Positions 1-64,000 of a stretch of DNA of 64,000 bases are shown here, in pieces. Numbering within the stretch: the first letter of the stretch is position 1; each line of letters starts with the position of its first letter. The position numbers and the translations under genes were made by a program. Origin of the DNA: an uncultured Clostridia bacterium (GTDB taxonomy: Bacteria; Bacillota; Clostridia; Christensenellales; CAG-917); NCBI GenBank assembly GCA_944358385.1, contig CALVQW010000001.1:62001-126000 (forward strand), written 5' to 3'. The notes under the pieces are model-generated. The model was not told the origin of the DNA. It searched no databases and was given only the letters and a program-made list of their open reading frames with translations.

Positions 1-870
1 GCGGAGGGTGCGGAGGGCAAGATCCCTTTCCGCGTCACGGTGAAACGTGCGGACAAGCGCATCCCCATGACTTCTGCCGAGATCGCCGCAGCCCTCGGAG
101 GCACTGTGCTTGCGACGGGCAGATTCAGGGTGGATCTCACGGAGTATGACTGCGACTTCAAAGTGGACATCCGCGAGAACGGCTGCGCTCTCGTCTATAC
201 GGACGTGCTTCCCGGTGCGGGCGGGCTGCCCGTGGGGTGTTCCGGACGCGGGATGCTCATGCTTTCGGGCGGCATCGACTCTCCCGTCGCGGCTTATATG
301 ATGGCGAAACGCGGCATGAAGATCTTTGCCGTACACTTCGCGTCCCCGCCTTACACTTCCGAAAAAGCCAGGGAAAAGGTGGTGGAACTGAGGAACATAG
401 TCTCCGCCCACACGGGCAGGATAAAGCTCTTTGTGGTGCCTTTTACGGACATCCAGCTTGCCATACACAAGCATTGCCCCGCAAATTTCATGATCACGAT
501 AATGCGCCGTTTCATGATGCGCATAGCCTGCCGTCTCGCAGACAGATGCGAGTGCGGAGCGGTGATCACGGGAGAGAGCCTGGGGCAGGTCGCCTCCCAG
601 ACGGTGGAGAGCATGACCTGCACGGGGGATACCGCCACACTTCCCATATTTCGTCCCCTCATCGGCATGGACAAGGACGAGATCGTCGCCGTGGCGAAAA
701 AGATCGGCACTTTCGAGACGTCCATACAGCCATATGAAGACTGCTGCACGGTGTTTTTGCCCAAGTCGCCCGTCATACATCCCTCGCTTGCCGCGGTGAG
801 AAAGGCGGAAGCGGCACTCGACGTTGACGCGCTCGTGGAGCAGGCACTCGCCGCTGTGGAGGAGTGCTGA
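1..870 (+). CDS. thiI: tRNA 4-thiouridine synthase ThiI, 3' part (5' end outside window)
   Basis: ThiI adenylates U8 of tRNA and transfers sulfur to make 4-thiouridine. It can also pass sulfur to thiamine synthesis. The open frame runs in from base 1, before the first internal ATG at 40, so about 100 N-terminal residues (NFLD and most of the THUMP domain) lie outside the window. The last part of the THUMP domain is visible, followed by the PP-loop SGGIDSPVAA near base 266-295. The protein ends without a C-terminal rhodanese domain, as in the short Firmicutes form. It is followed by a strong bidirectional terminator and is convergent with the PBP gene. The identification is firm; only the start is unknown. 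Confidence 0.93.
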   Translation, partial: AEGAEGKIPFRVTVKRADKRIPMTSAEIAAALGGTVLATGRFRVDLTEYDCDFKVDIRENGCALVYTDVLPGAGGLPVGCSGRGMLMLSGGIDSPVAAYMMAKRGMKIFAVHFASPPYTSEKAREKVVELRNIVSAHTGRIKLFVVPFTDIQLAIHKHCPANFMITIMRRFMMRIACRLADRCECGAVITGESLGQVASQTVESMTCTGDTATLPIFRPLIGMDKDEIVAVAKKIGTFETSIQPYEDCCTVFLPKSPVIHPSLAAVRKAEAALDVDALVEQALAAVEEC

Positions 871-923
871 CGCGAAAAGCAGGACAAATCGCTTTTAGTC
901 CGCTTTTTATACCCCACATCGAC

Positions 924-950
924 AAAACGACCGCTTAAAGCGGTCGTTTT
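924..950. terminator. Bidirectional intrinsic terminator between thiI and PBP
   Basis: A perfect 13-bp inverted repeat with a one-base loop (arms AAAACGACCGCTT and AAGCGGTCGTTTT) has A-tract and T-tract ends. It can therefore terminate thiI on the plus strand and the PBP gene on the minus strand. Confidence 0.9.
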
Positions 951-968
951 CCCATTGCAAGCGTTATA

Positions 969-3389
969 TCATCGCGCTTTGAGGGCGGAGGGCAGATATG
1001 ACGAAGGGAAGCACGCCTTTTCTTCGCTGCCTATGCTCACGCCGCTTTCCTTTATCACCGTTTCCAGAGTGTAAGTCACTTTGCCGCCGAAGGAGATGGG
1101 GAAGTGGGATATGACGATGCCGAAGGAGGGGTAGCGCGTGTACTCGTCTTTCTTTTCGCACTTTTTGAGGGAGACTTCCCCTATGACCGCGGCGGACGCA
1201 CCCGCGCGCGGACCGTCCGCAAGCGGCAGCAGCGCGCCCGTCCCGCCGTCAAGTCTCGCCACTAGTCTTTTGCCGAGAGCGTCCGTACAATACAGTGCGT
1301 AGATAAAAGGCGTTTCCGCCGTGAAGGAGATCTCCGCGCCGTTCCCCGCCGCCGAGACGTTAAGTGCGGGGGATGCGGAGAGGAAACGCGAGCCTTCCGA
1401 GGAGGGGAGAAAGACGCGGGAGAAAAGCTCCTCGCACACGTACTCGTTCGGGGTGTTCGGGAGTGCGAGCACGGCTCTTCCGCCCTTGAAGGTGGAGTAG
1501 ACGTCCACGCGCTCCTTTACCACGGTGCGGGGGAGGGAGAAGGGCGCTGGAGTCTCTTCGGAGTACAGCTTTTTCCAGATGTTGGAGGAGTGGCGTGCGG
1601 GATGTCCGCCGCCGAGTTCCGTCATCTTCTCTCCGCCGTGCCATACCGCGAGAGTGTGCGCCGAGGTGTAGCTCACGCACCACGCGTCCGTGTTGAAAGA
1701 TGCGTCCTTCTGCACCGTTCCCGTCTTAGCCGCCACATCGAAGGGGAGTGAGGAGAGGGCTTTTGCCGTGCCTTCCCTCGCCGTGTCCGCAAGGCAGTCC
1801 GTGACGAGTGCGGCGGTATCCGGGGAAAAGACCGCCACGCACGCGCTCCCGCCCACCGCCACTTTTCTTCCGTCCTTCACCACCGCGCGGACCAAGTGCG
1901 GACGTACGAAGTTTCCCTCTCTTGCCAGCGCGGAGTACGCTCCCGCAATGGCGATCGATCCCACCCCCTTTTCCGTTGCCCCGAGGGCGAGTGTGAGATG
2001 CGCATCCCGTTCCGTGACGGGCAGACCGAGAGCGGCGCAGCTTGCCGCCCCGCGCTCCGCACCGAGATAGGAGAGCACTTTTACCGCGACGGTGTTGAGA
2101 GAGCGTTCCATCGCCTCGCGCGGCAGGACGTCCCCGTAGTATTTCCCGCCGAAGTTTTCGGGCGACCACCCGCCGAAGTCCGTTCTCTCGTCCTTTAAAG
2201 GCGTGGCGAGAGTGATGACGCCCGCATCCAGTGCGGGAGCGTAGACGGCAAGAGGTTTCATCACCGATCCCGCCTGTCTTTTCACTTCGTAACCCGTGGA
2301 GGAGTAGACGGCGACGATCTCTCCCGTGGCATTGTCCGCAATGACGGCTTCGTTCTCCACCTCTCCGTCCGAGAAATTGGCGGCGTTCTTAGCCGCCGAA
2401 AGGAGAGCGCGCTGCGCGTCCGCGTCGTATGCGGTGAGTATGGTCACGCCGGAGTTTGCCAGCTCATATTCCGTGATCCCCAAAAGTCCGCAAGCCTCTT
2501 TCACCGCCGCCGAGACGTAGTATCGCCACTCCTCGTCCTCTTGCCCGCGGTTTGCGAGGACGAGTGCTTCCGCCTTGGCGCGGTCGCGTTCCGTCTCGTC
2601 TATGCACCCCTCTCGGCACATGACATCGAGGACGAGATCGCGGCGTTCGAGAGCCTTGTCGGGGTGAGACTTCGGGGAGTAGGCGGAAGGGTTTTTCAAA
2701 AGTCCCGCAAGCGTCGCCGCCTGTGCCAAAGTCAGTTCCTCCGGCGTGCAGCCGAAATAGACCTCACTCGCCTCGTTGATGCCGTACGCCCCCGCACCGA
2801 AATATATGACGGAAAGGTACATGGAGAGGATCTCCTCCTTTGAGAAGGCTTCCTCTATCTTGCTTGCCAGCGCGATCTCCTTCATCTTGCGCGAAAGGGT
2901 GCGTTCCGCGCTGAGATGTGTGTTTTTGACAAGCTGTTGCGTGATGGTCGAAGCCCCCTCTACGGTGTGTCCCGCCTTGATATTTCTGATGGCGGCTCTC
3001 GCCATCGCTCTTAGGTCGTAACCTTTGTGGGAGTAAAAACGTCTGTCCTCCTGCGCCACGAAAGCGTCGGTGACGTGTCGGGGGAGAGAGCCGGGCTTGA
3101 CATAGTTGTCCGCGGCATACGGGAGAGGCTCGCCGTGCGCATCCAGCACGACGGGGACAGCCTTTGCGGTGGGAAGGAGAGCGGGATCCAGCTTTACATC
3201 CGCGGTCTCCGCCCTGAACCACGCGTAACCTCCCAAAAGCAAAGCCCCCGCGAGGAGAAGGAGGACGGCAAGGACGATGCCCGCGGCTAAGGCGGCTCTT
3301 TTCCCTCTGCGTCTCCCGCGCTTGTTTCCCTCACGTCCCACGGACGGAGAAGATGTGTTTGCGGCAAAATGCGACTTTCCCTCTTTCAT
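969..3389 (-). CDS. Class A penicillin-binding protein (glycosyltransferase/transpeptidase)
   Basis: This is a bifunctional peptidoglycan polymerase and crosslinker anchored in the cytoplasmic membrane. The 806-aa product has a short Arg/Lys-rich cytoplasmic tail, one membrane segment at about 32-57, and a GT51 domain. The GT51 domain carries EDRRFYSHKG (Glu114) and EGASTITQQLVKN (about 144-156). The transpeptidase domain has SxxK at Ser375-Lys378, SLN at 430-432 and KTG at 555-557. All catalytic motifs are intact. The C-terminal 200 residues are a divergent beta-rich tail. Length and motif spacing fit the PBP1A/PBP2c group. It is a single gene, divergent from miaB across a 118-bp promoter region. 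Which PBP1 subclass it belongs to is not certain. Confidence 0.93.
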   Translation of the reverse strand: MKEGKSHFAANTSSPSVGREGNKRGRRRGKRAALAAGIVLAVLLLLAGALLLGGYAWFRAETADVKLDPALLPTAKAVPVVLDAHGEPLPYAADNYVKPGSLPRHVTDAFVAQEDRRFYSHKGYDLRAMARAAIRNIKAGHTVEGASTITQQLVKNTHLSAERTLSRKMKEIALASKIEEAFSKEEILSMYLSVIYFGAGAYGINEASEVYFGCTPEELTLAQAATLAGLLKNPSAYSPKSHPDKALERRDLVLDVMCREGCIDETERDRAKAEALVLANRGQEDEEWRYYVSAAVKEACGLLGITEYELANSGVTILTAYDADAQRALLSAAKNAANFSDGEVENEAVIADNATGEIVAVYSSTGYEVKRQAGSVMKPLAVYAPALDAGVITLATPLKDERTDFGGWSPENFGGKYYGDVLPREAMERSLNTVAVKVLSYLGAERGAASCAALGLPVTERDAHLTLALGATEKGVGSIAIAGAYSALAREGNFVRPHLVRAVVKDGRKVAVGGSACVAVFSPDTAALVTDCLADTAREGTAKALSSLPFDVAAKTGTVQKDASFNTDAWCVSYTSAHTLAVWHGGEKMTELGGGHPARHSSNIWKKLYSEETPAPFSLPRTVVKERVDVYSTFKGGRAVLALPNTPNEYVCEELFSRVFLPSSEGSRFLSASPALNVSAAGNGAEISFTAETPFIYALYCTDALGKRLVARLDGGTGALLPLADGPRAGASAAVIGEVSLKKCEKKDEYTRYPSFGIVISHFPISFGGKVTYTLETVIKESGVSIGSEEKACFPSSYLPSALKAR

Positions 3390-3401
3390 CGTGATTTATT
3401 A

Positions 3402-3430
3402 TTGTGTTTTCGCCCGCTTTTATGTATAAT
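3402..3430 (+). promoter_or_regulatory. Sigma-A type promoter for miaB operon
   Basis: TTGTGT at 3402-3407 and TATAAT at 3425-3430 are separated by 17 bp. They lie about 80 bp upstream of the miaB start in the divergent PBP/miaB gap. Confidence 0.75.
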
Positions 3431-3507
3431 TGTAAAATCGGGAAAAGAGCGCGCGCCCGTACACATATGCGCGCGGCGGCATGTAAAAAGCCGCAAGAAA
3501 GGAAGAA

Positions 3508-4857
3508 ATGAGATATAAGATCGTCACATACGGCTGTCAGATGAACGTACACGAGTCCGAGAAGATAGCGGGACTGCTCGAAGGTATGGGCGGAGTGCCG
3601 TGCGGGGAAGGAGAGAGCGCGGACGTCATCGTGTTCAACACCTGCTGCATACGCGGCAATGCGGAAAGACGCGCTCTCGGGAACATCGGCGTCGTCAAAG
3701 CCGAGAAGAAGAAAAATCCCGACCTCGTCATCGCGGTGGTAGGCTGTATGACGCAGCAGAGCGGCACCGCCGAGATGGTGAAGGAGAGGTATCCTTACGT
3801 GGATATAGTGCTTGGCACGCGCAACATCTTCGACCTTCCCTCGGAGATAGAGAAAGTGCGCGCCTCCCGCGCCGCGGTGAAGAAACGTTCGGACAAGCGT
3901 TACCGCGCGTTCAGGACGGAGTTTGCCGAGGACTATCTCACTCTCGACGAGGCGGCTCCCGTCGCAAGGACGAGTTTCCCCAACGCATGGGTGAACATAA
4001 TTTACGGGTGCAACAATTTCTGCACCTATTGCATCGTCCCCTATGTCAGGGGGCGGGAGCTTTCCCGTCCCGCGTCCGCGGTGCTGGACGAGGTGAAAAG
4101 AGCGGTGGACGAGGGCTACGGCGAGATAACTCTGCTCGGACAGAACGTCAACTCCTACGGACACGACCTTGCGGGCGGGGAGAGCTTTGAGAAACTGCTG
4201 AGGGAGATCGGCAGGATAGAGGGGAAATTCCGCGTGAGGTTCATGACCTCGCACCCCAAGGACCTCACGGACGGCGTGATCGCGGCGATGGCGGAGAGCG
4301 ACAGGATAGCCAAGAATATACATCTGCCCGTGCAGTCGGGTTCGGACAAAGTACTCAAAGACATGAACCGCAGGTACACCCGCGACAGATATTTCTCTCT
4401 CATAGAAAAACTGCGCGCCGCCATGCCCGACATCGGCATCACCACGGATGTCATGGTGGGCTTCCCCACGGAGACGGAGGCGGACTTTGAGGACACTCTC
4501 GACCTCGTGCGCAGAGTGCGTTTCTCAAATGCGTTCACCTTCATATATTCGCCGAGGAAGGGGACTCCCGCGGCGGCGATGCCCCAGCTCCCTTACGCCG
4601 AAAAGCGCGCGAGGATAGGAGAACTCATAAAATTGCAGAACTCCATAACCAAGGAACTTTCCGAGGATTACGTGGGCGGGGTGTATGAGGTGCTTGCCGA
4701 GGACGTCTCTCCCAAGCACCCCGGCATGCTCTGCGGCAGGACGGAGAGCGGCAGGCTCGCAACCTTCCCCGGAGAGAGGGAGATGATAGGACGTTTCGTC
4801 AACGTCAGGATAACGGAGGCGCGTTCGGCGTCCCTGTTCGGCACAGTGGAGGAATGA
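3508..4857 (+). CDS. miaB: tRNA-2-methylthio-N6-dimethylallyladenosine synthase MiaB
   Basis: This radical-SAM methylthiotransferase converts i6A37 to ms2i6A37 in tRNA, acting after MiaA, which is encoded in the same operon. The 449-aa protein shows the UPF0004 domain cysteines (Cys10, Cys46, Cys80) that hold the auxiliary 4Fe-4S cluster. It also has the radical-SAM CxxxCxxC (Cys168, Cys172, Cys175 in YGCNNFCTYC) and a C-terminal TRAM domain after about residue 385. The motif YVRGRE after the cluster is typical of MiaB rather than MtaB/RimO. The ATG at 3508 has a GGAAG Shine-Dalgarno. It is the first gene of miaB-mutS-mutL-miaA, and its stop overlaps mutS. Confidence 0.96.
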   Translation: MRYKIVTYGCQMNVHESEKIAGLLEGMGGVPCGEGESADVIVFNTCCIRGNAERRALGNIGVVKAEKKKNPDLVIAVVGCMTQQSGTAEMVKERYPYVDIVLGTRNIFDLPSEIEKVRASRAAVKKRSDKRYRAFRTEFAEDYLTLDEAAPVARTSFPNAWVNIIYGCNNFCTYCIVPYVRGRELSRPASAVLDEVKRAVDEGYGEITLLGQNVNSYGHDLAGGESFEKLLREIGRIEGKFRVRFMTSHPKDLTDGVIAAMAESDRIAKNIHLPVQSGSDKVLKDMNRRYTRDRYFSLIEKLRAAMPDIGITTDVMVGFPTETEADFEDTLDLVRRVRFSNAFTFIYSPRKGTPAAAMPQLPYAEKRARIGELIKLQNSITKELSEDYVGGVYEVLAEDVSPKHPGMLCGRTESGRLATFPGEREMIGRFVNVRITEARSASLFGTVEE

Positions 4858-7490
4858 TGGAAATCGACGTGAGCAAACTTTCGCCCATGATGCAGAGATA
4901 TTTCGAGATAAAATCAAACTATCACGATTGTCTGCTGTTTTTCAGGCTGGGCGACTTTTACGAGATGTTTTTCGAGGACGCGGAGACGGCGTCGCGGGTG
5001 CTCGATCTCACCCTCACGGGCAGGGACTGCGGCTTGAAGGACAGGCGCGCGCCCATGTGCGGAGTGCCTTATCACGCCGTGGACAGCTACATCCGCCGCC
5101 TCATAGACGCGGGCTACAGAGTGGCGATATGCGAGCAGCTCACCGATCCCGCCACTTCAAAAGGTATGCTGGAACGCGACGTGGTGAGGGTGGTCACGCC
5201 GGGTACGGTGATGGAGGAGGAGATCCTCGACGAAAAGACCACCAATTATCTCGCGTCCGTCTGCCTCTCCGGCAACGCGTTCGGGCTGGCGTGGACGGAC
5301 ATCAGCACGGGGGAATTCGGGCTTTACGAGTATGATGGCGAGGATTGGGCTACGCGCCTTTCGGACATCCTGTCCTCGCTCGCTCCCGCGGAATTCGTGT
5401 GCAACGAGGAGTTCGAGTCCGCGTGGCGCAATGTGCCGTATTTTTCTTCGTCCGACGTGCGTCCGCGCTGTCGGCACGAGTTCGCATACAACTTCCGCAC
5501 CGCGGAGAAAAAGCTGACTTCCGCGCTCGGCGTGGCGTCTCTTGCGGCATTCGAGTGCGAGGACAAGAAGTTTGCGGTCTCCGCAGCGGGCGGGCTTTTG
5601 GAATATCTCACCCAGACGCAGAAACGCTCTCTCTCGCAGCTCAGGGGAGTGACCTATCTTCACGACAACACTTTCATGTTGCTGGATGCGGCGACGAGGC
5701 GCAATCTGGAACTCACCGCCCGCGCACGCGACGGCAAAAAGACGGGTTCGCTCATCGGAGTGCTGGACCGCACTCATACGGCGATGGGCGCGCGCACACT
5801 CCGCGCGTGGCTGGAAAGACCGCTCCGCGACGAGAAAGCCATAAACGCCCGCCTCAATGCCGTGGAAGTGTTTGCGGCGGACAGAGCGTTGCGGGACGCG
5901 GTGGGAGAGCTGCTCGCGGATGTCAGGGATCTTGAAAGGCTGTCCGCACGGGTGGCGTACGGCTCTGCATCTCCCGGCACGCTCATCTCCGTCTCGGACA
6001 CTCTCAACGTGCTTCCCGCGCTAAAAAAGGCGATCACGGGAGTCAAAGACACCCTCGTCAGGCGCATCGCCGCCGACATCGAGCCTCTCCCGCAGCTCGC
6101 TTCCGTGCTGGATGCGGCTTTGGACAGGGGGATAAGCAAGCAGGAAAAGGGCGCGAGCGTCAACATCATAGCCCGCGGTTACAGCAAAGAGCTGGACGCT
6201 CTCAGAGACATCAAAGCCACCGCGCAGGAGTGGATGACCAATCTCGAAGCGCGGGAGCGCGAGGCAACGGGCATCAAGACCCTCAAAGTGCGCTACAACA
6301 AAGTGTTCGGCTACTACATCGAGGTGTCCAATTCCTTCCTGGACAAAGTGCCTTACCGCTATCAGCGCAAGCAGACGCTGGTGGGCGGCGAACGTTTCGT
6401 CACGGAGGAATTGAAGGAGCTTGAGACCAGGATACTCACCGCGCACGAGGAGGCTACCGCGCTGGAAAACAGCATCTTCGCGGGGCTGAAAGACGCCGTT
6501 CTGGAAAAGCTTGAGTCCCTGCAAAGGACGGCGCGCGCCATCGCCGTGCTGGACGTCATACATTCCTTCGCTGCCGTCGCGGTGAGGGAGAATTACGTCA
6601 AACCCGTCATCAATTCCAAGGTCAAAGCGATCGACATCAAAGGGGGCAGGCATCCCGTCGTCGAGACGCTGATGGACAGGGGCGCGTATGTCCCCAACGA
6701 CACCTTGCTCGACGGCGGCGACAACCGCACCATCATCCTCACGGGACCGAATATGGCGGGCAAAAGCACCTATATGCGCCAGGTGGCACTCATCACGCTG
6801 ATGGCGCACATCGGCTCATTTGTCCCCGCAAAGAGTGCGGAGATCACGCTCACGGACAGGATATTCACCAGGATAGGCGCGAGCGACGACCTTTCGGGCG
6901 GGCAGTCCACCTTCATGGTGGAGATGATAGAAGTCGCCACCATACTCAATTACGCGACATCCGCGTCCCTTCTCATTTTGGACGAGATAGGGCGGGGGAC
7001 CTCCACCTACGACGGACTGAGCATCGCATGGGCGGTGTTGGAGTACATCACTTCGGAGATCCGTGCCAAGACGCTGTTCGCCACCCATTTCCATGAACTC
7101 ACGGACGCCGAGAATTTCGGCGGCGTGAAGAACTACCGCGTGTTGGTCAGCGAGAGCAAGGACAGGATAGTCTTTTTGCACAAGATCGCGCGCGGGAGCG
7201 CGTCAAGGAGTTTCGGCGTGGAAGTCGCGGCTTTGGCGGGCGTGAAAAAGAAGGTCATCGAAAGGGCGGGGCGCATCATGCGGGAGCTTGAACGCAGGGC
7301 GGAAGGACGAGACTCCAACAGCATCCTGCTCGCGTCCGACGACGGCGCGAAAGCCGTCAGACAGACCAGCCTTTTCGACAGAGAGGAGAGCGAAGTGGAA
7401 AAAGAATTGCGCGAGATCGACGTCGAGAACCTGACGCCCTTGCAGGCACTCACCGTTCTCAACGATCTCAAAAAGAAAACGGAAGGTTGA
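4854..7490 (+). CDS. mutS: DNA mismatch repair ATPase MutS
   Basis: This is the mismatch-recognition clamp of post-replicative repair. The 878-aa protein has the mismatch-reading F-Y-E (Phe35-Tyr-Glu37 in GDFYEMF). Connector, core and clamp domains follow, then an ABC-type ATPase with Walker A GPNMAGKST near 630, the GGQST signature and Walker B LLILDEIGRGTST near 707. The C-terminus has the helix-turn-helix dimerisation region and a QTSLF segment resembling a beta-clamp-binding motif. Two adjacent ATGs (4854 and 4857) both overlap the miaB stop; the Shine-Dalgarno GGAGGA slightly favours the second. It is coupled to mutL downstream. Confidence 0.97.
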   Translation: MMEIDVSKLSPMMQRYFEIKSNYHDCLLFFRLGDFYEMFFEDAETASRVLDLTLTGRDCGLKDRRAPMCGVPYHAVDSYIRRLIDAGYRVAICEQLTDPATSKGMLERDVVRVVTPGTVMEEEILDEKTTNYLASVCLSGNAFGLAWTDISTGEFGLYEYDGEDWATRLSDILSSLAPAEFVCNEEFESAWRNVPYFSSSDVRPRCRHEFAYNFRTAEKKLTSALGVASLAAFECEDKKFAVSAAGGLLEYLTQTQKRSLSQLRGVTYLHDNTFMLLDAATRRNLELTARARDGKKTGSLIGVLDRTHTAMGARTLRAWLERPLRDEKAINARLNAVEVFAADRALRDAVGELLADVRDLERLSARVAYGSASPGTLISVSDTLNVLPALKKAITGVKDTLVRRIAADIEPLPQLASVLDAALDRGISKQEKGASVNIIARGYSKELDALRDIKATAQEWMTNLEAREREATGIKTLKVRYNKVFGYYIEVSNSFLDKVPYRYQRKQTLVGGERFVTEELKELETRILTAHEEATALENSIFAGLKDAVLEKLESLQRTARAIAVLDVIHSFAAVAVRENYVKPVINSKVKAIDIKGGRHPVVETLMDRGAYVPNDTLLDGGDNRTIILTGPNMAGKSTYMRQVALITLMAHIGSFVPAKSAEITLTDRIFTRIGASDDLSGGQSTFMVEMIEVATILNYATSASLLILDEIGRGTSTYDGLSIAWAVLEYITSEIRAKTLFATHFHELTDAENFGGVKNYRVLVSESKDRIVFLHKIARGSASRSFGVEVAALAGVKKKVIERAGRIMRELERRAEGRDSNSILLASDDGAKAVRQTSLFDREESEVEKELREIDVENLTPLQALTVLNDLKKKTEG

Positions 7491-7492
7491 AT

Positions 7493-9415
7493 ATGGGAAG
7501 GATAAACATTCTCGGGCCGGGAGTTTTCAATATGATATCCGCAGGCGAGGTGGTGGAACGCCCCGCCTCCGTCGTCAAGGAGCTGGTGGAAAACAGCCTC
7601 GACGCGGGTGCTACGGAGGTCTCGATCGTCATCGAGGAGGGCGGCATAAGGCGCATCTCGGTGAACGACAACGGGACGGGCATACTCCCCGACGATATGA
7701 GAGCGGCGTTTTTGCCGCACGCCACCAGCAAACTTGCCGAGATCACGGATCTGGACACCGTGGCGACTTTGGGTTTCCGCGGAGAGGCTCTGGCCAGCAT
7801 CGCATCGGTCAGCGAAGTCACCATGATCTCGCGTGCGGACGGCGCGGAGAGCGCGCGTCTCATACGCCTTGAAGGGGGCAGAGTGACGGACGAGTGCGAA
7901 GACGCCCGCGCAAAAGGCACGTCAATCACGGTGGAAAATCTCTTTTTCAACACTCCCGCGCGCCTGAAATTCCTCAAAAAAGCCTCCGTCGAACAGGGTT
8001 ACATCATCGACGCGGTGGAAAAGATCGTCCTTGCCGATCCCTCCGTCAGGATCACCCTCGAAAACGAGAAGGGGATGTTGTTGGAACACGCGGGCGGCAG
8101 TCTCGCGGACGCGATGGCGGCGGTCTATCCCAACCTCGATCTCACCAGATTCGTGGCGGTGGAGAGGACGTCGTCTGCCGGGATCAGAGTGAGCGGGTTC
8201 GTCTCCGAGGTGGATTACACCGCGCCCACCAGATCGCGCCAGACCGTCATAGTCAACGGCAGAGTCGTGAGCGTGGACACCGTTTCCGCCGCCGTTGACA
8301 AGGCGTACCGCGATTATCTTGTCAAACGCACCTATCCAATGTACGTGCTGGACGTTCTCGTGCCTTTCGACGAGGTGGACGTCAACGTGCATCCCGCCAA
8401 ATCCGAAGTGCGTTTCCGCAACAAAAACGCCGTTTTCGGGGCAGTTTTCAGGGCGGTCGAAGAGGCGTTGCAAGGGGATCTCGGCAGCAAGGAACATGGT
8501 TTCGAGCGTGTGGATGCGGCAAGATCACCTTACGAAAGTTACGAACAGACCGCCATCGACACCGCCGCGCTTTACACCCACGAAGGCACGGTCTCGCCGT
8601 ACGGCACGGTGGATGCAGGCCCCGCCGCTTATCCGGATGTCCCGTTCGACATTTCTTCGTTGCGCGGTATGGGCGGAGTGCGCGGTGAGCGTCGGCAGGT
8701 CTCGGACAGTCCCGTCGCGCCTTTTTCCGTCGGCGACTACGATGACAGCCGTTACGACAGCCGCACGGACGCTTTCGTCACCGCGGTCACGCAGGACGAC
8801 GATGAGGATTTAGCGAACAGTTTGACCAACAAGTTCAGACTGTTCGACGGCGCGGTGGTCGGTCAGGTGTTCGACACCTATCTCATCGTCGAGCGCGCAA
8901 ATGTCGTTTACATCATCGACCAGCACGCCGCGCACGAGCGTATCCTCTACGACAAACTCTCCGAGTCGCTGCGCCCCGAATATGCGCAGACGCTCCTCAT
9001 CCCGCACAAACTCCGCCTTTCGGGTGAGGAAGGGGAATATTTCGAGAAGTTGATGCCCGCACTCAACGACATGGGCTTTTCCGTTGAGAAGAAACCGGGG
9101 AGTTTCATTGTCTATGCCGTGCCCGAACCCGTCGTCAGGATGGATTTCGAGCGTTTTCTCGGCGAGTTGTTCTCGCACATGCCAGACGACGGCGAGATCA
9201 AACTTTCGGATATAATGAAGGAGACGGTGTGCCGTGACGCCTGTCGCGCAGCGATCAAAGGCGGCGAGCATCTCACCAAACGTCAGATCGAGTACGTACT
9301 CGCGCATTTTATGGACGCCAACGGCGACCTTCCGCAGAAATGCCCGCACGGACGCCCCGCCGTCGTCGCGCTCACCAAGCGTGACTTCGAAAAGATGTTC
9401 AGGAGGACGGTGTGA
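7493..9415 (+). CDS. mutL: DNA mismatch repair endonuclease MutL
   Basis: This GHKL ATPase is recruited by MutS. The N-terminal domain shows ENSLDAGA, DNGTGI, ATSKL and GFRGEALASI. The C-terminal domain has endonuclease motifs: DQHAAHERILYD (canonical DQHAxxExxxxE, here ending in Asp instead of Glu), ACRAAI and CPHGRP. It is therefore a nicking MutL, as expected in an organism without MutH. The frame opens at a TTG at 7487, but GGAAGG at 7481-7486 sits six bases before the ATG at 7493, so I choose that start (640 aa). A low-complexity linker of about 130 residues joins the two domains. The gene overlaps miaA by GTGA. Confidence 0.96.
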   Translation: MGRINILGPGVFNMISAGEVVERPASVVKELVENSLDAGATEVSIVIEEGGIRRISVNDNGTGILPDDMRAAFLPHATSKLAEITDLDTVATLGFRGEALASIASVSEVTMISRADGAESARLIRLEGGRVTDECEDARAKGTSITVENLFFNTPARLKFLKKASVEQGYIIDAVEKIVLADPSVRITLENEKGMLLEHAGGSLADAMAAVYPNLDLTRFVAVERTSSAGIRVSGFVSEVDYTAPTRSRQTVIVNGRVVSVDTVSAAVDKAYRDYLVKRTYPMYVLDVLVPFDEVDVNVHPAKSEVRFRNKNAVFGAVFRAVEEALQGDLGSKEHGFERVDAARSPYESYEQTAIDTAALYTHEGTVSPYGTVDAGPAAYPDVPFDISSLRGMGGVRGERRQVSDSPVAPFSVGDYDDSRYDSRTDAFVTAVTQDDDEDLANSLTNKFRLFDGAVVGQVFDTYLIVERANVVYIIDQHAAHERILYDKLSESLRPEYAQTLLIPHKLRLSGEEGEYFEKLMPALNDMGFSVEKKPGSFIVYAVPEPVVRMDFERFLGELFSHMPDDGEIKLSDIMKETVCRDACRAAIKGGEHLTKRQIEYVLAHFMDANGDLPQKCPHGRPAVVALTKRDFEKMFRRTV

Positions 9416-10380
9416 GCGGCGGCGTGCAGAAAAATCCCTTCACCGCGCCTCACGCGGTGTTCGTCATGGGACCTACCGCGTCCGGGAAATCCGCGTTCGC
9501 GCTGCGGCTTGCGCAGCAACTCGGCGGCGAGATAGTCTCTGCGGACAGCATGCAGATATATCGCGGACTTGACATCGGCACGGCAAAGGAAAGCGCGGAG
9601 ATGCGCACGAAAGTGCCGCATTCCATGATAGACGTTGCCGCGCCCGACGAGGAATATTCCGTGGCGCGCTACCGTGAGGAAGCCACAGCCGCGGGGCTTG
9701 CCGCCATCCGACAAGGCAGACTGCCCGTGTTTGCTGGCGGCACGGGGCTGTATTTCGAGAGCCTCTTCTATCCTCTCGGTTTCGGACACGTGCACAAGGA
9801 TCCCGCTCTCCGCAACGAATTGGAGGAATACGCACGACGTTTCGGCAATGAAGATTTGTACGCCCGTCTTGCTGAAGCGGACGCGGAAGCCGCTGCGAAA
9901 CTGCACCCAAACGACGTCAAACGCGTGGTACGCGCCTTGGAAGTCGCGCTTTCCGGCAGTGCGACGCGGGAGGACAGGACGGCGGAAGCCCCCGATGTCA
10001 TCGCCGTGAAATTCGAGCCTTCGGACAGGCAGGAGCTGTATCGCCGCATCGACGCGCGCGTGGACGAGATGTTCGCGGCGGGACTTGCCGATGAGATAGC
10101 CAAGCTCTCGCCCTCGCCCGAATGGCAAAGCATGCAGGCGATCGGCTACAAGGAATTCATGCCCTATGCGGACAGGATAAAGGACGGCGAATTCCCGCTT
10201 TCCGAGAGTGAGACCGCAGAGATCGCGGAGCGCATCAAGCAACACACCCGCAATTACGCCAAACGCCAGCTCACCTGGTTCAGAAGGTACGCCTTTGCCA
10301 AGAGTTTCGACGTGGGCGACTTTGACGGAGCGACGGCATACGTCCTCTCCCGACTGGGCAAAAGGGGCAAAGAATTATAA
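9412..10380 (+). CDS. miaA: tRNA dimethylallyltransferase MiaA
   Basis: MiaA transfers dimethylallyl from DMAPP to N6 of A37 in tRNAs reading UNN codons. MiaB, encoded upstream, then methylthiolates the product. The 322-aa protein has the P-loop GPTASGKSAF, DSMQIYRGLDIGTAK, and the family motifs HSMIDVAAPDE and FAGGTGLYFESL. It also has QAIGYKEF and RNYAKRQLTWFRR near the C-terminus. It starts with GTG inside the mutL stop (GTGA). Many Firmicutes carry hfq directly after miaA. Here there is no hfq in the 35-bp gap before the next gene. Confidence 0.96.
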   Translation: MSGGVQKNPFTAPHAVFVMGPTASGKSAFALRLAQQLGGEIVSADSMQIYRGLDIGTAKESAEMRTKVPHSMIDVAAPDEEYSVARYREEATAAGLAAIRQGRLPVFAGGTGLYFESLFYPLGFGHVHKDPALRNELEEYARRFGNEDLYARLAEADAEAAAKLHPNDVKRVVRALEVALSGSATREDRTAEAPDVIAVKFEPSDRQELYRRIDARVDEMFAAGLADEIAKLSPSPEWQSMQAIGYKEFMPYADRIKDGEFPLSESETAEIAERIKQHTRNYAKRQLTWFRRYAFAKSFDVGDFDGATAYVLSRLGKRGKEL

Positions 10381-10415
10381 AAAACGCGAAAATTTAGAAT
10401 AGTTGAAGGTTGGAA

Positions 10416-11657
10416 ATGGAAAGGAACAAGGCTAAACAGCTGGTGGACGAATGCATCGCCCTGCTCTCGGAGGAATTTGCCGTCATCGACGACATCGCGC
10501 TTTTCAATCAGGAAAAAGTGCTGGACGCTTTCAGGAAAAACGCGGTCCAAGCGCGCCATTTTGCTGGATCGACGGGTTACGGCTATGACGATGCGGGACG
10601 GGACACGCTCTCCGCGGTGTTCGCCGACGCCCTCGGCGCGGAAAGTGCGGTGGTCTCGCCCATGATCACGGCGGGGACGCAGGCTCTTTCCCTCATGCTT
10701 TTCGGCGTTTTGCGCCCCGGAGACCTCTTTGTTTCGGTGTCCGGCAAGCCCTATGACACGCTCAGCGACGTTATTTCCGGCGAAAACTGCGGCTCTTTGA
10801 AAGAATTTGGCGTAGATTTTGCCAAGATAGACCTCAAAATCGACGGTCTGACTCCTGTTTTCGACTACGATGCGATAAAGGAGATCCTCACATCCCGCAA
10901 AGTGAAGGCGGTGTTTGTCGGACGCAGCCGCGGCTATGAATGGCGGAGCGCGATATCCGTGGAACAGATAGGCGAAATGATCGCTTTTGTCAAGAAGATC
11001 AGCCCCGAAACACTGGTTTTGGTGGACAACTGCTACGGGGAATTCGTGGAAAAGACCGAGCCTACGGACGTCGGAGCGGATCTCATCGCAGGCTCGCTCA
11101 TCAAGAATATAGGCGGTGGCATCGCGCCCACCGGCGGCTACATCGCAGGCAAAAAGCAGCTTGTCGAGCTGGTCGGCAGACGTCTCACCGCGCCTTCGCT
11201 CGGCACGGAAGTCGGCTCTTACGAAGGCGGTTACGCGCGCTTTTATCAAGGGCTGTTCCTCGCGCCGCAAGTCACCAAAAACGCACTGAAAAGTGCCTTT
11301 TTGTTCGCAAAAGTGTACGAAAAACTCGGCTTTGACACACTGCCTAGGACGGGGATGCGGGCGTATGACATCGTCACGAGCATCCGCATGCACGGCGCAA
11401 AACAGCTCACGGATTTCTGCGAGGCGATCCAAAGCGTTTCGCCCGTGGACAGCAACGTGATCCCCGTGCCGTGGGCGATGCCCGGATATCAGCACGATGT
11501 CATAATGGCGGCAGGGGCGTTTGTGCAAGGCTCGTCCATCGAACTCAGCGCGGATGCGCCCATCAAAGAGCCTTACATCGTGTACGTTCAGGGCGCGTTG
11601 ACCTTCGAACACGCCGCGATAGCCGTACGCGAGACGCTCCGATCCGTCATGCCGTAA
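10416..11657 (+). CDS. Methionine gamma-lyase/aluminium-resistance family PLP enzyme (YnbB-like)
   Basis: This is a fold-type I PLP enzyme of the family often labelled aluminium resistance protein or methionine gamma-lyase-like. In Firmicutes it commonly sits after miaA/hfq. The 413-aa protein has the small N-terminal region typical of the family, the glycine-rich TGYGYDDAGRDTL, VSPMITAGTQA in the PLP-binding half, and the Schiff-base lysine in SLIKNIGGGIAP at about residue 230. The frame opens at a TTG at 10410, but GAAGGT precedes the ATG at 10416 by five bases. The substrate is not established for this clade. It is the last gene of the mismatch-repair/tRNA operon. Confidence 0.88.
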   Translation: MERNKAKQLVDECIALLSEEFAVIDDIALFNQEKVLDAFRKNAVQARHFAGSTGYGYDDAGRDTLSAVFADALGAESAVVSPMITAGTQALSLMLFGVLRPGDLFVSVSGKPYDTLSDVISGENCGSLKEFGVDFAKIDLKIDGLTPVFDYDAIKEILTSRKVKAVFVGRSRGYEWRSAISVEQIGEMIAFVKKISPETLVLVDNCYGEFVEKTEPTDVGADLIAGSLIKNIGGGIAPTGGYIAGKKQLVELVGRRLTAPSLGTEVGSYEGGYARFYQGLFLAPQVTKNALKSAFLFAKVYEKLGFDTLPRTGMRAYDIVTSIRMHGAKQLTDFCEAIQSVSPVDSNVIPVPWAMPGYQHDVIMAAGAFVQGSSIELSADAPIKEPYIVYVQGALTFEHAAIAVRETLRSVMP

Positions 11658-11699
11658 AAAAAGTTAATGCGGCTGCAATGCCGAAAAAATAGTTAATGC
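11650..11699 (+). repeat. Two imperfect 21-bp direct repeats at the end of the YnbB-like gene
   Basis: Copies at 11650-11670 and 11679-11699 share TGCCG, an A-tract and AGTTAATGC. The first copy overlaps the stop codon region. No function is evident. They mark the transition into the repeat-rich non-coding stretch. Confidence 0.6.
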
Positions 11700-11817
11700 C
11701 AAAAATTGCGGAAAACCGCCGATATTGCGCAGGACTGCGCTTGCGGGAAATGACGCCGGTCTCGGAAAAGCGTCGGGAGGGGCAGATGATGACAAAGCGG
11801 CTTGTGAGCCGTGTCCG

Positions 11818-12540
11818 ACGGATAATATCCGGAAAAATCGGATAAAACAATTATGAACGGCGGATGAGCGGCGACGAAGGGCGCGCAATCGGGAAAACCG
11901 TGTGTATTCGGATAAAATATCCGCCATTTCGGGAGATGTCGCGCTCTCAAACTCATATCACCGTGACCGCGCTCACGTTTTCGGCAAATGCAAGACACAT
12001 TTTCCGAAAACCGATCGAATTTTTGAGTTGACATGCGACAAAACCGCTTTTGAGCAAAATCAAAGAAACCGATCGGGTGACAACATGCGTCAAATTGAAG
12101 AAAAACCGTGCAATAATGTTTTTGACGAATAGTCGAACTCATTTTACCGAAAACGACCGACGGCACGCGCATCAAACACGTTTTGAAGAAAAACCATCGG
12201 AAATTGTTGAAATTGATATTAAATCGGATCGCATGTTCATGCTACACGGTAAAGGGATCGGCGAGAAACGGCATTTTGTCAGGTCGCGGCGCACATGGTG
12301 CGAATTGATTGCCGCATTATCACGGTAAACTCATCAATAATAAACGGTGCAAAAACGCTCAAAGCCATTTATCAAATCACGACGCAAACCACATCAACGG
12401 CATTCAGCATAGCAAATCACGCTGACAAACGATCAAAGTAATTTTACAAATCACGGTTGCAAAACGCATAATGACATTTAACAAATTACGTTAAAATACA
12501 CATCAATGACATTTGACGAAAAAACCACTCAAAAAACTTA
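11818..12540. repeat. AT-rich non-coding stretch with degenerate short repeats
   Basis: No convincing gene is present on either strand. The region holds two CGGATA-type palindromes (about 11818-11830 and 11909-11923). Loosely repeated units centred on CCGATCG (12011 and 12069) are each followed by ACATGCG (12031 and 12083). Four spaced copies of CAAATCACG/CAAATTACG lie at 12373, 12413, 12447 and 12482, 34-40 bp apart, with related flanks (ATTT before, CAAA or CATCAATGA after). Base composition is clearly more AT-rich than the neighbouring genes. It could be a decayed repeat gene, a protein-binding array or a remnant of a mobile element; I cannot decide. Confidence 0.55.
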
Positions 12541-12572
12541 ACTCTACCAAAAACTAGCCTTTTTACCGCTTT

Positions 12573-12602
12573 CTATTCGCAAAAGCTGTGTTTTGCGAAT
12601 AG
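12573..12602. repeat. Perfect 12-bp inverted repeat with hexaloop
   Basis: CTATTCGCAAAA and TTTTGCGAATAG flank GCTGTG. There is no U-run after the stem on either strand, so a simple terminator is unlikely. It lies just upstream of the A-tract block and about 300 bp before the first small-RNA promoter. It could be a protein-binding site or an RNA hairpin. Confidence 0.7.
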
Positions 12603-12623
12603 TATCCCTAGCTCTCTGCCCTC

Positions 12624-12664
12624 AAATTTTTTGAAAAATTTTCAAAAATTTTTCAAAAAGTTTT
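12624..12664. other. Phased A/T tracts (likely curved DNA)
   Basis: Four A5-T4 style tracts repeat at close to one helical turn (about 10-11 bp). This arrangement is expected to bend DNA. It sits between the inverted repeat and the small-RNA cluster and could serve as a binding site for a nucleoid protein. Confidence 0.6.
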
Positions 12665-12879
12665 CGGGAAAAACGTCCGATCCGTCATCAGTGAATGTCC
12701 CGACATCCTCACGCAGATACCAAAATGTTCTCGCAGTGTAGTCTATCGTGCTTCATCGCTCCGCTGCATCAGACCATCGTCCGGGAACAAGGAATACCCT
12801 CCGACGCTGACCGCTACCGCGATGAGCGCAGCCACACAAAGCACTCTTAAAAACCTTCATCGCTATCCGTCAGCAGTGG

Positions 12880-12908
12880 TTGACATGCCGACATAACGCG
12901 TATATAAT
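12880..12908 (+). promoter_or_regulatory. Consensus sigma-A promoter of small RNA unit 1
   Basis: TTGACA at 12880-12885 and TATAAT at 12903-12908 are both perfect hexamers with the optimal 17-bp spacer. No open reading frame with a ribosome site follows, which points to a structural RNA product. Confidence 0.85.
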
Positions 12909-12914
12909 CTGTTC

Positions 12915-12976
12915 AAGTAGCACGTTTCGACTGAAACAATTGAACAAATCGAAAGGTTTGGCGGTGCTACTTTTTC
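12915..12976 (+). ncRNA. Putative small structured RNA, unit 1 (unrecognised family)
   Basis: The predicted transcript is about 62 nt. It is closed by a perfect 9-bp stem, AAGTAGCAC (12915-12923) with GTGCTACTT (12964-12972), followed at once by a T-run. The 3' arm therefore doubles as terminator. Inside the closure is a hairpin GTTTC-GACT-GAAAC (12924-12937). A second weak stem pairs CAAA with TTTG, giving a compact three-way-junction shape. There is no coding frame. I do not recognise it as a known Rfam family. It is not similar in sequence to units 3 and 4 but shares their transcription logic. Confidence 0.65.
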
Positions 12977-12978
12977 AT

Positions 12979-13007
12979 TTGACTTATGTCGTATGCTCTC
13001 ATATAAT
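12979..13007 (+). promoter_or_regulatory. Near-consensus sigma-A promoter of small RNA unit 2
   Basis: TTGACT at 12979-12984 and TATAAT at 13002-13007 have a 17-bp spacer. The promoter begins a few bases after the T-run of unit 1, so the two units are packed head to tail. Confidence 0.8.
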
Positions 13008-13013
13008 AAGCGC

Positions 13014-13100
13014 AAATAGACGGGATATGAGACATTGTGTCTCCCATTGGTGACGGTTGTGTTTGACAAATTGCTTGCGTAGTCCGTTTATTTTCTTTTT
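13014..13100 (+). ncRNA. Putative small structured RNA, unit 2 (unrecognised family)
   Basis: The predicted transcript is about 87 nt. A 10-bp closing stem (one G-U pair) pairs AAATAGACGG at 13014-13023 with CCGTTTATTT at 13084-13093 and runs into a U-rich tail, so it acts as its own terminator, as in unit 1. Inside is a clear hairpin GAGACA-TTG-TGTCTC (13029-13043) and a weaker one near 13057-13069. Short overlapping frames exist on both strands but lack ribosome sites and family features. Confidence 0.6.
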
Positions 13101-13119
13101 GTTTCTTTTATGCGGATGA

Positions 13120-13148
13120 TTGACCGGAAACCGGGACGGTGTTAAGAT
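13120..13148 (+). promoter_or_regulatory. Sigma-A promoter of small RNA unit 3
   Basis: TTGACC at 13120-13125 and TAAGAT at 13143-13148 have a 17-bp spacer. The promoter follows the U-rich tail of unit 2. Confidence 0.75.
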
Positions 13149-13154
13149 GATCTT

Positions 13155-13270
13155 GACCGCCGCCCCGTAGGGGGTAGCCACGGAGGGAATCTCGCGTGGA
13201 CAGGGAAGAACGTTTGGTCTTAGTGCGTAGACTTCCCGCTAAACCGCCCTTTTACGGGCGGTTTAGTTTT
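13155..13270 (+). ncRNA. Putative small RNA, unit 3 (paralogue of unit 4)
   Basis: The transcript is about 116 nt with four stems. They are CCCC-GTA-GGGG (13163-13173); CCACG/CGTGG (13178-13199) with an inner GAG/CTC stem and one bulged G; GGGAAG/CTTCCC (13203-13237) around a loop containing TTAGTG and TAG; and an 11-bp terminator stem (13239-13266) followed by TTTT. Unit 4 has the same stems in the same order with compensating base changes. This argues for a conserved RNA rather than chance. No open reading frame is present. I do not recognise the family; it lacks the signature motifs of SRP RNA, 6S RNA, tmRNA and the common riboswitches. Confidence 0.8.
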
Positions 13271-13305
13271 CTCTGCGAATTTTGCGGAAACATTGTTCGT
13301 GGGGC

Positions 13306-13355
13306 TGCAAGAGAGTTTTTGAGCTAAACTCCCCTTTTGCAATAAATCTCTTGCA
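13306..13355 (+). repeat. Nested inverted repeats between small RNA units 3 and 4
   Basis: A perfect 9-bp pair, TGCAAGAGA (13306-13314) and TCTCTTGCA (13347-13355), encloses a smaller GAGTTT/AAACTC hairpin. The hairpin is followed by CCCCTTTT and could be an extra terminator for read-through from unit 3. The pair sits just upstream of the unit 4 promoter. Confidence 0.55.
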
Positions 13356-13371
13356 AAAAATGGTGCGAGCA

Positions 13372-13399
13372 TTGACATTTCCCCGCACTACGCTATAAT
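13372..13399 (+). promoter_or_regulatory. Consensus sigma-A promoter of small RNA unit 4
   Basis: TTGACA at 13372-13377 and TATAAT at 13394-13399 are perfect hexamers with a 16-bp spacer. This suggests strong constitutive transcription of the following RNA. Confidence 0.85.
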
Positions 13400-13405
13400 G
13401 AAAGA

Positions 13406-13520
13406 GCCATCACCCGGGAACGGGAAGCCACGGCAGATGCGCGTGGACAGGGGTGGAACACCTGGCTTTTAGTGTAGGCCCCCCACCAAACCGCTCGCTA
13501 TTGCGGGCGGTTTTGCTTTT
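13406..13520 (+). ncRNA. Putative small RNA, unit 4 (paralogue of unit 3)
   Basis: The transcript is about 115 nt. A CCCG-GGAA-CGGG hairpin (13413-13424) is followed by CCACG/CGTGG (13428-13446) with an inner GC/GC stem, AGAT loop and the same bulged G as unit 3. The shared linker ACAGGG comes next, then a GGGG/CCCC stem region with the shared TTAGTG and TAG. It ends in a terminator with arms 13488-13498 and 13503-13513 and a T-rich tail. Conserved single-stranded blocks and compensated stems relative to unit 3 support one RNA family in tandem. The AGGGGTGGAAC string resembles part of a T-box, but the specifier structure is missing and unit 3 lacks it. Confidence 0.8.
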
Positions 13521-13548
13521 GTCGGATCGTGTGGATTTGCGGGAGGAT

Positions 13549-13583
13549 CGGCGAAAAATACGGCTCGCCCGTCACACTCGCGC
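13549..13583 (+). repeat. 35-bp copy of the ribF 5' coding end (inverted relative to ribF)
   Basis: These 35 bases are identical to the reverse complement of 16544-16578 inside the N-terminal codons of ribF, encoding GEKYGSPVTLA in the same frame. Weaker similarity continues upstream (GGATTTGCG against GATATTGCG). The two copies form a perfect inverted repeat around about 3 kb holding the acyltransferase remnant, the XRE gene and the TIM-barrel gene. Identity at third codon positions points to a recent duplication or rearrangement scar. Confidence 0.85.
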
Positions 13584-13591
13584 GCGGAATT

Positions 13592-14254
13592 TCAGTCGCT
13601 GTCGGGCGCGAGGGCGCGCGGGAGGCGGTGATAGACGTGTTTTCGGAGTGTCGCGGCACGCAGGGCGAGGATCACGCGGTCCGCTCCCCTCTCTATCACG
13701 GCGGAAAACGGATCGACGATATAGCGTTCCGCAGTAGCTTTGTAGGCGAGCGCGATGAGGGTGCTGCCCACGAAGAAAATGACGGCGAGGATGAGTATGG
13801 CGGGAATGAGCGCGTCCGAGCCGAAGCGCATGATGGCGTAGTCGAAATACTCCCCTTGCAGATATTTGACGAAAAGGTTGTTGCGGTGGATGATGTACAC
13901 CAACATGGAGACCGCGCCCAGCTTGTTTACTGCTTTTGAGACGAAATTGCGGCGGACGGCGAGATTGAATGCGGAGAGGGAGAGCGCGAGCATGACGGGG
14001 TTGTTGATGTGTATCCACGCATGCAGCTCCCCTTCCAGCGTGTCCGTCGCAAGCCCGATATAATTCATTGCGATGCGCATGGCGAAGTAGAGGATGACGC
14101 TTGCCACCAACACCGTGACGTTGAGTTTGAGGGAGTGGGTGAACTTTTTGCCGTAGAATTTGAGCCACGCGACGATGAAGTAGATCGCCACAAAGACGAG
14201 GATGCGCAGCACTCCGAGGTGTACGCCCGCGCCCCATATCACGCCGAAACACAT
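13592..14254 (-). pseudogene. 5'-truncated acyltransferase family 3 membrane protein
   Basis: The 220-aa product is strongly hydrophobic with about five or six membrane helices. It ends like the C-terminal half of acyltransferase-3 proteins (O-acetylation of surface polysaccharides or peptidoglycan), including LGAVSMLVYIIHRNN. Complete members have ten helices, about 330-380 residues and an N-terminal catalytic His, all missing here. The frame stays open back to a stop at 14354-14356, without a convincing start and without the missing domain. I infer a remnant rather than a working enzyme. It lies between the ribF fragment and the XRE gene, consistent with a rearranged spot. Confidence 0.7.
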
Positions 14255-14387
14255 ATCGGCAGGGTGAGTGACGCGGATCGGTCGGAAAACTGCGGCAAGC
14301 CCGCTTTTATCGTATCGCCGCGCCTTTGAGGCGGAAAAGCATGCGGCTCTTCTTTACACCGCGTGCGCGAGGTAGTATAATAAATAT

Positions 14388-14609
14388 ATGAGTTTAGGGG
14401 CTAGGATCAAAGCACTCAGGATAATGTACGCATACACGCAGGCGGAACTCGCCGAAAAGATCGGCGTGAACTCCAGCGCGATCTCCCTTTGGGAAAATGA
14501 CGTCAACGAGCCGAAAGCCACTTATATCGCGCGGCTGGCGTTGACTTTCGACGTACCTGCGGGCTATCTGCTCGGCATTGAGGACGAGGTGGGTGAACGC
14601 ATAAAATAA
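14388..14609 (+). CDS. Small XRE-family (Cro/CI-like) helix-turn-helix regulator
   Basis: The 73-aa protein is almost entirely one HTH_3 domain (about residues 5-60). It has TQAELAEKIGVNSSAISLWE as the recognition region and FDVPAGYLLG at the end, typical of Bacillota regulators of phage or mobile origin. It has no effector domain. It is a single gene, divergent from the truncated acyltransferase and followed by a terminator. The start is ATG at 14388. Its target is unknown; given its location it may act on the local small-RNA or acyltransferase region, which is inference only. Confidence 0.88.
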   Translation: MSLGARIKALRIMYAYTQAELAEKIGVNSSAISLWENDVNEPKATYIARLALTFDVPAGYLLGIEDEVGERIK

Positions 14610-14680
14610 GCGTGTGCGCACTTCCCACCGAAACCAGCTTTTCTCGGACAGTGTAAAGTGCGAAGGGGCGATGTAATGGC

Positions 14681-14710
14681 AAAAACGGCGGCAAATGCCG
14701 CCGTTTTCGT
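14681..14710 (+). terminator. Intrinsic terminator after the XRE gene
   Basis: A strong GC hairpin (AACGGCGGCA paired with TGCCGCCGTT) flanked by an A-run and TTTTCGTTGTTTTT can terminate transcription from the XRE gene. It may also act in reverse for the convergent TIM-barrel gene. Confidence 0.85.
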
Positions 14711-14793
14711 TGTTTTTCTGCGTTAAATCAAAAAGTTTCGCCTTTTATCGGTGGTGAGATCGTGCCGACGGTTTCTCTCCCGCCGCGTCGCGG

Positions 14794-15678
14794 TCACGCG
14801 TTCCCGGAAAGCTTGAGCCAGACATCCCGCATTTCGGCTGCGTCCTCCGCCTGAGTGCCTGCGGATTCCGAGAGGATGTGCGGAGTCAGCCCGTATTTCA
14901 CGATGACTTCGGCAAAAGGCTCGAATTCGGGACCGTACACGTTGTCGGCGAAGGTGAGGTGGCGTATCTCCCCTTTCGCGCCGTACTGGATCTTTGAGAA
15001 ATGCACCTGCATATTCTTGGTCTTTTGCTCGCCCACGCCGTCCAGCAGTTTTTTGACGATCTCCTCAAAGTCCGCCGCGCATCTCAGAGAGCCGCCGTAC
15101 AGCGCGTTGATGTGTCCGAAATCCACACACGGATACACGTTGTCACCCAGGGAACAAAGCTCGATCACCTCGTCCACCGTGCCGATCTGCGCCTGCTTGC
15201 CCATGGTCTCGGGACAGAGGATGAGGCTGCCGTAAGCGGGTTCCTCGGCGACGAGTTCCAGCGTGCGCCCGAACATCTCCTTCGTGCGCGCAAAAGCCGC
15301 CTCCCGCGTGTCTTTTCCCTGCGCGCCCGCGTGGAACACGCAGCGTTCGCCGCCGAAACTCTTCAACACTTTGAGGGAAGAGAGTATGTAATTCACGGAA
15401 TTTTCCGCCTTTTCGGGTTCCGGGGACGCGAAATTGACAAAATACGGTGCGTGGACGCTGATCTCTATGCCGTACTCGTCGCATTTCGCGCCTATAGCCG
15501 CTGCGGTCGCGGTGGAGACGCGCACTCCCCGTCCGAAGGAATACTCAAAGACGTCCAATCCCCTCTCGCTCAGCCATTGCGGCATATCCGAGGTGGAGAC
15601 GTGTCCTTCTGCGGCATAGCTTTCGGAATGTCCCGACGGTCCGAATAGAGGGCGTTTGCCCGAAAAAGCGTTTTTCAT
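14794..15678 (-). CDS. Endonuclease IV-like TIM-barrel protein
   Basis: The 294-aa protein of the AP endonuclease 2/Nfo superfamily is a metal-dependent TIM barrel acting on abasic DNA or related substrates. Expected metal ligands are visible in order: SVHAPYFVN, CVFHAG, CPETMGK, CVDFGHINAL, VHFSKIQYG and SESAG near the C-terminus. Overall it resembles the divergent Nfo-like TIM-barrel proteins of Clostridia rather than classical Nfo. It directly follows ribF on the minus strand with a 4-nt overlap, so it is probably co-transcribed. The role could be repair or a sugar isomerase-like reaction; the motif set favours a nuclease. Confidence 0.8.
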   Translation of the reverse strand: MKNAFSGKRPLFGPSGHSESYAAEGHVSTSDMPQWLSERGLDVFEYSFGRGVRVSTATAAAIGAKCDEYGIEISVHAPYFVNFASPEPEKAENSVNYILSSLKVLKSFGGERCVFHAGAQGKDTREAAFARTKEMFGRTLELVAEEPAYGSLILCPETMGKQAQIGTVDEVIELCSLGDNVYPCVDFGHINALYGGSLRCAADFEEIVKKLLDGVGEQKTKNMQVHFSKIQYGAKGEIRHLTFADNVYGPEFEPFAEVIVKYGLTPHILSESAGTQAEDAAEMRDVWLKLSGNA

Positions 15679-16595
15679 TTCTCATCCTCCGAGAATATCT
15701 CTCTTATGTGCGCAACATCGTGTTCTAGCTGACGCGCCAGCCCCTCCGCACTGCCGAAATCCGCGATGCCGCGCAGTCTCTTGCGGAACGCGAGCTTTAT
15801 ATCCTTGCCGTAGATGTCGCCGTCGAAATCGAGTATGAAGGTCTCAACGGAAGGCGTCGAGTCGCCGAAAGTTGGCTTGCCGCCGATGTTGGTGCCGCCC
15901 GCATATTTTGCGCCGTCCAGCGTGACAGTGGTGGCATACACACCTTGTGCGGGATAAAGTTTGTCCTTTTCGTAGGGGATGTTGGCGGTGGGATAGCCGA
16001 AAGTCGCGCCTCTGCCGTGCGCGTGCGACACGCGCCCCAGCATGAAATAAGGCTCGGAAAGCAGAGCATTCGCGCGCTCGATGTCCCCTTCTTCCACCGC
16101 GGATTTGATGTCCGTGGACGAGATCTTTTGCGCGTGTCCCGTCTCGCGGAGCAGTTCCACCGTTTCCGTCGCTATCCCTTTTGCTGCAAGGGCGGCTTTC
16201 AACGTCTCCGCAGTCCCCCGTTTCTCCGCGCCGTAGGTGTAATCCGTGCCGCATGTCACGGCTTTGACGTCCAGCGTGTCGGTGACAAGAGCGAGGAAAT
16301 CCTCCGCACTCATGTGCATGAACTCTTCATCGAACCGCGCCGCCACCACCGCGTCCGCTCCGAGACCGCGCAGAGCTTCCACCCGCTCCTCGAAGGTGTA
16401 AAGGCGGGGTTTTTTGTTGATGTAGGCCGCGGGATCGTTGATGAACGTGAACACGGCGCATTCGCAACCTATTTCCCGCGCAAGGGCGCGCGCACGCTCG
16501 ATGACCGCGGCGTGTCCTATATGCACGCAATCGAAAAAGCCGAGCGCGAGTGTGACGGGCGAGCCGTATTTTTCGCCGAATCGCAATATCTTCAT
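15675..16595 (-). CDS. ribF: Bifunctional riboflavin kinase/FAD synthetase RibF
   Basis: RibF makes FMN from riboflavin and then FAD. The 306-aa product has an N-terminal nucleotidyltransferase fold with GFFDCVHIGH. In most relatives this motif reads GxFDGVHxGH, so Cys replaces Gly here. A C-terminal riboflavin kinase domain carries YPTANI and the ISG-type core near 200-300. The frame is open further upstream, but ATG at 16595 overlaps the truB stop (ATGA) and begins at the family's usual N-terminus. Its 5' codons are duplicated at 13549-13583. It is the last gene of the rimP-nusA-infB-truB-ribF block. Confidence 0.94.
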   Translation of the reverse strand: MKILRFGEKYGSPVTLALGFFDCVHIGHAAVIERARALAREIGCECAVFTFINDPAAYINKKPRLYTFEERVEALRGLGADAVVAARFDEEFMHMSAEDFLALVTDTLDVKAVTCGTDYTYGAEKRGTAETLKAALAAKGIATETVELLRETGHAQKISSTDIKSAVEEGDIERANALLSEPYFMLGRVSHAHGRGATFGYPTANIPYEKDKLYPAQGVYATTVTLDGAKYAGGTNIGGKPTFGDSTPSVETFILDFDGDIYGKDIKLAFRKRLRGIADFGSAEGLARQLEHDVAHIREIFSEDEK

Positions 16596-17482
16596 AATCT
16601 CACATACAGTATGAGTCCGCGGCTGTCTGCGCGTCCCAGCCCCAAAAGTCCGCCGTTTTCGCCGTACACCGCGGCATACTCGCCCTCTTGCCACTCCCCT
16701 TTCAGCGGGATGCCGTTGAGGATGCGCTTTTCCGCCTCGGTGTCGAGTTCCGCTCTTTCAAGCCCCGCGAGGGCGTATTCTGCGGGGATGATGCACCCTG
16801 CGGGATCGCGGCGGAAATCCTCCACACTCACGGCGTCCGCGAGCGCGAAAGGACCGGAACTAGTGCGGGTGAGCGCGGACATATACCCCACCGTACCGAG
16901 TTCCGCGGCGATGTCGCGCGCGAGTGCGCGTATGTACGTGCCACCGCCGCAGGTTATCTCGAAGATGTAGCCGTGTTCGTCCTCGCCGGTGAGGGAGAGG
17001 GAGTGAACGGTCACTTTTTTTGCGGGAAGGGAGACCTCGACGCCCTTTCTTGCGTAGTCGTAGGCGCGCCGCCCTTCCACGGATTTTGCCGAATACGCGG
17101 GCGGGACCTGCATGATCTCTCCCGTGAACTTGCTCAGCACGCTTTTGATCTCCTCCGCTGTCGGCACTCTGCCGCTTTTTGCGGAGAATTTCCCGCCCCT
17201 GTCCAGGGTGTCCGTGGTGCTGCCGAACACGAAGCGGGCGATGTAGGTCTTTGTCTTGAAAGCAAGGAAATCGAAAAGCGCGGTCGCACGCCCCAAGGCT
17301 ATGGGCAGCACTCCTTCCGCAAGAGGATCCAGAGTGCCGAGATGCCCCGCCTTTTGTCTCCCGCCTATGACTTTGGAGAGCGCGCCGCGCACTATGCACA
17401 CGGCGTCCGATGAGGTCATATCGGCGGGTTTGGAGAAGTTCACGAACCCGGTCAGAGAATCGGGGGAAGAAAAGCGCGACAT
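16592..17482 (-). CDS. truB: tRNA pseudouridine-55 synthase TruB
   Basis: TruB converts U55 of the T-loop of tRNAs to pseudouridine. The 296-aa product has FSKPADMTSSD, KAGHLGTLDPLAEGVLP with the catalytic Asp, QVPPAYSAKSVEG and the GTYIRALARD motif, followed by a C-terminal PUA-like extension. The start ATG at 17482 shares one base with the upstream stop (TGATG), and its own stop overlaps ribF. The upstream part of the longer open frame is a shadow of the nrnA gene. Confidence 0.95.
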   Translation of the reverse strand: MSRFSSPDSLTGFVNFSKPADMTSSDAVCIVRGALSKVIGGRQKAGHLGTLDPLAEGVLPIALGRATALFDFLAFKTKTYIARFVFGSTTDTLDRGGKFSAKSGRVPTAEEIKSVLSKFTGEIMQVPPAYSAKSVEGRRAYDYARKGVEVSLPAKKVTVHSLSLTGEDEHGYIFEITCGGGTYIRALARDIAAELGTVGYMSALTRTSSGPFALADAVSVEDFRRDPAGCIIPAEYALAGLERAELDTEAEKRILNGIPLKGEWQEGEYAAVYGENGGLLGLGRADSRGLILYVRL

Positions 17483-18435
17483 CACATCCTGTCCCTTGCG
17501 GCTTTGAGGAGCTTGTCCACGACGTCCTCGTAAAACCCGCTCAGTCTGCATCCCGCGGCACGAATGTGACCGCCGCCGCCGAATGCCGCCGCAATGTCGC
17601 CCGCGTCGGCGTTTTCCTTGCTGCGTACGCTGATCTTGTAATCCTTGTCCCCCACCTCGGAGACCGCAAACGCCACTTCCACTCCGTCCACGTCGATGGC
17701 GGAGGCGATGATGCCCTCGGTGTCGGCGGGAGAAGTGCCCGTCGCCGCGAAATCCTCGCGCAGGAAGGAGATGACGGCGATCTTGCCGTCCTCGAAGAAT
17801 CTGCACTTGGAGAGGACGCGGTTTTTGAGGGCGAATACGGCGGGGGTGAGCCTTCTCACCACCCTGTACACGATGTCGGCGGCATCGATGTCGAAAGCGA
17901 GCAATTTGCGCGCGACGTCGTGAGTCCTTGCTGTGGTGGAAGAATATTGAAAACAGCCCGTATCGGCGACAATGCCCGCAAAGAGAAGTCCTGCCACCTC
18001 TTTGCCCACCAGCCCCATGCCGTCGAGCAGGAAATAGACGATCTCGGCACAAGCCGCCGCATCCGGCTCGGTGTGATCGAGCGGAGCGAAGGTCTCGTGC
18101 GACCTGTGATGATCGATGACGGCGCGTTTTTTTGCGGAAAGAAAACTCTTTCCCGCGCCGCCCAGACGCGAAAGTCCGCTGCTGTCCAACGCCAGAGCCG
18201 CCTCGTGGACGGTCTTGTCGGGCAGCATGAAGGTCTCCGCGCCCTTCATGAAAAGGTACTTTTCGGGGAGAGGGGAATCACACACCGGCACCGCCCTTTT
18301 GCCCGCGGCATTGAGCGCGCTGCAAACCGCAAGGACGCAGGCTATGGTGTCCCCGTCGGGATTGGTGTGCGCGTAGACGGCGATGTCCTTTGCGCCGCGC
18401 AGCATATCGGCTATCGCGGAAAGCTCCGTCCTCAT
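17482..18435 (-). CDS. nrnA: DHH-family bifunctional oligoribonuclease/PAP phosphatase (NrnA)
   Basis: This enzyme degrades nanoRNA and often dephosphorylates pAp. The 317-aa protein has the DHH domain motifs HTNPDGD (about 22-28), DSSGLSRLG, VIDHHRSHE and ADTGCFQYSST. The DHHA1 domain has the terminal GGGGHIRAAG. All metal ligands are present. It sits between rbfA and truB, the usual Firmicutes position, with overlapping stop/start codons on both sides. Cyclic-dinucleotide phosphodiesterases of the GdpP type have extra membrane and GGDEF parts, which are absent here. Confidence 0.93.
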   Translation of the reverse strand: MRTELSAIADMLRGAKDIAVYAHTNPDGDTIACVLAVCSALNAAGKRAVPVCDSPLPEKYLFMKGAETFMLPDKTVHEAALALDSSGLSRLGGAGKSFLSAKKRAVIDHHRSHETFAPLDHTEPDAAACAEIVYFLLDGMGLVGKEVAGLLFAGIVADTGCFQYSSTTARTHDVARKLLAFDIDAADIVYRVVRRLTPAVFALKNRVLSKCRFFEDGKIAVISFLREDFAATGTSPADTEGIIASAIDVDGVEVAFAVSEVGDKDYKISVRSKENADAGDIAAAFGGGGHIRAAGCRLSGFYEDVVDKLLKAARDRM

Positions 18436-18812
18436 TTTTCCTCGTCCTCATCCTCCTCGGCGGGAGGGATGTCAATGGTTTTGAGTATCCCGTCTATCTT
18501 CATGCCGTAGTCCACGCTGGTGTCCAGCACGAAGTTGAGATCGGGAAGGAGGCGGATCTTGACCAGCTCTTTCAGCCTGTTGCGGATGAAATGCTTGGAG
18601 CGGCGCACCGTCTCCACCGCGGCGGCGCGCTCCTCTTCCGAGGAGGCGTACACCGAGAGATAGACTTTGGCGAATTTGAGATCGGGCGTGGTGCTGACTT
18701 TGGTCACGCCGATGATCCCGTTGCCGAGCCTGGGATCTTTGAGGTCGTGGGCGATGACTGCCGAGATCTGTTTCTGCAGCTCGGAGTTCACCCTTTCCAG
18801 CCTAATCTTCAT
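18432..18812 (-). CDS. rbfA: 30S ribosome-binding factor RbfA
   Basis: RbfA binds the 16S rRNA 5' region during late 30S maturation and is needed for growth in the cold. The 126-aa product is a single KH-like domain (LERVNSELQKQISAVI at the start, DPRLGNGIIGVTKV, SKHFIRNRLKELVKIRLLPD) with a short acidic tail. Its start overlaps the end of infB by 11 nt and its end overlaps nrnA. Confidence 0.94.
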   Translation of the reverse strand: MKIRLERVNSELQKQISAVIAHDLKDPRLGNGIIGVTKVSTTPDLKFAKVYLSVYASSEEERAAAVETVRRSKHFIRNRLKELVKIRLLPDLNFVLDTSVDYGMKIDGILKTIDIPPAEEDEDEEK

Positions 18813-21537
18813 TGATCTGCTCCATTACGAAGGCTTCGATGACGTCGCCCACCTTGATGTCCTGATAGTTCAGGAGCATGATGCCGCAGTCGAAGTTCTT
18901 TGCCATCTCCTTGACGTCGTCCTTGCCGTGACGCAGGGACGCGATCTCGGTGGTGACTTGCACCGCGCCGTTTCTGAGCAGCCTCGCCTTCGCGCCGCGC
19001 AGGATCTTGCCGTCCGTGACGTGGCAGCCCGCGATGACACCGACACCGGTGATCTTGAAGAGTTCTCTGACCTCCGCACTTCCGAGGATGTTCTCGCGGA
19101 ACTTGGGTTCCAACAGACCTTTCACCGCCTTCTCGATGTCCTCGATGGCGTTGTAGATGATGTCATAGAAGCGGATGTCGATGTGTTTCTGCGCCGCGAG
19201 AGCCTTTGCGTTGGCGTCGGGACGCACGTTGAATCCGATGATGATGGCTTTTGCGGTATCCGCAAGTGTGACGTCGCTCTCCTTGATCGCGCCCACCGCA
19301 CCGTGGATGATGTCGATGTCCACTTCCTCGTTGCCGAGCTTGGAGAGGGACTGTTTGACCGCTTCGAGAGAGCCTTGCACGTCAGCCTTGATGATGAGTT
19401 TGACGGATTTCAGCTCGCCCTTCTTGATCTTGTCAAAGAGGTCGTTGAGGGAGACGGAGCCGCTGTCGTCGGATGCGGCGGCGAGTTTGAGGCGGCGTTC
19501 CTCGGCGAGTTCTCTTGCGAACTTCTCGTCGGACACGACGTCGATGATGTCGCCCGCTTCCGGCACTTCGTCCCAGCCGGTGACCGAGACGGGAGTGGAA
19601 GGACCTGCCTTCTTCACTTTCCTGCCCTTGTCGTCCGTCATGGCGCGGATCTTGCCCGTGGACGTGCCCGCAACGACGTTGTCGCCTATCTTCAAAGTGC
19701 CCGTCTGCACGAGTATGGTCGCCACTTTGCCCACACCCTTGTCAAGACGCGCTTCGATGATGGTGCCGCGCGCGGGACGGTCGGGATTGGCTTTCAGCTC
19801 GCGTATCTCCGCCATGGTGAGGATGTTTTCGAGCAGAGTCTCCACTCCTTCGCCCGTCTTTGCGGAGACGCGCACCACGGGAGTCTCGCCGCCCCATTCT
19901 TCGGGCAGGAGGTCGTAATTGGTGAGCTGTTGCAGCACTTGGTCGGGGTTCGCGCCCTGTTTGTCTATCTTGTTTATGGCGACGATGATGGGCACTTCCG
20001 CCTGTTTGGCGTGGTTGATCGCCTCGATGGTCTGCGGCATGATGCCGTCATCGGCAGCCACCACCAGCACCGCGACGTCCGTCACCTGCGCGCCGCGCGC
20101 CCTCATGGACGTGAACGCTTCGTGACCGGGAGTGTCAAGGAAGGTGATGGGCGAGCCTTTAAGAGAGACGGTGTACGCGCCGATGTGCTGGGTGATGCCG
20201 CCCGCCTCGCCGCCCGCGACGTTCGCCTTGCGGATGTAGTCCAGAAGGGATGTCTTGCCGTGGTCGACGTGTCCCATGATGGTGACCACGGGAGGACGGG
20301 GTTTGAGCTTCGCGGTGTCCTCGTCGTCGATGACGAGTTTTGCCGAAAGCGTCTCCTCGAAGGTGATCTCCGGCTTGAGTTCCAGCGTGATGGGGCGGTT
20401 TTTGGTGATCTCGCTCACCACGAGTTCCGCAGTGGCGAAATCCACGCTCTCGTTGATGGTCTTGATGATGCCCAGCATAAAGAGAGTCTTGATGATCTCG
20501 GATGCGGGGATGCCCGTCTTTTCGCTCAGGATCTTGACGGGGACGGGATCGGTGGTGATGACTGCATGCTCTATTATCGTAGCCTGACCGCCGCCCGACG
20601 ACTTGGACTTGGACTTGAACACGCGCACTCTGGTGTCCTCGTCGTCCATAGCCATCTTGCTGTCGTCCACGATGTAGCCCTTTTTCATAAGGGCGCGCTT
20701 GTTCATGCTGCCGCGGTCGTCGAAACGCTGTCCGCCCGAAGATTTGCCCGCGTTCTTATTCTTTTGAGTGGACGGCTTGCCGGAAGGCATATTGGCGGCT
20801 TTTTGCAGGTTCGCCGCCGTGTCTCTGCCGTAGCCGCCGCCCGTTTGGGGACGTGCGCCCTGCGGTCTCTCGCCCTGAGGACGCGGAGACCTGCCGCCCG
20901 TGTATCCTCCCACGAAAACTCGCGTCTTGACGGGGGCTTTGGGAGCGGGAGTGGGCGGGACGTACACCCTTCTCACCTCGCCGTTGGGCAGGATCTCCTG
21001 CACGATGGAGGGGTTGGAAGTGGGGACGACCTTTATCTCCTGTTTTTCGGGTTTTTCGGGTTTTGCGGGTTTTTCCGCCTTCTCCTCTTTCTCTTTCTTG
21101 GGAGCGGATGCCGCCTTCTTTTCGGGCTGAGGCTCGACGGGCTTCTCCTCCTCCGCGGGAGGGGCTGCCTTTTCCCGGACGGGTTGAGGTTCAGCGGGAG
21201 CGTCACTCACGCTTTCTTCCGCTTGTGCGCTCTCCTCCAAGGCTTCCTCCCTGCTCTCCGCCTCTTTCACGCTCTCTTCCTCGCGGACGGGAGCGGCTGC
21301 CCTTTCCTCGGTCTCGCTCGCCGGAACGGTCTCCTCCGCTCTGCGCTCCTCTTCCAGCCTTTTTGCCTCTTCCGCGGCGTAAAGGACGGCACGGCGACTT
21401 CTGACCGTCGCAAGGAGAGCCTCGGCACTCGCTTTCTGTGCCGAGATGCGGGAGACAAGCTCTGCGAGTTTGCCCGTCTTGTATGCGCCGAGCTGTTTGA
21501 CGGCGTCTTGTGTGGTTTCTTTTTTGATTTCGCTCAT
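18802..21537 (-). CDS. infB: Translation initiation factor IF-2
   Basis: IF-2 is the GTPase that brings initiator tRNA to the 30S subunit and joins the subunits. The 911-aa protein has a long charged Ala/Glu/Pro/Lys-rich N-terminal region (about 1-330) with an IF2_N module before the G domain. The G domain starts near 415 with GHVDHGKT, then [13 protein letters not shown] and SAKTGEG. Domains II-IV follow, ending with the fMet-tRNA-binding C2 domain ([17 protein letters not shown]). N-terminal length is variable in the family. It is part of rimP-nusA-ylxR-ylxQ-infB-rbfA. Confidence 0.97.
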
Positions 21538-21539
21538 AG

Positions 21540-21821
21540 CTACCTCGTAAGGTTTATGATCGCCGCCGCGAGAGAACTGTCCGTGACGGCTATTGCTTTT
21601 ACGTTATCGCGGTGAGTCGCCGCAGCGAGGCATTCCACCTCTAATACGGGCGCGTCGCCGCATTTTCTTTTGAGTTCCTCACGGAACTTTTCGGGAGCGT
21701 CTGCGTCCACCAGCACCACCAACGCCTGTTTGCGGCGTTCCGCTATGCGGTCCGCGCCGTACAGCACCGAACCTTTGCGCTGTGCGAACCCGACGTAGGG
21801 CGCGATGTCAGACGCGTTCAT
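21540..21821 (-). CDS. ylxQ: L7Ae-like kink-turn-binding family protein (YlxQ-type)
   Basis: The 93-aa protein of the L7Ae/L30e/S12e/Gadd45 superfamily occupies the standard ylxQ position between ylxR and infB. The alpha-beta-alpha fold is visible (YVGFAQRKGSVLYGADRI, QALVVLVDADAPEKF, VLEVECLAAA). Paralogues bind RNA K-turns; an L7Ae-family protein (OapC) is known to bind a K-turn of OLE RNA in Bacillus, but that is a different paralogue. Whether this copy contacts the OLE RNA encoded at 44.4-45.0 kb is an open question. Confidence 0.85.
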   Translation of the reverse strand: MNASDIAPYVGFAQRKGSVLYGADRIAERRKQALVVLVDADAPEKFREELKRKCGDAPVLEVECLAAATHRDNVKAIAVTDSSLAAAIINLTR

Positions 21822-22065
21822 AAAGCTCCTCGATGACGGATGCCGGCACCGCGCATTTGAATGCCGCGTTCAGCATCCTCTTTTTCTCCGCCAAAGCGAT
21901 GCACTCGCGCTTTGCGTGCAGCCACGCTCCTCTGCCGTCCGCCTTGCCGCTCTCGTCCACGAATATGCGTCCGTCGGGCGCGCGGCAGACTCTGATCAGC
22001 TCGGACTTGGGGGCGTGTTCGCGGCACGCCGCGCATCTGCGCACTCCCACGGGATTACTCGGCAT
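21808..22065 (-). CDS. ylxR: YlxR family (DUF448) nucleic-acid-binding protein
   Basis: The 85-aa protein starts at the ATG at 22065 (MPSNPVGVRRCAACRE). The longer open frame beginning at 22092 overlaps nusA without a better start. It has the family hallmarks RRCAACRE, ELIRVCR and DGRGAWLHAKRECI. YlxR is described as a nucleoid- or RNase P-associated regulator in some Firmicutes and Actinobacteria. It overlaps the end of nusA by 11 nt and the start of ylxQ by 14 nt. Confidence 0.9.
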   Translation of the reverse strand: MPSNPVGVRRCAACREHAPKSELIRVCRAPDGRIFVDESGKADGRGAWLHAKRECIALAEKKRMLNAAFKCAVPASVIEELYERV

Positions 22066-23140
22066 CCGCGATCCCCTCTGCATCCGCCTCACCCGCCGCC
22101 ATGATGGCGGAATAGGGTTTGACGTCTATCTTCCAGCCCGTGAGCTTGGCGGCAAGACGCGCATTCTGCCCGTTCCTGCCTATGGCGAGGCTGAGTTTCT
22201 CGTCGGGGACGACGACGCGCGCGGTCTTTTCCTCCTCGTTGATGGAGACCATCAGCACTTGCGCGGGACTCAACGCTCTTGCGATATACTCGATGGCGTC
22301 CGCGCACCACTCGATGACGTCCACTTTCTCGCCCGCGAGTTCGCCCACGACGGCGTTGACTCTGACGCCCTTGTTGCCGATGCATGCGCCAACGGCGTCC
22401 ACGTTGGGATCTTCGGAATAGACGGAGAGTTTGGTGCGGAAACCGCCCTCACGCACTATCCCCACGATCTTGACAAGACCTGCCTTGATCTCGGGCACTT
22501 CCATTTCAAAGAGCTTCTTCACAAAGCCTGCGGAGCTTCTGGACACCACCACTTGCGGACCGTTCCTGCCCTCGCGGATCTTTTTGATGAACACCTTGAT
22601 GACGTCGCCGACATTGTAAGTCTCGGTGGGGATCTGGTCGCTCTGCGCCATCACGCCTTCCATCTGCGAGCCGCTGATCTCGACATAGACGGCGGGACCT
22701 TCCTTGCGGCGGACGACTGCGTTGACCAGCTCGCCCTGACGCTCGGTCATCTCGTTGCGCACGAACTCCTTTTTGGCGTCGTTGAGCTTTTGCATGATGA
22801 CCTGCTTGGCGGTCTGCGCCGCGATCCTGGAAAACGCCTTGGGAGTGATGTCCTCGATGACGATGTCGCCCACCTTGTAAGAGGGCTTGATCTCGTGCGC
22901 CTCCTCAAGGGAGATCTGCTGATCGGGGTCCTCCACTTCCTCGACGACGATGCGGTGCGCATAGACGTTGACGGTCTGCTTTTCCTCGTTGAAACGGACG
23001 GCAATGGGCTTGCTCGCGCCGTTCTCCTTCTTGTAGGCGGCGGCGATGCCCGCTTCGAGTGCCTCGACCAGCACTTCTCTGGAGATTATTTTCTCTTTGG
23101 CGAACTCTTCGAGTGCCTGAAAGAACTCTCTGTTGATCAT
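22055..23140 (-). CDS. nusA: Transcription termination/antitermination factor NusA
   Basis: NusA binds RNA polymerase and modulates pausing, intrinsic termination and antitermination. The 361-aa protein has the N-terminal polymerase-binding domain (about 1-125), an S1 domain (about 135-200, VGDVIKVFIKKIREG), and the two KH domains with PNVDAVGACIGNKGVRV and LSLAIGRNGQNARLAAKLTGW. It lacks the acidic C-terminal repeats of proteobacterial NusA, as usual for Firmicutes. It is preceded by rimP, whose leader holds a terminator-like hairpin that could let NusA feed back on its own operon. Confidence 0.97.
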   Translation of the reverse strand: MINREFFQALEEFAKEKIISREVLVEALEAGIAAAYKKENGASKPIAVRFNEEKQTVNVYAHRIVVEEVEDPDQQISLEEAHEIKPSYKVGDIVIEDITPKAFSRIAAQTAKQVIMQKLNDAKKEFVRNEMTERQGELVNAVVRRKEGPAVYVEISGSQMEGVMAQSDQIPTETYNVGDVIKVFIKKIREGRNGPQVVVSRSSAGFVKKLFEMEVPEIKAGLVKIVGIVREGGFRTKLSVYSEDPNVDAVGACIGNKGVRVNAVVGELAGEKVDVIEWCADAIEYIARALSPAQVLMVSINEEEKTARVVVPDEKLSLAIGRNGQNARLAAKLTGWKIDVKPYSAIMAAGEADAEGIADAE

Positions 23141-23149
23141 GGTTTCCTC

Positions 23150-23635
23150 CTAAAACCTGATGTACGGTTGCACCTTGGTTTTGTTATTTCTGTTTATGGT
23201 TTTTTCTTTTTCGTACTTCCCGCCCGTGAGGATGGTGAAGGTCTCCGACGTGTATCCGGTGAGCGTGCCGCGCACCGTCTGATCCTGCCCCACAGCCTCG
23301 ATCTCGGTGCCCAGCGCACGTCTGAAATCGTCGTCGGTGACGATGGGACGGTCCAGCCCCGATGACGACACGTTGAGGATGTAGTCGTCGGGAAAGAGAT
23401 CCGCCGCGGTATCCAGCGCGTCGGACACCGCGCCGTGCACCTTCTCGCAGTCGTCGAGGGTGACCTCGTCGGGATGCCAGATGAACACGGTGAGGTTGAA
23501 CTTGCCGTATTCCTTGGTGTAGCGCACTTCCACGATCTCATATCCGCCGTCGAGGGCGGCGACCGCATCGGCTATCAAGTTTTCCGTTTTGCTCCGCGCG
23601 TCCTCGGACAGCACGGAACGGGCGTCCTTTGCCAT
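23150..23635 (-). CDS. rimP: Ribosome maturation factor RimP
   Basis: RimP acts early in assembly of the 30S subunit. The 161-aa product has the two-domain fold: an N-terminal alpha/beta domain with YEIVEVRYTKEYGKFNLTVFI and DDCEKVHGAVSDALD, and a C-terminal Sm-like barrel starting at DYILNVSSSGLDRPI. It is the first gene of the nusA-infB operon, 10 nt before nusA, preceded by AAGGAG. Confidence 0.94.
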   Translation of the reverse strand: MAKDARSVLSEDARSKTENLIADAVAALDGGYEIVEVRYTKEYGKFNLTVFIWHPDEVTLDDCEKVHGAVSDALDTAADLFPDDYILNVSSSGLDRPIVTDDDFRRALGTEIEAVGQDQTVRGTLTGYTSETFTILTGGKYEKEKTINRNNKTKVQPYIRF

Positions 23636-23653
23636 GTGTTCTCCTTAAAACAA

Positions 23654-23676
23654 AGAGTGAGCGGGGTGCTCACTCT
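23654..23676 (-). promoter_or_regulatory. Terminator-like hairpin in the rimP-nusA leader (possible attenuator)
   Basis: A perfect 9-bp stem (AGAGTGAGC with GCTCACTCT) with a five-base loop is followed on the minus strand by TTTGTTTT, directly before the rimP Shine-Dalgarno. A promoter-like TTGCAT with TAATTT at 17-bp spacing lies about 60 bp further upstream. An intrinsic terminator just before the gene for NusA suggests autogenous attenuation. Confidence 0.65.
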
Positions 23677-23789
23677 CAGTAGAATCTACTTAAAGCATAT
23701 ATAAATTATCACAAGAAACGCGCGTATGCAAGCGTTTTTACATTATTTTGCACAAAATTTGCGCGATTTTTGTTTTTTGCCCGCAAAAC

Positions 23790-25370
23790 TCACAGTTTGG
23801 CGGCTATGATTTTCAAAAGTTCCACCGTCGCAAACACGTCTCCCATGGCGCGATGCGCGTTGATGTGCGTGATGCCGAGGGACTTGGAGAGAGCTTCCAG
23901 CCCGTAATGGCGCGCATCGGGGAGATATTTGCGCGCGAGCAGTATGGTGTCCTCCAACTCGTTGTCGAAGATGTAGCCCGCAGCCGACGCGTACTTGTTG
24001 AGCAGGGGGAAATCGTAGCCCGAAATGTTGTGTCCCACCAGCACCGCTCCCCTCGTGAACTTGAAAAAGTCGGGCAGCACCTCGGAAAAGGTGGGCTTCC
24101 CCTTCACCATATCGTCCGTTATGGAGGTGGTTTTCACCACTTCTTCGGGGATGTGGCATTTGGGATCGAGCAGCGTGTTGAAAGTCTCCACCACCTTGCC
24201 GTCCTTCACTTTGGCGGCACCTATCTCTATCGGCTCTATGGACGCGATGTCCAGCCCCGTGGCCTCGAAGTCAAACACTACAAAGGTCTTTCCCATGAGA
24301 AATGCGGGAGTTTCCTTGCTCATTCCGTCCTCGAAAAGATCCGTCTGCACCGCCTTGTCCTCGAAAGGAGCGGGCTTTATCACGGAATATTTGGCGGGAG
24401 CGGACTTGGACGGCGCGGCTTTGACGGAGGAAAAGTCGATTTTTGCGTGGAAAATGGCGTCGATGGCGAATCCGGGAGCACCGTTGTATGTCGATATGGT
24501 CACCTTGCCCGCGCACAACACCTCGTCCCTGTCCTGCAATTTGTCGAAAAGGGGCGCGTCGTCGGGGCGCGGGAAACACACGCAGTCCATCCTGCCCGTG
24601 GTGTCGTCGAGGAAGAATTTAACCATCGGCAGCTCTTCCGGACCGGTCTTTGGATCGTTGGGATCGTGCTTTTTGTTGCGGTAAGTGCGCTTGGTAAGCC
24701 CGGATATCCGCCCGCAAAGCACCACATTGTCCGCTGCCGACTTGATGTCGCAGATGTATCCCGGCAGGTGCGCGATGCCCGCGATCTTCCCTCTGGCATA
24801 GACCTTCTCGCCCTGCACCGCCGATATGAGACGCACGGCGGAATCCTTCACCACCACGCTGTCCGCAAGGTCGAGATCGGGCGCGGGAGCGTCCGCCGTC
24901 TCTTTTAATGAGACGGAAATGCTCTGGTTGAAGTTGTTGTCAAGAAACGCCGAGAGGTCTTTGAGCGCGTCCGAGGAGCGCAGCATGTCGCAAAGTGACG
25001 TCTCCAAAGCGAGAGTGACGTATATGGTGTGTTCGTCCACCTTCACGCTCACGCTGTCCGAGGAAAGCGCGCGCGTCACCAACCTGTTGTGCGCGTTGAA
25101 ATATTCCAGGATCTTGTTGCGCACCGTGCCTTCGTCGGCGTATGTCCTGATGAACTCCGCCTTCACCGCGACACCGGGACAGATGTCCGCGACGGCACTT
25201 TCCACTCTCTGTCTGCGCTCTTCAACGAGGGAGCGCGCGTCGAATGCGGAGATCATGAAGCGCACGGTGAGCATCCCCGTTGCCCTCTCGTAGGTCGCGG
25301 ACTTGAATTTCAGCTCCGGGAATTCCCCGTCGGTGACTCTCTCGAATTCTTCCGTAAACTTGTTTTGCAT
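23790..25370 (-). CDS. PolC-like exonuclease lacking PHP and polymerase domains
   Basis: The 526-aa protein sits where polC stands in Firmicutes (upstream of rimP-nusA). It shows PolC-like N-terminal regions (about 1-150) and an OB-fold segment (about 160-310, VYARGKIAGI, MVKFFLDDTTGRMDCVCF). A DnaQ/PolC-type 3'-5' exonuclease domain follows (about 358-526). Exonuclease motifs are complete: FDFEATGLD, GHNISGYDFP and HRAMGD. It then stops. The PHP domain and the roughly 900-residue polymerase portion of normal PolC (about 1,400 aa) are absent, and no separate gene for them lies nearby. It is probably an active proofreading or repair exonuclease derived from PolC, but it could be an RNA/DNA exonuclease with a new role. 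Confidence 0.8.
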   Translation of the reverse strand: MQNKFTEEFERVTDGEFPELKFKSATYERATGMLTVRFMISAFDARSLVEERRQRVESAVADICPGVAVKAEFIRTYADEGTVRNKILEYFNAHNRLVTRALSSDSVSVKVDEHTIYVTLALETSLCDMLRSSDALKDLSAFLDNNFNQSISVSLKETADAPAPDLDLADSVVVKDSAVRLISAVQGEKVYARGKIAGIAHLPGYICDIKSAADNVVLCGRISGLTKRTYRNKKHDPNDPKTGPEELPMVKFFLDDTTGRMDCVCFPRPDDAPLFDKLQDRDEVLCAGKVTISTYNGAPGFAIDAIFHAKIDFSSVKAAPSKSAPAKYSVIKPAPFEDKAVQTDLFEDGMSKETPAFLMGKTFVVFDFEATGLDIASIEPIEIGAAKVKDGKVVETFNTLLDPKCHIPEEVVKTTSITDDMVKGKPTFSEVLPDFFKFTRGAVLVGHNISGYDFPLLNKYASAAGYIFDNELEDTILLARKYLPDARHYGLEALSKSLGITHINAHRAMGDVFATVELLKIIAAKL

Positions 25371-25409
25371 CTCTACCTCTCTCGATAACCGAGCATACTA
25401 TTCTCGATT

Positions 25410-26474
25410 TCAGCAATTTTTAGAATAGTCTGCAATATAATCGTCCAGCATCGTCATAAATAGCGGCAGAAGCATGTCGTTCGCTACTCTGCTCACGATC
25501 TCCCCGTCTCTCATTATGACCGATCTCTCCTTCCCGCCCGCGATAGCAAGATGACTGTGTTTCCCCTCTCCTATGCCGTTGAGGGGGCAGCCCATGACCG
25601 CGATCTTCAAAGGCAGGCGCACGTGCGCGGTCGCTCTTTCCACCGCGGCGGCAAGTCCCGCCACGTCTATCTCCGTCCTCGCGCAGGTGGGACAGGACAC
25701 CACTTCGACGCAGTCGGTTTTAAGCCCCAGCGAGCGCAGCAGCGTCTTTCCCGCCAGCACCTCCTCCACGGGAGGTGCGGAGAGGGACACTCTCACGGTG
25801 TCGCCTATGCCCGCGCCGAGCAGCGTGCCTATGCCGACTGCGGACTTGATAAGCCCGCTTCGCAGCGTTCCCGCTTCCGTCACGCCGAGATGCAGGGGGT
25901 AGTCACACATGCCTGCGACTTTGCGGTTTGCGGCGATCATTGTCCCGACATCCGAGGCTTTGATGGCGAGCACTATGTCTTTAAGTCCGCACTGTTCAAA
26001 GACATCCGCACATTCCAGCGCACTCTTTGCAAGTGCGTCCGCCTCATCCATGCCTTCGAATTTGGGATCCAGCGAGCCGCCGTTCACTCCCACGCGCACG
26101 GGGACGCCGGCGTCCGCCATCCTGCGTGCAAGTTCCTTTATCTCGCCGAAATCCCGCATATTGCCGGGGTTCATGCGGATCTTTTTCGCGCCGTTGTCAA
26201 GGGCGAGATGAGCGAGTTTGTAGCTGTAATGGATGTCTGCGATGAGAGGAAGTCCCGTGCGTTTTGCGATGACGCCGAACGCTGCGGCGGAGTCCTCGTC
26301 GGGGACGGCGAGGCGTATGAGATCGCACCCCGCGTCCGCAAGCTCCGCGATCTGTTTCACGCACCCTTCTATGTCCGTGGTGCGGGTGTTGAGCATGGAT
26401 TGCACCGTAACGGGCGCGCCGCCGCCTATCGCAACACCGCCCACTTTCACGCGTCTCGTCCTTCTTCTTTCCAC
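25410..26474 (-). CDS. ispG: 4-hydroxy-3-methylbut-2-en-1-yl diphosphate synthase IspG (GcpE)
   Basis: IspG is the 4Fe-4S enzyme of the MEP isoprenoid pathway, converting MEcPP to HMBPP. The 354-aa product has the TIM-barrel half (VQSMLNTRTTDIEG, GCDLIRLAVPDE, RMNPGNMRDF) and the C-terminal cluster domain with SCPTCART and a third Cys in MGCPLNGIGE. It is the short two-domain bacterial form. It shares the MEP pathway with dxr upstream; undecaprenyl phosphate synthesis by UppS uses the products. It is separated from rseP by a 171-bp gap with an inverted repeat. Confidence 0.95.
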   Translation of the reverse strand: MERRRTRRVKVGGVAIGGGAPVTVQSMLNTRTTDIEGCVKQIAELADAGCDLIRLAVPDEDSAAAFGVIAKRTGLPLIADIHYSYKLAHLALDNGAKKIRMNPGNMRDFGEIKELARRMADAGVPVRVGVNGGSLDPKFEGMDEADALAKSALECADVFEQCGLKDIVLAIKASDVGTMIAANRKVAGMCDYPLHLGVTEAGTLRSGLIKSAVGIGTLLGAGIGDTVRVSLSAPPVEEVLAGKTLLRSLGLKTDCVEVVSCPTCARTEIDVAGLAAAVERATAHVRLPLKIAVMGCPLNGIGEGKHSHLAIAGGKERSVIMRDGEIVSRVANDMLLPLFMTMLDDYIADYSKNC

Positions 26475-26518
26475 TTGTCCTCTCCTCCCGCATTTTGCGG
26501 GGCTTTATCTCATGATAA

Positions 26519-26542
26519 GGGAGTTAAACTCCCGTTTTTGTC
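26519..26542. repeat. Palindrome between rseP and ispG
   Basis: GGGAGTT and AACTCCC flank a short AT centre, followed by GTTTTTG on the plus strand. It is oriented as a plus-strand terminator although both neighbours are on the minus strand. It may be a repeat element or part of a weak bidirectional hairpin in the 171-bp gap. Confidence 0.45.
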
Positions 26543-26645
26543 TCGTTAAGCCGCGATACGCGCTTTTCGCCATGCCGCCGCGCGTGTTCGCTTTCGCTTA
26601 AGACCGCGCGTTTTCCGTCCGTACTGCTGCTGTCCTTCGCTCCGC

Positions 26646-27878
26646 TCACCGTCGGACGAGGTGGAATATGTCCAAAAACACCGCCAACAGCACGATGAGG
26701 ATCATGCCCACCGTGTGTATCGCAGCCTCCACTTTGCGCGGTACGGGTTTGCGGAAGATCATCTCTATCAGTGTGAACAGCATCCGTGAGCCGTCCAGCG
26801 ACGGGATGGGGAGCAGGTTCATCACCGCGAGATTTGCGGAGATGATCGCCACCACATAGAGGAAGGAGCCGAACCCCGACGCGCTGAGATTGGCGATGGT
26901 CGTGATGACGGTCACCGTCCCGCCCGCGGCTTCCAGCCCCACCTGTCCCGTGAGCAGTGCGCCCAGAGAGGCGAGGATCTTGAACACTATGAAGAAGGAG
27001 AACCCGAAGGAGCGTCCCAGCGAGCGGAAGAAGCCGAGCTTTACGCTCTCCACTCCGAATACGACTCCCACGCCCGTGCGGTCGGGCGACTCCCCTTCTT
27101 CGAGATATTTGTCGCCGAGGACGTAATCTCCCACGGTCACGGTGACGGTCATCACCTCGCCGTCGCGCAGGATCTTATATTTCGTCCCCGTTTTCACGTC
27201 CTCGAACGCGCTCGCAACGTCGTCATTGGTCATTATGTTGACCTGCAAGCCGTCCTTTGCGAGGATGACGTCGCCCGCCTGAAAGACGTTTTCGACGCCG
27301 TTCACGGGATAAGCCTCCGTCACGACGGGGAGTATCTGCCCGTATGCGGTGAAATAAATCGTGATGATGAAGATCGCGCTGAGGAAATTGAAAAGCGCGC
27401 CCGAAAACATCACGATGAGACGTTTCCACGGTTTTTGCAGGTTGAATGCGCCTTCGTTAGCCGGTCTTGCGGGTGTCTGCGCCGTGTTCTCTCCCGCAGG
27501 GAGAGGGAGGGCTGCGGCGGCGGAGCCGTCCGCGGACGCCGCGCGGTAAGGGGCATAGACGTGTTCGCGCTTATACACGCGCTCCATGTCCTCTTTGGAC
27601 AGTCCGTCGTCCTCCTCGCCGTGGAACGCGCAGAAACCGCCGAGCGGGAGTATGCGCAGGGTGAAGAGTTCCCCCGTCTTTTTGTTACGTTTTTTTATTA
27701 TGGGCGGTCCGAACCCGATGCCGAACTCGTCTATCCTGAACCCCAACAGTTTGCCCGCGAGATAGTGTCCGGACTCGTGTATCACGATCATGACCATCAG
27801 CGCGACCAACGCCAGCAGGATGTAGCCTATATAGGTGAAAACATCACCTGCGGTGGCGGACATCAGTGAAATCAGCAC
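26646..27878 (-). CDS. rseP: Site-2 intramembrane zinc metalloprotease RseP/RasP
   Basis: This membrane protease cuts transmembrane anti-sigma factors and signal-peptide remnants. The 410-aa product has the first membrane helix with HESGH (zinc site HExxH) followed by GIGFGP, and an insertion rich in charged residues before the second helix. It has one PDZ domain (about 185-260, VFQAGDVILAKDGLQV) and the distal NLLPIPSLDGS motif with the third metal ligand. The start is GTG at 27878, two bases from the dxr stop. It is in the frr-uppS-cdsA-dxr-rseP operon. Confidence 0.94.
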   Translation of the reverse strand: MLISLMSATAGDVFTYIGYILLALVALMVMIVIHESGHYLAGKLLGFRIDEFGIGFGPPIIKKRNKKTGELFTLRILPLGGFCAFHGEEDDGLSKEDMERVYKREHVYAPYRAASADGSAAAALPLPAGENTAQTPARPANEGAFNLQKPWKRLIVMFSGALFNFLSAIFIITIYFTAYGQILPVVTEAYPVNGVENVFQAGDVILAKDGLQVNIMTNDDVASAFEDVKTGTKYKILRDGEVMTVTVTVGDYVLGDKYLEEGESPDRTGVGVVFGVESVKLGFFRSLGRSFGFSFFIVFKILASLGALLTGQVGLEAAGGTVTVITTIANLSASGFGSFLYVVAIISANLAVMNLLPIPSLDGSRMLFTLIEMIFRKPVPRKVEAAIHTVGMILIVLLAVFLDIFHLVRR

Positions 27879-27879
27879 T

Positions 27880-29046
27880 TCATTTAACTCCTACGGAATA
27901 AGTGTATTTCCGAGCTTCGGCGTCTATACCGATGATATCCTCCAACTCCACGTCTCCCACTTTTTTGAACTTGCGCTCCACCTTGTCGAGAATGGCGGCG
28001 ATGTCGGTGAATCTTATCGTCCCGGCGAGGAACGCATCCACCAGCACCTCATCCGCGGCGGACACGGCTATGCACGCCCCCTCGCCGTCCCTTGCCGCGC
28101 GCATGGCGACTTCGAGACAGGGATAACGCTGCATGTCCGGCGCGTCGAATTCCAGCGTGGCGATCTTGGCAAGGTCAAGCTCCGGCACCGATCCCACAGC
28201 CTTTGCGGGATAAAAGAGCGCGGTCTCTATGGCAAGTGACATGCTCGGCACGCTGAGCAGAGCCTTGACGCTGCCGTCCGTGAACTCCGCCATGCCGTGT
28301 ATGACGCTCTCGCGGTGCATGACCACCTTCACCTTGTCCGCGCCGACGGAAAAGAGGCGCATCGCCTCGATGACTTCCAGCCCCTTGTTGAATAGCGTCG
28401 CGGAGTCGATGGTCACCTTTGTCCCCATGCTCCACACGGGATGATTGAGTGCCTCGCGCGCCGTGACCTTGGGGAGCCGTTCGATAGGGAGATCCCTGAG
28501 CGCGCCGCCGCTCGCGGTGAGGATGATGCTCCTCACGCTTTTCGCGTCCTCCCCTTTCAGGCACTCCATAATGGCGGAATGCTCGGTGTCGAGGGGGAGG
28601 ATCTTCCCGCCGTACTTCCTTTCCAGGGTTTTGAGGTGTCTGCCCGCGCAGACTATGGTCTCCTTGTTGGCTATGGCGAGAGTGCCGCCGCGTTTGAGTA
28701 CGGCGACCGCCGCCCAAAGCCCCGCGATGCCGCTCACCGCGGACACGGTGATGTCGGCGGGATAGTCCGCGAGTTCCTCCAGACTGCCCACGCATTTGGA
28801 TGCGAACTTCGCGTCGTCGAGGAAATCGAAAAGACTGCTCTGGATCTCCACTCCGCCAGCGGGATAATAGTAGTGTTTTGGGCAATATTTGTCTATCTGT
28901 TCTCTCAGGAGCTTCTCGTTGGTGTAAGCCGAAAGCCCCACCACCTTGAAGCGGTCGGGGTGGCGGTCCACCGCGGCAAGCACCTGTCTGCCCACCGAAC
29001 CCGTGCTGCCCAGCACGGTCAGCGTGACGTGTTTCTTCTCACTCAT
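27880..29046 (-). CDS. dxr: 1-deoxy-D-xylulose 5-phosphate reductoisomerase Dxr
   Basis: Dxr is the second enzyme of the MEP pathway, converting DXP to MEP with NADPH. The 388-aa protein has the Rossmann motif GSTGSVGRQ, ANKETIVCAG, DTEHSAIMECL, TASGGALRDLP, HPVWSMGTKVTIDSATLFNKGLE and the flexible-loop HRESVIHGM. All catalytic residues are recognisable. It lies between cdsA and rseP as in most Firmicutes. Confidence 0.97.
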   Translation of the reverse strand: MSEKKHVTLTVLGSTGSVGRQVLAAVDRHPDRFKVVGLSAYTNEKLLREQIDKYCPKHYYYPAGGVEIQSSLFDFLDDAKFASKCVGSLEELADYPADITVSAVSGIAGLWAAVAVLKRGGTLAIANKETIVCAGRHLKTLERKYGGKILPLDTEHSAIMECLKGEDAKSVRSIILTASGGALRDLPIERLPKVTAREALNHPVWSMGTKVTIDSATLFNKGLEVIEAMRLFSVGADKVKVVMHRESVIHGMAEFTDGSVKALLSVPSMSLAIETALFYPAKAVGSVPELDLAKIATLEFDAPDMQRYPCLEVAMRAARDGEGACIAVSAADEVLVDAFLAGTIRFTDIAAILDKVERKFKKVGDVELEDIIGIDAEARKYTYSVGVK

Positions 29047-29068
29047 TTATCTTCCCTTTCCGTGCGCA

Positions 29069-29947
29069 TCATACGCCGTATATTATTGTGAAGGACACCA
29101 AAAGCACGATGATGCCCGCCATTATGCTGTCAAATCTGTCCATAACTCCGCCGTGACCGGGGAATATCTTGCCGAAATCCTTGACACCGAGCGCGCGTTT
29201 TATGCGGGAGGCGGCAAGGTCTCCCAGCTGTCCCGCCACCGCGCCTACGAGACCTATCGCAAGGTAGATGAGTGCGGACTTCCAGCTCGCGTCCGTGAAG
29301 GGGACGTAACCCGCCTTCGGGAAGAGCGTGAACTGCTCGAAGAGCAGGAACATTATGACAGCCACCAGCATCCCGCCGAAGAGTCCGCCCACGAACCCCG
29401 CCACCGTCTTTTTGGGGCTTATCGAGGGGCAGAGCTTTTTGCCTCCTATCATGCTGCCGAACCAATAGGCGAAGGTGTCCGCGCCCACGGGCATGAATAT
29501 GGCGAAGGGGATGGCGTACACAGCGGAATATCTCTGCACCAGCATCCACGCGAGGGAGATGAGCACTCCGGGGTAGACGGTGACGAACACGGTGGCGAAA
29601 AGGTCCTTTGCCGTGTTGCGTTCGGGATCGGCGAAAGTAAATACGATGAGAGAGGCGAACACGCTCACCGCAAAGCACATGAGTATGCCCAAAAATCCCT
29701 GCCCCGTGTAATGCTCCATGAGATACATCACGGGATAGCAGGTGACAAGATAGATCGCAAGAGGCACGCGGAAGAGCTTGAACCCCGCGTCCTGCATGCA
29801 GAAATACATCTCTCTGACCGCGCCTACGAGCAGTATCCAGATGAAAAGGTCGAGGAATATGTTGCCGTGGTCGACAAAATAGCTCAGTGCGAAAAGTCCC
29901 ACGAGCAGAGCGATGAGTAATACAGCGGTGACGGTACGTTTGAGCAT
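29069..29947 (-). CDS. cdsA: Phosphatidate cytidylyltransferase CdsA
   Basis: CdsA makes CDP-diacylglycerol from phosphatidate and CTP in the membrane. The 292-aa protein has about eight hydrophobic segments and the family signature near the C-terminus: SRIKR...KDFGK...PGHGGVMDRFD. It lies between uppS and dxr. Confidence 0.95.
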   Translation of the reverse strand: MLKRTVTAVLLIALLVGLFALSYFVDHGNIFLDLFIWILLVGAVREMYFCMQDAGFKLFRVPLAIYLVTCYPVMYLMEHYTGQGFLGILMCFAVSVFASLIVFTFADPERNTAKDLFATVFVTVYPGVLISLAWMLVQRYSAVYAIPFAIFMPVGADTFAYWFGSMIGGKKLCPSISPKKTVAGFVGGLFGGMLVAVIMFLLFEQFTLFPKAGYVPFTDASWKSALIYLAIGLVGAVAGQLGDLAASRIKRALGVKDFGKIFPGHGGVMDRFDSIMAGIIVLLVSFTIIYGV

Positions 29948-29953
29948 GATTTC

Positions 29954-30607
29954 CTATGCGCCGAATTTGCGCGTGCGTCGGGCGAACTCCGAAAAAGCCT
30001 CCTCCACGTCCTCTTCGGTCATATCCGGCCAAAGTTTGTCGAGGAAGACCAGTTCCGAGTAAGCCGCTTCGTACAGCATAAAGCCCGACAGTCTCTTTTC
30101 TCCCCCGCTCCTGACGATGAGGTCGAGAGGAGGAAGAGAATGTGTGGAGAGCGCGCTCTCCAAACTTTCGCGGGTGATCTCACCCTGTTTTGCCGCCGTG
30201 TTCGCGGCGCGGACGATGTCCTCTCTGCCGCCGTAGCCCAGCGCGATGACGAGGTGCAATCCCCGTGAGGACGCACTCCTCTCTTCAAGGCGCGCGGCAC
30301 TTTCCGCGACATCGTGAGGCAGGAGGGAAAGATCGCCGATAAAGCTCACCTTCCACTCCCCCGCAAAGCAGTCGCACCACTCCTTCACCACCCGCATGAT
30401 CTCCGTCCTCTCCTCTGCGGGACGGGCGACGTTCTCGGCGGAAAAGGCATAGACGGTGGCGGTGTCCGCCCCCTTAGCCTCGGTGGCTTTGAGCACTCTG
30501 AGCATGGCTTTCAGCCCCTCTTTGTACCCTGCGGAGCGCGGCAGACCGCGGCGGGCAGCCCACCTGCCGTTGCCGTCCATGATGTAGGCGACGTGACGCG
30601 GGACCAT
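29954..30607 (-). CDS. uppS: Isoprenyl (undecaprenyl) diphosphate synthase UppS
   Basis: This cis-prenyltransferase makes the C55 lipid carrier for cell-wall synthesis. The 217-aa protein has the diphosphate-binding MDGNGRWA at about 10-17, the VYAFSAEN motif, and the C-terminal DLIVRSGGEKRLSGFMLYEAAYSELVF region. It is a little shorter than the usual 240-250 residues, mainly at the N-terminus. Its start shares one base with the frr stop (TGATG). Confidence 0.94.
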   Translation of the reverse strand: MVPRHVAYIMDGNGRWAARRGLPRSAGYKEGLKAMLRVLKATEAKGADTATVYAFSAENVARPAEERTEIMRVVKEWCDCFAGEWKVSFIGDLSLLPHDVAESAARLEERSASSRGLHLVIALGYGGREDIVRAANTAAKQGEITRESLESALSTHSLPPLDLIVRSGGEKRLSGFMLYEAAYSELVFLDKLWPDMTEEDVEEAFSEFARRTRKFGA

Positions 30608-31182
30608 CAGACGGAGAGGATCTCCTGCTCCTTTTCCTTGGTGAGCTTGTCCACGTCCTCTATCTCGGAGGCGAGAGCCTTATCCACATCCGAGGTGAGA
30701 TCTTTGAGGTCGTCCTCGGTGATCTCGGAATCCTTCTGCAACTTTTTGAGGGCGTCTATCGCGTCGCGGCGCGCGTTGCGCAGCACTACTTTGGTGTTTT
30801 CCGCATTGGTTTTCAGCTCTTTGACGAGAGCCTTTCTGCGCTCCTCGGTAAGCTCCGGGAAAATGAGGCGGATGACATTGCCGTCATTGTTGGGAGTGAT
30901 GCCGATGTTGGCGGCGAGGATGGCTTTCTCCACATTTTTGAGCGCGCTCTTGTCCCACACCGAGATGACAAGCAGTCTCGCTTCCGGGACGGTGATGTTC
31001 GCCATATTCTGAATGGGAGTGGGGGTGCCGTAGTAGTCCACCGTGATCCTGTCGAGGATGTGGGGATTGGCGCGGCCTGCGCGCATACTTTTGAGTTCCG
31101 TGGAGAAATTGTGCATCGTCTTTGCGAATTTCTCCTTCATTTCTTCAAAGATGAGATCGACGGAATCTATGCCGTATGCCAT
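30607..31182 (-). CDS. frr: Ribosome recycling factor
   Basis: RRF splits post-termination ribosomes with EF-G. The 191-aa product includes the two family regions: FSTELKSMRAGRANPHILDRI with YYGTPTPIQNMANI, and the C-terminal helix EDDLKDLTSDVDKALASEIEDVDKLTKEKEQEILSV. A few residues precede the usual start. It is the first gene of the frr-uppS-cdsA-dxr-rseP operon, with its own promoter. Confidence 0.96.
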   Translation of the reverse strand: MAYGIDSVDLIFEEMKEKFAKTMHNFSTELKSMRAGRANPHILDRITVDYYGTPTPIQNMANITVPEARLLVISVWDKSALKNVEKAILAANIGITPNNDGNVIRLIFPELTEERRKALVKELKTNAENTKVVLRNARRDAIDALKKLQKDSEITEDDLKDLTSDVDKALASEIEDVDKLTKEKEQEILSV

Positions 31183-31208
31183 AAGTTGCCTCCTGATATT
31201 TTTTTATA

Positions 31209-31237
31209 ATTATACCAAACGCGCGCGCATAAAGCAA
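31209..31237 (-). promoter_or_regulatory. Sigma-A promoter of the frr operon
   Basis: On the minus strand, TTGCTT (31232-31237) and TATAAT (31209-31214) have a 17-bp spacer, about 30 bp upstream of the frr start and just after the pyrH terminator. Confidence 0.8.
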
Positions 31238-31245
31238 CACGAAAA

Positions 31246-31277
31246 TAAAAGGAACGCACATATAAGTACGTTCCTTA
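31246..31277 (-). terminator. Intrinsic terminator after pyrH
   Basis: A GGAACG/CGTTCC stem is followed on the minus strand by TTTTATTTT. It separates pyrH from the frr operon. Confidence 0.75.
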
Positions 31278-31333
31278 GGGGTTTTTGTGTCGCTTGTTCG
31301 CGGTCGCGGGCTTGCGCTATGCGCCGCGGGCAG

Positions 31334-32047
31334 TCACTTGCCGATGTAAGTGCCGATCTTTTCTCCCGTGATGGCGCGCTTGATGCTCCCCTCCTCGTTG
31401 AGACTGAACGCGATGATGGGGATCTCGTTGTCCATGCACATGGTGATGGCGGTGGTGTCCATGGCTTTCAGCCCCTTGGAGATGACCTGCATATAGGTCA
31501 GAGTCTCGAACTTCACCGCATCGGGGTTGGTCTTGGGATCGCTGTCATACACTCCGTCCACGTTTTTTGCGAGAAGGAGGGCGTTCGCGCCTATCTCGGC
31601 GGCTCTCAACGCCGCGCCCGTATCCGTGGAGAAGTAGGGGTTGCCCGTGCCACACGCGAAGATGACTATCCTCCCCTTTTCGAGGTGGCGGAGAGCTTTC
31701 CTCAGAATGTAAGGTTCTGCGACCTTGGTGACGGTGAGTGCGGTCTGCACCCTCACTTCCGCGCCCTTGCGCTCGATGCAGTCCTGCAACGCGAGGGCGT
31801 TGATGATGGTGGCGAGCATGCCCATGTGATCGGCGGTGCTGCGGTTCATCTCGTCGTCGGCTTGTCTGCCTCTCCAGAAGTTGCCGCCGCCGATGACGAC
31901 GCCCACCTGCGCGCCCATATTCTTCACTTCCACGATCTGTTCCGAGACCTTGGCGAGTTTGGCGTGGTCGATGCCCGCCCCGTTCTCGCAGGCGAGGGCT
32001 TCGCCGGAGATCTTGATGACTACGCGGTCGTATTTGAGTTTTGCCAT
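31334..32047 (-). CDS. pyrH: Uridylate kinase PyrH
   Basis: PyrH phosphorylates UMP to UDP and is the bacterial hexameric UMP kinase of the amino-acid kinase fold. The 237-aa protein has VVIKISGEAL at the N-terminus, GVVIGGGNFWRG, the DHMGMLATIINALA region, FACGTGNPYFSTDTGAALRA and NVDGVYDSDP. It lies between tsf and frr, the universal Firmicutes order, but is bounded by terminators on both sides. Confidence 0.97.
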   Translation of the reverse strand: MAKLKYDRVVIKISGEALACENGAGIDHAKLAKVSEQIVEVKNMGAQVGVVIGGGNFWRGRQADDEMNRSTADHMGMLATIINALALQDCIERKGAEVRVQTALTVTKVAEPYILRKALRHLEKGRIVIFACGTGNPYFSTDTGAALRAAEIGANALLLAKNVDGVYDSDPKTNPDAVKFETLTYMQVISKGLKAMDTTAITMCMDNEIPIIAFSLNEEGSIKRAITGEKIGTYIGK

Positions 32048-32078
32048 AATGCTCCTCCGTGCCGTACTACGGCGAAAA

Positions 32079-32102
32079 AAAGGAACGCTTGCGCGTCCCT
32101 TT
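32079..32102 (-). terminator. Intrinsic terminator after tsf
   Basis: A GGGACGC-GCAA-GCGTTCC hairpin read on the minus strand is followed by TTTTTTTCG just after the tsf stop. Confidence 0.85.
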
Positions 32103-32109
32103 CAATGCG

Positions 32110-32772
32110 TCATTTGTTGAGACCTGCCTGCGCCATGACTTCTTCTGCGAAGTTGTCCTCACGCTTTTGCAGACCTTCGCCCATCTGATAGCGGACGAAA
32201 CGTCTCACCGTGATCTTCTCACCGATGGAGGCGATGGCTTCGGTCACGAGCTGGCTGATGGTCTTGGAGCTGTCGCGCACGTACACCTGCTCCATGAGGC
32301 AGACGTCTTTGTAGTATTTCTGGATCCTGCCGTCCACCATCTTGTGGATGATGGCATCGGGCTTGGGATTGGGTTCGTTCTTCGCCTGGGCGATGAGGAT
32401 CTCTCTCTCCTTCTCAAGCTCCGCGGCGGGGACTTCTTCCTTGGTGACGTAGGTGGGAGCGGCTGCGGCGATGTGCATGGCGATGTTGTGCACAAGCTCC
32501 TTGAAAACGGGACTCATAGCCACGAAGTCGGTCTCGCAGTTGACTTCGAGCAGCACGCCGATCTTGCCGTTCATGTGGATATAGCTGTCCACGATGCCCT
32601 GAGAGGCGATCCTGCCCTGCTTTTTGGCGGCGGAAGCGATGCCTTTCTCGCGGAGATAATCGATCGCTTTTTCCATGTCGCCGTCAGTCTCGACGAGAGC
32701 TTTCTTGCAGTCCATCATGCCAACGCCGGTGCGCTGACGGAGTTCCATAACGTCTTTGCTGGTAAATGCCAT
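32110..32772 (-). CDS. tsf: Translation elongation factor EF-Ts
   Basis: EF-Ts is the guanine nucleotide exchange factor for EF-Tu. The 220-aa product is the short form with one dimerisation/core subdomain set. The N-terminal UBA-like helix ([21 protein letters not shown]), TDF-type core [11 protein letters not shown] and C-terminal [14 protein letters not shown] region are visible. It follows rpsB by 67 nt, as in nearly all bacteria. Confidence 0.96.
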
Positions 32773-32839
32773 AATATTTCTCCTATAATTGCGTCTAAAA
32801 CTTTAAAATGCGTGCGCCTTGCGGCGCACGCAAGCGGGA

Positions 32840-33697
32840 TCATTCTTCCTCTCTCTCTTTCTCGGCGATAGCTTTTTCAAGAGCCTCTTCGGGAGTGAGA
32901 GCGACTTCCTCGACAGCGGTCTCGGAGGTGACTTCCTCCTCCGCCTTCTCCTCTTCGGGAGCGGCTTCCGCGGAAGCCTCGGCGGGGGCTGCTTCCTTGG
33001 CTGCGCCGAAGGACTCGCCCTGACGACCTTCGATCACCGCGTCCGCGATGATGGAAGCAAACAGCTGTATGGCGCGGATGGCGTCATCGTTGCCGGGAAT
33101 GACGTAATCGACGAGGTCGGGATCGCAGTTGGTGTCCACGACGGCGACGATGGGGATGTTGAGCTTGCGGGCTTCTCTCACCGCGTTCTCCTCACGCTTG
33201 AGGTCCACGACGAAGAGGCAACCGGGCAGGTTGCGCATGTTCTTGATGCCGCCCAGGTTCTGCTCCAGCTTATCGCGCTCGGCTTTGAGTTTGAGCACTT
33301 CCTTCTTGGGGAGCAGCTCGAACTCGCCGATGAGTTCCATCTGATTGATCTTGTTAAGCCTGTCGATGCGGGTGCGGATGGTCTTGAAGTTGGTGAGAGT
33401 GCCGCCCAGCCATCTCTGGTTGATGTAGTACATATCGCAACGCTCGGCTTCCGCCTTGATCGCTTCCTGCGCCTGCTTCTTGGTGCCGACGAAGAGAACG
33501 GACTTCCCTTCCGCCGAGACGCTTTTCACGAACTTGTACGCCTCTTCCACATGATCGACGGAGATCTGAAGGTCGATGATGTGAATGTCGTTCCTCGTCG
33601 CGTAGATGTACTTTGCCATCTTGGGGTTCCAACGTTTAGTCTGGTGACCGAAGTGCACGCCCGCTTCCAGCAGGGCTTTCATTGTTGTGACTGCCAT
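32840..33697 (-). CDS. rpsB: 30S ribosomal protein S2
   Basis: S2 sits at the neck of the 30S subunit and is needed for S1 binding. The 285-aa product has the conserved core ([67 protein letters not shown]). An acidic Ala/Glu-rich tail of about 45 residues follows and is not part of the fold. Its promoter and a structured leader lie upstream. Confidence 0.97.
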
Positions 33698-33722
33698 ATC
33701 AGTCCTCCTTTTTTGTTTTTAC

Positions 33723-33776
33723 CTCCCCCGACATCGTCGCTGCGGCTACCTTGCGGAACGACCGCCGCTCCGCCGG
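33723..33776 (-). promoter_or_regulatory. GC-rich structured leader of rpsB (possible S2 autoregulatory element)
   Basis: On the minus strand the leader folds into CCCCG/CGGGG closing pairs around GCGGA/TCCGC and GCGGC/GCCGC arms. This lies between the promoter and the ribosome site AAAGGAGGA. Autoregulatory leaders are common for rpsB, but I could not match this one to a specific known motif. Confidence 0.45.
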
Positions 33777-33795
33777 GGTGTGCGGTGCATTTGGG

Positions 33796-33824
33796 ATTAT
33801 ATTATATAAAGATTTTTTTTGCAA
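33796..33824 (-). promoter_or_regulatory. Sigma-A promoter of rpsB-tsf
   Basis: On the minus strand, TTGCAA (33819-33824) and TATAAT (33796-33801) are separated by 17 bp, leaving a leader of about 90 nt. Confidence 0.82.
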
Positions 33825-33968
33825 GTCTTTGGAATGAAATTCCGCCCCCCCTTTTCAAAATTTTGTGCGGGGTGCGCGGAGATGCCGGGCCGGAAGGATG
33901 CGGACCATGTCAGGCGCCGACCTGTTTTCGGATGATAGCGCCATTGCCGCTATCGGCGCAAAATAAAA

Positions 33969-33988
33969 CGCGCCCCAAAGGGGCGCGC
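33969..33988 (-). terminator. Intrinsic terminator after the DUF1292 gene
   Basis: A CGCGCCCC/GGGGCGCG hairpin read on the minus strand is followed by TTTTATTTT. The remaining 33.83-33.96 kb shows only a weaker GATAGCG/CGCTATC hairpin near 33935-33955. Confidence 0.85.
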
Positions 33989-34003
33989 CTGTCTCGGACG
34001 GAT

Positions 34004-34315
34004 TCAGTTTTCTTCTTCGTCGAGGGATTCCACCATCTTGTTGAACTCCTCAAACACCTTTTGCAGAAGATCCTCGTCCTCTATGGCGACAAAGACGTCG
34101 CCTTCGTCACCGTCGCGCACTTCGTAGATGAGCACCTCGTCCTCCTCGATGTCGGGGAGTTTTTCCACGGGTTTGAGGACGACGAACCACTTGTCGTCAA
34201 CGTCCAGCGTGGCGAGGTGATAAAACTCCTCGTCGCAGTCGCGCTCCTCGTTGTAGAGGATGATGATGTCGTCATCTTCTTCCATGTTGTTCTGATCCTC
34301 GAAAAAGTCTGCCAT
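34004..34315 (-). CDS. DUF1292 family protein (YrzB-like)
   Basis: The 103-aa, strongly acidic protein (many Asp/Glu) matches the DUF1292 pattern: DDIIILYNEERDCDEEFYHLATLDVDDKWFVVLKP near the N-terminus and VLIYEVRDGDEGDVFVAIEDEDLLQKVFEEF later. Its function is unknown. In Firmicutes it stands beside ruvX, as here (71 nt downstream of it), which links it loosely to rRNA processing or DNA metabolism. Confidence 0.88.
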   Translation of the reverse strand: MADFFEDQNNMEEDDDIIILYNEERDCDEEFYHLATLDVDDKWFVVLKPVEKLPDIEEDEVLIYEVRDGDEGDVFVAIEDEDLLQKVFEEFNKMVESLDEEEN

Positions 34316-34386
34316 TGATCGCTCCTTTGCGGCTTGCGCGGGACGCTCTCCCGCTCTTGCCCGGTTTTATTCGATTTTACCCTATC

Positions 34387-34809
34387 TCAATGTCTGCCGT
34401 CAAGGTAGGATTGCAAAATTATCGTCGCAGCCACCTTGTCTATGACTTTCTTGCGCTTGTCCCGCCTCACATCCGCGCCGATGAGCAGCCGCTCCGCCGA
34501 GACGGTGGTGAGCCGCTCGTCCGCATATATCACGGGCAGTCCGCTCCTTTCCGCCAAAGCATCGCCGAATGCGCGGGTGATCTCGGCGCGCGGTCCTTCG
34601 CTGCCGTCCATGTTCCTGGGCAGCCCGACGACGAAGGCGTCGGCATCCTCCCGCTTTGCGTATTCTACGAAATAGGCGATGTCCGCCTCCGTGTCATCTT
34701 TTTTGCGGACGTAAGTTTCGCGCGGGTTGGCGCAAAGTCCCATGAGGTCGCTCACCGCGACTCCTATCCGCACATCGCCGACATCCAGCCCTATCTTGCG
34801 TTTCTGCAT
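34387..34809 (-). CDS. ruvX: RuvX/YqgF-family RNase H-fold nuclease
   Basis: This RNase H-like resolvase-fold protein is implicated in processing the 5' end of pre-16S rRNA. The 140-aa product has the metal-site motifs GLDVGDVRIGVAVSD (about 6-20), VVGLPRNMDGSEGPRA and the distal DERLTTVSAERLLIGADVRRDKRKKVIDKVAA. It is co-oriented with the ABC exporter genes upstream and DUF1292 downstream. Confidence 0.94.
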   Translation of the reverse strand: MQKRKIGLDVGDVRIGVAVSDLMGLCANPRETYVRKKDDTEADIAYFVEYAKREDADAFVVGLPRNMDGSEGPRAEITRAFGDALAERSGLPVIYADERLTTVSAERLLIGADVRRDKRKKVIDKVAATIILQSYLDGRH

Positions 34810-34829
34810 ATCTCCTCCTCTCCCGCGGA

Positions 34830-36560
34830 CTAGCCGCCGAGAAATCCGTTTTTGCCTATGCGCGGCAGCCGTTCTCTTGCCGCGGCTCTGTTTTCGCCTA
34901 TCTTGTCATAGAGCGGCACGCCCTTTTCGTAGAGGATGTAAAGCCCCGCCGCGGCGACCGCTCCCGCCACCACGAGGATAAGCCCCCAATACAGCGCGAC
35001 GGTACCCACTCTGCCGAGGGCGTCCTCAAGCCCCGCAAGAAACACTCCCGCCACCACAAAGCCTATGGCGGGAAGAATGCTTAGGAGCATGGGGATGAGC
35101 GCGGATATCCCGCCTGCCGCTCCCGCACGCATGTCCGACTGCGACTTCCAATGCACGTTGCCCTTTTTGATGTCGAAATAGATATGCAGCGCGCCCGATC
35201 CCGCGCAGAAAAGCAGGGACGCCGCCACCATGGCGAGAGAGGACGCTATGTCGATGCGGTAGAGCGCGGCGGAGATGACGAATATCACCGCGATAGCCGA
35301 TCCCGCGCTGAGGAGGGAGAAAAGCAGTTTCGCGTTCACCGAAGTGCGGGCGGGTATGGGGAGAGCTTTTGCGATGAAGAAGGACTCCCCTTCCCGCGAA
35401 TATGCGGTCATAGCCACCATGTTGGTGCCGGCGAGGAAGATGACGGGGTAAAGCATCACTATCCCACGCATCATCATCTCGGCGGAGAACTCGCTCATAG
35501 CCCTGTCGCCGTCCCCTCGGATGAAGAAGAACATGACCACCATGACTATGGGCGCAAGCACGATGTTGGAGAAGGTGCCCATCGCCGCGGAAGGATCGCG
35601 CATGACGGTGATGAGATCCTTTTTCACCAGCGAGATGACGAGCCTGTGGCGTTTGTAGGAGGGCGCGCCCTTCCCCTCCTCCGCTCTGGATTCCGCGCGG
35701 CGGGTGGAGATCCTGCGATAGAACAGCATGGCGAAAAGCACGGTGGCGGCGGTGAGTCCCGTCCATATGGCAAGGAATATGCCGAAGTTGACGGCAGGAT
35801 CTATGCCCAGACACATCGAGACTAAGACGGTGTTGGGATACATCACGTCCGAGAGCAGGCGCAAGCCGTCGAGAGCGGCGTCGGAAACTATGTTTCCGTT
35901 TTGTCCCATGCCCTGCGTATTTATGAAGAACACCAGCACCATATATCCCGCCATGAGAATGATGTAGAAAAGCAGGGAAAAGACGGTTTTCACCGTCGCC
36001 CTGCCTTTGAGGCGGGAGCCTATCCACATCACGGGCATTGAGAACAACACCACTATGAAGATGGGCAGCATGGGGGCGGCGAGGATGATGAGGAGTATGA
36101 GCGGGAAGAAGGCGTAGGACATGGAGTTGCCTGCCGCCGCATACGTCACCGAGACCGTGAGCAACGAGGGGAAAAGCAGTATGGCGGCGATCTTCAACGC
36201 CCCCACGTAAACAAGCAGCAGTTTTGCGAAAAACACCGCCGTGGGACGCACGGGCAACGCAGAAAGGAATGCCGCATCCTCGGCTGCGTAAAGGGTGCTC
36301 ATCATCGCGGGCAGGGACATGAACAGGATGAAAAGCTGCGCCGCCGAAAGTATGGCGTTGATGAGCGTCATCGCCGAGTAACGCGTGGTAAGCTCCGCCG
36401 CGACGAATCCAAGCATGACGCATATCACCGCCACCATGGGGAGGAGGGAAAGCATCATCACCGTGGATCTTGTGAGTTTGCGTTTGCCCGTATTGCTCTC
36501 TTTTTCCACGGCGTAACGGTTGCGGTACAGCACGCGGAATATCAGGACAAAATCTTTCAT
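34830..36560 (-). CDS. ABC transporter permease (putative exporter)
   Basis: The 576-aa integral membrane protein has around twelve hydrophobic helices. Two similar halves are separated by a cytoplasmic loop (about 285-310, Arg/Glu-rich). It has no extracellular catalytic domain. It resembles the putative ABC exporter permeases of Firmicutes that pair with a drug/peptide-type ATPase. The ATPase gene is directly upstream with a 4-nt ATGA overlap. The substrate cannot be told from sequence. Confidence 0.82.
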   Translation of the reverse strand: MKDFVLIFRVLYRNRYAVEKESNTGKRKLTRSTVMMLSLLPMVAVICVMLGFVAAELTTRYSAMTLINAILSAAQLFILFMSLPAMMSTLYAAEDAAFLSALPVRPTAVFFAKLLLVYVGALKIAAILLFPSLLTVSVTYAAAGNSMSYAFFPLILLIILAAPMLPIFIVVLFSMPVMWIGSRLKGRATVKTVFSLLFYIILMAGYMVLVFFINTQGMGQNGNIVSDAALDGLRLLSDVMYPNTVLVSMCLGIDPAVNFGIFLAIWTGLTAATVLFAMLFYRRISTRRAESRAEEGKGAPSYKRHRLVISLVKKDLITVMRDPSAAMGTFSNIVLAPIVMVVMFFFIRGDGDRAMSEFSAEMMMRGIVMLYPVIFLAGTNMVAMTAYSREGESFFIAKALPIPARTSVNAKLLFSLLSAGSAIAVIFVISAALYRIDIASSLAMVAASLLFCAGSGALHIYFDIKKGNVHWKSQSDMRAGAAGGISALIPMLLSILPAIGFVVAGVFLAGLEDALGRVGTVALYWGLILVVAGAVAAAGLYILYEKGVPLYDKIGENRAAARERLPRIGKNGFLGG

Positions 36561-37327
36561 TCCGCGCTTTCCTCCTCCGTCACATCCTCTTTGAGGACGT
36601 GTTCCGAGTCGTCGGTGAGTTTGAGGAAGAGTTCCTCCAAAGATTCGTCAAGCCCCGTGGTCCTGAGCTGTGCCATCGTGCAATCGGCAAGCAGCCTGCC
36701 GCCGTCTATGATGCCCACTCTGTCGCACACCTTCTCCACCACGTCCAGCACGTGGGAACTGAAAAAGACGCAGTTGCCCTTATCGGCGTGTTCTCGCATC
36801 AGCTTTTTGAGGTGGAAGGAGGACTTGGGGTCCAGCCCCGTCATAGGCTCGTCGAGGATCCACACCTTAGGCTCGTGTATGAGCGCGCCTATAATGTTGA
36901 GTTTCTGTTTCATACCGTGCGAATAGGTCTTTATCTGCTTGCCTATCGCGTCGCCGAGGGAGAAAAGCTCCAGATATTTTTCCAGCCTCTCGCGCCTCAG
37001 AGCCTCCGGGACGTCAAAGACGTCGCACACGAAATTGACGAACTCCCGCCCCGTCAGACCTTCGTAAAGCATATGGTCGTCGGAGACATACCCGATCTGC
37101 CTTTTTGCGGCGAGAGGATCGCTTTTAAGGTCCGCCCCGCACACCGTGACGGAACCGCTCTCGAAGCCGACGATGCCGGTCATACACTTTATCGTGGTGG
37201 ATTTTCCCGCCCCGTTCGGTCCTATAAAGCCGTAGATCTCCCCTTCCCTGACACTGAGGGAGAGATTATCAACGGAGGGACGCGGGTTGCCCGAATAAGT
37301 TTTGGTGAGATTAGAAATGTCCAGCAT
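36557..37327 (-). CDS. ABC transporter ATP-binding protein
   Basis: The 256-aa nucleotide-binding subunit has Walker A GPNGAGKST (about 36-44), a Q-loop near YVSDDHMLYEGLTG, the signature-like TYSHGMKQKL (normally LSGGQ), Walker B VWILDEPMTGLD and a switch His in FFSSHVLD. The SHGMKQ signature is typical of the CcmA/NatA-like exporters of Bacillota. It pairs with the permease downstream. Confidence 0.93.
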   Translation of the reverse strand: MLDISNLTKTYSGNPRPSVDNLSLSVREGEIYGFIGPNGAGKSTTIKCMTGIVGFESGSVTVCGADLKSDPLAAKRQIGYVSDDHMLYEGLTGREFVNFVCDVFDVPEALRRERLEKYLELFSLGDAIGKQIKTYSHGMKQKLNIIGALIHEPKVWILDEPMTGLDPKSSFHLKKLMREHADKGNCVFFSSHVLDVVEKVCDRVGIIDGGRLLADCTMAQLRTTGLDESLEELFLKLTDDSEHVLKEDVTEEESAE

Positions 37328-37447
37328 ATCCTCATTTTACGCGGCGTCCGACGTGAAAATTTTAGCTCACGCGGGAACATCGCATCAACGGGATTGTAGC
37401 AAAAACGCGCGTATTTGTAAAGAAATCGACGCCTTATACCCCCGCTT

Positions 37448-38839
37448 TCACCCCTTCACGGTGAAAACGATCTCGGAGGGGATGTCCCCCAATGTGACGA
37501 AAGGCACTCCCGACATCTCCGTCCCGTTGACGATAAGTCCCGGTTCTCCCCGCACTATGCGCACCCTGTGATCCACGCCTTTGTGCGACACCACGCACTC
37601 CGCACTCACTATCTTGTCGGGGAGAGAGGGCGCGGCAGTGAGGGTGTCGCCCTCCACCGTCAAGCCGAAATCCGCCAGCACTACTTTGGTTTTTGGCATA
37701 AAACTATTCTTGATTTTTTGATTTTTTAGAATACTTCCGCCCTTCCTGCTCTGCCCGAACAGCATCTCCATCATCTCTTTGGAGGAAAGTGCGCGCGCGA
37801 GCATCACTAGGTCGCCGTCAAAGTGCGCCAGCACCGCGCTCCCTTTTCCCGCAGAGATACGCCTGACCGTGAGCGGAGGGAGTTTGCCGTAGCCGCCATA
37901 GCCCTCCAGCCGCAGAGCGTAGGCATACTCGTCCAGATTCTCTGCACCGCTCAGTTCTCCCAGTTTGCGCATGAAAGCCGCTCTCGTTTCGGGAGAAGCG
38001 GAGACGTAGGCGTCATAGCGGGCGAGGATGTTCACGGGTTCGTAGTATGCCGAGAAGTCGAAGATGTCAGTGTTGTCCAGAGAGTCGATGACGTTTGAGA
38101 GCAAAAAAGCGGTCTCGTCCGTGAGCGCGAGATACCTCTCCGCGAATTTTTCGGTGTCGTAGCCAAGCTCTCCCGCGCAGAAATATGAGAATATACTACC
38201 CTTCATGATTTTCGGTGCGCGGGAAAAGCGGGCAAGACGCGGGTGTCTCGCCACTCGGCGCGCCGCCCGCATCATCCTCTCCGTCTCCGCTATCCTGCCG
38301 CATATGAAGGAGAGTTTTTCCAAAAGCACCAGCCTGAACGCCTCTCGCATATTCTCCGTTTCCGTGAATGTGAGGGTGCGGACGGCATTGAACGCCGCAA
38401 ACGCGGTCTCCGCTCTGTCCGCAACGAAGATGTAGCGGGAGGGACAAAGCACCGTCTCCGCAAGCGTCACCGCCCTCGCCTTGCCGTTTGCGTACGGCAG
38501 ATCCGCAATGCGGGAAAAATCCTCCTTTGCAAGTGCGGTGAGATCCTCTTTCCGCTCTTTGAGCATGAGGAGCAGGCGCAAAAGTCCTTCGTCATCGCAC
38601 TCTTTATCGCACAAGGCAAGTGCCCGTTTCACCTTCTTTTTCATGGGCGCGGTGTCCGGTTCCTTGCCGCCGTTCGCGGGAGCGCACAGACTCTCCGCCC
38701 GCTCCTTTGCGTAGGCGGCGAACGCTTGCTCGTTTAAAGCCGCGGTGAATCTTTCCCGCGGTTTGGGACGGGTGACGAGATAAATAATGATGAAAAGCGC
38801 GGTCACACCGCCCGCTATCGCATATTCCATACCCCGCAT
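37448..38839 (-). CDS. Unrecognised membrane-anchored protein
   Basis: The 463-aa product has one N-terminal membrane segment (about residues 5-22), followed by a long, mostly helical soluble region rich in Ala, Arg and Glu. The C-terminal 60 residues are beta-rich. A distinctive GYGGYGKLPPLTVRRI segment lies around 325, and charged helices cover 60-260. I see no catalytic motif. It is a single gene between the ABC exporter and rnpB. It may be an envelope-associated protein facing the cytoplasm. I do not recognise the family. Confidence 0.75.
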   Translation of the reverse strand: MRGMEYAIAGGVTALFIIIYLVTRPKPRERFTAALNEQAFAAYAKERAESLCAPANGGKEPDTAPMKKKVKRALALCDKECDDEGLLRLLLMLKERKEDLTALAKEDFSRIADLPYANGKARAVTLAETVLCPSRYIFVADRAETAFAAFNAVRTLTFTETENMREAFRLVLLEKLSFICGRIAETERMMRAARRVARHPRLARFSRAPKIMKGSIFSYFCAGELGYDTEKFAERYLALTDETAFLLSNVIDSLDNTDIFDFSAYYEPVNILARYDAYVSASPETRAAFMRKLGELSGAENLDEYAYALRLEGYGGYGKLPPLTVRRISAGKGSAVLAHFDGDLVMLARALSSKEMMEMLFGQSRKGGSILKNQKIKNSFMPKTKVVLADFGLTVEGDTLTAAPSLPDKIVSAECVVSHKGVDHRVRIVRGEPGLIVNGTEMSGVPFVTLGDIPSEIVFTVKG

Positions 38840-38895
38840 TATTCCCTTTCCGCGCGCGGATATGCTCTTTTACCTATTTTTTCCTCTCATTTCAC

Positions 38896-38958
38896 CGCGT
38901 GCAAAGATATACCGTGTGCGAAGATATGCGTGTGTAAAAAACTTCGTGTGAAGATATG
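38896..38958. repeat. Short degenerate repeats upstream of the unrecognised membrane protein
   Basis: About three copies of a CGTGTGCGAAGATATG-like 14-17-mer lie between the start of the 463-aa gene and the 30-bp repeats. They sit where a promoter or regulator site for that gene would be expected. Confidence 0.55.
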
Positions 38959-39072
38959 TTAAATGCGACAGATACGAGATCTGCCGCTTTTTTCACCTGC
39001 GCGACTAGCAAAACCACAGCACTACGCGCCGGAATGCTTGCTTTTCCCCGTCCGAACGCATTTTCGGGTGTC

Positions 39073-39162
39073 GGCAGCAAGACATCCGAATTGTCAAAAC
39101 CCGATAGCAAGACATCCGAATTGTCGAGATCCGGCAGCCGGACGTCCGACATGTCGAACCCC
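39073..39162. repeat. Three tandem 30-bp repeats
   Basis: Units 39073-39102, 39103-39132 and 39133-39162 share GCAAGACATCCGAATTGTC or close variants; the third is the most divergent. The 30-bp period equals ten codons, and both strands stay open through the array, but neither frame has a clear ribosome site. It is located between the unrecognised gene and the rnpB terminator. Confidence 0.8.
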
Positions 39163-39178
39163 GATCTAATTTATCGCA

Positions 39179-39212
39179 AAAAAAGATCCCGCAGACATCT
39201 TGGTCTGCGGGA
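39179..39212 (-). terminator. Intrinsic terminator of rnpB
   Basis: The hairpin CCCGCAGAC/GTCTGCGGG is followed on the minus strand by ATCTTTTTTT. Confidence 0.9.
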
Positions 39213-39213
39213 A

Positions 39214-39538
39214 GTGGTGCGAGGATAGTCTGTAAGCCGAGTTCTGTCTTGGACGACGATCTATCTCGGCCGCATGTTGCCATACGGCTCTAGCGAACGG
39301 GAGCTTGCGGGCAGCATTTCACGCTCCTTTCTTGCATCGGGTGGGGTTTACATCGCGCCTCGTCGCCGATTTGCGGGTGAGCTTTTACCTCGCCTTTCCA
39401 TCCTTACCCTTGCGGGCGGTTTTTTTCTGTTGCACTTTCCTTGAAGTCGCCTTCACAGGCAGTTGACCTGCACCCTTGCCCTGTGATGCTCGGACTTTCC
39501 TCACGTTTCCGTGCCGTCGCCCGGCTATCTCGCGCAAT
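39214..39538 (-). ncRNA. rnpB: RNase P RNA
   Basis: This is the catalytic RNA that matures tRNA 5' ends. On the minus strand it shows the universal conserved regions: GAGGAAAGTCCG near the 5' end, ACAGGGCAAGG-type P3/P4 sequences, GTAAACCCC, and the 3' GAACTCGGCTTACAGAC. The P1 stem pairs GCGAGATAG (39525-39533) with CTATCCTCGC (39219-39228). Its length of about 325 nt is normal. Ends are estimated from P1 and from the promoter position. Confidence 0.95.
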
Positions 39539-39539
39539 C

Positions 39540-39568
39540 ATTTAAGCACAGATCCGCGCGATTTGCAA
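39540..39568 (-). promoter_or_regulatory. Promoter of rnpB
   Basis: On the minus strand, TTGCAA (39563-39568) and TTAAAT (39540-39545) have a 17-bp spacer immediately before the P1 stem. Because the RNA start would fall about 7 bp after TTAAAT, the mature 5' end near 39533 fits. Confidence 0.7.
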
Positions 39569-39648
39569 GTGTTTTGCGCCCCTTCGGCACACACCGTGCG
39601 CAGTTATGACATCGGATTCGGGGCAAAGGCTGTTCGGCGGGAGCGCGG

Positions 39649-41349
39649 TCACGCTTTTTCTTCCACCGACCGCTTATATTCCTCCGCCCACTTTTTCATC
39701 TCGCGCGCGTGAGGCACTGCGTGGGAGGAATAGTCGTTGCCGCCTATGAGGCGCGCCACTTCGTCGGTGTCGTCCTCAAGCAGCAGCACGCGTGTGTGTG
39801 TTTTCCCGTCCGAGACGGATTTTTGGATGAGGAAGTGGCTGTCCGCCATGGCTGCGAGCGAAGGCATATGTGTGATGGCGATGACCTGCCGATCGCGCGA
39901 GATGTTGCACATCTTTTCTGCGACCACGGCGGAGATGTGTCCGGATATGCCGGTGTCGATCTCGTCAAACACCATAGTGCCGATGCCGTCCAGCCCCGCA
40001 ACGATGTTTTTGAGCGCGAGCATAAAGCGGGACATCTCGCCGCCGGATATGATCTTCGCAAGCGGTTTCAAAGGCTCGCCCACGTTGGGCGAAATGAGGA
40101 ATTCCACCTCATCTCCCCCCGTTTCGCCTATGTTGTCGGGAGCATAATCGCTCTTTATCTCCACCTTGAAGGTGGTGCCGCCCATGCCCAGATCGCCGAG
40201 TTCCCGCATCATGTCGCTCTCGAATTTCTCTGCGGCACTCCGTCTCATATCCCCAAGCCTGCGCGCGGCATCGGAGAGTTTTTTGCCTGCCGAGGCTATC
40301 TCGCGTTCGAGTTCCTCGACGCGTTCGGAGGCGTTTTCCAGCGTCTCCGCCTCCGTTTTGGCTTTGGCGAGGAAGTCGCACAGCGCGGCGTAGCTCCCGC
40401 CGTACTTGCGTTGCAGGTTCCTCACCAGCTCCAGCCTCTCTTCCACGGCGTCCGCGCTCTTTGCGTCGAAGTCGAACTTGCGCATCATGTCGCCGAGAGT
40501 CTCGCCGATGTCCTCTATCTCCGTCTTTGCGGCATCCAGCCTTTCGCAGAGGGGATCTATCCCGCCGTCGTATGCGGATATGGTGCTAAGGCTCGCCGCC
40601 GCGGCTTTCAGATTGCCGCCCACGGACGCGCCGTCATAGCCTTCCAACGCGCTTTTGGCGGATGCCAGCGCGGAGAGGATCTTCTCCGCATTGCGGATGC
40701 GTTTGCGCTTTTCGAGGAGTTCCTCCTCCTCGCCTTCGCCCACTTCGGCGCGTTCTATCTCGTCTATCTGGAAGCGCAGCACATCCAGCCGTCTCGCCCT
40801 CTCGCTCTCGTCGCCGAAGCGCTCGAATTCCGCCTTCAAAGCGCGGTATTTTTCCCGGAGCGTCGCATTTTCGGCACGCGCGGCAAGCAATTCTTTCCCG
40901 CCCATGCCGTCCAGCATCTTCTCGTGGTTGGCGGGTTTGACGAGGGACTGGTGCTCGTGCTGCCCGTGGATGTCCACCAAAAGCTCGGTGAGACCTTTGA
41001 GGACGGAGAGCGTGGTGAGCCTGCCGTTGATGCGGCACTCGTTCCTGCCGTCCGCGCTCATTTTACGCCTTAGGATGAGGACATCCTCCGCCTCGATGCC
41101 CATGTCGTCGAGATAGGAGGCGACATCGGGGGTGAGATAGTCCTCAAAAACCGCTTCCACCGCGGCATGGTCTGTGCCGTAGCGGATGAGAGAACGGTCC
41201 GCCCTCTCCCCAAGGACGAACCCCAAAGAATCTATTATGATGGATTTGCCCGCCCCCGTCTCGCCGCTCAGAATGTTGAGGCGCGCGCCGAGTTCGAGAT
41301 CCACTCTGTCGATAAGCGCGATGTTTTGCACCGAGACGGATCTGATCAT
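39649..41349 (-). CDS. recN: DNA repair protein RecN
   Basis: RecN is an SMC-like ATPase acting early in double-strand-break repair. The 566-aa protein has Walker A LSGETGAGKSIIID (about 28-41) and a central coiled-coil pair around about 160-360. It also has the ABC signature ISGGEMSRFMLA, Walker B MVFDEIDTGISG and the D/H-loop AITHMPSLAAMADSHF. Its start overlaps the argR stop (ATGA). The nadK-argR-recN order is the standard Firmicutes one. Confidence 0.96.
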   Translation of the reverse strand: MIRSVSVQNIALIDRVDLELGARLNILSGETGAGKSIIIDSLGFVLGERADRSLIRYGTDHAAVEAVFEDYLTPDVASYLDDMGIEAEDVLILRRKMSADGRNECRINGRLTTLSVLKGLTELLVDIHGQHEHQSLVKPANHEKMLDGMGGKELLAARAENATLREKYRALKAEFERFGDESERARRLDVLRFQIDEIERAEVGEGEEEELLEKRKRIRNAEKILSALASAKSALEGYDGASVGGNLKAAAASLSTISAYDGGIDPLCERLDAAKTEIEDIGETLGDMMRKFDFDAKSADAVEERLELVRNLQRKYGGSYAALCDFLAKAKTEAETLENASERVEELEREIASAGKKLSDAARRLGDMRRSAAEKFESDMMRELGDLGMGGTTFKVEIKSDYAPDNIGETGGDEVEFLISPNVGEPLKPLAKIISGGEMSRFMLALKNIVAGLDGIGTMVFDEIDTGISGHISAVVAEKMCNISRDRQVIAITHMPSLAAMADSHFLIQKSVSDGKTHTRVLLLEDDTDEVARLIGGNDYSSHAVPHAREMKKWAEEYKRSVEEKA

Positions 41350-41804
41350 GGATGCAGGATCTCCTCCAGCTTTTTGACTATCTCGGCGGCGTTGGCGGCG
41401 GTGTCCACGGCGGCGAAGATGGTGTTATCGCCCGCGATGACTCCCAGGATCCCGTCCAGCGAGAGCCTGTCCACCGTCTCGGCGGCGGCGTTGGCGGAAC
41501 CCGTCTCCGTCTTGATGACGATGAGATTCTCCGCCGCTTTTATGGAAAGCACGGTGTTGCGGAACACGCTGAGGAACCTTTCCGATTTGGTGTCCTTGGG
41601 CTGTTGGAGCTGATAGCGATATTTCTTGCCGTCGGGAGACATCACTTTGACCAGCCCGAGGTCGCGTATATCGCGCGAAACGGTGGCTTGCGTGACGGAA
41701 AAACCGTCCTCCGCGAGCCATGCCACCAACTCTTCCTGCGTGTCTATATCGTGGCGGGAGATGATCTCGACGATCCTTCTCTGCCGCGCGTTCTTGCCCA
41801 TCAT
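41346..41804 (-). CDS. argR: Arginine repressor ArgR/AhrC
   Basis: ArgR is a hexameric arginine-responsive repressor. The 152-aa product has an N-terminal winged helix (RQRRIVEIISRHDIDTQEELVAWLAEDGFSVTQATVSRDIRDL) and a C-terminal oligomerisation/arginine domain with ETGSANAAAETVD and GVIAGDNTIF. A longer open frame to 41837 overlaps nadK. I choose the ATG at 41804 because GGAGGT lies six bases before it. It overlaps nadK by 4 nt. Confidence 0.94.
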   Translation of the reverse strand: MMGKNARQRRIVEIISRHDIDTQEELVAWLAEDGFSVTQATVSRDIRDLGLVKVMSPDGKKYRYQLQQPKDTKSERFLSVFRNTVLSIKAAENLIVIKTETGSANAAAETVDRLSLDGILGVIAGDNTIFAAVDTAANAAEIVKKLEEILHP

Positions 41805-42613
41805 AGCGTCACCTCCGCAGACTGTGCCGAACCCCATCTGTTCATCTTGTCAAGCAGTCTTTCATAGAAATTGTCCTTGCCCGTCTTTATGAAAAGCGCG
41901 CGTTCGCGGGCGCGTCGCACCGTGATGCGGGACGCGATGTCAAGCCCCGCCGCGGCAGTGCCGTCCACGACGAGATGCGCCCTGTCCCCGCCCATGAGCC
42001 GGAGTTCTATCTCCGCATCCGCGCCCACGACGAGAGGACGGGAATGCAGAGTGTGCGGACACACGGGATTGACCGCGATCGCCGCCAGATCGGGCGCGAG
42101 CACGGGACCGCCCGCAGAGAGGGAGTATGCCGTGGAACCCGTAGGTGTGGCGACGATCACCCCGTCACTGCGGTAGGCATCCGAAAACTGCCCGTCCACA
42201 TAAAGCTCCAAGCTGACGGGACGCGTAGACGCGCTCTTTATCACTACGTCGTTGAGTGCGAGAAAAACGCCGCTTTCCGTCTCGCAACCGAGCAGCATCC
42301 TCTCCGCACACTCATCACTGTTTAGGGCTGCGGCGAGCGTGTCCGGAGTGACTTCGGCATCGAACCCGGTGAGGAAACCGAGATTGCCGAGATTGACTCC
42401 CAGCACGGGGACGCCCGCTTTAGCCGCTGCGACCGCGGCTTCGAGCATGGTGCCGTCTCCCCCGAACGCCAGCAAGCGGCTGCAATCGGCGGGGACGGAG
42501 CCTACGGACGAGATCTCGGCGGTGACAAAACCTCTCTCCTTCAAGGCGGCGAGAAGGCGCGCTCTTGCGGGATGCGAGGTCAATGAACTTTTGGTGTAAA
42601 CAGCTATCTTCAT
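41801..42613 (-). CDS. nadK: NAD kinase
   Basis: NadK phosphorylates NAD to NADP. The 270-aa product has FGGDGTMLEA (GGDGT), VNLGNLGFLTGF, the substrate-binding TPTGSTAYSLSAGGP and a C-terminal beta-domain. It starts the nadK-argR-recN transcript from its own promoter. Confidence 0.95.
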   Translation of the reverse strand: MKIAVYTKSSLTSHPARARLLAALKERGFVTAEISSVGSVPADCSRLLAFGGDGTMLEAAVAAAKAGVPVLGVNLGNLGFLTGFDAEVTPDTLAAALNSDECAERMLLGCETESGVFLALNDVVIKSASTRPVSLELYVDGQFSDAYRSDGVIVATPTGSTAYSLSAGGPVLAPDLAAIAVNPVCPHTLHSRPLVVGADAEIELRLMGGDRAHLVVDGTAAAGLDIASRITVRRARERALFIKTGKDNFYERLLDKMNRWGSAQSAEVTL

Positions 42614-42636
42614 AATTCACTTTCCGATTGTAAAAG

Positions 42637-42665
42637 ATTATACATTGGCGCGCGCGCAAATTCAA
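42637..42665 (-). promoter_or_regulatory. Promoter of nadK-argR-recN
   Basis: On the minus strand, TTGAAT (42660-42665) and TATAAT (42637-42642) have a 17-bp spacer, 24 bp before the nadK start. This separates nadK transcription from the OLE-oapA-tlyA unit upstream. Confidence 0.78.
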
Positions 42666-42788
42666 GCATAAAAGTATAAAACTCACGAATTTTTGAATTA
42701 TTTTGATTTTTATAAACAATGGTCAAGTTTTTATGCGTAAAATCGCGCAAAATCGCATACCCGGTGCATATTTATAAATGAATAAAAT

Positions 42789-43502
42789 TCAACGTTTGAC
42801 GAGCAACATCAGGTATTCCCTGTTCTTGTCCGCGTACATCACGGGAGAAGGCGTGAAGCCCGCCACTTCGAACCCGCACTCTGCGGCAGCCGCTTTCACG
42901 CGCTCGACGGCGCGCTCCCGCTCCTTCTCGGACAGCACTATGCCCTTCTTGGACAGTGCGGCTTTCCCCGCCTCGAACTGCGGCTTGACAAGGACGACTG
43001 CCTTTCCGCCCGCCTTCAACATCCCGTAAAACGCGGGAAGCACGAGGGTGAGGGAGATAAAACTGAGGTCAGCGGTGAGAAGGTCCTTGTCCCGTGTGGG
43101 AGAAAGTTCCCTCGCGTTGGCTTTGAGGAAGGTGACGCGGGAGTCCGCGAGTATGCGATCGGGCAAAGCGCACTCCCCCACATCCACCGCAAGCACGCTT
43201 TTCGCGCCGTCGCGCAGCAAAAGATCGGTGAATCCGCCGTTGGAACAGCCGATGTCGGCGCAGTCCGCACCCTCCGCCGAGAACCCGAACACCCGTTTTG
43301 CCTCCGCGAGTTTGTACGCACCCTGCGAAGCGTAGCCTTCATCCGAGAGGATCTCCACCCCTTCCTCGTCCTCCGCGACGTCGAAGGAGGGCTTGGTGAC
43401 AGTCCTTCCCTTCACTTTGACAAACCCGCGCAACACGAGATTCTCGGCATAGGTGCGGGAACGCAGGGAAAATTTCTTCAAAAGGTAGAGGTCGAGTCTC
43501 AT
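42789..43502 (-). CDS. tlyA: TlyA family rRNA ribose methyltransferase/hemolysin-like (YqxC)
   Basis: The 237-aa protein has an N-terminal S4 RNA-binding domain (MRLDLYLLKKFSLRSRTYAENLVLRGFVKVKG). An FtsJ-like methyltransferase domain follows, with SAM motif DIGCSNGGFTDLLL (about 80-93), DVGE, DLSFISLTLVLP and the KPQFEAG catalytic-type Lys. Family members 2'-O-methylate rRNA. It is 3 nt after oapA; in OLE-bearing Bacillota this gene is a frequent OLE neighbour. Confidence 0.93.
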   Translation of the reverse strand: MRLDLYLLKKFSLRSRTYAENLVLRGFVKVKGRTVTKPSFDVAEDEEGVEILSDEGYASQGAYKLAEAKRVFGFSAEGADCADIGCSNGGFTDLLLRDGAKSVLAVDVGECALPDRILADSRVTFLKANARELSPTRDKDLLTADLSFISLTLVLPAFYGMLKAGGKAVVLVKPQFEAGKAALSKKGIVLSEKERERAVERVKAAAAECGFEVAGFTPSPVMYADKNREYLMLLVKR

Positions 43503-43505
43503 TGC

Positions 43506-44369
43506 TCAGTTCTCGCTGTCGGGCGGAGGGTTGGAGGATGCGTCCGCGGCATGCGCTCTCGCCGCGCGTTCCTTTGCGGAAATGTGTTTCTTCTCCGTTT
43601 TGCCGTCCGCGTCTTTTGCCGCCATTTCCTGATACTTCTTCTTCTTTTCCGCCTGATGTTTCTTTCTCCTGCGCTCTTCGGGGTGGAAGATGCCGATGAT
43701 CTTTGCGACGAACATCACAAATTCCTTAGAGCGGGAGATGGCGATGTTTTTGAGGAAGGCTTTGCCGCCCACCATGACTGCCGATATGAGTGCGGAGACG
43801 CCTATGGACAGCCATTGCTGCCAGCTCTCTTCGAGGTTGACGGTGATGGCGATGACGATGACCGCGCCGCAGGAGCCGGATATGATGCTGATGATGTCTC
43901 CCACCACATCGTTGCAGACATTGGAGACTTTCTCATTGTTTTTGACCAGCCACATGGCGGTCTTTGCGCCGTACTCCTTCTTGGACGCCATGGAAACTAT
44001 GGGCGTGATGTCGCAGGACGTGACGGCGACGCCGATGCCGTCCGCGACGATGCCCGCGAGGATGATGAAGAAAAGCAGCGCGACCGTGATGGCGATGTTG
44101 TCAGCAGACGACGTGATCTCGGTGATGTAGCTGATGAACGCGGACAAAAACAGGGTGACCACCGTGATCTTGATCGCCCAAAGATCCCGCTTTTTCTTAT
44201 GCTTTTTCTGCGGTTTTTTGCTCTGAACGTCCTTGGTGTCGTCCGCAACGCGCTTTATGGCTTCGTTTTCAAAGCCGCCTTCCGCATCCGTTGTCGGCGC
44301 GGCGTCGGTGTCAGGCTCTGCGGGCGTCGGGGCGTCCGCGTCCGGCGAAGAAACTTTCTCTTTCACCAT
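43506..44369 (-). CDS. oapA: OLE-associated membrane protein OapA
   Basis: The 287-aa protein lies directly downstream of the OLE RNA. It has an acidic Pro/Ala-rich N-terminus, a Lys-rich stretch (KKPQKKHKKKRDLW) and about four membrane helices in the central 130 residues (VTLFLSAFISYITEI, ITVALLFFIILAGIVADGIGVAV, and two more around VIVIAITVNL and WLSIGVSALISAVMV). A very basic tail with HPEERRRKKHQAEKKKK follows. The known OapA is a four-helix membrane protein that binds OLE RNA and holds it at the membrane. Both extensions make this copy longer than the roughly 180-residue Bacillus protein. The open frame begins at a TTG at 44384; ATG at 44369 has AAGGAG six bases upstream. Confidence 0.88.
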   Translation of the reverse strand: MVKEKVSSPDADAPTPAEPDTDAAPTTDAEGGFENEAIKRVADDTKDVQSKKPQKKHKKKRDLWAIKITVVTLFLSAFISYITEITSSADNIAITVALLFFIILAGIVADGIGVAVTSCDITPIVSMASKKEYGAKTAMWLVKNNEKVSNVCNDVVGDIISIISGSCGAVIVIAITVNLEESWQQWLSIGVSALISAVMVGGKAFLKNIAISRSKEFVMFVAKIIGIFHPEERRRKKHQAEKKKKYQEMAAKDADGKTEKKHISAKERAARAHAADASSNPPPDSEN

Positions 44370-44384
44370 GCACTCTCCTTTCAA

Positions 44385-45016
44385 AAATGCGCCCGGAAGT
44401 CTCCGGACGCGTGAGCGGTGTCCACCGCATAAACTTCGTTTGCGCTGGCAACAGCCTGAGTAAACCTTGCGCCATCAGGTTCGGTAGGCTTTCCCCCTGC
44501 GGAAACTCGCCGTCGCCGTGCGAGGGGTTTCCCATCACTCCGCAGGACGCACAGAGTGCGCAACCGAATCGCCACTTAGAGCACACTATAATCCCCAAGC
44601 TGCCTCGTGAGAACAGTCTAGAAGTTTTCCTTGGCAATTTTCGTCCGCCCTTATCTTTTTTTGCAGACAACATTTCGAGAGGCGATCGCCCTGCGGCATC
44701 GGCCGGATGCGTAGGGGCGTAGTTCCTCAGTCCCTGAATGTCCACTCAAAGCAGGCTACACTGCACACAGCACTTTCGCACCGCATAGCAGGTTTCACCC
44801 CGGTCAGTAGGTGCAGCACCCACCGAGTCGGGTCTCCGCGACAACCGGGTCGAGTTTCGCATGCCGTTGCGAACCGCCCGAAAGTCTTAACTCCCAGCAA
44901 CAGCCCCGGTTTGGGCAACCAAAGCCATCACCAGAAACTTCATCGATGTGCCCTTCAGCGATATTTTACCCCCGCCTTCGGGTCGGCGAAAACTGACTAG
45001 AATACTGCGCCAGCGT
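44385..45016 (-). ncRNA. OLE RNA (ornate, large, extremophilic)
   Basis: The minus-strand non-coding transcript of about 610-630 nt carries a consensus promoter at its start. It ends in an intrinsic-terminator-like stem (44389-44410) right before oapA. Three facts support OLE: its length matches the family (about 610 nt), the next gene encodes a four-helix OapA-like protein, and tlyA, argR and recN follow, as at the Bacillus halodurans OLE locus. The sequence is GC-rich and full of local helices and lacks any credible coding frame. Known OLE RNPs sit in the membrane and matter for tolerance to cold, short-chain alcohols and Mg2+. I did not align it to the covariance model. Confidence 0.87.
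44389..44412 (-). terminator. Terminator-like stem at the OLE RNA 3' end
   Basis: On the minus strand GCGTCCGG and CCGGGCGC pair (one G-U) around a six-base loop and are followed by ATTTTTG, 20 nt before oapA. This would let most transcripts end as OLE RNA with partial read-through into oapA-tlyA. Confidence 0.75.
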
Positions 45017-45022
45017 TTATAT

Positions 45023-45051
45023 ATTATACATAGCTAACGGAATAATGTCAA
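45023..45051 (-). promoter_or_regulatory. Consensus promoter of the OLE RNA
   Basis: On the minus strand, TTGACA (45046-45051) and TATAAT (45023-45028) are both perfect with a 17-bp spacer, which predicts abundant transcription. Confidence 0.9.
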
Positions 45052-45063
45052 GTGTATGCGGGT

Positions 45064-45082
45064 TTTACGGCAAAGCCGTAAA
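45064..45082. repeat. Hairpin between recG and the OLE promoter
   Basis: A perfect 8-bp stem TTTACGGC/GCCGTAAA has a three-base loop. It lacks a clear U-tract, so it may be a weak terminator for recG or an operator near the OLE promoter. Confidence 0.5.
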
Positions 45083-45124
45083 CATTTCCACAAAGAAAGG
45101 CGAAAGGCGCAAAGCCGGAGAAGA

Positions 45125-47125
45125 TCAGCTGTCCAGAGTGATGCGCACCACCCTTTCCGCAAACTCACGGTAAACATCGGGCGCGAACACCGAGGTGAGA
45201 CACTCGTACACCCGTGCTTTGGACTCGGCGGGAAGTTCCCTCGCCAGCTTCATCACGGAAGGCATGAGCGGGAGTCCGAGCGCGGGCGTGCGCGTTGCGC
45301 CGCTTTGCACCGTGCCCAGCAGCTCGCCCGCACCTCGCATTTCAAAGTCCTTTTCCGCTATCGCCGCGCCGTCATTGCACTCCGTCAAGGCTTTTAGCCT
45401 TGCGAGCGCGCGTTCGCCCTTGCCTGACAGGTGCAGGAAACAGTACGCCTTCCTGCCGTCCCGTCCCACTCTGCCGCGCAGCTGATGCAGGGACGCCAGC
45501 CCGAATCTGTCGGCGGCAAGCACGCACATTATGCTCGCCTTGGTGTCCACTCCGACCTCTATCACCGAGGTGGCGACCAAAAGTGAGAGCTTCCCCGCCG
45601 CGAAATCCCTCATTATGCGTTCTTTTTCCTCTCCCGACAACCTGCCGTGCAATACGGCGTGCGGGATGTCGCGGAACACTTCGCCGTATTCTCTCTCAAA
45701 TCCGTTCACGGAAAGCGTCTCGAAGCCTTCGCTGTCGCGTATGCAGGGGCAGACGATGAACGCCTGCTCGCCCGCGGCACACCTCTCCGCCACGAAACGC
45801 AGCATATCGCCGAGTTTCGCCTGCGAGACCACCTTGGTGGAGATGTCCGGCATGGCATCCGCCCGCCTTTCCACGCGGGAGACCGCGATGTCGTCGTAAA
45901 ACGTGAGCGCGAGAGAGCGCGGTATGGGCGTTGCCGTGAGCGTCAGCACGTCACGCGCGCCCTTGTTTTGCAGCTCCGCCCTCTCGTTGACGCCGAATTT
46001 GTGCTGTTCGTCAATGACCGCAAGGGAAAGATCCTTAAAGCGCACCCTCTCCGAAAGCAGGGATTGCGTGCCGAACACCACCTTGATCTCCCCTCTTTCA
46101 AGCCCCGCAAGCACGCTCTCCGCCTCGATCTTCGGCGTCGAGGACGTCAGCAAGGCGAACTCTATCCCCAGCCTTTCCGCAACGGGCGCGAACTTCGCCG
46201 CGTGTTGAGAGGCGAGGATCTCGGTGGGTGCCATCACCGCGCATTGATGTCCCGCCGCTGCCGCACAAACGGCGGCAAAAAATGCGGTGAGAGTCTTGCC
46301 GGAACCCACGTCTCCGCTCACTATGCGCGACATATCCGACAGAGAGACCAGATCCCCCGCTATCTCCTCAAAAGTGCGCATTTGAGAGGGCGTTGGCGTC
46401 AACGAAAGTGAGGAAACAAAGCGAAGTATTATATCTTTCGGCAAATTGTAGAATACTTTGCGCTGAATGTCTCCCCTGTTGACGGTGTTCTTGTAGATGG
46501 TGACGGCGGTGGCGGCATCGTATGCCGCTAGCAGCTCTATCCCCTCTTCCGCCTCCTCGGATGTGGCGGGGAAGTGCGCTTTGGTGAGAGCGTCGAGGAT
46601 TTCGGGCGGCAGCGATCCTTCGGCCGTCAGCGCGTCCGCGACGGCACGCACCAGCTTTTTGAATACGCTCTGCCCCACCGCGCCCCGCAAGGGGTAGACG
46701 GTGAAAACGCCTTCGAGATTTCTCAGTTTCTCCGCACTCTCGAAAACGGGGTTGACAAGTGCCACCTCCCCTTCCTGCGGTTTGCCGAGAAAGCGGTATC
46801 GTTTGCCCTCCTCGAATGCGGAGTGATAGTAAGGCTGATTGAAGAATGTGGCTTTAAATCCGCCGCCCTGCGCGTCGAAACAATCTTTGAGGCGGACGGT
46901 GAAACTCTTTGTCCCGCGCTTTGAGGGTGTGGTCTTGCCCACCACCACCCCTTCGAGGATACAAAATTGCCCGCACTCCGCTTCTGCGGCGCGTGCGGGC
47001 GATCCGAGATCCAGATATTTTGAAGGAAGGAAGAGAGCAAGTTCCGCAGGCGTGGTGATGCCGAGTTCGGCGAGCTTTGCGAGAGTCGCCTGCCCCACTC
47101 CTTTTATATCCCTGAGCGCGATCAT
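45125..47125 (-). CDS. recG: ATP-dependent DNA helicase RecG
   Basis: RecG regresses stalled replication forks and Holliday junctions. The 666-aa protein has the wedge/OB domain (about 1-240), helicase motif I SGDVGSGKT near 280, DEQH box (AVIDEQHKFGV), TATPIPRSLALT, and the motif VI region HQLRGRVGRDGRKAYC. It is about 20 residues shorter than typical. Its start overlaps fakA by ATGA. Confidence 0.96.
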   Translation of the reverse strand: MIALRDIKGVGQATLAKLAELGITTPAELALFLPSKYLDLGSPARAAEAECGQFCILEGVVVGKTTPSKRGTKSFTVRLKDCFDAQGGGFKATFFNQPYYHSAFEEGKRYRFLGKPQEGEVALVNPVFESAEKLRNLEGVFTVYPLRGAVGQSVFKKLVRAVADALTAEGSLPPEILDALTKAHFPATSEEAEEGIELLAAYDAATAVTIYKNTVNRGDIQRKVFYNLPKDIILRFVSSLSLTPTPSQMRTFEEIAGDLVSLSDMSRIVSGDVGSGKTLTAFFAAVCAAAAGHQCAVMAPTEILASQHAAKFAPVAERLGIEFALLTSSTPKIEAESVLAGLERGEIKVVFGTQSLLSERVRFKDLSLAVIDEQHKFGVNERAELQNKGARDVLTLTATPIPRSLALTFYDDIAVSRVERRADAMPDISTKVVSQAKLGDMLRFVAERCAAGEQAFIVCPCIRDSEGFETLSVNGFEREYGEVFRDIPHAVLHGRLSGEEKERIMRDFAAGKLSLLVATSVIEVGVDTKASIMCVLAADRFGLASLHQLRGRVGRDGRKAYCFLHLSGKGERALARLKALTECNDGAAIAEKDFEMRGAGELLGTVQSGATRTPALGLPLMPSVMKLARELPAESKARVYECLTSVFAPDVYREFAERVVRITLDS

Positions 47126-48777
47126 TCTGCCGAAAGGATGTAATAGTAGTGCGGCTGACCGCCGTAATACGCCGCGATCTCGGCGTCGGGATAGATCTCC
47201 TCCAGCTTGTTCACCATGCGTTCGGCGTCCGCCTCCTCAACGCCCGCGCCGTAATAGAGGGTGAGCATCTCGGCGTCTCCCATCAGCTTGTTCGCTGTCT
47301 CCAAGGTGGTCTCGCCCACGGAGGAACTCTTTGCCACTATCTTCTTGCCCGCAATGCCGATGACGTCCCCTTCCTTCACGGAAAAGCCGTTCATTCTGGT
47401 GGAGCGCACCGCATGGGTGACTTCTGCGGTCTTGATGTCCGTGAACGCCGCAGACATCGCGGTGTAGTTCTCATCCGGCGATGCGTCCTGCGAGAAGGCT
47501 ATCGCCGCGGCGATGCCTTCGGGCATGCACGTGGTGGAGATGACGTGGACGTTGACGTCGGCAAGCTCCTTTGCCTGTTCCGCCGCAAGGATGATGTTGG
47601 AGTTGTTGGGCAGCACGAACACTTCCTTTGCCTTGGTCGCGTTGATCGCGCCCAGGATGTCGTAGACGCTGGGGTTCATGGTCTGACCGCCTTCCAATGT
47701 GACGTCCACTTGCAGATCCTGAAAGATCGCCTTCATGCCGTCGCCGGCGCAGATCGCCACCATGCCGTAAGGCTTCAGCTCCTTCTTCTTATCTTTTTCG
47801 CCTTCGCGCTCACCCACCAGCTTGCGGTGCTGTTCCATCATATTCTCGATCTTGATGCTGTCCAGCTCGCCGAGTTTGAGCGCGGCTTTGAGGGCGCGGT
47901 CGGGATCGTTGGTGTGGACGTGCGTCTTGACAAGGTCAAGGTCGCCAATGACCAGCACGCAGTCGCCTATGGTCATGAGATAGTCGCGGAACTTGTCTAT
48001 GTCGGACTCCGTGACCGCGGTCTTTAAATGCGTGATGAAAAACTCCGTGCAATATTGGAAGGTGATGTTCTCGTAGTCGTTGTCAAGGGAGACAAAATCC
48101 TTCCTGCCCTCCGTCTGCACCGCGGCGGGAGCGGTCTTTGCGGGATCTATGACGGGGACTTCCGCACCCGTGAGAGCCGCATACATGCCCTCCATTATGG
48201 TGACAAGCCCGCGTCCGCCCGCGTCCACGACGCCCGCTTTAGCAAGCACGGGGAGCATCTCCGGAGTGCGTTGTAGGATCGCCTCGCCTGCCTTTATGAT
48301 CTCGGCGAGGAAATCCTCGAACTCCATATTGCGTTTTCTTGCAAGGGAAGATGCGGTCTCCGCCATGACTCTGACAACGGTGAGTATGGTGCCTTCTTTG
48401 GGCTTGGTGACCGCGCCGTAAGCTATCTCCGTCCCGCGTTTCAAAGCGGCGGCAAAATTCTTCCTGTCCACCTCCGCCTGCGCGTCGAGAGCGACCGCAA
48501 AACCTTTGAGGATCTGGGAAAGTATGACGCCGCTGTTGCCTCTCGCGCCTTTGAGCGCGCCCTTGGAGAAGGCAACGGCTATCTCGCCGATGTCGCCCGC
48601 GTCCACGGGAGCGATCTCACGCATGGCGGCAGCCATGGTGAGGGACATATTCGTGCCCGTATCGCCGTCCGGCACGGGGAACACGTTAAGCTCGTCTATG
48701 ACGGGGCGGTTGAGTTCGAGAGCCTTCGCACCCCCTGCGAGCATATTTTTATAAGTCGAACCGTCTAAGACATTCAT
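47122..48777 (-). CDS. fakA: Fatty acid kinase FakA-like (DAK2 domain) protein
   Basis: FakA phosphorylates fatty acids held by FakB and belongs to the DhaL/DAK2 family (YloV). The 551-aa protein has the N-terminal DhaL domain with NVFPVPDGDTGTNM (Asp-rich Mg-ATP site) and KGALKGARGNSGVILSQI. A middle domain contains DAGGRGLVTIMEG, and the C-terminal DegV-like half has FVLPNNSNIILAAEQA. Length and order (asp23-fakA-recG) match the Firmicutes family. It is 12 nt after asp23. Confidence 0.93.
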   Translation of the reverse strand: MNVLDGSTYKNMLAGGAKALELNRPVIDELNVFPVPDGDTGTNMSLTMAAAMREIAPVDAGDIGEIAVAFSKGALKGARGNSGVILSQILKGFAVALDAQAEVDRKNFAAALKRGTEIAYGAVTKPKEGTILTVVRVMAETASSLARKRNMEFEDFLAEIIKAGEAILQRTPEMLPVLAKAGVVDAGGRGLVTIMEGMYAALTGAEVPVIDPAKTAPAAVQTEGRKDFVSLDNDYENITFQYCTEFFITHLKTAVTESDIDKFRDYLMTIGDCVLVIGDLDLVKTHVHTNDPDRALKAALKLGELDSIKIENMMEQHRKLVGEREGEKDKKKELKPYGMVAICAGDGMKAIFQDLQVDVTLEGGQTMNPSVYDILGAINATKAKEVFVLPNNSNIILAAEQAKELADVNVHVISTTCMPEGIAAAIAFSQDASPDENYTAMSAAFTDIKTAEVTHAVRSTRMNGFSVKEGDVIGIAGKKIVAKSSSVGETTLETANKLMGDAEMLTLYYGAGVEEADAERMVNKLEEIYPDAEIAAYYGGQPHYYYILSAE

Positions 48778-48789
48778 TCGTTATACCCA

Positions 48790-49140
48790 TCAGACTCTGA
48801 TGCCGACCACGTTGACATGGACTTTTTTCACGCGCATACCCGTGAACATCTCCACTGCGAATTTTACCGTGTCGGCGGTAGCCTTCCTGACCGTTTCTAT
48901 ATTCACGCCAACTTTCAATATGACAAAGACCTCGATGTACACGAGGTTGTCCACGGTGGCGACTTTGACGCCCTTTCCGAGCTTATTCCTGCCCCAGAGA
49001 GTGGCGATGTTGTCGCTGAAACGGCGGGAGACCATCTCGACGACGCCGTAGCACTCGGAAGCCACCTGGCTTGCGACTGCCGCCACCGCCTCGTCGGATA
49101 TGGATATCTTGCCGTATTTGTTGGTCGTGGTTAGTGACAT
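48790..49140 (-). CDS. Asp23/Gls24 (DUF322) family protein
   Basis: The 116-aa protein is a single Asp23 domain (TNKYGKISISDEAVAAVASQVASECYGVVEMV at the start, VKVATVDNLVYIEVFVILKVGVNI). Members are envelope-stress or membrane-associated proteins. The small YloU-type member always stands before yloV/fakA, as here. It has its own promoter, divergent from rpmB. Confidence 0.92.
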   Translation of the reverse strand: MSLTTTNKYGKISISDEAVAAVASQVASECYGVVEMVSRRFSDNIATLWGRNKLGKGVKVATVDNLVYIEVFVILKVGVNIETVRKATADTVKFAVEMFTGMRVKKVHVNVVGIRV

Positions 49141-49152
49141 ACAACACCTTTT

Positions 49153-49183
49153 GAGAGGATTTTACTATAAGTAAATATTTTTT
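49153..49183 (-). promoter_or_regulatory. Promoter of asp23-fakA-recG
   Basis: On the minus strand, TTGCAA and TAAAAT lie 17 bp apart, shortly before the asp23 start. The divergent rpmB promoter is about 30 bp away. Confidence 0.65.
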
Positions 49184-49213
49184 GCAACCGAATGAAGAAT
49201 TTTGCCTCAATCG

Positions 49214-49242
49214 GTTGCCAAAGCCGCGGATATTTGATAATA
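49214..49242 (+). promoter_or_regulatory. Promoter of rpmB
   Basis: TTGCCA (49214-49219) and TAATAT (49237-49242) have a 17-bp spacer. The ribosome site TAGGAGGTG follows at 49263-49271. Confidence 0.75.
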
Positions 49243-49275
49243 TATTCGCGTTATCTACGTTGTAGGAGGTGTAAT

Positions 49276-49467
49276 ATGTCCAGAGTTTGCAGCGTATGCG
49301 GTAAAGGCAGAATGAGCGGCAACCAGGTCAGCCACTCGCACAGAAAGACCAGACGCAGTTGGGCGCCGAACGTTCAGAAAGTCAAAGTCAAGACCACGAC
49401 CGGCGGCACGGAAGAAGTGTATGTGTGCACTCGTTGCCTGCGTTCCGGCAAGATAGACAGAGCGTAA
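49276..49467 (+). CDS. rpmB: 50S ribosomal protein L28
   Basis: The 63-aa L28 has the usual start SRVCSVCGKG and two CxxC pairs (Cys5/Cys8 and a second in CTRCLRSG), so it is a zinc-binding form. The core is SHSHRKTRRSWAPNVQKVKV. The open frame extends upstream, but AGGAGGTG precedes the ATG at 49276. It is the only plus-strand gene between 14.6 and 64 kb and is monocistronic, with its own promoter and terminator. Confidence 0.96.
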   Translation: MSRVCSVCGKGRMSGNQVSHSHRKTRRSWAPNVQKVKVKTTTGGTEEVYVCTRCLRSGKIDRA

Positions 49468-49490
49468 ACGTCATCACTTGTCATCACTCT

Positions 49491-49517
49491 GCCCGTCATT
49501 TTTGACGGGCTTTTTTT
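49491..49517. terminator. Intrinsic terminator of rpmB (possibly bidirectional)
   Basis: GCCCGTCA-TTTT-TGACGGGC (49491-49510) is followed by seven T on the plus strand. The minus side is less U-rich but could end transcripts coming from spoVM. Confidence 0.88.
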
Positions 49518-49547
49518 CTTTGCCACCCCGAAATTATACGAGCCGGT

Positions 49548-49655
49548 CTCAGAGCAATTCTTTTCGGTGCTCTTGCACAGCCGGAACTTGCCAATATGTA
49601 TACTATTGGCTGCATTCCGCCCGCACAACATCATCCGAAAATCTCTTGCTCTGAG
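49548..49655. other. Long rod-like inverted structure between spoVM and rpmB
   Basis: Perfect 10-bp outer arms CTCAGAGCAA and TTGCTCTGAG enclose, on the minus strand, a 7-bp TTTTCGG/CCGAAAA stem, then pairing of TTGTGC and GGGCGGAA with their distal partners. A perfect 7-bp apical stem GCCAATA/TATTGGC follows. The result is one 108-nt interrupted hairpin. Its shape recalls rod-like regulatory RNAs such as 6S, but size and conserved motifs do not identify it. Read from the minus strand it would lie in the 3' region of the spoVM transcript. Confidence 0.6.
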
Positions 49656-49752
49656 GTGCGATCCGTCCCCCCCCCGCCGATTTTCCCGATCGTATCGGCG
49701 AGATGAACGGCGCGACTCGGAGAGAAACAGCCGACGCTCACCTCGGTTCGTA

Positions 49753-49833
49753 TCATTTCGGCTCGGCATTCCTGACAAAGAGTTTTAAAATGCGTTTGAC
49801 GATCTTGGGCGGGTTTATGCAGACGATCTTCAT
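49753..49833 (-). CDS. spoVM: SpoVM-like 26-residue sporulation peptide
   Basis: This tiny gene was found by reading the rpe-rpmB gap. The peptide starts MKIVCINPPKIV and ends FVRNAEPK, 26 residues in all, exactly the length of Bacillus SpoVM. Met-Lys at 1-2, Pro9-Lys10, Ile15 and basic residue 17 match SpoVM, whose Pro9 is needed for recognising the convex forespore membrane. It is an amphipathic helix with an excess of Lys/Arg. GGAGGAAG lies about six bases before the ATG. The location beside rpmB is the same as in Bacillus subtilis. SpoVM recruits SpoIVA at the onset of spore coat assembly. Confidence 0.82.
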   Translation of the reverse strand: MKIVCINPPKIVKRILKLFVRNAEPK

Positions 49834-49947
49834 ATGAGCCTTCCTCCATGCACCGTATGATATGACGCCGGCGGCAAAAGAGTGACAGCGAGAAGGCGGA
49901 GACATCCTCCCCTTCGCATCCCGCGCCCACGCATTTCCCGAAAAGCA

Positions 49948-49973
49948 AAAGACCGCATGATAGCGGTCTTTTA
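49948..49973. terminator. Bidirectional terminator downstream of the NifX-like gene
   Basis: AAAAGACCGC-ATGATA-GCGGTCTTTT is a perfect 10-bp stem with A and T runs, so it can terminate the rsgA-rpe-NifX transcript before spoVM. Confidence 0.88.
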
Positions 49974-50049
49974 TCTGTTATTCCGGTCCGGCATAGGTCG
50001 TTTTAGCGCACGGCACTTTCCTAAAAGGAAAGCCGCATCACAACGGGGA

Positions 50050-50448
50050 TCACTTATGGGAGCAGTCATGCCCTCCGCAATGATGTTCCCCGCAGGAGTG
50101 TCCCTCCTCGCCATGTCCGTGGTGAGAACACGCCGCCGAAGGATCGTATGCAAGCGCGCCTTTGAGGAAGGCACTTACCGCCTCGTCCGCGTCTCCTTCC
50201 ACGCCGCCGTAGACGGTGATGCCCGCCTCGGCGAGCGCGTTTCGCGCGCCCATGCCCATGCCGCCGCATATGAGAGCGTCCACTCCGAGAGAGGCGAGGA
50301 AACCCGCCAGCGCGGAATGTCCGTTTTCGGGTGCGGGGATGATGCTCTTTTTGATCTCGCCGCCCTCCGTGTCATAGAGCGCGAAGGTCTCGGTGCGTCC
50401 GAAGTGCTGAAAGACTTTGCTCTCGTCGTATGTGACCGCGATCCTCAT
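50050..50448 (-). CDS. NifX/NifB-family cofactor-binding domain protein with His-rich tail
   Basis: The 132-aa protein is one dinitrogenase iron-molybdenum cofactor domain (MRIAVTYDESKVFQHFGRTETFALYD, GVDALICGGMGMGARNAL). A His/Cys/Gly-rich tail follows (HHGHGEEGHSCGEHHCGGHDCSHK, split here as HHGHGEEGH and CGEHHCGGHDC) that should bind metal. Stand-alone members are common in anaerobes without nitrogenase and are thought to handle Fe-S or Mo-type cofactors or metals. It is 10 nt after rpe, an unusual position for it. No nif genes are nearby. Confidence 0.85.
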   Translation of the reverse strand: MRIAVTYDESKVFQHFGRTETFALYDTEGGEIKKSIIPAPENGHSALAGFLASLGVDALICGGMGMGARNALAEAGITVYGGVEGDADEAVSAFLKGALAYDPSAACSHHGHGEEGHSCGEHHCGGHDCSHK

Positions 50449-50457
50449 ACTTCCCTC

Positions 50458-51102
50458 CTAGATCTGCATGGCTTTGACGGCCGCGACGTGGTCCTCCGCT
50501 TTGAATACGGAGCTGCCCGCAACGACGATGGTCGCTCCCGCGTCCTTGCACAACTTGATGTTAGAGGGAGAGACGCCGCCGTCTATCTCGATGTCGTAGT
50601 TAAGACCGCGTTCCACGCGCAATTTCTCGCCCATGCGCACCTTTTCCAGGCAATCCTCCTTGAAAGACTGTCCGCCGAAGCCCGCCTGCACGGTCATGAT
50701 GAGCAGAAGGTCGATCTTGTCAAGATACGGCTCGACGATGGAGAAGGGCTGATCCGCATTGACGACAAGCCCGCATTTCACGCCTTTTGACTTGATCTCG
50801 GCAAGCGCGCCCTCGACGTCCTCGGACGCTTCGGGGTGGAAGGTGACGTAATCCGCACCCGCGTCGCAGAACTGCCCCACATACTTTTCGGGGCGGGTGA
50901 TCATGAGATGCACGTCGAGGGGCATATCCGTATATTTGCGCAGGGCTTTGACCATGGGCATGCCGAAGGTGATGTTGGGGACATACACCCCGTCCATCAC
51001 GTCGCAATGCACGAGATCCGCGCCCCAGACTTTGATGTTCTGCACTGCCTCCGCCATTTTGCCGAAATCCGCCGAAAGAATGGACGGTGCGACTTTAATC
51101 AT
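50458..51102 (-). CDS. rpe: Ribulose-phosphate 3-epimerase
   Basis: Rpe interconverts ribulose 5-phosphate and xylulose 5-phosphate. The 214-aa TIM barrel has APSILSADF at the N-terminus, HCDVMDGVYVPNITFG, DVHLMI, the LIMTVQAGFGGQSF region and EIDGGVSPSN. The longer upstream frame is not needed: ATG at 51102 overlaps the rsgA stop by 8 nt and has GGAGG upstream. The rsgA-rpe order is conserved in Firmicutes. Confidence 0.96.
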   Translation of the reverse strand: MIKVAPSILSADFGKMAEAVQNIKVWGADLVHCDVMDGVYVPNITFGMPMVKALRKYTDMPLDVHLMITRPEKYVGQFCDAGADYVTFHPEASEDVEGALAEIKSKGVKCGLVVNADQPFSIVEPYLDKIDLLLIMTVQAGFGGQSFKEDCLEKVRMGEKLRVERGLNYDIEIDGGVSPSNIKLCKDAGATIVVAGSSVFKAEDHVAAVKAMQI

Positions 51103-51952
51103 ACTTGTTTTTCCTCCTATCACAAAGCTCCTCATAAATGAGCTTATATCGTTCGTATCTTCCCGCGCCCACACCGCAGCCGATGTGCGCCTTGACGGCA
51201 CAATCGGGTTCGTCGAGATGCAGACAGGTGTTGAAGCGGCATTCTTTGCGGAACCTCTCCATATCGTCGAAATACAACCTGAGTTCCTCTGGCGGAAGGT
51301 CCACCGCGTCCAGCATTGAGAAGCCGCAGGTGTCAGCGAGATAAGTGTTTTCGCCGAGGGTGATCATCTCGGTGCGGCGGGTGGTGTGCCTGCCTCGCTT
51401 TATCTTTTTGGCAAGTTCCCCCACTTCCAGCACCGGGGACTCCGAAAGCGCGTTGATGAGGGAGCTTTTGCCCACTGCGGACTGTCCCGCAAAGCACGTG
51501 GTCTTGCCTTTGACCAGCTCCGCGACGGCAGCCACGCCCTCTCCCGTCGCCGCACTCACCGCAAGATGCCTGCACACATCATTATACTCCGAAAGATCCC
51601 CCGTTTCAAGGTCTGATTTGTTCCAGACAAGAACGGGAGTTATCCCTTCCGCAAGACAGTTGACGATAACCTTATCCGCAAGCAGAAAGTCGGGAGCGGG
51701 TTCGGGTGCGAGGAGTATGAGGCAGATGTCGATGTTGGCGATGTAAGGGCGCACAAGGGCGTTTGTGCGCGGCAGGATGCGCTCTATGACAAAGTCCTTC
51801 CCTTCCCGCGAGATCTCCGCTCTGTCCCCCACTCTGATCGCGCCGTCCGCTTTCAGCTTTTTGCGCGCGAAACACACCTTGACACCATCTTCGGTGTCCA
51901 CCCAGAACTTGGAGGCGACTGCCTTTATCACGCGTCCGCAAGAAGTTTTCAT
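51095..51952 (-). CDS. rsgA: Ribosome small-subunit GTPase RsgA (YloQ)
   Basis: RsgA is a circularly permuted GTPase that checks late 30S maturation. The 285-aa protein has an N-terminal OB domain, G4 NKSDL before G1 GQSAVGKSSLINAL (the permuted order), and G3 DTCGFS. The C-terminal zinc knuckle has FNTCLHLDEPDCAVK with the expected Cys/His. It follows rlmN with an ATGA overlap. The prpC/prkC phosphatase-kinase pair usual at this spot is absent. Confidence 0.96.
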   Translation of the reverse strand: MKTSCGRVIKAVASKFWVDTEDGVKVCFARKKLKADGAIRVGDRAEISREGKDFVIERILPRTNALVRPYIANIDICLILLAPEPAPDFLLADKVIVNCLAEGITPVLVWNKSDLETGDLSEYNDVCRHLAVSAATGEGVAAVAELVKGKTTCFAGQSAVGKSSLINALSESPVLEVGELAKKIKRGRHTTRRTEMITLGENTYLADTCGFSMLDAVDLPPEELRLYFDDMERFRKECRFNTCLHLDEPDCAVKAHIGCGVGAGRYERYKLIYEELCDRRKNKYD

Positions 51953-53088
51953 GCCGTGGTGAACTTGCTCCCTTTGCGTTTTCTTTCCTCGTGTGTGCCG
52001 CCGCCTTCTCCGTCACCGCCCTTCCCGCTTTCCGCGATGACTCTGCGGCGCAGCTGTCCGCACGCTCCCTCCACGTCCTCTCCGAAGCTGTGACGTATGG
52101 TGGCGGACACTCCGAGTGCGGAAAGACGTGTGAGAAAGGTTTTCGCCGCGTCCTCGGTGGGACGGCGCAGAGACGCGTCCGTGGGGTTGAGGCGGATGAG
52201 ATTGACGTGCGAGGGGAAACCGCGCGTCAGAGACGCCAGCTTTTCAGCGCAGGCGGGAGTGTCGTTGACGCCCGCAATGAGCGTATATTCAAAAATGACT
52301 CTCCGTCCCGTCCGCTTGAAATAGTACTTTGCGGCGTCTATGATAGTGGCGATGTCATACTTGCGGTTGACGGGCATGAGCTTGCTCCTCTCCTCGTCGA
52401 AGGGGGAATGCAGGCTGACGGAGAGTGTGACTTTCCTGCCGCTGTCCGCAAAGCGTTTCATCCTGTCCGCAAGCCCCGATGTGGAGAGGGAGATGTTGCG
52501 TTCCGAGACGGCGAGACCGTCCTTCGCGCTCACCTCGTCCAGGAAACGCATCACGTTGTCGTAGTTGTCCAGCGGCTCTCCGCTGCCCATAAGGACGATG
52601 TTGGTGACGGCACGCTCCTTCACGCTGCCGCCCTCCGCCGCATTGACCGCGACCACCTGACCGAGGATCTCGGAAAAATGCAGATCCCGCACCAGCCCGT
52701 CCGCGCCGGACGCGCAGAAAGCACAGTGCATCCTGCACCCTATCTGAGTGGAGACGCAGAGGGTGTTGCCGTAGTCGTGGGGCATGAAAACGCCCTCTAT
52801 GAGGTTGCCGTCAAGGAGGGAGAAAAGATACTTCTTGCTGCCGTCACGGGAGGGATAGACTCGCATGACGGACACGGGGTTCGCCACATACTCCTCATTG
52901 AGTGCGGCGCGCAGGGATTTTGAGAGCGAGGTCATGCCGTCGATGTCCTTTCCCGCAAAACAGAAGGCGCGGATCTGCCTTGCGGTATAGGCGGGAGAGG
53001 ACGGCAGCAAAGCCGCGATCTCACTTGCCGCAAGACCGAGAAGGGGGCGTTTGCCGCCCGCAGGGAATGTCCCGGAGAGCGCGCTCAT
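51949..53088 (-). CDS. rlmN: Dual-specificity rRNA/tRNA adenine C2-methyltransferase RlmN
   Basis: This radical-SAM enzyme methylates A2503 of 23S rRNA and A37 of some tRNAs. The 379-aa protein (start MSALSG at 53088, overlapping rsmB by ATGA) has the N-terminal helical RNA-binding domain. The cluster motif is GCRMHCAFCASG (CxxxCxxC), followed by NIVLMGSGEPLDNYDNV, SVSLHSPFDEERSKLMPVNRKY and the C-terminal Cys in VEGACGQLR. The tail after it is Gly/Lys-rich and a little longer than usual. An upstream ATG at 53121 is less likely. Confidence 0.95.
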   Translation of the reverse strand: MSALSGTFPAGGKRPLLGLAASEIAALLPSSPAYTARQIRAFCFAGKDIDGMTSLSKSLRAALNEEYVANPVSVMRVYPSRDGSKKYLFSLLDGNLIEGVFMPHDYGNTLCVSTQIGCRMHCAFCASGADGLVRDLHFSEILGQVVAVNAAEGGSVKERAVTNIVLMGSGEPLDNYDNVMRFLDEVSAKDGLAVSERNISLSTSGLADRMKRFADSGRKVTLSVSLHSPFDEERSKLMPVNRKYDIATIIDAAKYYFKRTGRRVIFEYTLIAGVNDTPACAEKLASLTRGFPSHVNLIRLNPTDASLRRPTEDAAKTFLTRLSALGVSATIRHSFGEDVEGACGQLRRRVIAESGKGGDGEGGGTHEERKRKGSKFTTA

Positions 53089-54329
53089 TTGGTGAACCTC
53101 GCAATGAAGAAGCCGTCCCACTCCCCTTTGGGCAGGATGTGCAAAGTGCCGTCGTTGTCGAAGGGTACGGGCATCTTTTGCAGGGACAGCCCTTTTTTCA
53201 GGATATATTCCGCGTTGTCCTCGTTCTCCTCTCCGAAAAGTGTGCAGGTGGAATAGACCATCACGCCGCCGGGTTTAAGATAACGCACGGCGTTGTCGAT
53301 GATGGCGCGCTGTACGGCGGCGAGCTTGGCGATCGCCTCCTCTCCCCTTTGCAGGAAAACGTCGGGATGTTTGCGGAAAGTGCCGAAACAGCTGCACGGC
53401 ACGTCTGCCATGACGAAATCGAACCGCCCTTCCCACCTCTCGTCGAACACGGTGGCGTCGGAAAGGACGGGTTTTACGTTGTCGGCGTGCATGCGCTCGG
53501 CGTAGCTTTTGATGAGGCGCACCCTGTGGGGGTGGACGTCGCACGCGGTGACCGTAGCCGCCGGCGCAAGCTCGGAGCAATACACCGCCTTGCCGCCGGG
53601 TGCGGAACAGAGGTCCAGGATGTCAGTCCTGCCGCCGGGCGCGAGGGCTTTGACCGCAAGCACGGATGAGGGTGACTGATAGGTGATGACTCCCTCACGG
53701 AACAGGGACTTGACAAGCGGCGTCACCGAGGTGAGCAGCCCGCCCGCCGCACTCGGCATATACTCCTGCGCGTGCGCTTCGAGGAGTTTGACCACCGCCT
53801 CCTGCGTGGAGAGGCGCGTGTTCACTCTGACGTGCACGAAGTCCGTCCCCTTGTCCTCCAGGACGGCAAGGAGCTTTTGTTCGCCGTATTCCGCTCTGAA
53901 CCTGTCTATGAACCATTGCGGTTTGGAGTAATGCACGGAAAGATATTCGGGCTGAGAGGGCGCGGGAAGGGTGTATCTGCGCTTCGCCACCGATTGCAGA
54001 ACGGCGTTGACAAAGCCGCTCGCACCGCCCTTACCCATGCTCTTTGCCGCTTCCACGCACTCGCTGACTATGGCGTAATCGGGGACGTTGTCGATGTAAA
54101 GAAGGGCGTAAACCCCGATCTTCAACAATATCCACACCGCCTTTTGCGGACGCTTGTTCACCAGGCGGGAGAGGATGTACTCTATCTCCGTGTCCCGCTC
54201 CAACACGCCGTAAACCAGCCTTGCCGCAAGCGCGCCCGTGTCCTCGCCGTCAAAGGCGCGGTCGGCGTAAGTGCGGTCGGAGTAGATCCTCACCAGAAGA
54301 TCGTGCGCGGCGCGGATGTGTTCCTTCAT
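53085..54329 (-). CDS. rsmB: 16S rRNA (cytosine-967-C5) methyltransferase RsmB
   Basis: RsmB makes m5C967 in 16S rRNA. The 414-aa product has the NusB-like N-terminal domain (about 1-140, RAAHDLLVRIYSDRTYADRAF) and a Rossmann methyltransferase domain. The latter has DLCSAPGGKAVYCSELA, DVHPHRV, ADVPCSCFGTFRKHPD and the catalytic VYSTCTLFGEENE. It lies between fmt and rlmN with overlapping stop/start codons on both sides. Confidence 0.95.
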   Translation of the reverse strand: MKEHIRAAHDLLVRIYSDRTYADRAFDGEDTGALAARLVYGVLERDTEIEYILSRLVNKRPQKAVWILLKIGVYALLYIDNVPDYAIVSECVEAAKSMGKGGASGFVNAVLQSVAKRRYTLPAPSQPEYLSVHYSKPQWFIDRFRAEYGEQKLLAVLEDKGTDFVHVRVNTRLSTQEAVVKLLEAHAQEYMPSAAGGLLTSVTPLVKSLFREGVITYQSPSSVLAVKALAPGGRTDILDLCSAPGGKAVYCSELAPAATVTACDVHPHRVRLIKSYAERMHADNVKPVLSDATVFDERWEGRFDFVMADVPCSCFGTFRKHPDVFLQRGEEAIAKLAAVQRAIIDNAVRYLKPGGVMVYSTCTLFGEENEDNAEYILKKGLSLQKMPVPFDNDGTLHILPKGEWDGFFIARFTK

Positions 54330-55255
54330 TCTATCCTAACTCCCGCGGAAATTTTATGTCCCGCAAGCCATGCGGTGTCCGTCATGCGCCCCTTGCCTTC
54401 GGGCTGTATGAGCGTGAGTCTCACCGCACCGTCTCCGCAAGCGACGATAAGCCCCTCTTTTGCGGAGGCTTTCAGCACTTCGCCGGGCGCGCCGCTCCCC
54501 TCCGCACGTTCCGCGGAAAGGATCTTGACGCGCTTGCCCTCCAACATCATCCATGCGGAGGGCCACGGAGTCATGCCTCGGACAAAACAATCGAATTTTT
54601 CGGGTGTGAGGTCGAAACGCGCTTTGCCGTCCTCTTTGCCTATCATCCCGCACCGCGTGGCGAGGGAGTGATCCTGCGGGACATACACCGCCCTGCCGCT
54701 TTCAATGAGTCCCACCGCCTTGACGAGCGCGTCGCCGCCCAAAAGAGCCAGCCTGTCGAAAAGTTCGCCCGCCGTCTCCTTCGCGCCTATCTCCGTCTCC
54801 TCTTGCAGAAGGATGTCCCCCGCGTCCACTTCCTTCACCGTGCGCATGACGGTCACTCCCGTGGTCTTGTCGCCGTTGAGCAACGCCCACTGTATGGGGG
54901 ACGCGCCGCGGTATTTTGGGAGCAGGGACGCGTGGACGTTGATGACGCCGAAGGGAAATAGGGAAAAAAACCTTTCGGAAAGGATCTGCCCGAATGCCGC
55001 CGTCACGCCGAGATCTGGCGAGAGCGCGGACACGGCATCGATGCCGTCGCGGGAGACTTTTTCGAATTGCAAGACGGGTATGCCCAGCCTCTCCGCCGTG
55101 ACCTTGACGGGAGAGGGGCGCAGCTCATATCCCCTGCCCACGGGCTTGTCAAGCCCCGTCACGACGGCGGTGACTTCGTGTGCGGCTGCAAGTTTTTCAA
55201 GCACGACGGAGGAAAAATCCGGCGTGCCCATGAACAGGATGCGGAGCTTTCTCAT
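54326..55255 (-). CDS. fmt: Methionyl-tRNA formyltransferase
   Basis: Fmt formylates initiator Met-tRNA. The 309-aa protein begins RKLRILFMGTPDFS and has the catalytic-domain motifs INVHASLLPKYRGASPI, NGDKTTGVTVM and DAGDIL. A C-terminal tRNA-binding domain has AWMMLEGKRVKI. The ATG at 55255 overlaps the def stop; the longer frame upstream has no support. Confidence 0.96.
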   Translation of the reverse strand: MRKLRILFMGTPDFSSVVLEKLAAAHEVTAVVTGLDKPVGRGYELRPSPVKVTAERLGIPVLQFEKVSRDGIDAVSALSPDLGVTAAFGQILSERFFSLFPFGVINVHASLLPKYRGASPIQWALLNGDKTTGVTVMRTVKEVDAGDILLQEETEIGAKETAGELFDRLALLGGDALVKAVGLIESGRAVYVPQDHSLATRCGMIGKEDGKARFDLTPEKFDCFVRGMTPWPSAWMMLEGKRVKILSAERAEGSGAPGEVLKASAKEGLIVACGDGAVRLTLIQPEGKGRMTDTAWLAGHKISAGVRIE

Positions 55256-55704
55256 TCGTCTTTGAGGTCGGTGCATTTTGAGGTGTAAAGCACCCCGTCG
55301 AGGTGGTCCATCTCGTGCTGGAACGCGCGGGCGGTGAACCCCTCCACCTTGTATTTCTTTTTCTTGCCGTAGCGGTCGAAGGCGACGACGGTGATCTTTT
55401 CCGCGCGGGTGACGGTGCCGTATTTACCTTTGACGGAGAGACAGCCCTCCACCCCCGTCTGCTCGCCGCTCGCGGCTTTGAGTTCGGGATTGACCAGCTC
55501 GAAATAGCCCTCCTCCGTGCTGACGACGCACACGCGTTTCAACACCGCGACCTGCGGAGCGGCAAGCCCCGCGCCGTCGGCGTCCTCCAATGTCTCGCGC
55601 ATGTCGTCGAGAAGGACGTGCAGTTTCTCGTCGAACACCTCGACGGGACGGCACTTTTTGGAGAGGATGGGATCGGGGGATTGAAGTATTATTCGCTTAG
55701 CCAT
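55252..55704 (-). CDS. def: Peptide deformylase
   Basis: Def removes the formyl group from nascent proteins. The 150-aa product has the three metal motifs GAGLAAPQV, EGCLSVKG (Cys ligand) and FQHEMDHLDG (HExxH). It lies between priA and fmt, the Firmicutes order, so formylation and deformylation are co-transcribed. Confidence 0.96.
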   Translation of the reverse strand: MAKRIILQSPDPILSKKCRPVEVFDEKLHVLLDDMRETLEDADGAGLAAPQVAVLKRVCVVSTEEGYFELVNPELKAASGEQTGVEGCLSVKGKYGTVTRAEKITVVAFDRYGKKKKYKVEGFTARAFQHEMDHLDGVLYTSKCTDLKDE

Positions 55705-55705
55705 A

Positions 55706-57877
55706 TCATATCAGGCTCTGCGGATCGGTCTCCGCAAAGCAACTCCCTTTCTGAGGTTTGAATTTCGCCGTAAGCGCGTAGATCTCGGGCATGACGGCGG
55801 CATACACCGAGGGCGTGACGCGCATAAGCACCTGATAGCGCGTGAGGCCGTGCATCCTCGTGACGGGGGACTTCGCCGCGCCGAGATAGACAAAGCCGCC
55901 CACTCTCGCCTCGATGTCCTTGACCGCGCGATAGATGTTCCTGGTGCTGTCCACGGCGGACTGTTCGTCCTCGGCAGCGACCAGCACTCTCACCACCTTG
56001 GTGAAGGGCGGGAACTTGGTCACCATGCGCGTGTTTATCTCCTTGCGCCAGAACCCTTCGTAATCGTAGGTCCTGCCGAAACGGAACACATAATGCCGCG
56101 GGGAATAGGTTTGCAGTATGACTCTCCCCTTCTTGTCCGCTCTGCCCGCTCTGCCCGCCACCTGCGTGATGAGCTGGAAGGTGCGTTCCGAGGAGCGGTA
56201 ATCGCTGAAATAGAGGGCGGAATCCGCTTCCAGAATGCCCACAAGCGTGACATTGGGGAAGTCGTGTCCCTTTGCGATCATCTGCGTGCCGACCAGCACG
56301 TCCGCTCCCCCCGACGCGAACTCGTTGAGTATGCGGAAATAGCTGTCCTTGCGCGACGTCGTGTCGTTGTCCATCCTGAGGACGCGGACGTCGGGGAAAA
56401 GAGCTTTCAGCTCCTCCGCTACCTTTTCCGTGCCTGTCTTGCCCTGTTTTATCTCCGTGCCGCCGCATTGCGGACACTTGGAGAGCATATGGTAGCGTCT
56501 GCCGCAGCAATGGCATTTGAGGACGTTCTCGGACTTGTGCCAGGTGAGGGAGACGTCGCAGTCCTCGCACTTCGCCACCCAACCGCAGGAGCGGCACATC
56601 ACGAAGGACGCGAACCCTCTCCTGTTGAGGAAAAGTATGATCTGTTCCCCTCTGCCGAGTGCCGCGCCCATGGCGTCCGCGAGTGCCGCGGAAAAGAGGG
56701 AGCGGTTGCCGTAGCGGAACTCCTGCACCATGTCCACGATCTCCATCTCCGGGAGCTGATGGGCGGCGATGCGGTTTTTGAGAGTGAGCAGTTTATACTT
56801 CCCCTCCGTGGCGAGCAGATAGCTCTCCATGTCCGGAGTCGCCGAGCCGAGGACGAGAGCCGCGCCGCAGTTTTCCGCGCGCATTTTCGCCACTTGCTTG
56901 GCGTCGTAGCGGGGATTGGACTCGCTGATGTAGCTGGAATCGTGTTCCTCGTCAATGATGATGACGCCGATGTCTTTCAGGGGCGCGAACACCGCCGAAC
57001 GCGGTCCCACCGCGATCTTCGCCTCGCCGTCGCGCAGACGTTTCCACTCGTCGTAACGCTCCCCCGCATTAAGCCCCGAGTGCATGAGCGCGACCGCATC
57101 GCCGAATCTCGCTCTGAAAAGCCCCAATATCTGCGGCGTGAGAGCGATCTCCGGGACGAGCATGATCGCCGTCCTGCCCTTTTCCAGCATCTTTTCGATG
57201 ACGGACATATACACTTCCGTCTTGCCGCTGCCCGTCACTCCGTGCAGGAGATAGACGCCTTTTCCTTCGGTTATGGCGTCCGCGGCACGCTGCTGATCGG
57301 GAGTGAGAGTGACGTGCTTTTTCTGTCCCGCAAGAGTCTCCAAAGGCACTCTCGCGTCATGCACCGCGCTCTCGTTGACCAGCCCTTTTTCTCTGAGTCC
57401 GTTCACCGCGCCCGCGCCGAACCTCTCCGTGAGGACGGAAAGATACTCTCCTTTGCCCGCTCTGAGATGATCGAGGACTTCGCGCTGTTTGGGGGCGCGT
57501 TTGAGCATGGCGGCGACCGCCTCCTCGTCGATGCCTTGCGCCGCGGTGAGGAAGATGCGCTTGTATTCCGGGTCCCTCTCCTCCCTGAGTTTGGTGGGGA
57601 TGAAAAGGCGCAGCACGTCGATGTGGCGGAGGTTGTACGCGGCACGCATCTCGTTCATCAGTTTGAGCTGCTCCGCGCTGACGGGCGTGTCGAGATATCT
57701 CGCTTTTTTGAGGGAGGAAAACTCCGAAGTCTGCTTTTTGCCGACGACGAATCCCACCGTATGCCTGCCCGCGAAATCCACCGCGACACGGCTGCCGAGA
57801 GGCACGTCCTCTCCCTCATAGTCGAAGGGACGGTCTATCTCGGCGGTGGAAATGTCGACGATGACTTCAAGCACCAT
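55706..57877 (-). CDS. priA: Primosomal replication restart helicase PriA
   Basis: PriA restarts collapsed replication forks. The 723-aa protein has the N-terminal 3'-DNA-binding domain (about 1-105), Walker A GVTGSGKTEVYM near 215, IIIDEEHDSSY (DEEH box), and a zinc-binding insert with four Cys pairs (MCRSCGW, CEDCD, CHCCG, CPQCGG). Helicase motifs V-VI include QVAGRAGRADKKG. All parts are intact. It is 1 nt before def and overlaps the coaBC end by 11 nt. Confidence 0.97.
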   Translation of the reverse strand: MVLEVIVDISTAEIDRPFDYEGEDVPLGSRVAVDFAGRHTVGFVVGKKQTSEFSSLKKARYLDTPVSAEQLKLMNEMRAAYNLRHIDVLRLFIPTKLREERDPEYKRIFLTAAQGIDEEAVAAMLKRAPKQREVLDHLRAGKGEYLSVLTERFGAGAVNGLREKGLVNESAVHDARVPLETLAGQKKHVTLTPDQQRAADAITEGKGVYLLHGVTGSGKTEVYMSVIEKMLEKGRTAIMLVPEIALTPQILGLFRARFGDAVALMHSGLNAGERYDEWKRLRDGEAKIAVGPRSAVFAPLKDIGVIIIDEEHDSSYISESNPRYDAKQVAKMRAENCGAALVLGSATPDMESYLLATEGKYKLLTLKNRIAAHQLPEMEIVDMVQEFRYGNRSLFSAALADAMGAALGRGEQIILFLNRRGFASFVMCRSCGWVAKCEDCDVSLTWHKSENVLKCHCCGRRYHMLSKCPQCGGTEIKQGKTGTEKVAEELKALFPDVRVLRMDNDTTSRKDSYFRILNEFASGGADVLVGTQMIAKGHDFPNVTLVGILEADSALYFSDYRSSERTFQLITQVAGRAGRADKKGRVILQTYSPRHYVFRFGRTYDYEGFWRKEINTRMVTKFPPFTKVVRVLVAAEDEQSAVDSTRNIYRAVKDIEARVGGFVYLGAAKSPVTRMHGLTRYQVLMRVTPSVYAAVMPEIYALTAKFKPQKGSCFAETDPQSLI

Positions 57878-59060
57878 AATTTTGCATCACGGCATCCAGG
57901 ATGACATCCGCAAGTTCGCGTTTTGTCATGATGCCAAGCTCTCTCACGCAGCCGTTCGCGCCCACCAAAGAGGCGATGTTGGTGTCCGAATAAAACCCCG
58001 CGCCCTCTTTGGTCACGTCGTTGGCGACGGCAAAATCTGCGTGCTTCGCCGCCACTTTCTTTGCGGCGTTGGCGAGAAGGTCATCCGTCTCCGCTGAGAA
58101 GATGACCAGCTTTCTCTCCCCTTTTTGTGCGCCGATCTCCTTTGCGATGTCGGGGTTCTTGACAAACTCCATGGTGAGAGTCTCGCTCTTGATCTTGGAG
58201 GTATAGGTCTGTTTGGGGCGGTAATCCGCGGGAGCGGCAGCCATGATGGCAATGTCCGCTTGCCCGAACTCCTCTTTTACGGCTGCAAGCATCTCCTCGG
58301 TGGTGTTCACTCTCACCGCCTTCATCACGCCGTCGGGGACGGGGACGGACATCCTGCCGTGCACGAGCACCACTTCCGCGCCGCGCTCTGCGGCGGCTTC
58401 CGCAATGGCACAGCCCATCTTGCCGCTGGAATGGTTGGTGATGACGCGCACTCCGTCGATATACTCCTCCGTCGCGCCCGAAGTGACCAGCACGCGCTTG
58501 TTTTCGAGGTCTCTGACGGGACGGAGCAGATCAACTATGCGTTCCACGATGTTGCAAGGTTCAGCCATCTTGCCCTTGCCCACGTCGCCGCAGGCGAGTC
58601 TGCCCGTGTCAGGCTCGACGAACATCACGCCCCGCGCTTTCAAGAGAGCGATGTTGTCCTGCGTCGCCGCGTCGAGATACATCGCCGTGTTCATCGCGGG
58701 CGCGAGGATCTTGGGCGCGTCCGAGGCGAGCCATGTGGTGGAAAGCATGTCGTCGGCTATCCCTCTTGCGAACTTGGCAATGACGTTGGCAGTCGCGGGA
58801 GCGACCACGAAAACGTCCGCAAGCTTTGCGAGGGAGACATGCCTGACGTCATGTTCCTCCCTCTCCTCGAACATCCCTCTCACCACCTTGTTGTCCGAGA
58901 GAGTCTCAAAGGAAAGGGGCGCGACGAATTCCTCGGCGTTGCGCGTCATGATGACGTGGACGTCCGCGCCGAGTTTTTTCAGCCGCGAAACTATCTCGCA
59001 GCTCTTGTAAGCGGCTATTCCGCCGCTCACTCCGAGGATGACGTGTTTGCCGTACAGCAT
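57867..59060 (-). CDS. coaBC: Phosphopantothenoylcysteine decarboxylase/synthetase CoaBC
   Basis: CoaBC carries out two steps of CoA synthesis. The 397-aa protein has the N-terminal flavoprotein CoaC (VILGVSGGIAAYKS, HVIMTRNAEEF, HVSLAK, PAMNTAMYLD, PDTGRLACGDVGKGKMAEP). The C-terminal CoaB follows (LVTSGATEEYIDGVRVITNHSSGKMG, ANDVTKEGAGFYSDTN). It is in the yicC-gmk-rpoZ-coaBC-priA operon, with one base shared with rpoZ. Confidence 0.96.
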   Translation of the reverse strand: MLYGKHVILGVSGGIAAYKSCEIVSRLKKLGADVHVIMTRNAEEFVAPLSFETLSDNKVVRGMFEEREEHDVRHVSLAKLADVFVVAPATANVIAKFARGIADDMLSTTWLASDAPKILAPAMNTAMYLDAATQDNIALLKARGVMFVEPDTGRLACGDVGKGKMAEPCNIVERIVDLLRPVRDLENKRVLVTSGATEEYIDGVRVITNHSSGKMGCAIAEAAAERGAEVVLVHGRMSVPVPDGVMKAVRVNTTEEMLAAVKEEFGQADIAIMAAAPADYRPKQTYTSKIKSETLTMEFVKNPDIAKEIGAQKGERKLVIFSAETDDLLANAAKKVAAKHADFAVANDVTKEGAGFYSDTNIASLVGANGCVRELGIMTKRELADVILDAVMQNYGA

Positions 59061-59254
59061 CAGTCGCGCACGATCTTGATCTTGCCGGAATAGATCTCCT
59101 TGCAGGCAAGAGTCACGGGCTTTTCGCCGCTTTCGGCAAGATAGGAGCTTTCGCTGGTGAGCAGCTCTCTGGTGCGTTTAGCCACGGCGCACGCGAGTGC
59201 GTAACGGCATTCCGCCTTCTTGATGAGTTTGTCGATCGGGGGGTCGATCATCAT
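59060..59254 (-). CDS. rpoZ: RNA polymerase omega subunit
   Basis: The 64-aa omega subunit assists assembly of the RNA polymerase beta' subunit. The pattern IDKLIKKAECRYALACAVAKRTREL and the tail EKPVTLACKEIYSGKIKI fit Firmicutes RpoZ. The open frame is longer, but GGAGGA with nine-base spacing marks the ATG at 59254, four bases after gmk ends. The protein is close to the minimum size for the family. Confidence 0.93.
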   Translation of the reverse strand: MMIDPPIDKLIKKAECRYALACAVAKRTRELLTSESSYLAESGEKPVTLACKEIYSGKIKIVRD

Positions 59255-59258
59255 AATT

Positions 59259-59867
59259 TCAGTCCTCCGTTGGGAAAATGTTTTTATTGCTGCCGCGTTC
59301 GGTGCGCAGATGTTCGCTCTTGATGATGGCGACGATCTCCTCCGCGCACGTCCGAGCCACGGTGTTGGTGACCACATAGTCATAGGACGAGATATCCTTG
59401 CTCTCGGTCTCGATCTCTTTGAGCCTGCGTTCCAGGCTTTCGGGGCTTTCCGAGCCTCTGCCGATGAGCCTTGCTTTCAGAGCTTCCAGAGAGGGCGGCT
59501 GCACGAATATCGTCACACAGCCGGGATAGAGCTTCTTGATGTTCTTCGCGCCCACCACGTTGAGTTCCAAAAGAATGTCCACTCCCGCCGCGATGGGGTT
59601 GTCGATCTCGCTCTTCAAGGTGCCGTAGTAGTTGGTGAAAGTGCGCGTGTATTCCACAAACGCACCCTCGGCGATCTTCCTCTCAAACTCCTCTTCCGTG
59701 AGGAAGTAGTAGTTGACGCCGTCCTCCTCGCCCTGACGCGGCGCGCGCGTGGTGCAGGAGATGGAAAAACGTAAGGTGGGCAGCTCGTCCAGCACCATCT
59801 GTATGACGGTGCCCTTGCCCACTCCGCTGAAACCCGATATGACTATAAGCAGACCTTTCCTTTCCAT
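59259..59867 (-). CDS. gmk: Guanylate kinase
   Basis: Gmk phosphorylates GMP to GDP. The 202-aa product (start MERKGLLIVISG at 59867, GGAG upstream) has the P-loop SGFSGVGKGT (commonly SGPSGxGKST), the GMP-binding SISCTTRAPRQGEEDGVNYYFL, EYTRTFTNYYGTLKSE and the lid region. It follows yicC with a one-base gap. The small remA gene usual between yicC and gmk in Bacillus is absent. Confidence 0.95.
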   Translation of the reverse strand: MERKGLLIVISGFSGVGKGTVIQMVLDELPTLRFSISCTTRAPRQGEEDGVNYYFLTEEEFERKIAEGAFVEYTRTFTNYYGTLKSEIDNPIAAGVDILLELNVVGAKNIKKLYPGCVTIFVQPPSLEALKARLIGRGSESPESLERRLKEIETESKDISSYDYVVTNTVARTCAEEIVAIIKSEHLRTERGSNKNIFPTED

Positions 59868-59868
59868 A

Positions 59869-60744
59869 TCACTCCACATTCTGCGCCTGTTCGCGGATCT
59901 TCTCTATGTCGTTTTTCAACAAAAGCACGGTCTCGGTGACGGAGAGATCGTTGGCTTTGGAGCCTATCGTATTCGCCTCGCGGTTCATCTCCTGCACGAG
60001 GAAATCCAGTTTCCTGCCCACAGGCTCGCTCTGTTCCAGATAACCGCGCATGGCGGCGATGTGAGCTTTCAGCCTGCTTATCTCCTCGTCCACGGCGCAT
60101 TTGTCGGCAAAGAGAGCCACTTCCGTAGCCACACGCGACATGTCCGCGACCGCGCTGCCCAGCATCTCGATGATGCGTGTGGTCAGACGGCGGCGGTAGT
60201 CCTCCACCACACCGGGAGCGATGCGCTCTATCTTCTCCACCGACGCGCTCATACTGTCCAGCTTTGCCGTGATGTCCGCTTTGAGAGCCGCGCCCTCCCT
60301 TTCACGCATGGCGACAAGCCCTTCTATCGCGCCGTCGAGAGCGTTGAGCATGAGTTCCTTCAACTCGCCGTCATCCGCCTCGGCGACTTCGAGGGAGAGG
60401 ATGTCGGGATTTTTGGCGAGGGCGTACGCACCGATGTCGAAGGGCGCGCCCACAGCCTCGGCAAGCTCCTTGACGGCGGCAACGTATTTGGACGCGAGCG
60501 CGATGTCCGTCCTGTACTCCGCAGCCTTGGCTTCCTCCTGCCGATAGGTGACAAAGACGTCGATGTGACCGCGTGAGACCTCTTTCCCCACCGCCTTTTT
60601 GGCGTCGTCCTCGCAGAAAAGGAAACCTTTGGGCATCTTCATGCTCCAATCGAAGAACTTGTGATTGACGGTCTTGATCTCTACGACAATGCTCCTGCCG
60701 TCGCGTTCCGCCGTACCTTTGCCGTAGCCTGTCATGCTGCGCAT
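59869..60744 (-). CDS. yicC: YicC family endoribonuclease
   Basis: The 291-aa protein starts MRSMTGYGKGTAE (ATG 60744), the invariant YicC N-terminus. It ends with the DUF1732 helix pair including GRKLDFLVQEMNREANTIGSKAND. YicC proteins are RNA endonucleases. The open frame extends upstream but crosses the promoter and terminator, so the conserved start is correct. It is the first gene of the gmk-rpoZ-coaBC-priA series. Confidence 0.94.
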   Translation of the reverse strand: MRSMTGYGKGTAERDGRSIVVEIKTVNHKFFDWSMKMPKGFLFCEDDAKKAVGKEVSRGHIDVFVTYRQEEAKAAEYRTDIALASKYVAAVKELAEAVGAPFDIGAYALAKNPDILSLEVAEADDGELKELMLNALDGAIEGLVAMREREGAALKADITAKLDSMSASVEKIERIAPGVVEDYRRRLTTRIIEMLGSAVADMSRVATEVALFADKCAVDEEISRLKAHIAAMRGYLEQSEPVGRKLDFLVQEMNREANTIGSKANDLSVTETVLLLKNDIEKIREQAQNVE

Positions 60745-60772
60745 ATACGCACCCGCCCGAAGTATTTTAATC

Positions 60773-60802
60773 AGTATATCACAAAAATAATCGCGCCCGC
60801 AA
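60773..60802 (-). promoter_or_regulatory. Promoter of the yicC-gmk operon
   Basis: On the minus strand, TTGCGG (60797-60802) and TATACT (60773-60778) have an 18-bp spacer, about 30 bp before the yicC start. The -35 lies inside the terminator stem of the preceding gene. Confidence 0.7.
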
Positions 60803-60822
60803 TAGTTTGCGGACGCGTTTTT
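60792..60822. terminator. Terminator after the ligA-thioesterase unit
   Basis: CGCGTCCGCAA pairs with TTGCGGGCGCG (one mismatch) around a four-base loop. T-rich sequence lies on both sides (ATTATTTTT on the minus strand). Confidence 0.75.
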
Positions 60823-60844
60823 GCGTGCAGGTGACAAAAGTTTA

Positions 60845-61327
60845 TCAGAACTTTTCGCTGCGTCTCTGATTTCTGAGCGCGCGCCGTCGCGCTCCGGCGT
60901 TCCACTCTTCAAGCTCCTCCTCCGTGACCGGGATGAGTCCCGGCACTTCGGTAGGCTCCTCCTTTTCGTCCAGCGCGACAAGGATGAGATAGGCAACATT
61001 GATGAGTTTGCGCTCGCCGGACAGCTCCTCCACGAAAGTCCTTACGCACACTTCCATCGAAGTCCGCCCCGCATAGGTCATCTTGCCCGTCATGTACACG
61101 GTGTCGTTCACCCTTGCGGGCGCGCGGAATTCCAGCGTGTCCACGAAAACGGTGGTGACGTTGCGTTCGGAGTGCCTTCTCGCCACCACCGCGGCAAGGA
61201 TGTCGATCCATGACATCAGCGCGCCGCCGAACAATCGGTCAAAGCCGTTGATGTCCGACTGCGTGATGATGTGCACCTGTTCCGTCGCGGAATCCGACGG
61301 GTGTTTCACTCTCCTCTCCTCGCTCAT
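60845..61327 (-). CDS. Acyl-CoA thioesterase (hotdog fold)
   Basis: The 160-aa protein of the BFIT/YciA-like acyl-CoA hydrolase family has SDINGFDRLFGGALMSWIDILAAVVARRHS in the hotdog helix with the expected Asp, followed by FRAPARVNDTVYMTGKM and a Glu/Arg-rich tail. It hydrolyses acyl-CoA in the cytoplasm; chain-length preference is unknown. ATG at 61327 overlaps the ligA stop (ATGA). The longer upstream frame is a shadow of ligA. Confidence 0.88.
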   Translation of the reverse strand: MSEERRVKHPSDSATEQVHIITQSDINGFDRLFGGALMSWIDILAAVVARRHSERNVTTVFVDTLEFRAPARVNDTVYMTGKMTYAGRTSMEVCVRTFVEELSGERKLINVAYLILVALDEKEEPTEVPGLIPVTEEELEEWNAGARRRALRNQRRSEKF

Positions 61328-63300
61328 TTCTCCCCTCCTTCCCGCACGGGCAACTCTCCGCGCAGCATGGCATCGAACTGCCCTTCGTCTATGATCCTGA
61401 TGCCCAGCTTTTTGGCTTTGTCCAGCTTGCTGCCCGCATCCTCGCCCGCAAGCACCATGTCCACGGTCTTGGAGACGGACGCGGCGACTTCCCCGCCGTT
61501 CTCCTCTATGAGTGCCGTAGCCTGTCCGCGCTTGTAGGTGGGCAGCGACCCCGTCAGCACTATCCTGAGTCCCGTGAAAACGCCTTCTTTCTTCTCCTCC
61601 GTCCTCACCGTAACTCCGCACGCGAAAAGATCGGCGAGGAGTTTACGGTTGCTCTCCTCCGCAAAAAACGCGATGATGTTGTCCGCAAGCACTCCGCCTA
61701 TCCCGTCCACAGCGGTGAGAGCGTCGCGGTCGGCTGCGATGAGCGCATCAAAGCTGCCGAACCTCGCCGCAAGATCCTTCGCAGTCTTTTTGCCTATGCC
61801 GTCGATGCCGAGAGCAAAGAGCAAGCGATCCATGGTGGTGTCCTTCGCCGACTCGATGGCGGCGATGAGATTTGCCGCCTTCTTCTCGCCGAAACGGTCC
61901 AGCCACTCGATGTCCTCACGTCTCAGGCTCATAAGCTGCACGGGAGAGGTGATGTGCAGTTCGTTGTAAAACTGCTCCGCCGTCTTTTCCGAGAAACCGT
62001 CGATGTCCATCGCGTCCTTGGATGCGAAATGGTCGAGTGCGGAGACGATCTGCGGCGCACAATGTTCCCCCGTGCAGTAAAGGAAAGCTCCGTCCTCTTT
62101 GACGGGCGCACCGCACGCGGGACAGACGCGGGGTTTTTCCACCTCTCTTGCGTCGGGAGACTGCTCCGCCACTCCCGTGATCTCCGGGATGACGTCGTTG
62201 CTGCGGCGTATAAACACGCGGTCGCCTATGCGCACCTTCTTTTTGAGTATGTCGCCGTAATTGTTGAGGGTGGCGCGCTTCACGGTCACTCCCCCGATGT
62301 CCACCGGGTCTAGGACGGCAAGCGGGTTGAGCTTCGCGCTTCTGGACACCTGCCAGACCACATCTCTAAGCACCGTCGTCATCTCGTCCGCCTTGAACTT
62401 GTAGGCGATCGCCCATTTGGGGAACTTCTCGGTGTAGCCTATCTCGTCGCGCAACGCGGTGTCGTTCACCTTGAACACCACGCCGTCGATGAGGAAATCC
62501 AGGTCGGGACGCAGCTCGTTCACCTTTTCGGCGAAGGCAAAAGCCTCCTCCGCGCCTTTCAGCACCGTGAAATCGCTCTCTGTCTCGAAGCCCTCCTCTT
62601 TCAGGAACTCGTGCATCTCTCTTTGAGAAGAAAAGTGACGGTCACTGTAACCGATGTTGTATGCCATGAAGGAGAGATTGCGGGATGCGGTGACCGCGGG
62701 ATCGAGGTTGCGGATGGCACCCGCCGCGCCGTTGCGCGCGTTTTTCAAAGGCTCGTCACTCACAGCGTTGTAGGCACTTAGCGCACTGAGGCGCATGATG
62801 CCCTCGCCCTGGATCTCTATCCTGCCCGTATAACCTATCTTTCTCGGCACGCCCGCTATCGTACGCACCTGCGCCGTGACTTCCTCTCCCGTCACACCGT
62901 CTCCGCGCGTCGCCGCCTTCACCATCTCGCCCCCCTCGTAAAGGATGTTGAGAGTGAGTCCGTCGAACTTGTATTCCGCGGTGATCTCCGGCTCTTTGCC
63001 CACCACTTTGACTATGCGGGCATACCACTCGGCGATCTCCTCCTTAGTCCTGCACTTGTCCAGGCTGTAAAGGCGGAGAAGGTGCTTGGACTGCGCAAAC
63101 TTCTTCTGCGGCGCGCCGCCCACACGGTGAGTGGGAGAATTTTTGAGGGAGTAGCCCTCCGACTCTTCCAGCGCGCGCAGCTCGTCATACAGCTTGTCAT
63201 ACTCCGCGTCGGAGACGACGGGCGCGTCCTCCTCATAGTAGAGCGCGGCATATTTGTTGAGCTTTTCCACCAGCTCTTTCATTCTGTCGTAAGCGTTCAT
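61324..63300 (-). CDS. ligA: NAD-dependent DNA ligase LigA
   Basis: LigA seals nicks in replication and repair. The 658-aa protein has domain Ia (YEEDAPVVSDAEYDKLYDEL), the adenylation Lys in EYKFDGL near 110 and an OB domain. A Cys4 zinc finger follows (CPACGAP and YCTGEHC), then four helix-hairpin-helix segments around 450-560 and a C-terminal BRCT (GLRIVLTGSLPTYKRGQA). The frame begins at a GTG at 63306, but AAGGAG sits five bases before the ATG at 63300, which I prefer. It is coupled to pcrA. Confidence 0.96.
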   Translation of the reverse strand: MNAYDRMKELVEKLNKYAALYYEEDAPVVSDAEYDKLYDELRALEESEGYSLKNSPTHRVGGAPQKKFAQSKHLLRLYSLDKCRTKEEIAEWYARIVKVVGKEPEITAEYKFDGLTLNILYEGGEMVKAATRGDGVTGEEVTAQVRTIAGVPRKIGYTGRIEIQGEGIMRLSALSAYNAVSDEPLKNARNGAAGAIRNLDPAVTASRNLSFMAYNIGYSDRHFSSQREMHEFLKEEGFETESDFTVLKGAEEAFAFAEKVNELRPDLDFLIDGVVFKVNDTALRDEIGYTEKFPKWAIAYKFKADEMTTVLRDVVWQVSRSAKLNPLAVLDPVDIGGVTVKRATLNNYGDILKKKVRIGDRVFIRRSNDVIPEITGVAEQSPDAREVEKPRVCPACGAPVKEDGAFLYCTGEHCAPQIVSALDHFASKDAMDIDGFSEKTAEQFYNELHITSPVQLMSLRREDIEWLDRFGEKKAANLIAAIESAKDTTMDRLLFALGIDGIGKKTAKDLAARFGSFDALIAADRDALTAVDGIGGVLADNIIAFFAEESNRKLLADLFACGVTVRTEEKKEGVFTGLRIVLTGSLPTYKRGQATALIEENGGEVAASVSKTVDMVLAGEDAGSKLDKAKKLGIRIIDEGQFDAMLRGELPVREGGEK

Positions 63301-63302
63301 AT

Positions 63303-64000
63303 TCACTCCTTGACGATGCTCAGGCTGTTCACCGCTATTGCGAGGGCAAAGCGTTTGATGCCGAGTCCGTCAAATTCGATGGACGCGGTCATGCCGTCGC
63401 CCTCTCCCGCGATGTCGCGCACGACGCCGTTGCCGAAGCGGGTGTGCCGCACTTTGACACCGGGTTTGAACTCCGAAAGCGCGGGTGCGCCCGCCCTTCT
63501 CTGCGGTACGGAAACAAAGGACGCTAGCGGGTTGCGTGAGCCTGAAAACGCGGGCTTTGCCGCCGATTTCTGAGCCGCCGCCTGCACGGGCGCAAATGTC
63601 CTTACGGGAGGTTTATCCCCCTGCATTTCATATATAAACCTGCTTTTCGGGTTATTTTCCGTCCTTCCGAAGCGGAACCGTGAGCGCGTCCAGGAGACGG
63701 TGAGCCGCCGTTTTGCGCGGGTGACGGCGACGTACATCAGCCGCCTTTCCTCCTCCACGTCTCCCGACGACACCGCGTTCGCCGTGGGGAAGATGCCCTC
63801 CTCAAGCCCCACTATGAAAACGTTGTCGAATTCCAGCCCCTTGACGGCGTGGACTGTGGCAATGGTGACATAGTTTTTGTCGTCCATCTCGTCCGTGTCC
63901 GACACCAACGCCACGGACTGCATGAAGTCCGACACCGTGGCTTCCGGGTTGTCCTCAATAAAGTTGTTCACCGCGTCCACCAAGCCCTCGATGTTTTCAT
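63303..64000 (-). CDS. pcrA: UvrD/PcrA-type DNA helicase, C-terminal part (5' end outside window)
   Basis: The last about 232 residues of a superfamily 1 helicase are present; the frame continues past the window edge. Visible motifs are [28 protein letters not shown] (motif V), [19 protein letters not shown] (motif VI) and the PcrA C-terminal Tudor-like domain ([20 protein letters not shown]). PcrA clears RNA polymerase and removes recombinase filaments. The pcrA-ligA pair is typical of Firmicutes. Confidence 0.95.

Follow-up and report, generated by a model that had tools for sequence, protein, structure and literature searches.

A predicted pseudoknotted RNA family absent from Rfam lies beside a gene of likely virus-derived inserted elements in Clostridia

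Two small predicted transcription units (units 3 and 4) in a 64,000-nucleotide stretch of DNA from an uncultured Clostridia bacterium (hereafter the window) are, as judged from an alignment of 33 copies, members of one pseudoknotted RNA family, which we call family A. By the same alignment the family is well supported, has a covarying pseudoknot and is absent from Rfam. Where its surroundings are intact, the RNA is divergent to a small gene of likely virus-derived inserted elements, whose genes it may silence.

Results

Fold and Covariation of Family A RNA

Family A RNA is about 85 nt long plus a terminator, and the alignment of 33 copies, 31 of them distinct, gives a fold of five helices. H1 is CCCC/GGGG; H2 is CCACG.../...CGTGG and carries a bulged G that never varies; P3a is GRGAAG/CTTCYC and P3b is ACGT/GCGT; the fifth helix is a pseudoknot that the 5' end forms with the P3 loop. 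Over the 27 base pairs of the 33 copies (816 cells), 96.0% of the cells were paired compared with 84.3% in shuffles, and 19 of the 27 pairs varied on both sides compared with 8.2 in shuffles; sliding of the helix partners abolished this covariation signal. The pseudoknot helix was 89.3% paired, with an outer pair that was GC in 16 copies, AU in 6, UA in 2, CG in 1 and unpaired in 5. The pair count of the pseudoknot is the cleaner evidence, since the alignment had been fitted to H1, H2 and P3 and not to it. On the transcript strand, G-U cells outnumbered A-C cells by 46 to 8, or by 22 to 7 when one near-constant U-G pair was set aside. Several unpaired bases were nearly invariant, namely the bulged G of H2, the AG that precedes this helix and the AC that follows it, and the A/AGA internal loop.

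Although 29 of the 80 aligned positions differ between units 3 and 4, each unit forms every one of the 27 family pairs: 17 pairs are identical, 8 are changed on both sides, 2 on one side and none is broken. By comparison, 29 random substitutions left a mean of 14.7 and a maximum of 22 surviving pairs in 2000 trials. The 19 doubly changed pairs of the family and the 27 of 27 pairs kept in both units bear out the proposal of an earlier note on this DNA that the units represent one conserved RNA family with covariation. The stems, bulged G, ACAGGG linker and TAG word named there are likewise all present. Its layout of the hairpins needed correction at hairpin 3, which really consists of GGGAAG/CTTCCC and, further in, ACG(T)/(G)CGT with an A/AGA internal loop, and the fifth helix, the pairing of the hairpin 3 loop with the 5' end of the RNA, had been overlooked. 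A GGTCT/AGACT helix within hairpin 3, suggested by unit 3 alone, was rejected: GTAGAC is nearly fixed, and the GGTC strand varies with the 5' end. Two genomes, G149 and G226, have a variant of the RNA (locus L047, 160-240; locus L134, 1378-1458, minus strand) in which a 5' hairpin is added between pseudoknot strand and H1, and in which P3 is altered.

Transcription Signals and Folding Energy

As the earlier note had stated, each unit has its own predicted sigma-A type promoter (9 of 12 consensus positions in unit 3, 12 of 12 in unit 4) and its own predicted intrinsic terminator (Table 1). The 3-kb stretch around them contained 10 promoter-like sites compared with 2.9 +/- 1.5 in shuffles; terminator-like sites as a class were not enriched in this stretch (5, with 4.1 +/- 2.0 expected). 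In the wider family, a promoter match of 9-12 of 12 positions ended 5-7 nt before the RNA in 30 of the 31 copies with readable upstream DNA, and in the remaining one (L047) the match lay 21 nt before it. A simple script found a stem and T-run after 27 of the 33 copies; one of the six misses is at a contig end, and we take the other five to reflect a script rule that is too strict.

Folded together with its terminator, unit 3 had an energy of -54.1 kcal/mol (z -4.0) and unit 4 one of -49.2 kcal/mol (z -2.1). Without the terminators the folding energies were unremarkable (z -0.7 and +0.1, respectively), and energy by itself is therefore insufficient proof of structure in the two units. In cmsearch with covariance model R1, unit 3, a member of R1 by construction, scored 108.8 bits, and unit 4, which was left out when R1 was built, scored 56.3 bits.

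Table 1. Positions of the features in the window
Feature	Position	Strand	Signals, sequence or basis
ynbB-like gene (name presumed)	10410..11657	+	Left neighbour of the dif-like site, also in several relatives; shared gene clusters, tblastn
DNA like G004:C59 around its dif-like site	12556..12654		90.1% over 101 columns
dif-like palindrome	12573..12602		CTATTCGCAAAA-GCTGTG-TTTTGCGAATAG; pattern search and shared flank
DNA like G004:C59 around its unit 1 homologue and the ATPase gene start	12758..12981		82.4% over 227 columns
Unit 1 small RNA	12917..12975	+	Three-way fold closed by GTAGCAC/GTGCTAC, then T-run; promoter 12880-12908
Unit 2 small RNA	13014..13093	+	Closed by AAATAGACGGG / TCCGTTTATTT; promoter 12979-13007; homologues G004:C59 and G004:C43
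Unit 3 promoter, sigma-A type	13120..13148	+	TTGACC-17-TAAGAT; consensus scan, 9/12 positions
Unit 3 family A RNA core	13155..13238	+	5' pseudoknot strand GACC, H1, H2 with bulged G, P3a/P3b
Unit 3 intrinsic terminator	13239..13271	+	Predicted
Unit 4 promoter, sigma-A type	13372..13399	+	TTGACA-16-TATAAT; consensus scan, 12/12 positions
Unit 4 family A RNA core	13405..13485	+	5' AGCCA pairs with loop TGGCT
Unit 4 intrinsic terminator	13488..13520	+	Predicted
Small XRE-type helix-turn-helix gene (name read from sequence)	14388..14609	+	tblastn; similar DNA at G004:C43

Rfam Status, Relatives and Origin of the Two Units

The earlier note recognised no named family for units 3 and 4, and a search of the whole window with 4227 Rfam families at curated cut-offs agreed, matching only OLE RNA and RNase P RNA elsewhere. 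A laxer scan of positions 12500-13700 gave rnk_pseudo as the best model for units 3 and 4, at 21.9 and 23.8 bits against a cut-off of 55; with all scores so far below cut-off, assignment of the units to an Rfam family was rejected. An Rfam search of seven relatives' loci returned just a THF riboswitch, located elsewhere.

BLAST against 100 genomes (E <= 0.01) found unit 3 in 7 and unit 4 in 4, the window's own genome being counted in both and some of the weaker matches being to the terminator only; within the genus, matches were confined to G000 and G004 among ten genomes. A covariance model built from four copies reported 14 of 297 genomes of the order at E <= 0.01, of which 11 were judged real by eye and three (G109, G029 and G139) were dismissed as false, having no promoter, terminator or fold. 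A twelfth genome with family A RNA, G226, came via the neighbouring gene, bringing the count to 12 of 297. The exact pattern occurred in 19 stretches of a named genome collection, from Clostridia, Oscillospiraceae and Eubacteriales bacteria and from Candidatus Faecicola and Limadaptatus. In a class sample of 391 genomes, under strict filters that lose weak copies, family A RNA appeared only in the window's own genome, and the RNA pattern had no match among viral contigs.

The part of the earlier note that read the two units as a tandem duplication did not survive. Unit 3 is 94.0% identical to a copy on contig C43 of G004, another genome of the same genus, compared with 63.8% identical to unit 4, and on these values a recent tandem duplication was rejected as the source of the pair. 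The lineages of units 3 and 4 therefore split before the two became neighbours. A structure-free comparison of units 1-4 revealed no common family.

The Partner Gene and Its Element

An intact divergent partner gene, encoding a basic protein of ~100 amino acids that begins MSxVNYSL, was found beside 10 of the 33 copies. The RNA runs opposite to the gene in 10 of these 10, with its -35 box overlapping the gene start, and in 9 of the 10 the gene begins 27-28 nt from the RNA. When the gene was searched for alone, it turned up in 7 of the 297 genomes of the order, 6 of them with the RNA adjoining and the seventh (G054) with a fragment. The protein matched no Pfam or PHROG family, and its predicted fold (mean pLDDT 76.7) had no structural match at E <= 0.001. 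Searches of phage, plasmid and IMG/VR collections did not match the gene, and of 15 stretches in viral contigs that fit its peptide pattern none was confirmed.

In the loci that we read, the surroundings of the partner gene include rolling-circle Rep genes that fall into three Pfam types, small genes, a gene for a P-loop membrane ATPase and genes whose products are secreted or lie in the membrane. Most of these share the strand of the partner gene; the RNA is copied from the opposite one. The earlier note had missed this element and its small gene, as well as the dif-like site and the homologues of units 1 and 2 on a relative's element contig. The Rep genes are PF01719/PF00910 in G300, PF23343 (ORF2/G2P) in G004 and PF02486 (Rep_trans) in L067; by Pfam match these loci thus have a rolling-circle replication protein, as an Inoviridae-like element would. 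A pI/Zot-type ATPase was not found by profile, with no Zot match in any of 23 ATPase relatives, and an AlphaFold model of the ATPase (mean pLDDT 64.4) had no viral fold match and no match at all at E <= 0.001. Integrated inoviruses of gut Clostridia carry Rep, secreted proteins, a membrane ATPase and a pI homologue with Zot matches, according to PMC10061712. The element here is likewise integrated in Clostridia and shares the first three of these features, but its ATPase has no Zot match by profile and no fold match. Overall, the gene content, from which the elements are known here, suggests that they are filamentous-phage-like and likely virus-derived, with a possible remote kinship of the ATPase to Zot. 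At E <= 0.001 the partner protein reached 731 protein clusters, and the ATPase 2861 clusters among 8000 scored; the RNA family is thus tied to an abundant yet unnamed element type, for which the RNA and small gene together provide a marker.

Orphan Copies

Classed by the neighbouring gene, 10 of the 33 copies had it intact and 8 as a fragment or broken, 12 had none within 700 bp and 3 were unjudged, two of these being at contig ends and the third (L080) partly seen, with a different small gene. Pairing was 97.0% in copies with an intact gene, 96.3% where it was broken and 94.3% where it was not found. The orphans, 20 of the 33 copies, had a promoter match of 9-12 of 12 positions ending 5-7 nt before the RNA in 20 of 20 cases and kept the near-invariant unpaired bases in 158 of 160 cells over eight columns. 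Because the model search favours intact over decayed RNAs, the orphan count is biased, and the fold and promoter kept in orphans are evidence for constraint in these sequences rather than a measure of it. Identical copies occurred twice in one genome in two cases: L065 and L070, both by intact genes (83 of 83 positions), and L076 by a remnant with L081 by an intact gene (88 of 88 positions).

The dif-like Site and Chromosomal Place

Units 1-4 adjoin a dif-like palindrome near a GC-skew maximum, the maximum of the 220-kb contig lying 2.4 kb from the palindrome. A search with the Bacillus subtilis dif site as query was discarded, 9 of 28 positions being wrong in its best match, and the palindrome was then spotted in the shared flank. 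Its pattern, with up to 2 mismatches, occurred in 43 of 60 relatives, usually at one place, these 43 including all 10 genomes of the genus; read backwards, the pattern occurred in 9 of 60 genomes. A single chromosomal palindrome with a 6-bp centre near the replication terminus is what a dif site should look like, and we regard it as a putative site of recombination. Near RNA copies, the strict form was present in the window, G004, G073, G017, G294 and G090, with a centre of 7 bases in G090. Other family A copies lie away from such a site, on contig C93 of G004 between genes read as spoIVB and spo0A, and at other places in G276, G239 and several named contigs.

The gene to the left of the palindrome we take to be ynbB-like, and the XRE-type gene to its right occupies the same position at the dif-like region of G005 and of G006. 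In the window these two genes are 2731 bp apart and enclose units 1-4, compared with 1326 bp (G005) and 1144 bp (G006) in congeners without an RNA match; in others without a match, ynbB-like and nfo-like genes are 615 bp (G003) and 628 bp (G001) apart, and the spacing in G009 is indistinct. In G004, element genes are found on contig C59 together with homologues of units 1 and 2, a dif-like site between these two and ynbB, while an RNA copy forms the end of contig C43, with the XRE gene and another unit 2 homologue beside it. C59 and C43 probably adjoin each other in the genome. An element integrated by Xer would have dif sites at both ends of its insert; one dif-like site lies on C59 and none was found in the final 1.6 kb of C43, the contigs stopping inside the element.

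Two minor observations concern this region. In G090, a tyrosine recombinase gene (PF00589; L024, 8282-9349, minus strand) adjoins the RNA and the dif-like site; it has relatives in G073, G017 and G294 and possibly encodes a Xer recombinase beside its dif site. Between ynbB and the dif-like site of the window (11900-12560) there is no convincing gene, and words such as AAATCACG and CATTT recur.

Possible Function of Family A RNA

The reading that we favour, with a probability of roughly 40%, is that family A RNA, pseudoknotted and divergent to a gene of inserted elements that are likely virus-derived, acts to silence both the genes of its own element and related incoming elements. A silencing or immunity role appears most likely to us because the strong promoter overlaps the partner gene start, the RNA opposes the gene and orphans exist; simple immunity is disfavoured because identical copies sit twice in one genome, which simple exclusion would forbid. 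In the mechanism that we propose, RNA polymerase starting from the strong sigma-A type promoter, with its -35 box over the small-gene start codon, would run against messages of the element operon. The freed RNA would fold with its 5' end locked in the hairpin 3 loop and would offer its near-invariant unpaired bases (AG, the bulged G, AC and the A/AGA loop) to a putative protein partner, and orphan copies such as units 3 and 4 would keep supplying the RNA in trans. If the RNA acted by antisense pairing alone, its invariant unpaired bases would have no explanation. More doubtful is the extension that decay of elements at dif leaves behind RNA genes of different lineages, a chromosomal scar that would silence later elements by their own control RNA. 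Should orphans work in trans, an RNA defence that still functions would outlast the decay of the elements, and the dif region would be a place to seek such scars.

Retention by orphans of the fold, the promoter and 158 of 160 near-invariant unpaired cells with no element genes nearby could also mean that the host has adopted the RNA as a regulator, binding RNA polymerase in the manner of 6S RNA, or an RNA chaperone, and has kept orphans for its own use. We consider this unlikely, given that the RNA matches neither 6S RNA nor another Rfam family and that its presence in 12 of 297 genomes of the order, and in only G000 and G004 of ten in the genus, argues against a core host function. Control might instead be confined to cis, with transcription of the RNA gene against the element operon and antisense pairing to read-through messages limiting the next gene, and with orphans as functionless relics. 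The -35 box that overlaps the small-gene start in intact copies, the opposed direction in 10 of 10 and the same layout of unit 1 before the ATPase gene in G300 are all consistent with such control; it would leave the pseudoknot and the invariant unpaired bases of orphans unexplained, and we hold it to be quite unlikely.

Since genes for Rep, the ATPase and secreted proteins surround the RNA and lie on the other strand from it, the RNA could serve replication or packaging of the element, as a primer, a copy-number control or a packaging RNA like that of phi29. Its predicted intrinsic terminator and its persistence after loss of the element genes make this improbable, and the phi29 packaging RNA family was not matched among the Rfam models. 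The tight, divergent pairing of RNA and small gene is also what a toxin-antitoxin-like system would show, with the small basic protein as toxin and the RNA as antitoxin; such a pair is very improbable, the protein having no Pfam or PHROG family and RNAs without the gene being common (20 of 33). Finally, the rolling-circle Rep genes imply a single-stranded DNA stage, in which the structure might be an origin or packaging hairpin of the DNA itself. The 46-to-8 asymmetry of G-U and A-C cells, on the transcript strand, disfavours a DNA signal, and promoter and terminator are kept, orphans included, so that we would hardly expect this explanation to hold.

A silencing RNA of this kind would have partial counterparts in known systems. 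C4 of P1/P7 and OOP of lambda are short antisense RNAs with their own promoter and terminator that run against phage genes. Family A RNA is likewise short, with its own predicted promoter and terminator against element genes, but has no Rfam match, and its pseudoknot together with its invariant unpaired bases hints at a role beyond antisense pairing. 6S RNA is a long hairpin with an open central bubble that binds RNA polymerase; family A RNA is also a free-standing structured RNA without a reading frame, but it is much shorter, folds without a long closed hairpin with a central bubble and has no Rfam match. The packaging RNA of phi29, about 115 nt long, lies beside virus genes and pairs through its loops, and so resembles family A RNA in size, position by virus-like genes and loop pairing, but the family A loop pairs with its own 5' end, and no Rfam match links the two. 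The lambdoid prophage small RNA svsR of Escherichia coli limits coliphage infection, according to PMC12803456. It too is a small RNA of an integrated element with an effect on other phages proposed or shown, such an effect being conjectural for family A; host and element type differ, and we make the comparison without a claim of homology. In searches on inovirus/dif/Xer, Clostridia noncoding RNA, superinfection immunity, structured-RNA candidates and Christensenellales, family A RNA was undescribed among the matches listed, so far as the available text of those sources extends. PMC8040213 predicts thousands of RNAs in human microbiomes, among which an unnamed family A entry is possible.

Other RNA Units Nearby

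Unit 1 was found in five copies (the window, G004, G300, G090 and G239), in all of which the closing helix is present, with two pairs changed on both sides. Homologues of units 1 and 2 lie on the relative's element contig (G004:C59). In G300, unit 1 precedes the ATPase gene in a layout like that of family A RNA and the small gene, and G239, like the window, has a homologue of unit 1 close to a family A copy without element genes. The words GAACG and TTTGG are common to unit 1 and family A near unpaired parts (L089, 1501-1605; L094, 3275-3352; L035; L050) and may possibly mark a common binding site.

In G090, family A copies alternate with a further small RNA-like unit that has a promoter, hairpins and a terminator and was seen twice (L010, 2180-2310 and 2480-2600, minus strand). 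On contig C21 of G276 (L057, 8989-9070 and 9403-10173), a few hundred bases separate a family A copy from an apparent CRISPR array, with Cas genes beyond. The minus strand of the window also encodes the large ornate OLE RNA (RF01071, 414 bits, 44429-45029) and a class A RNase P RNA (RF00010, 230 bits, 39216-39532).
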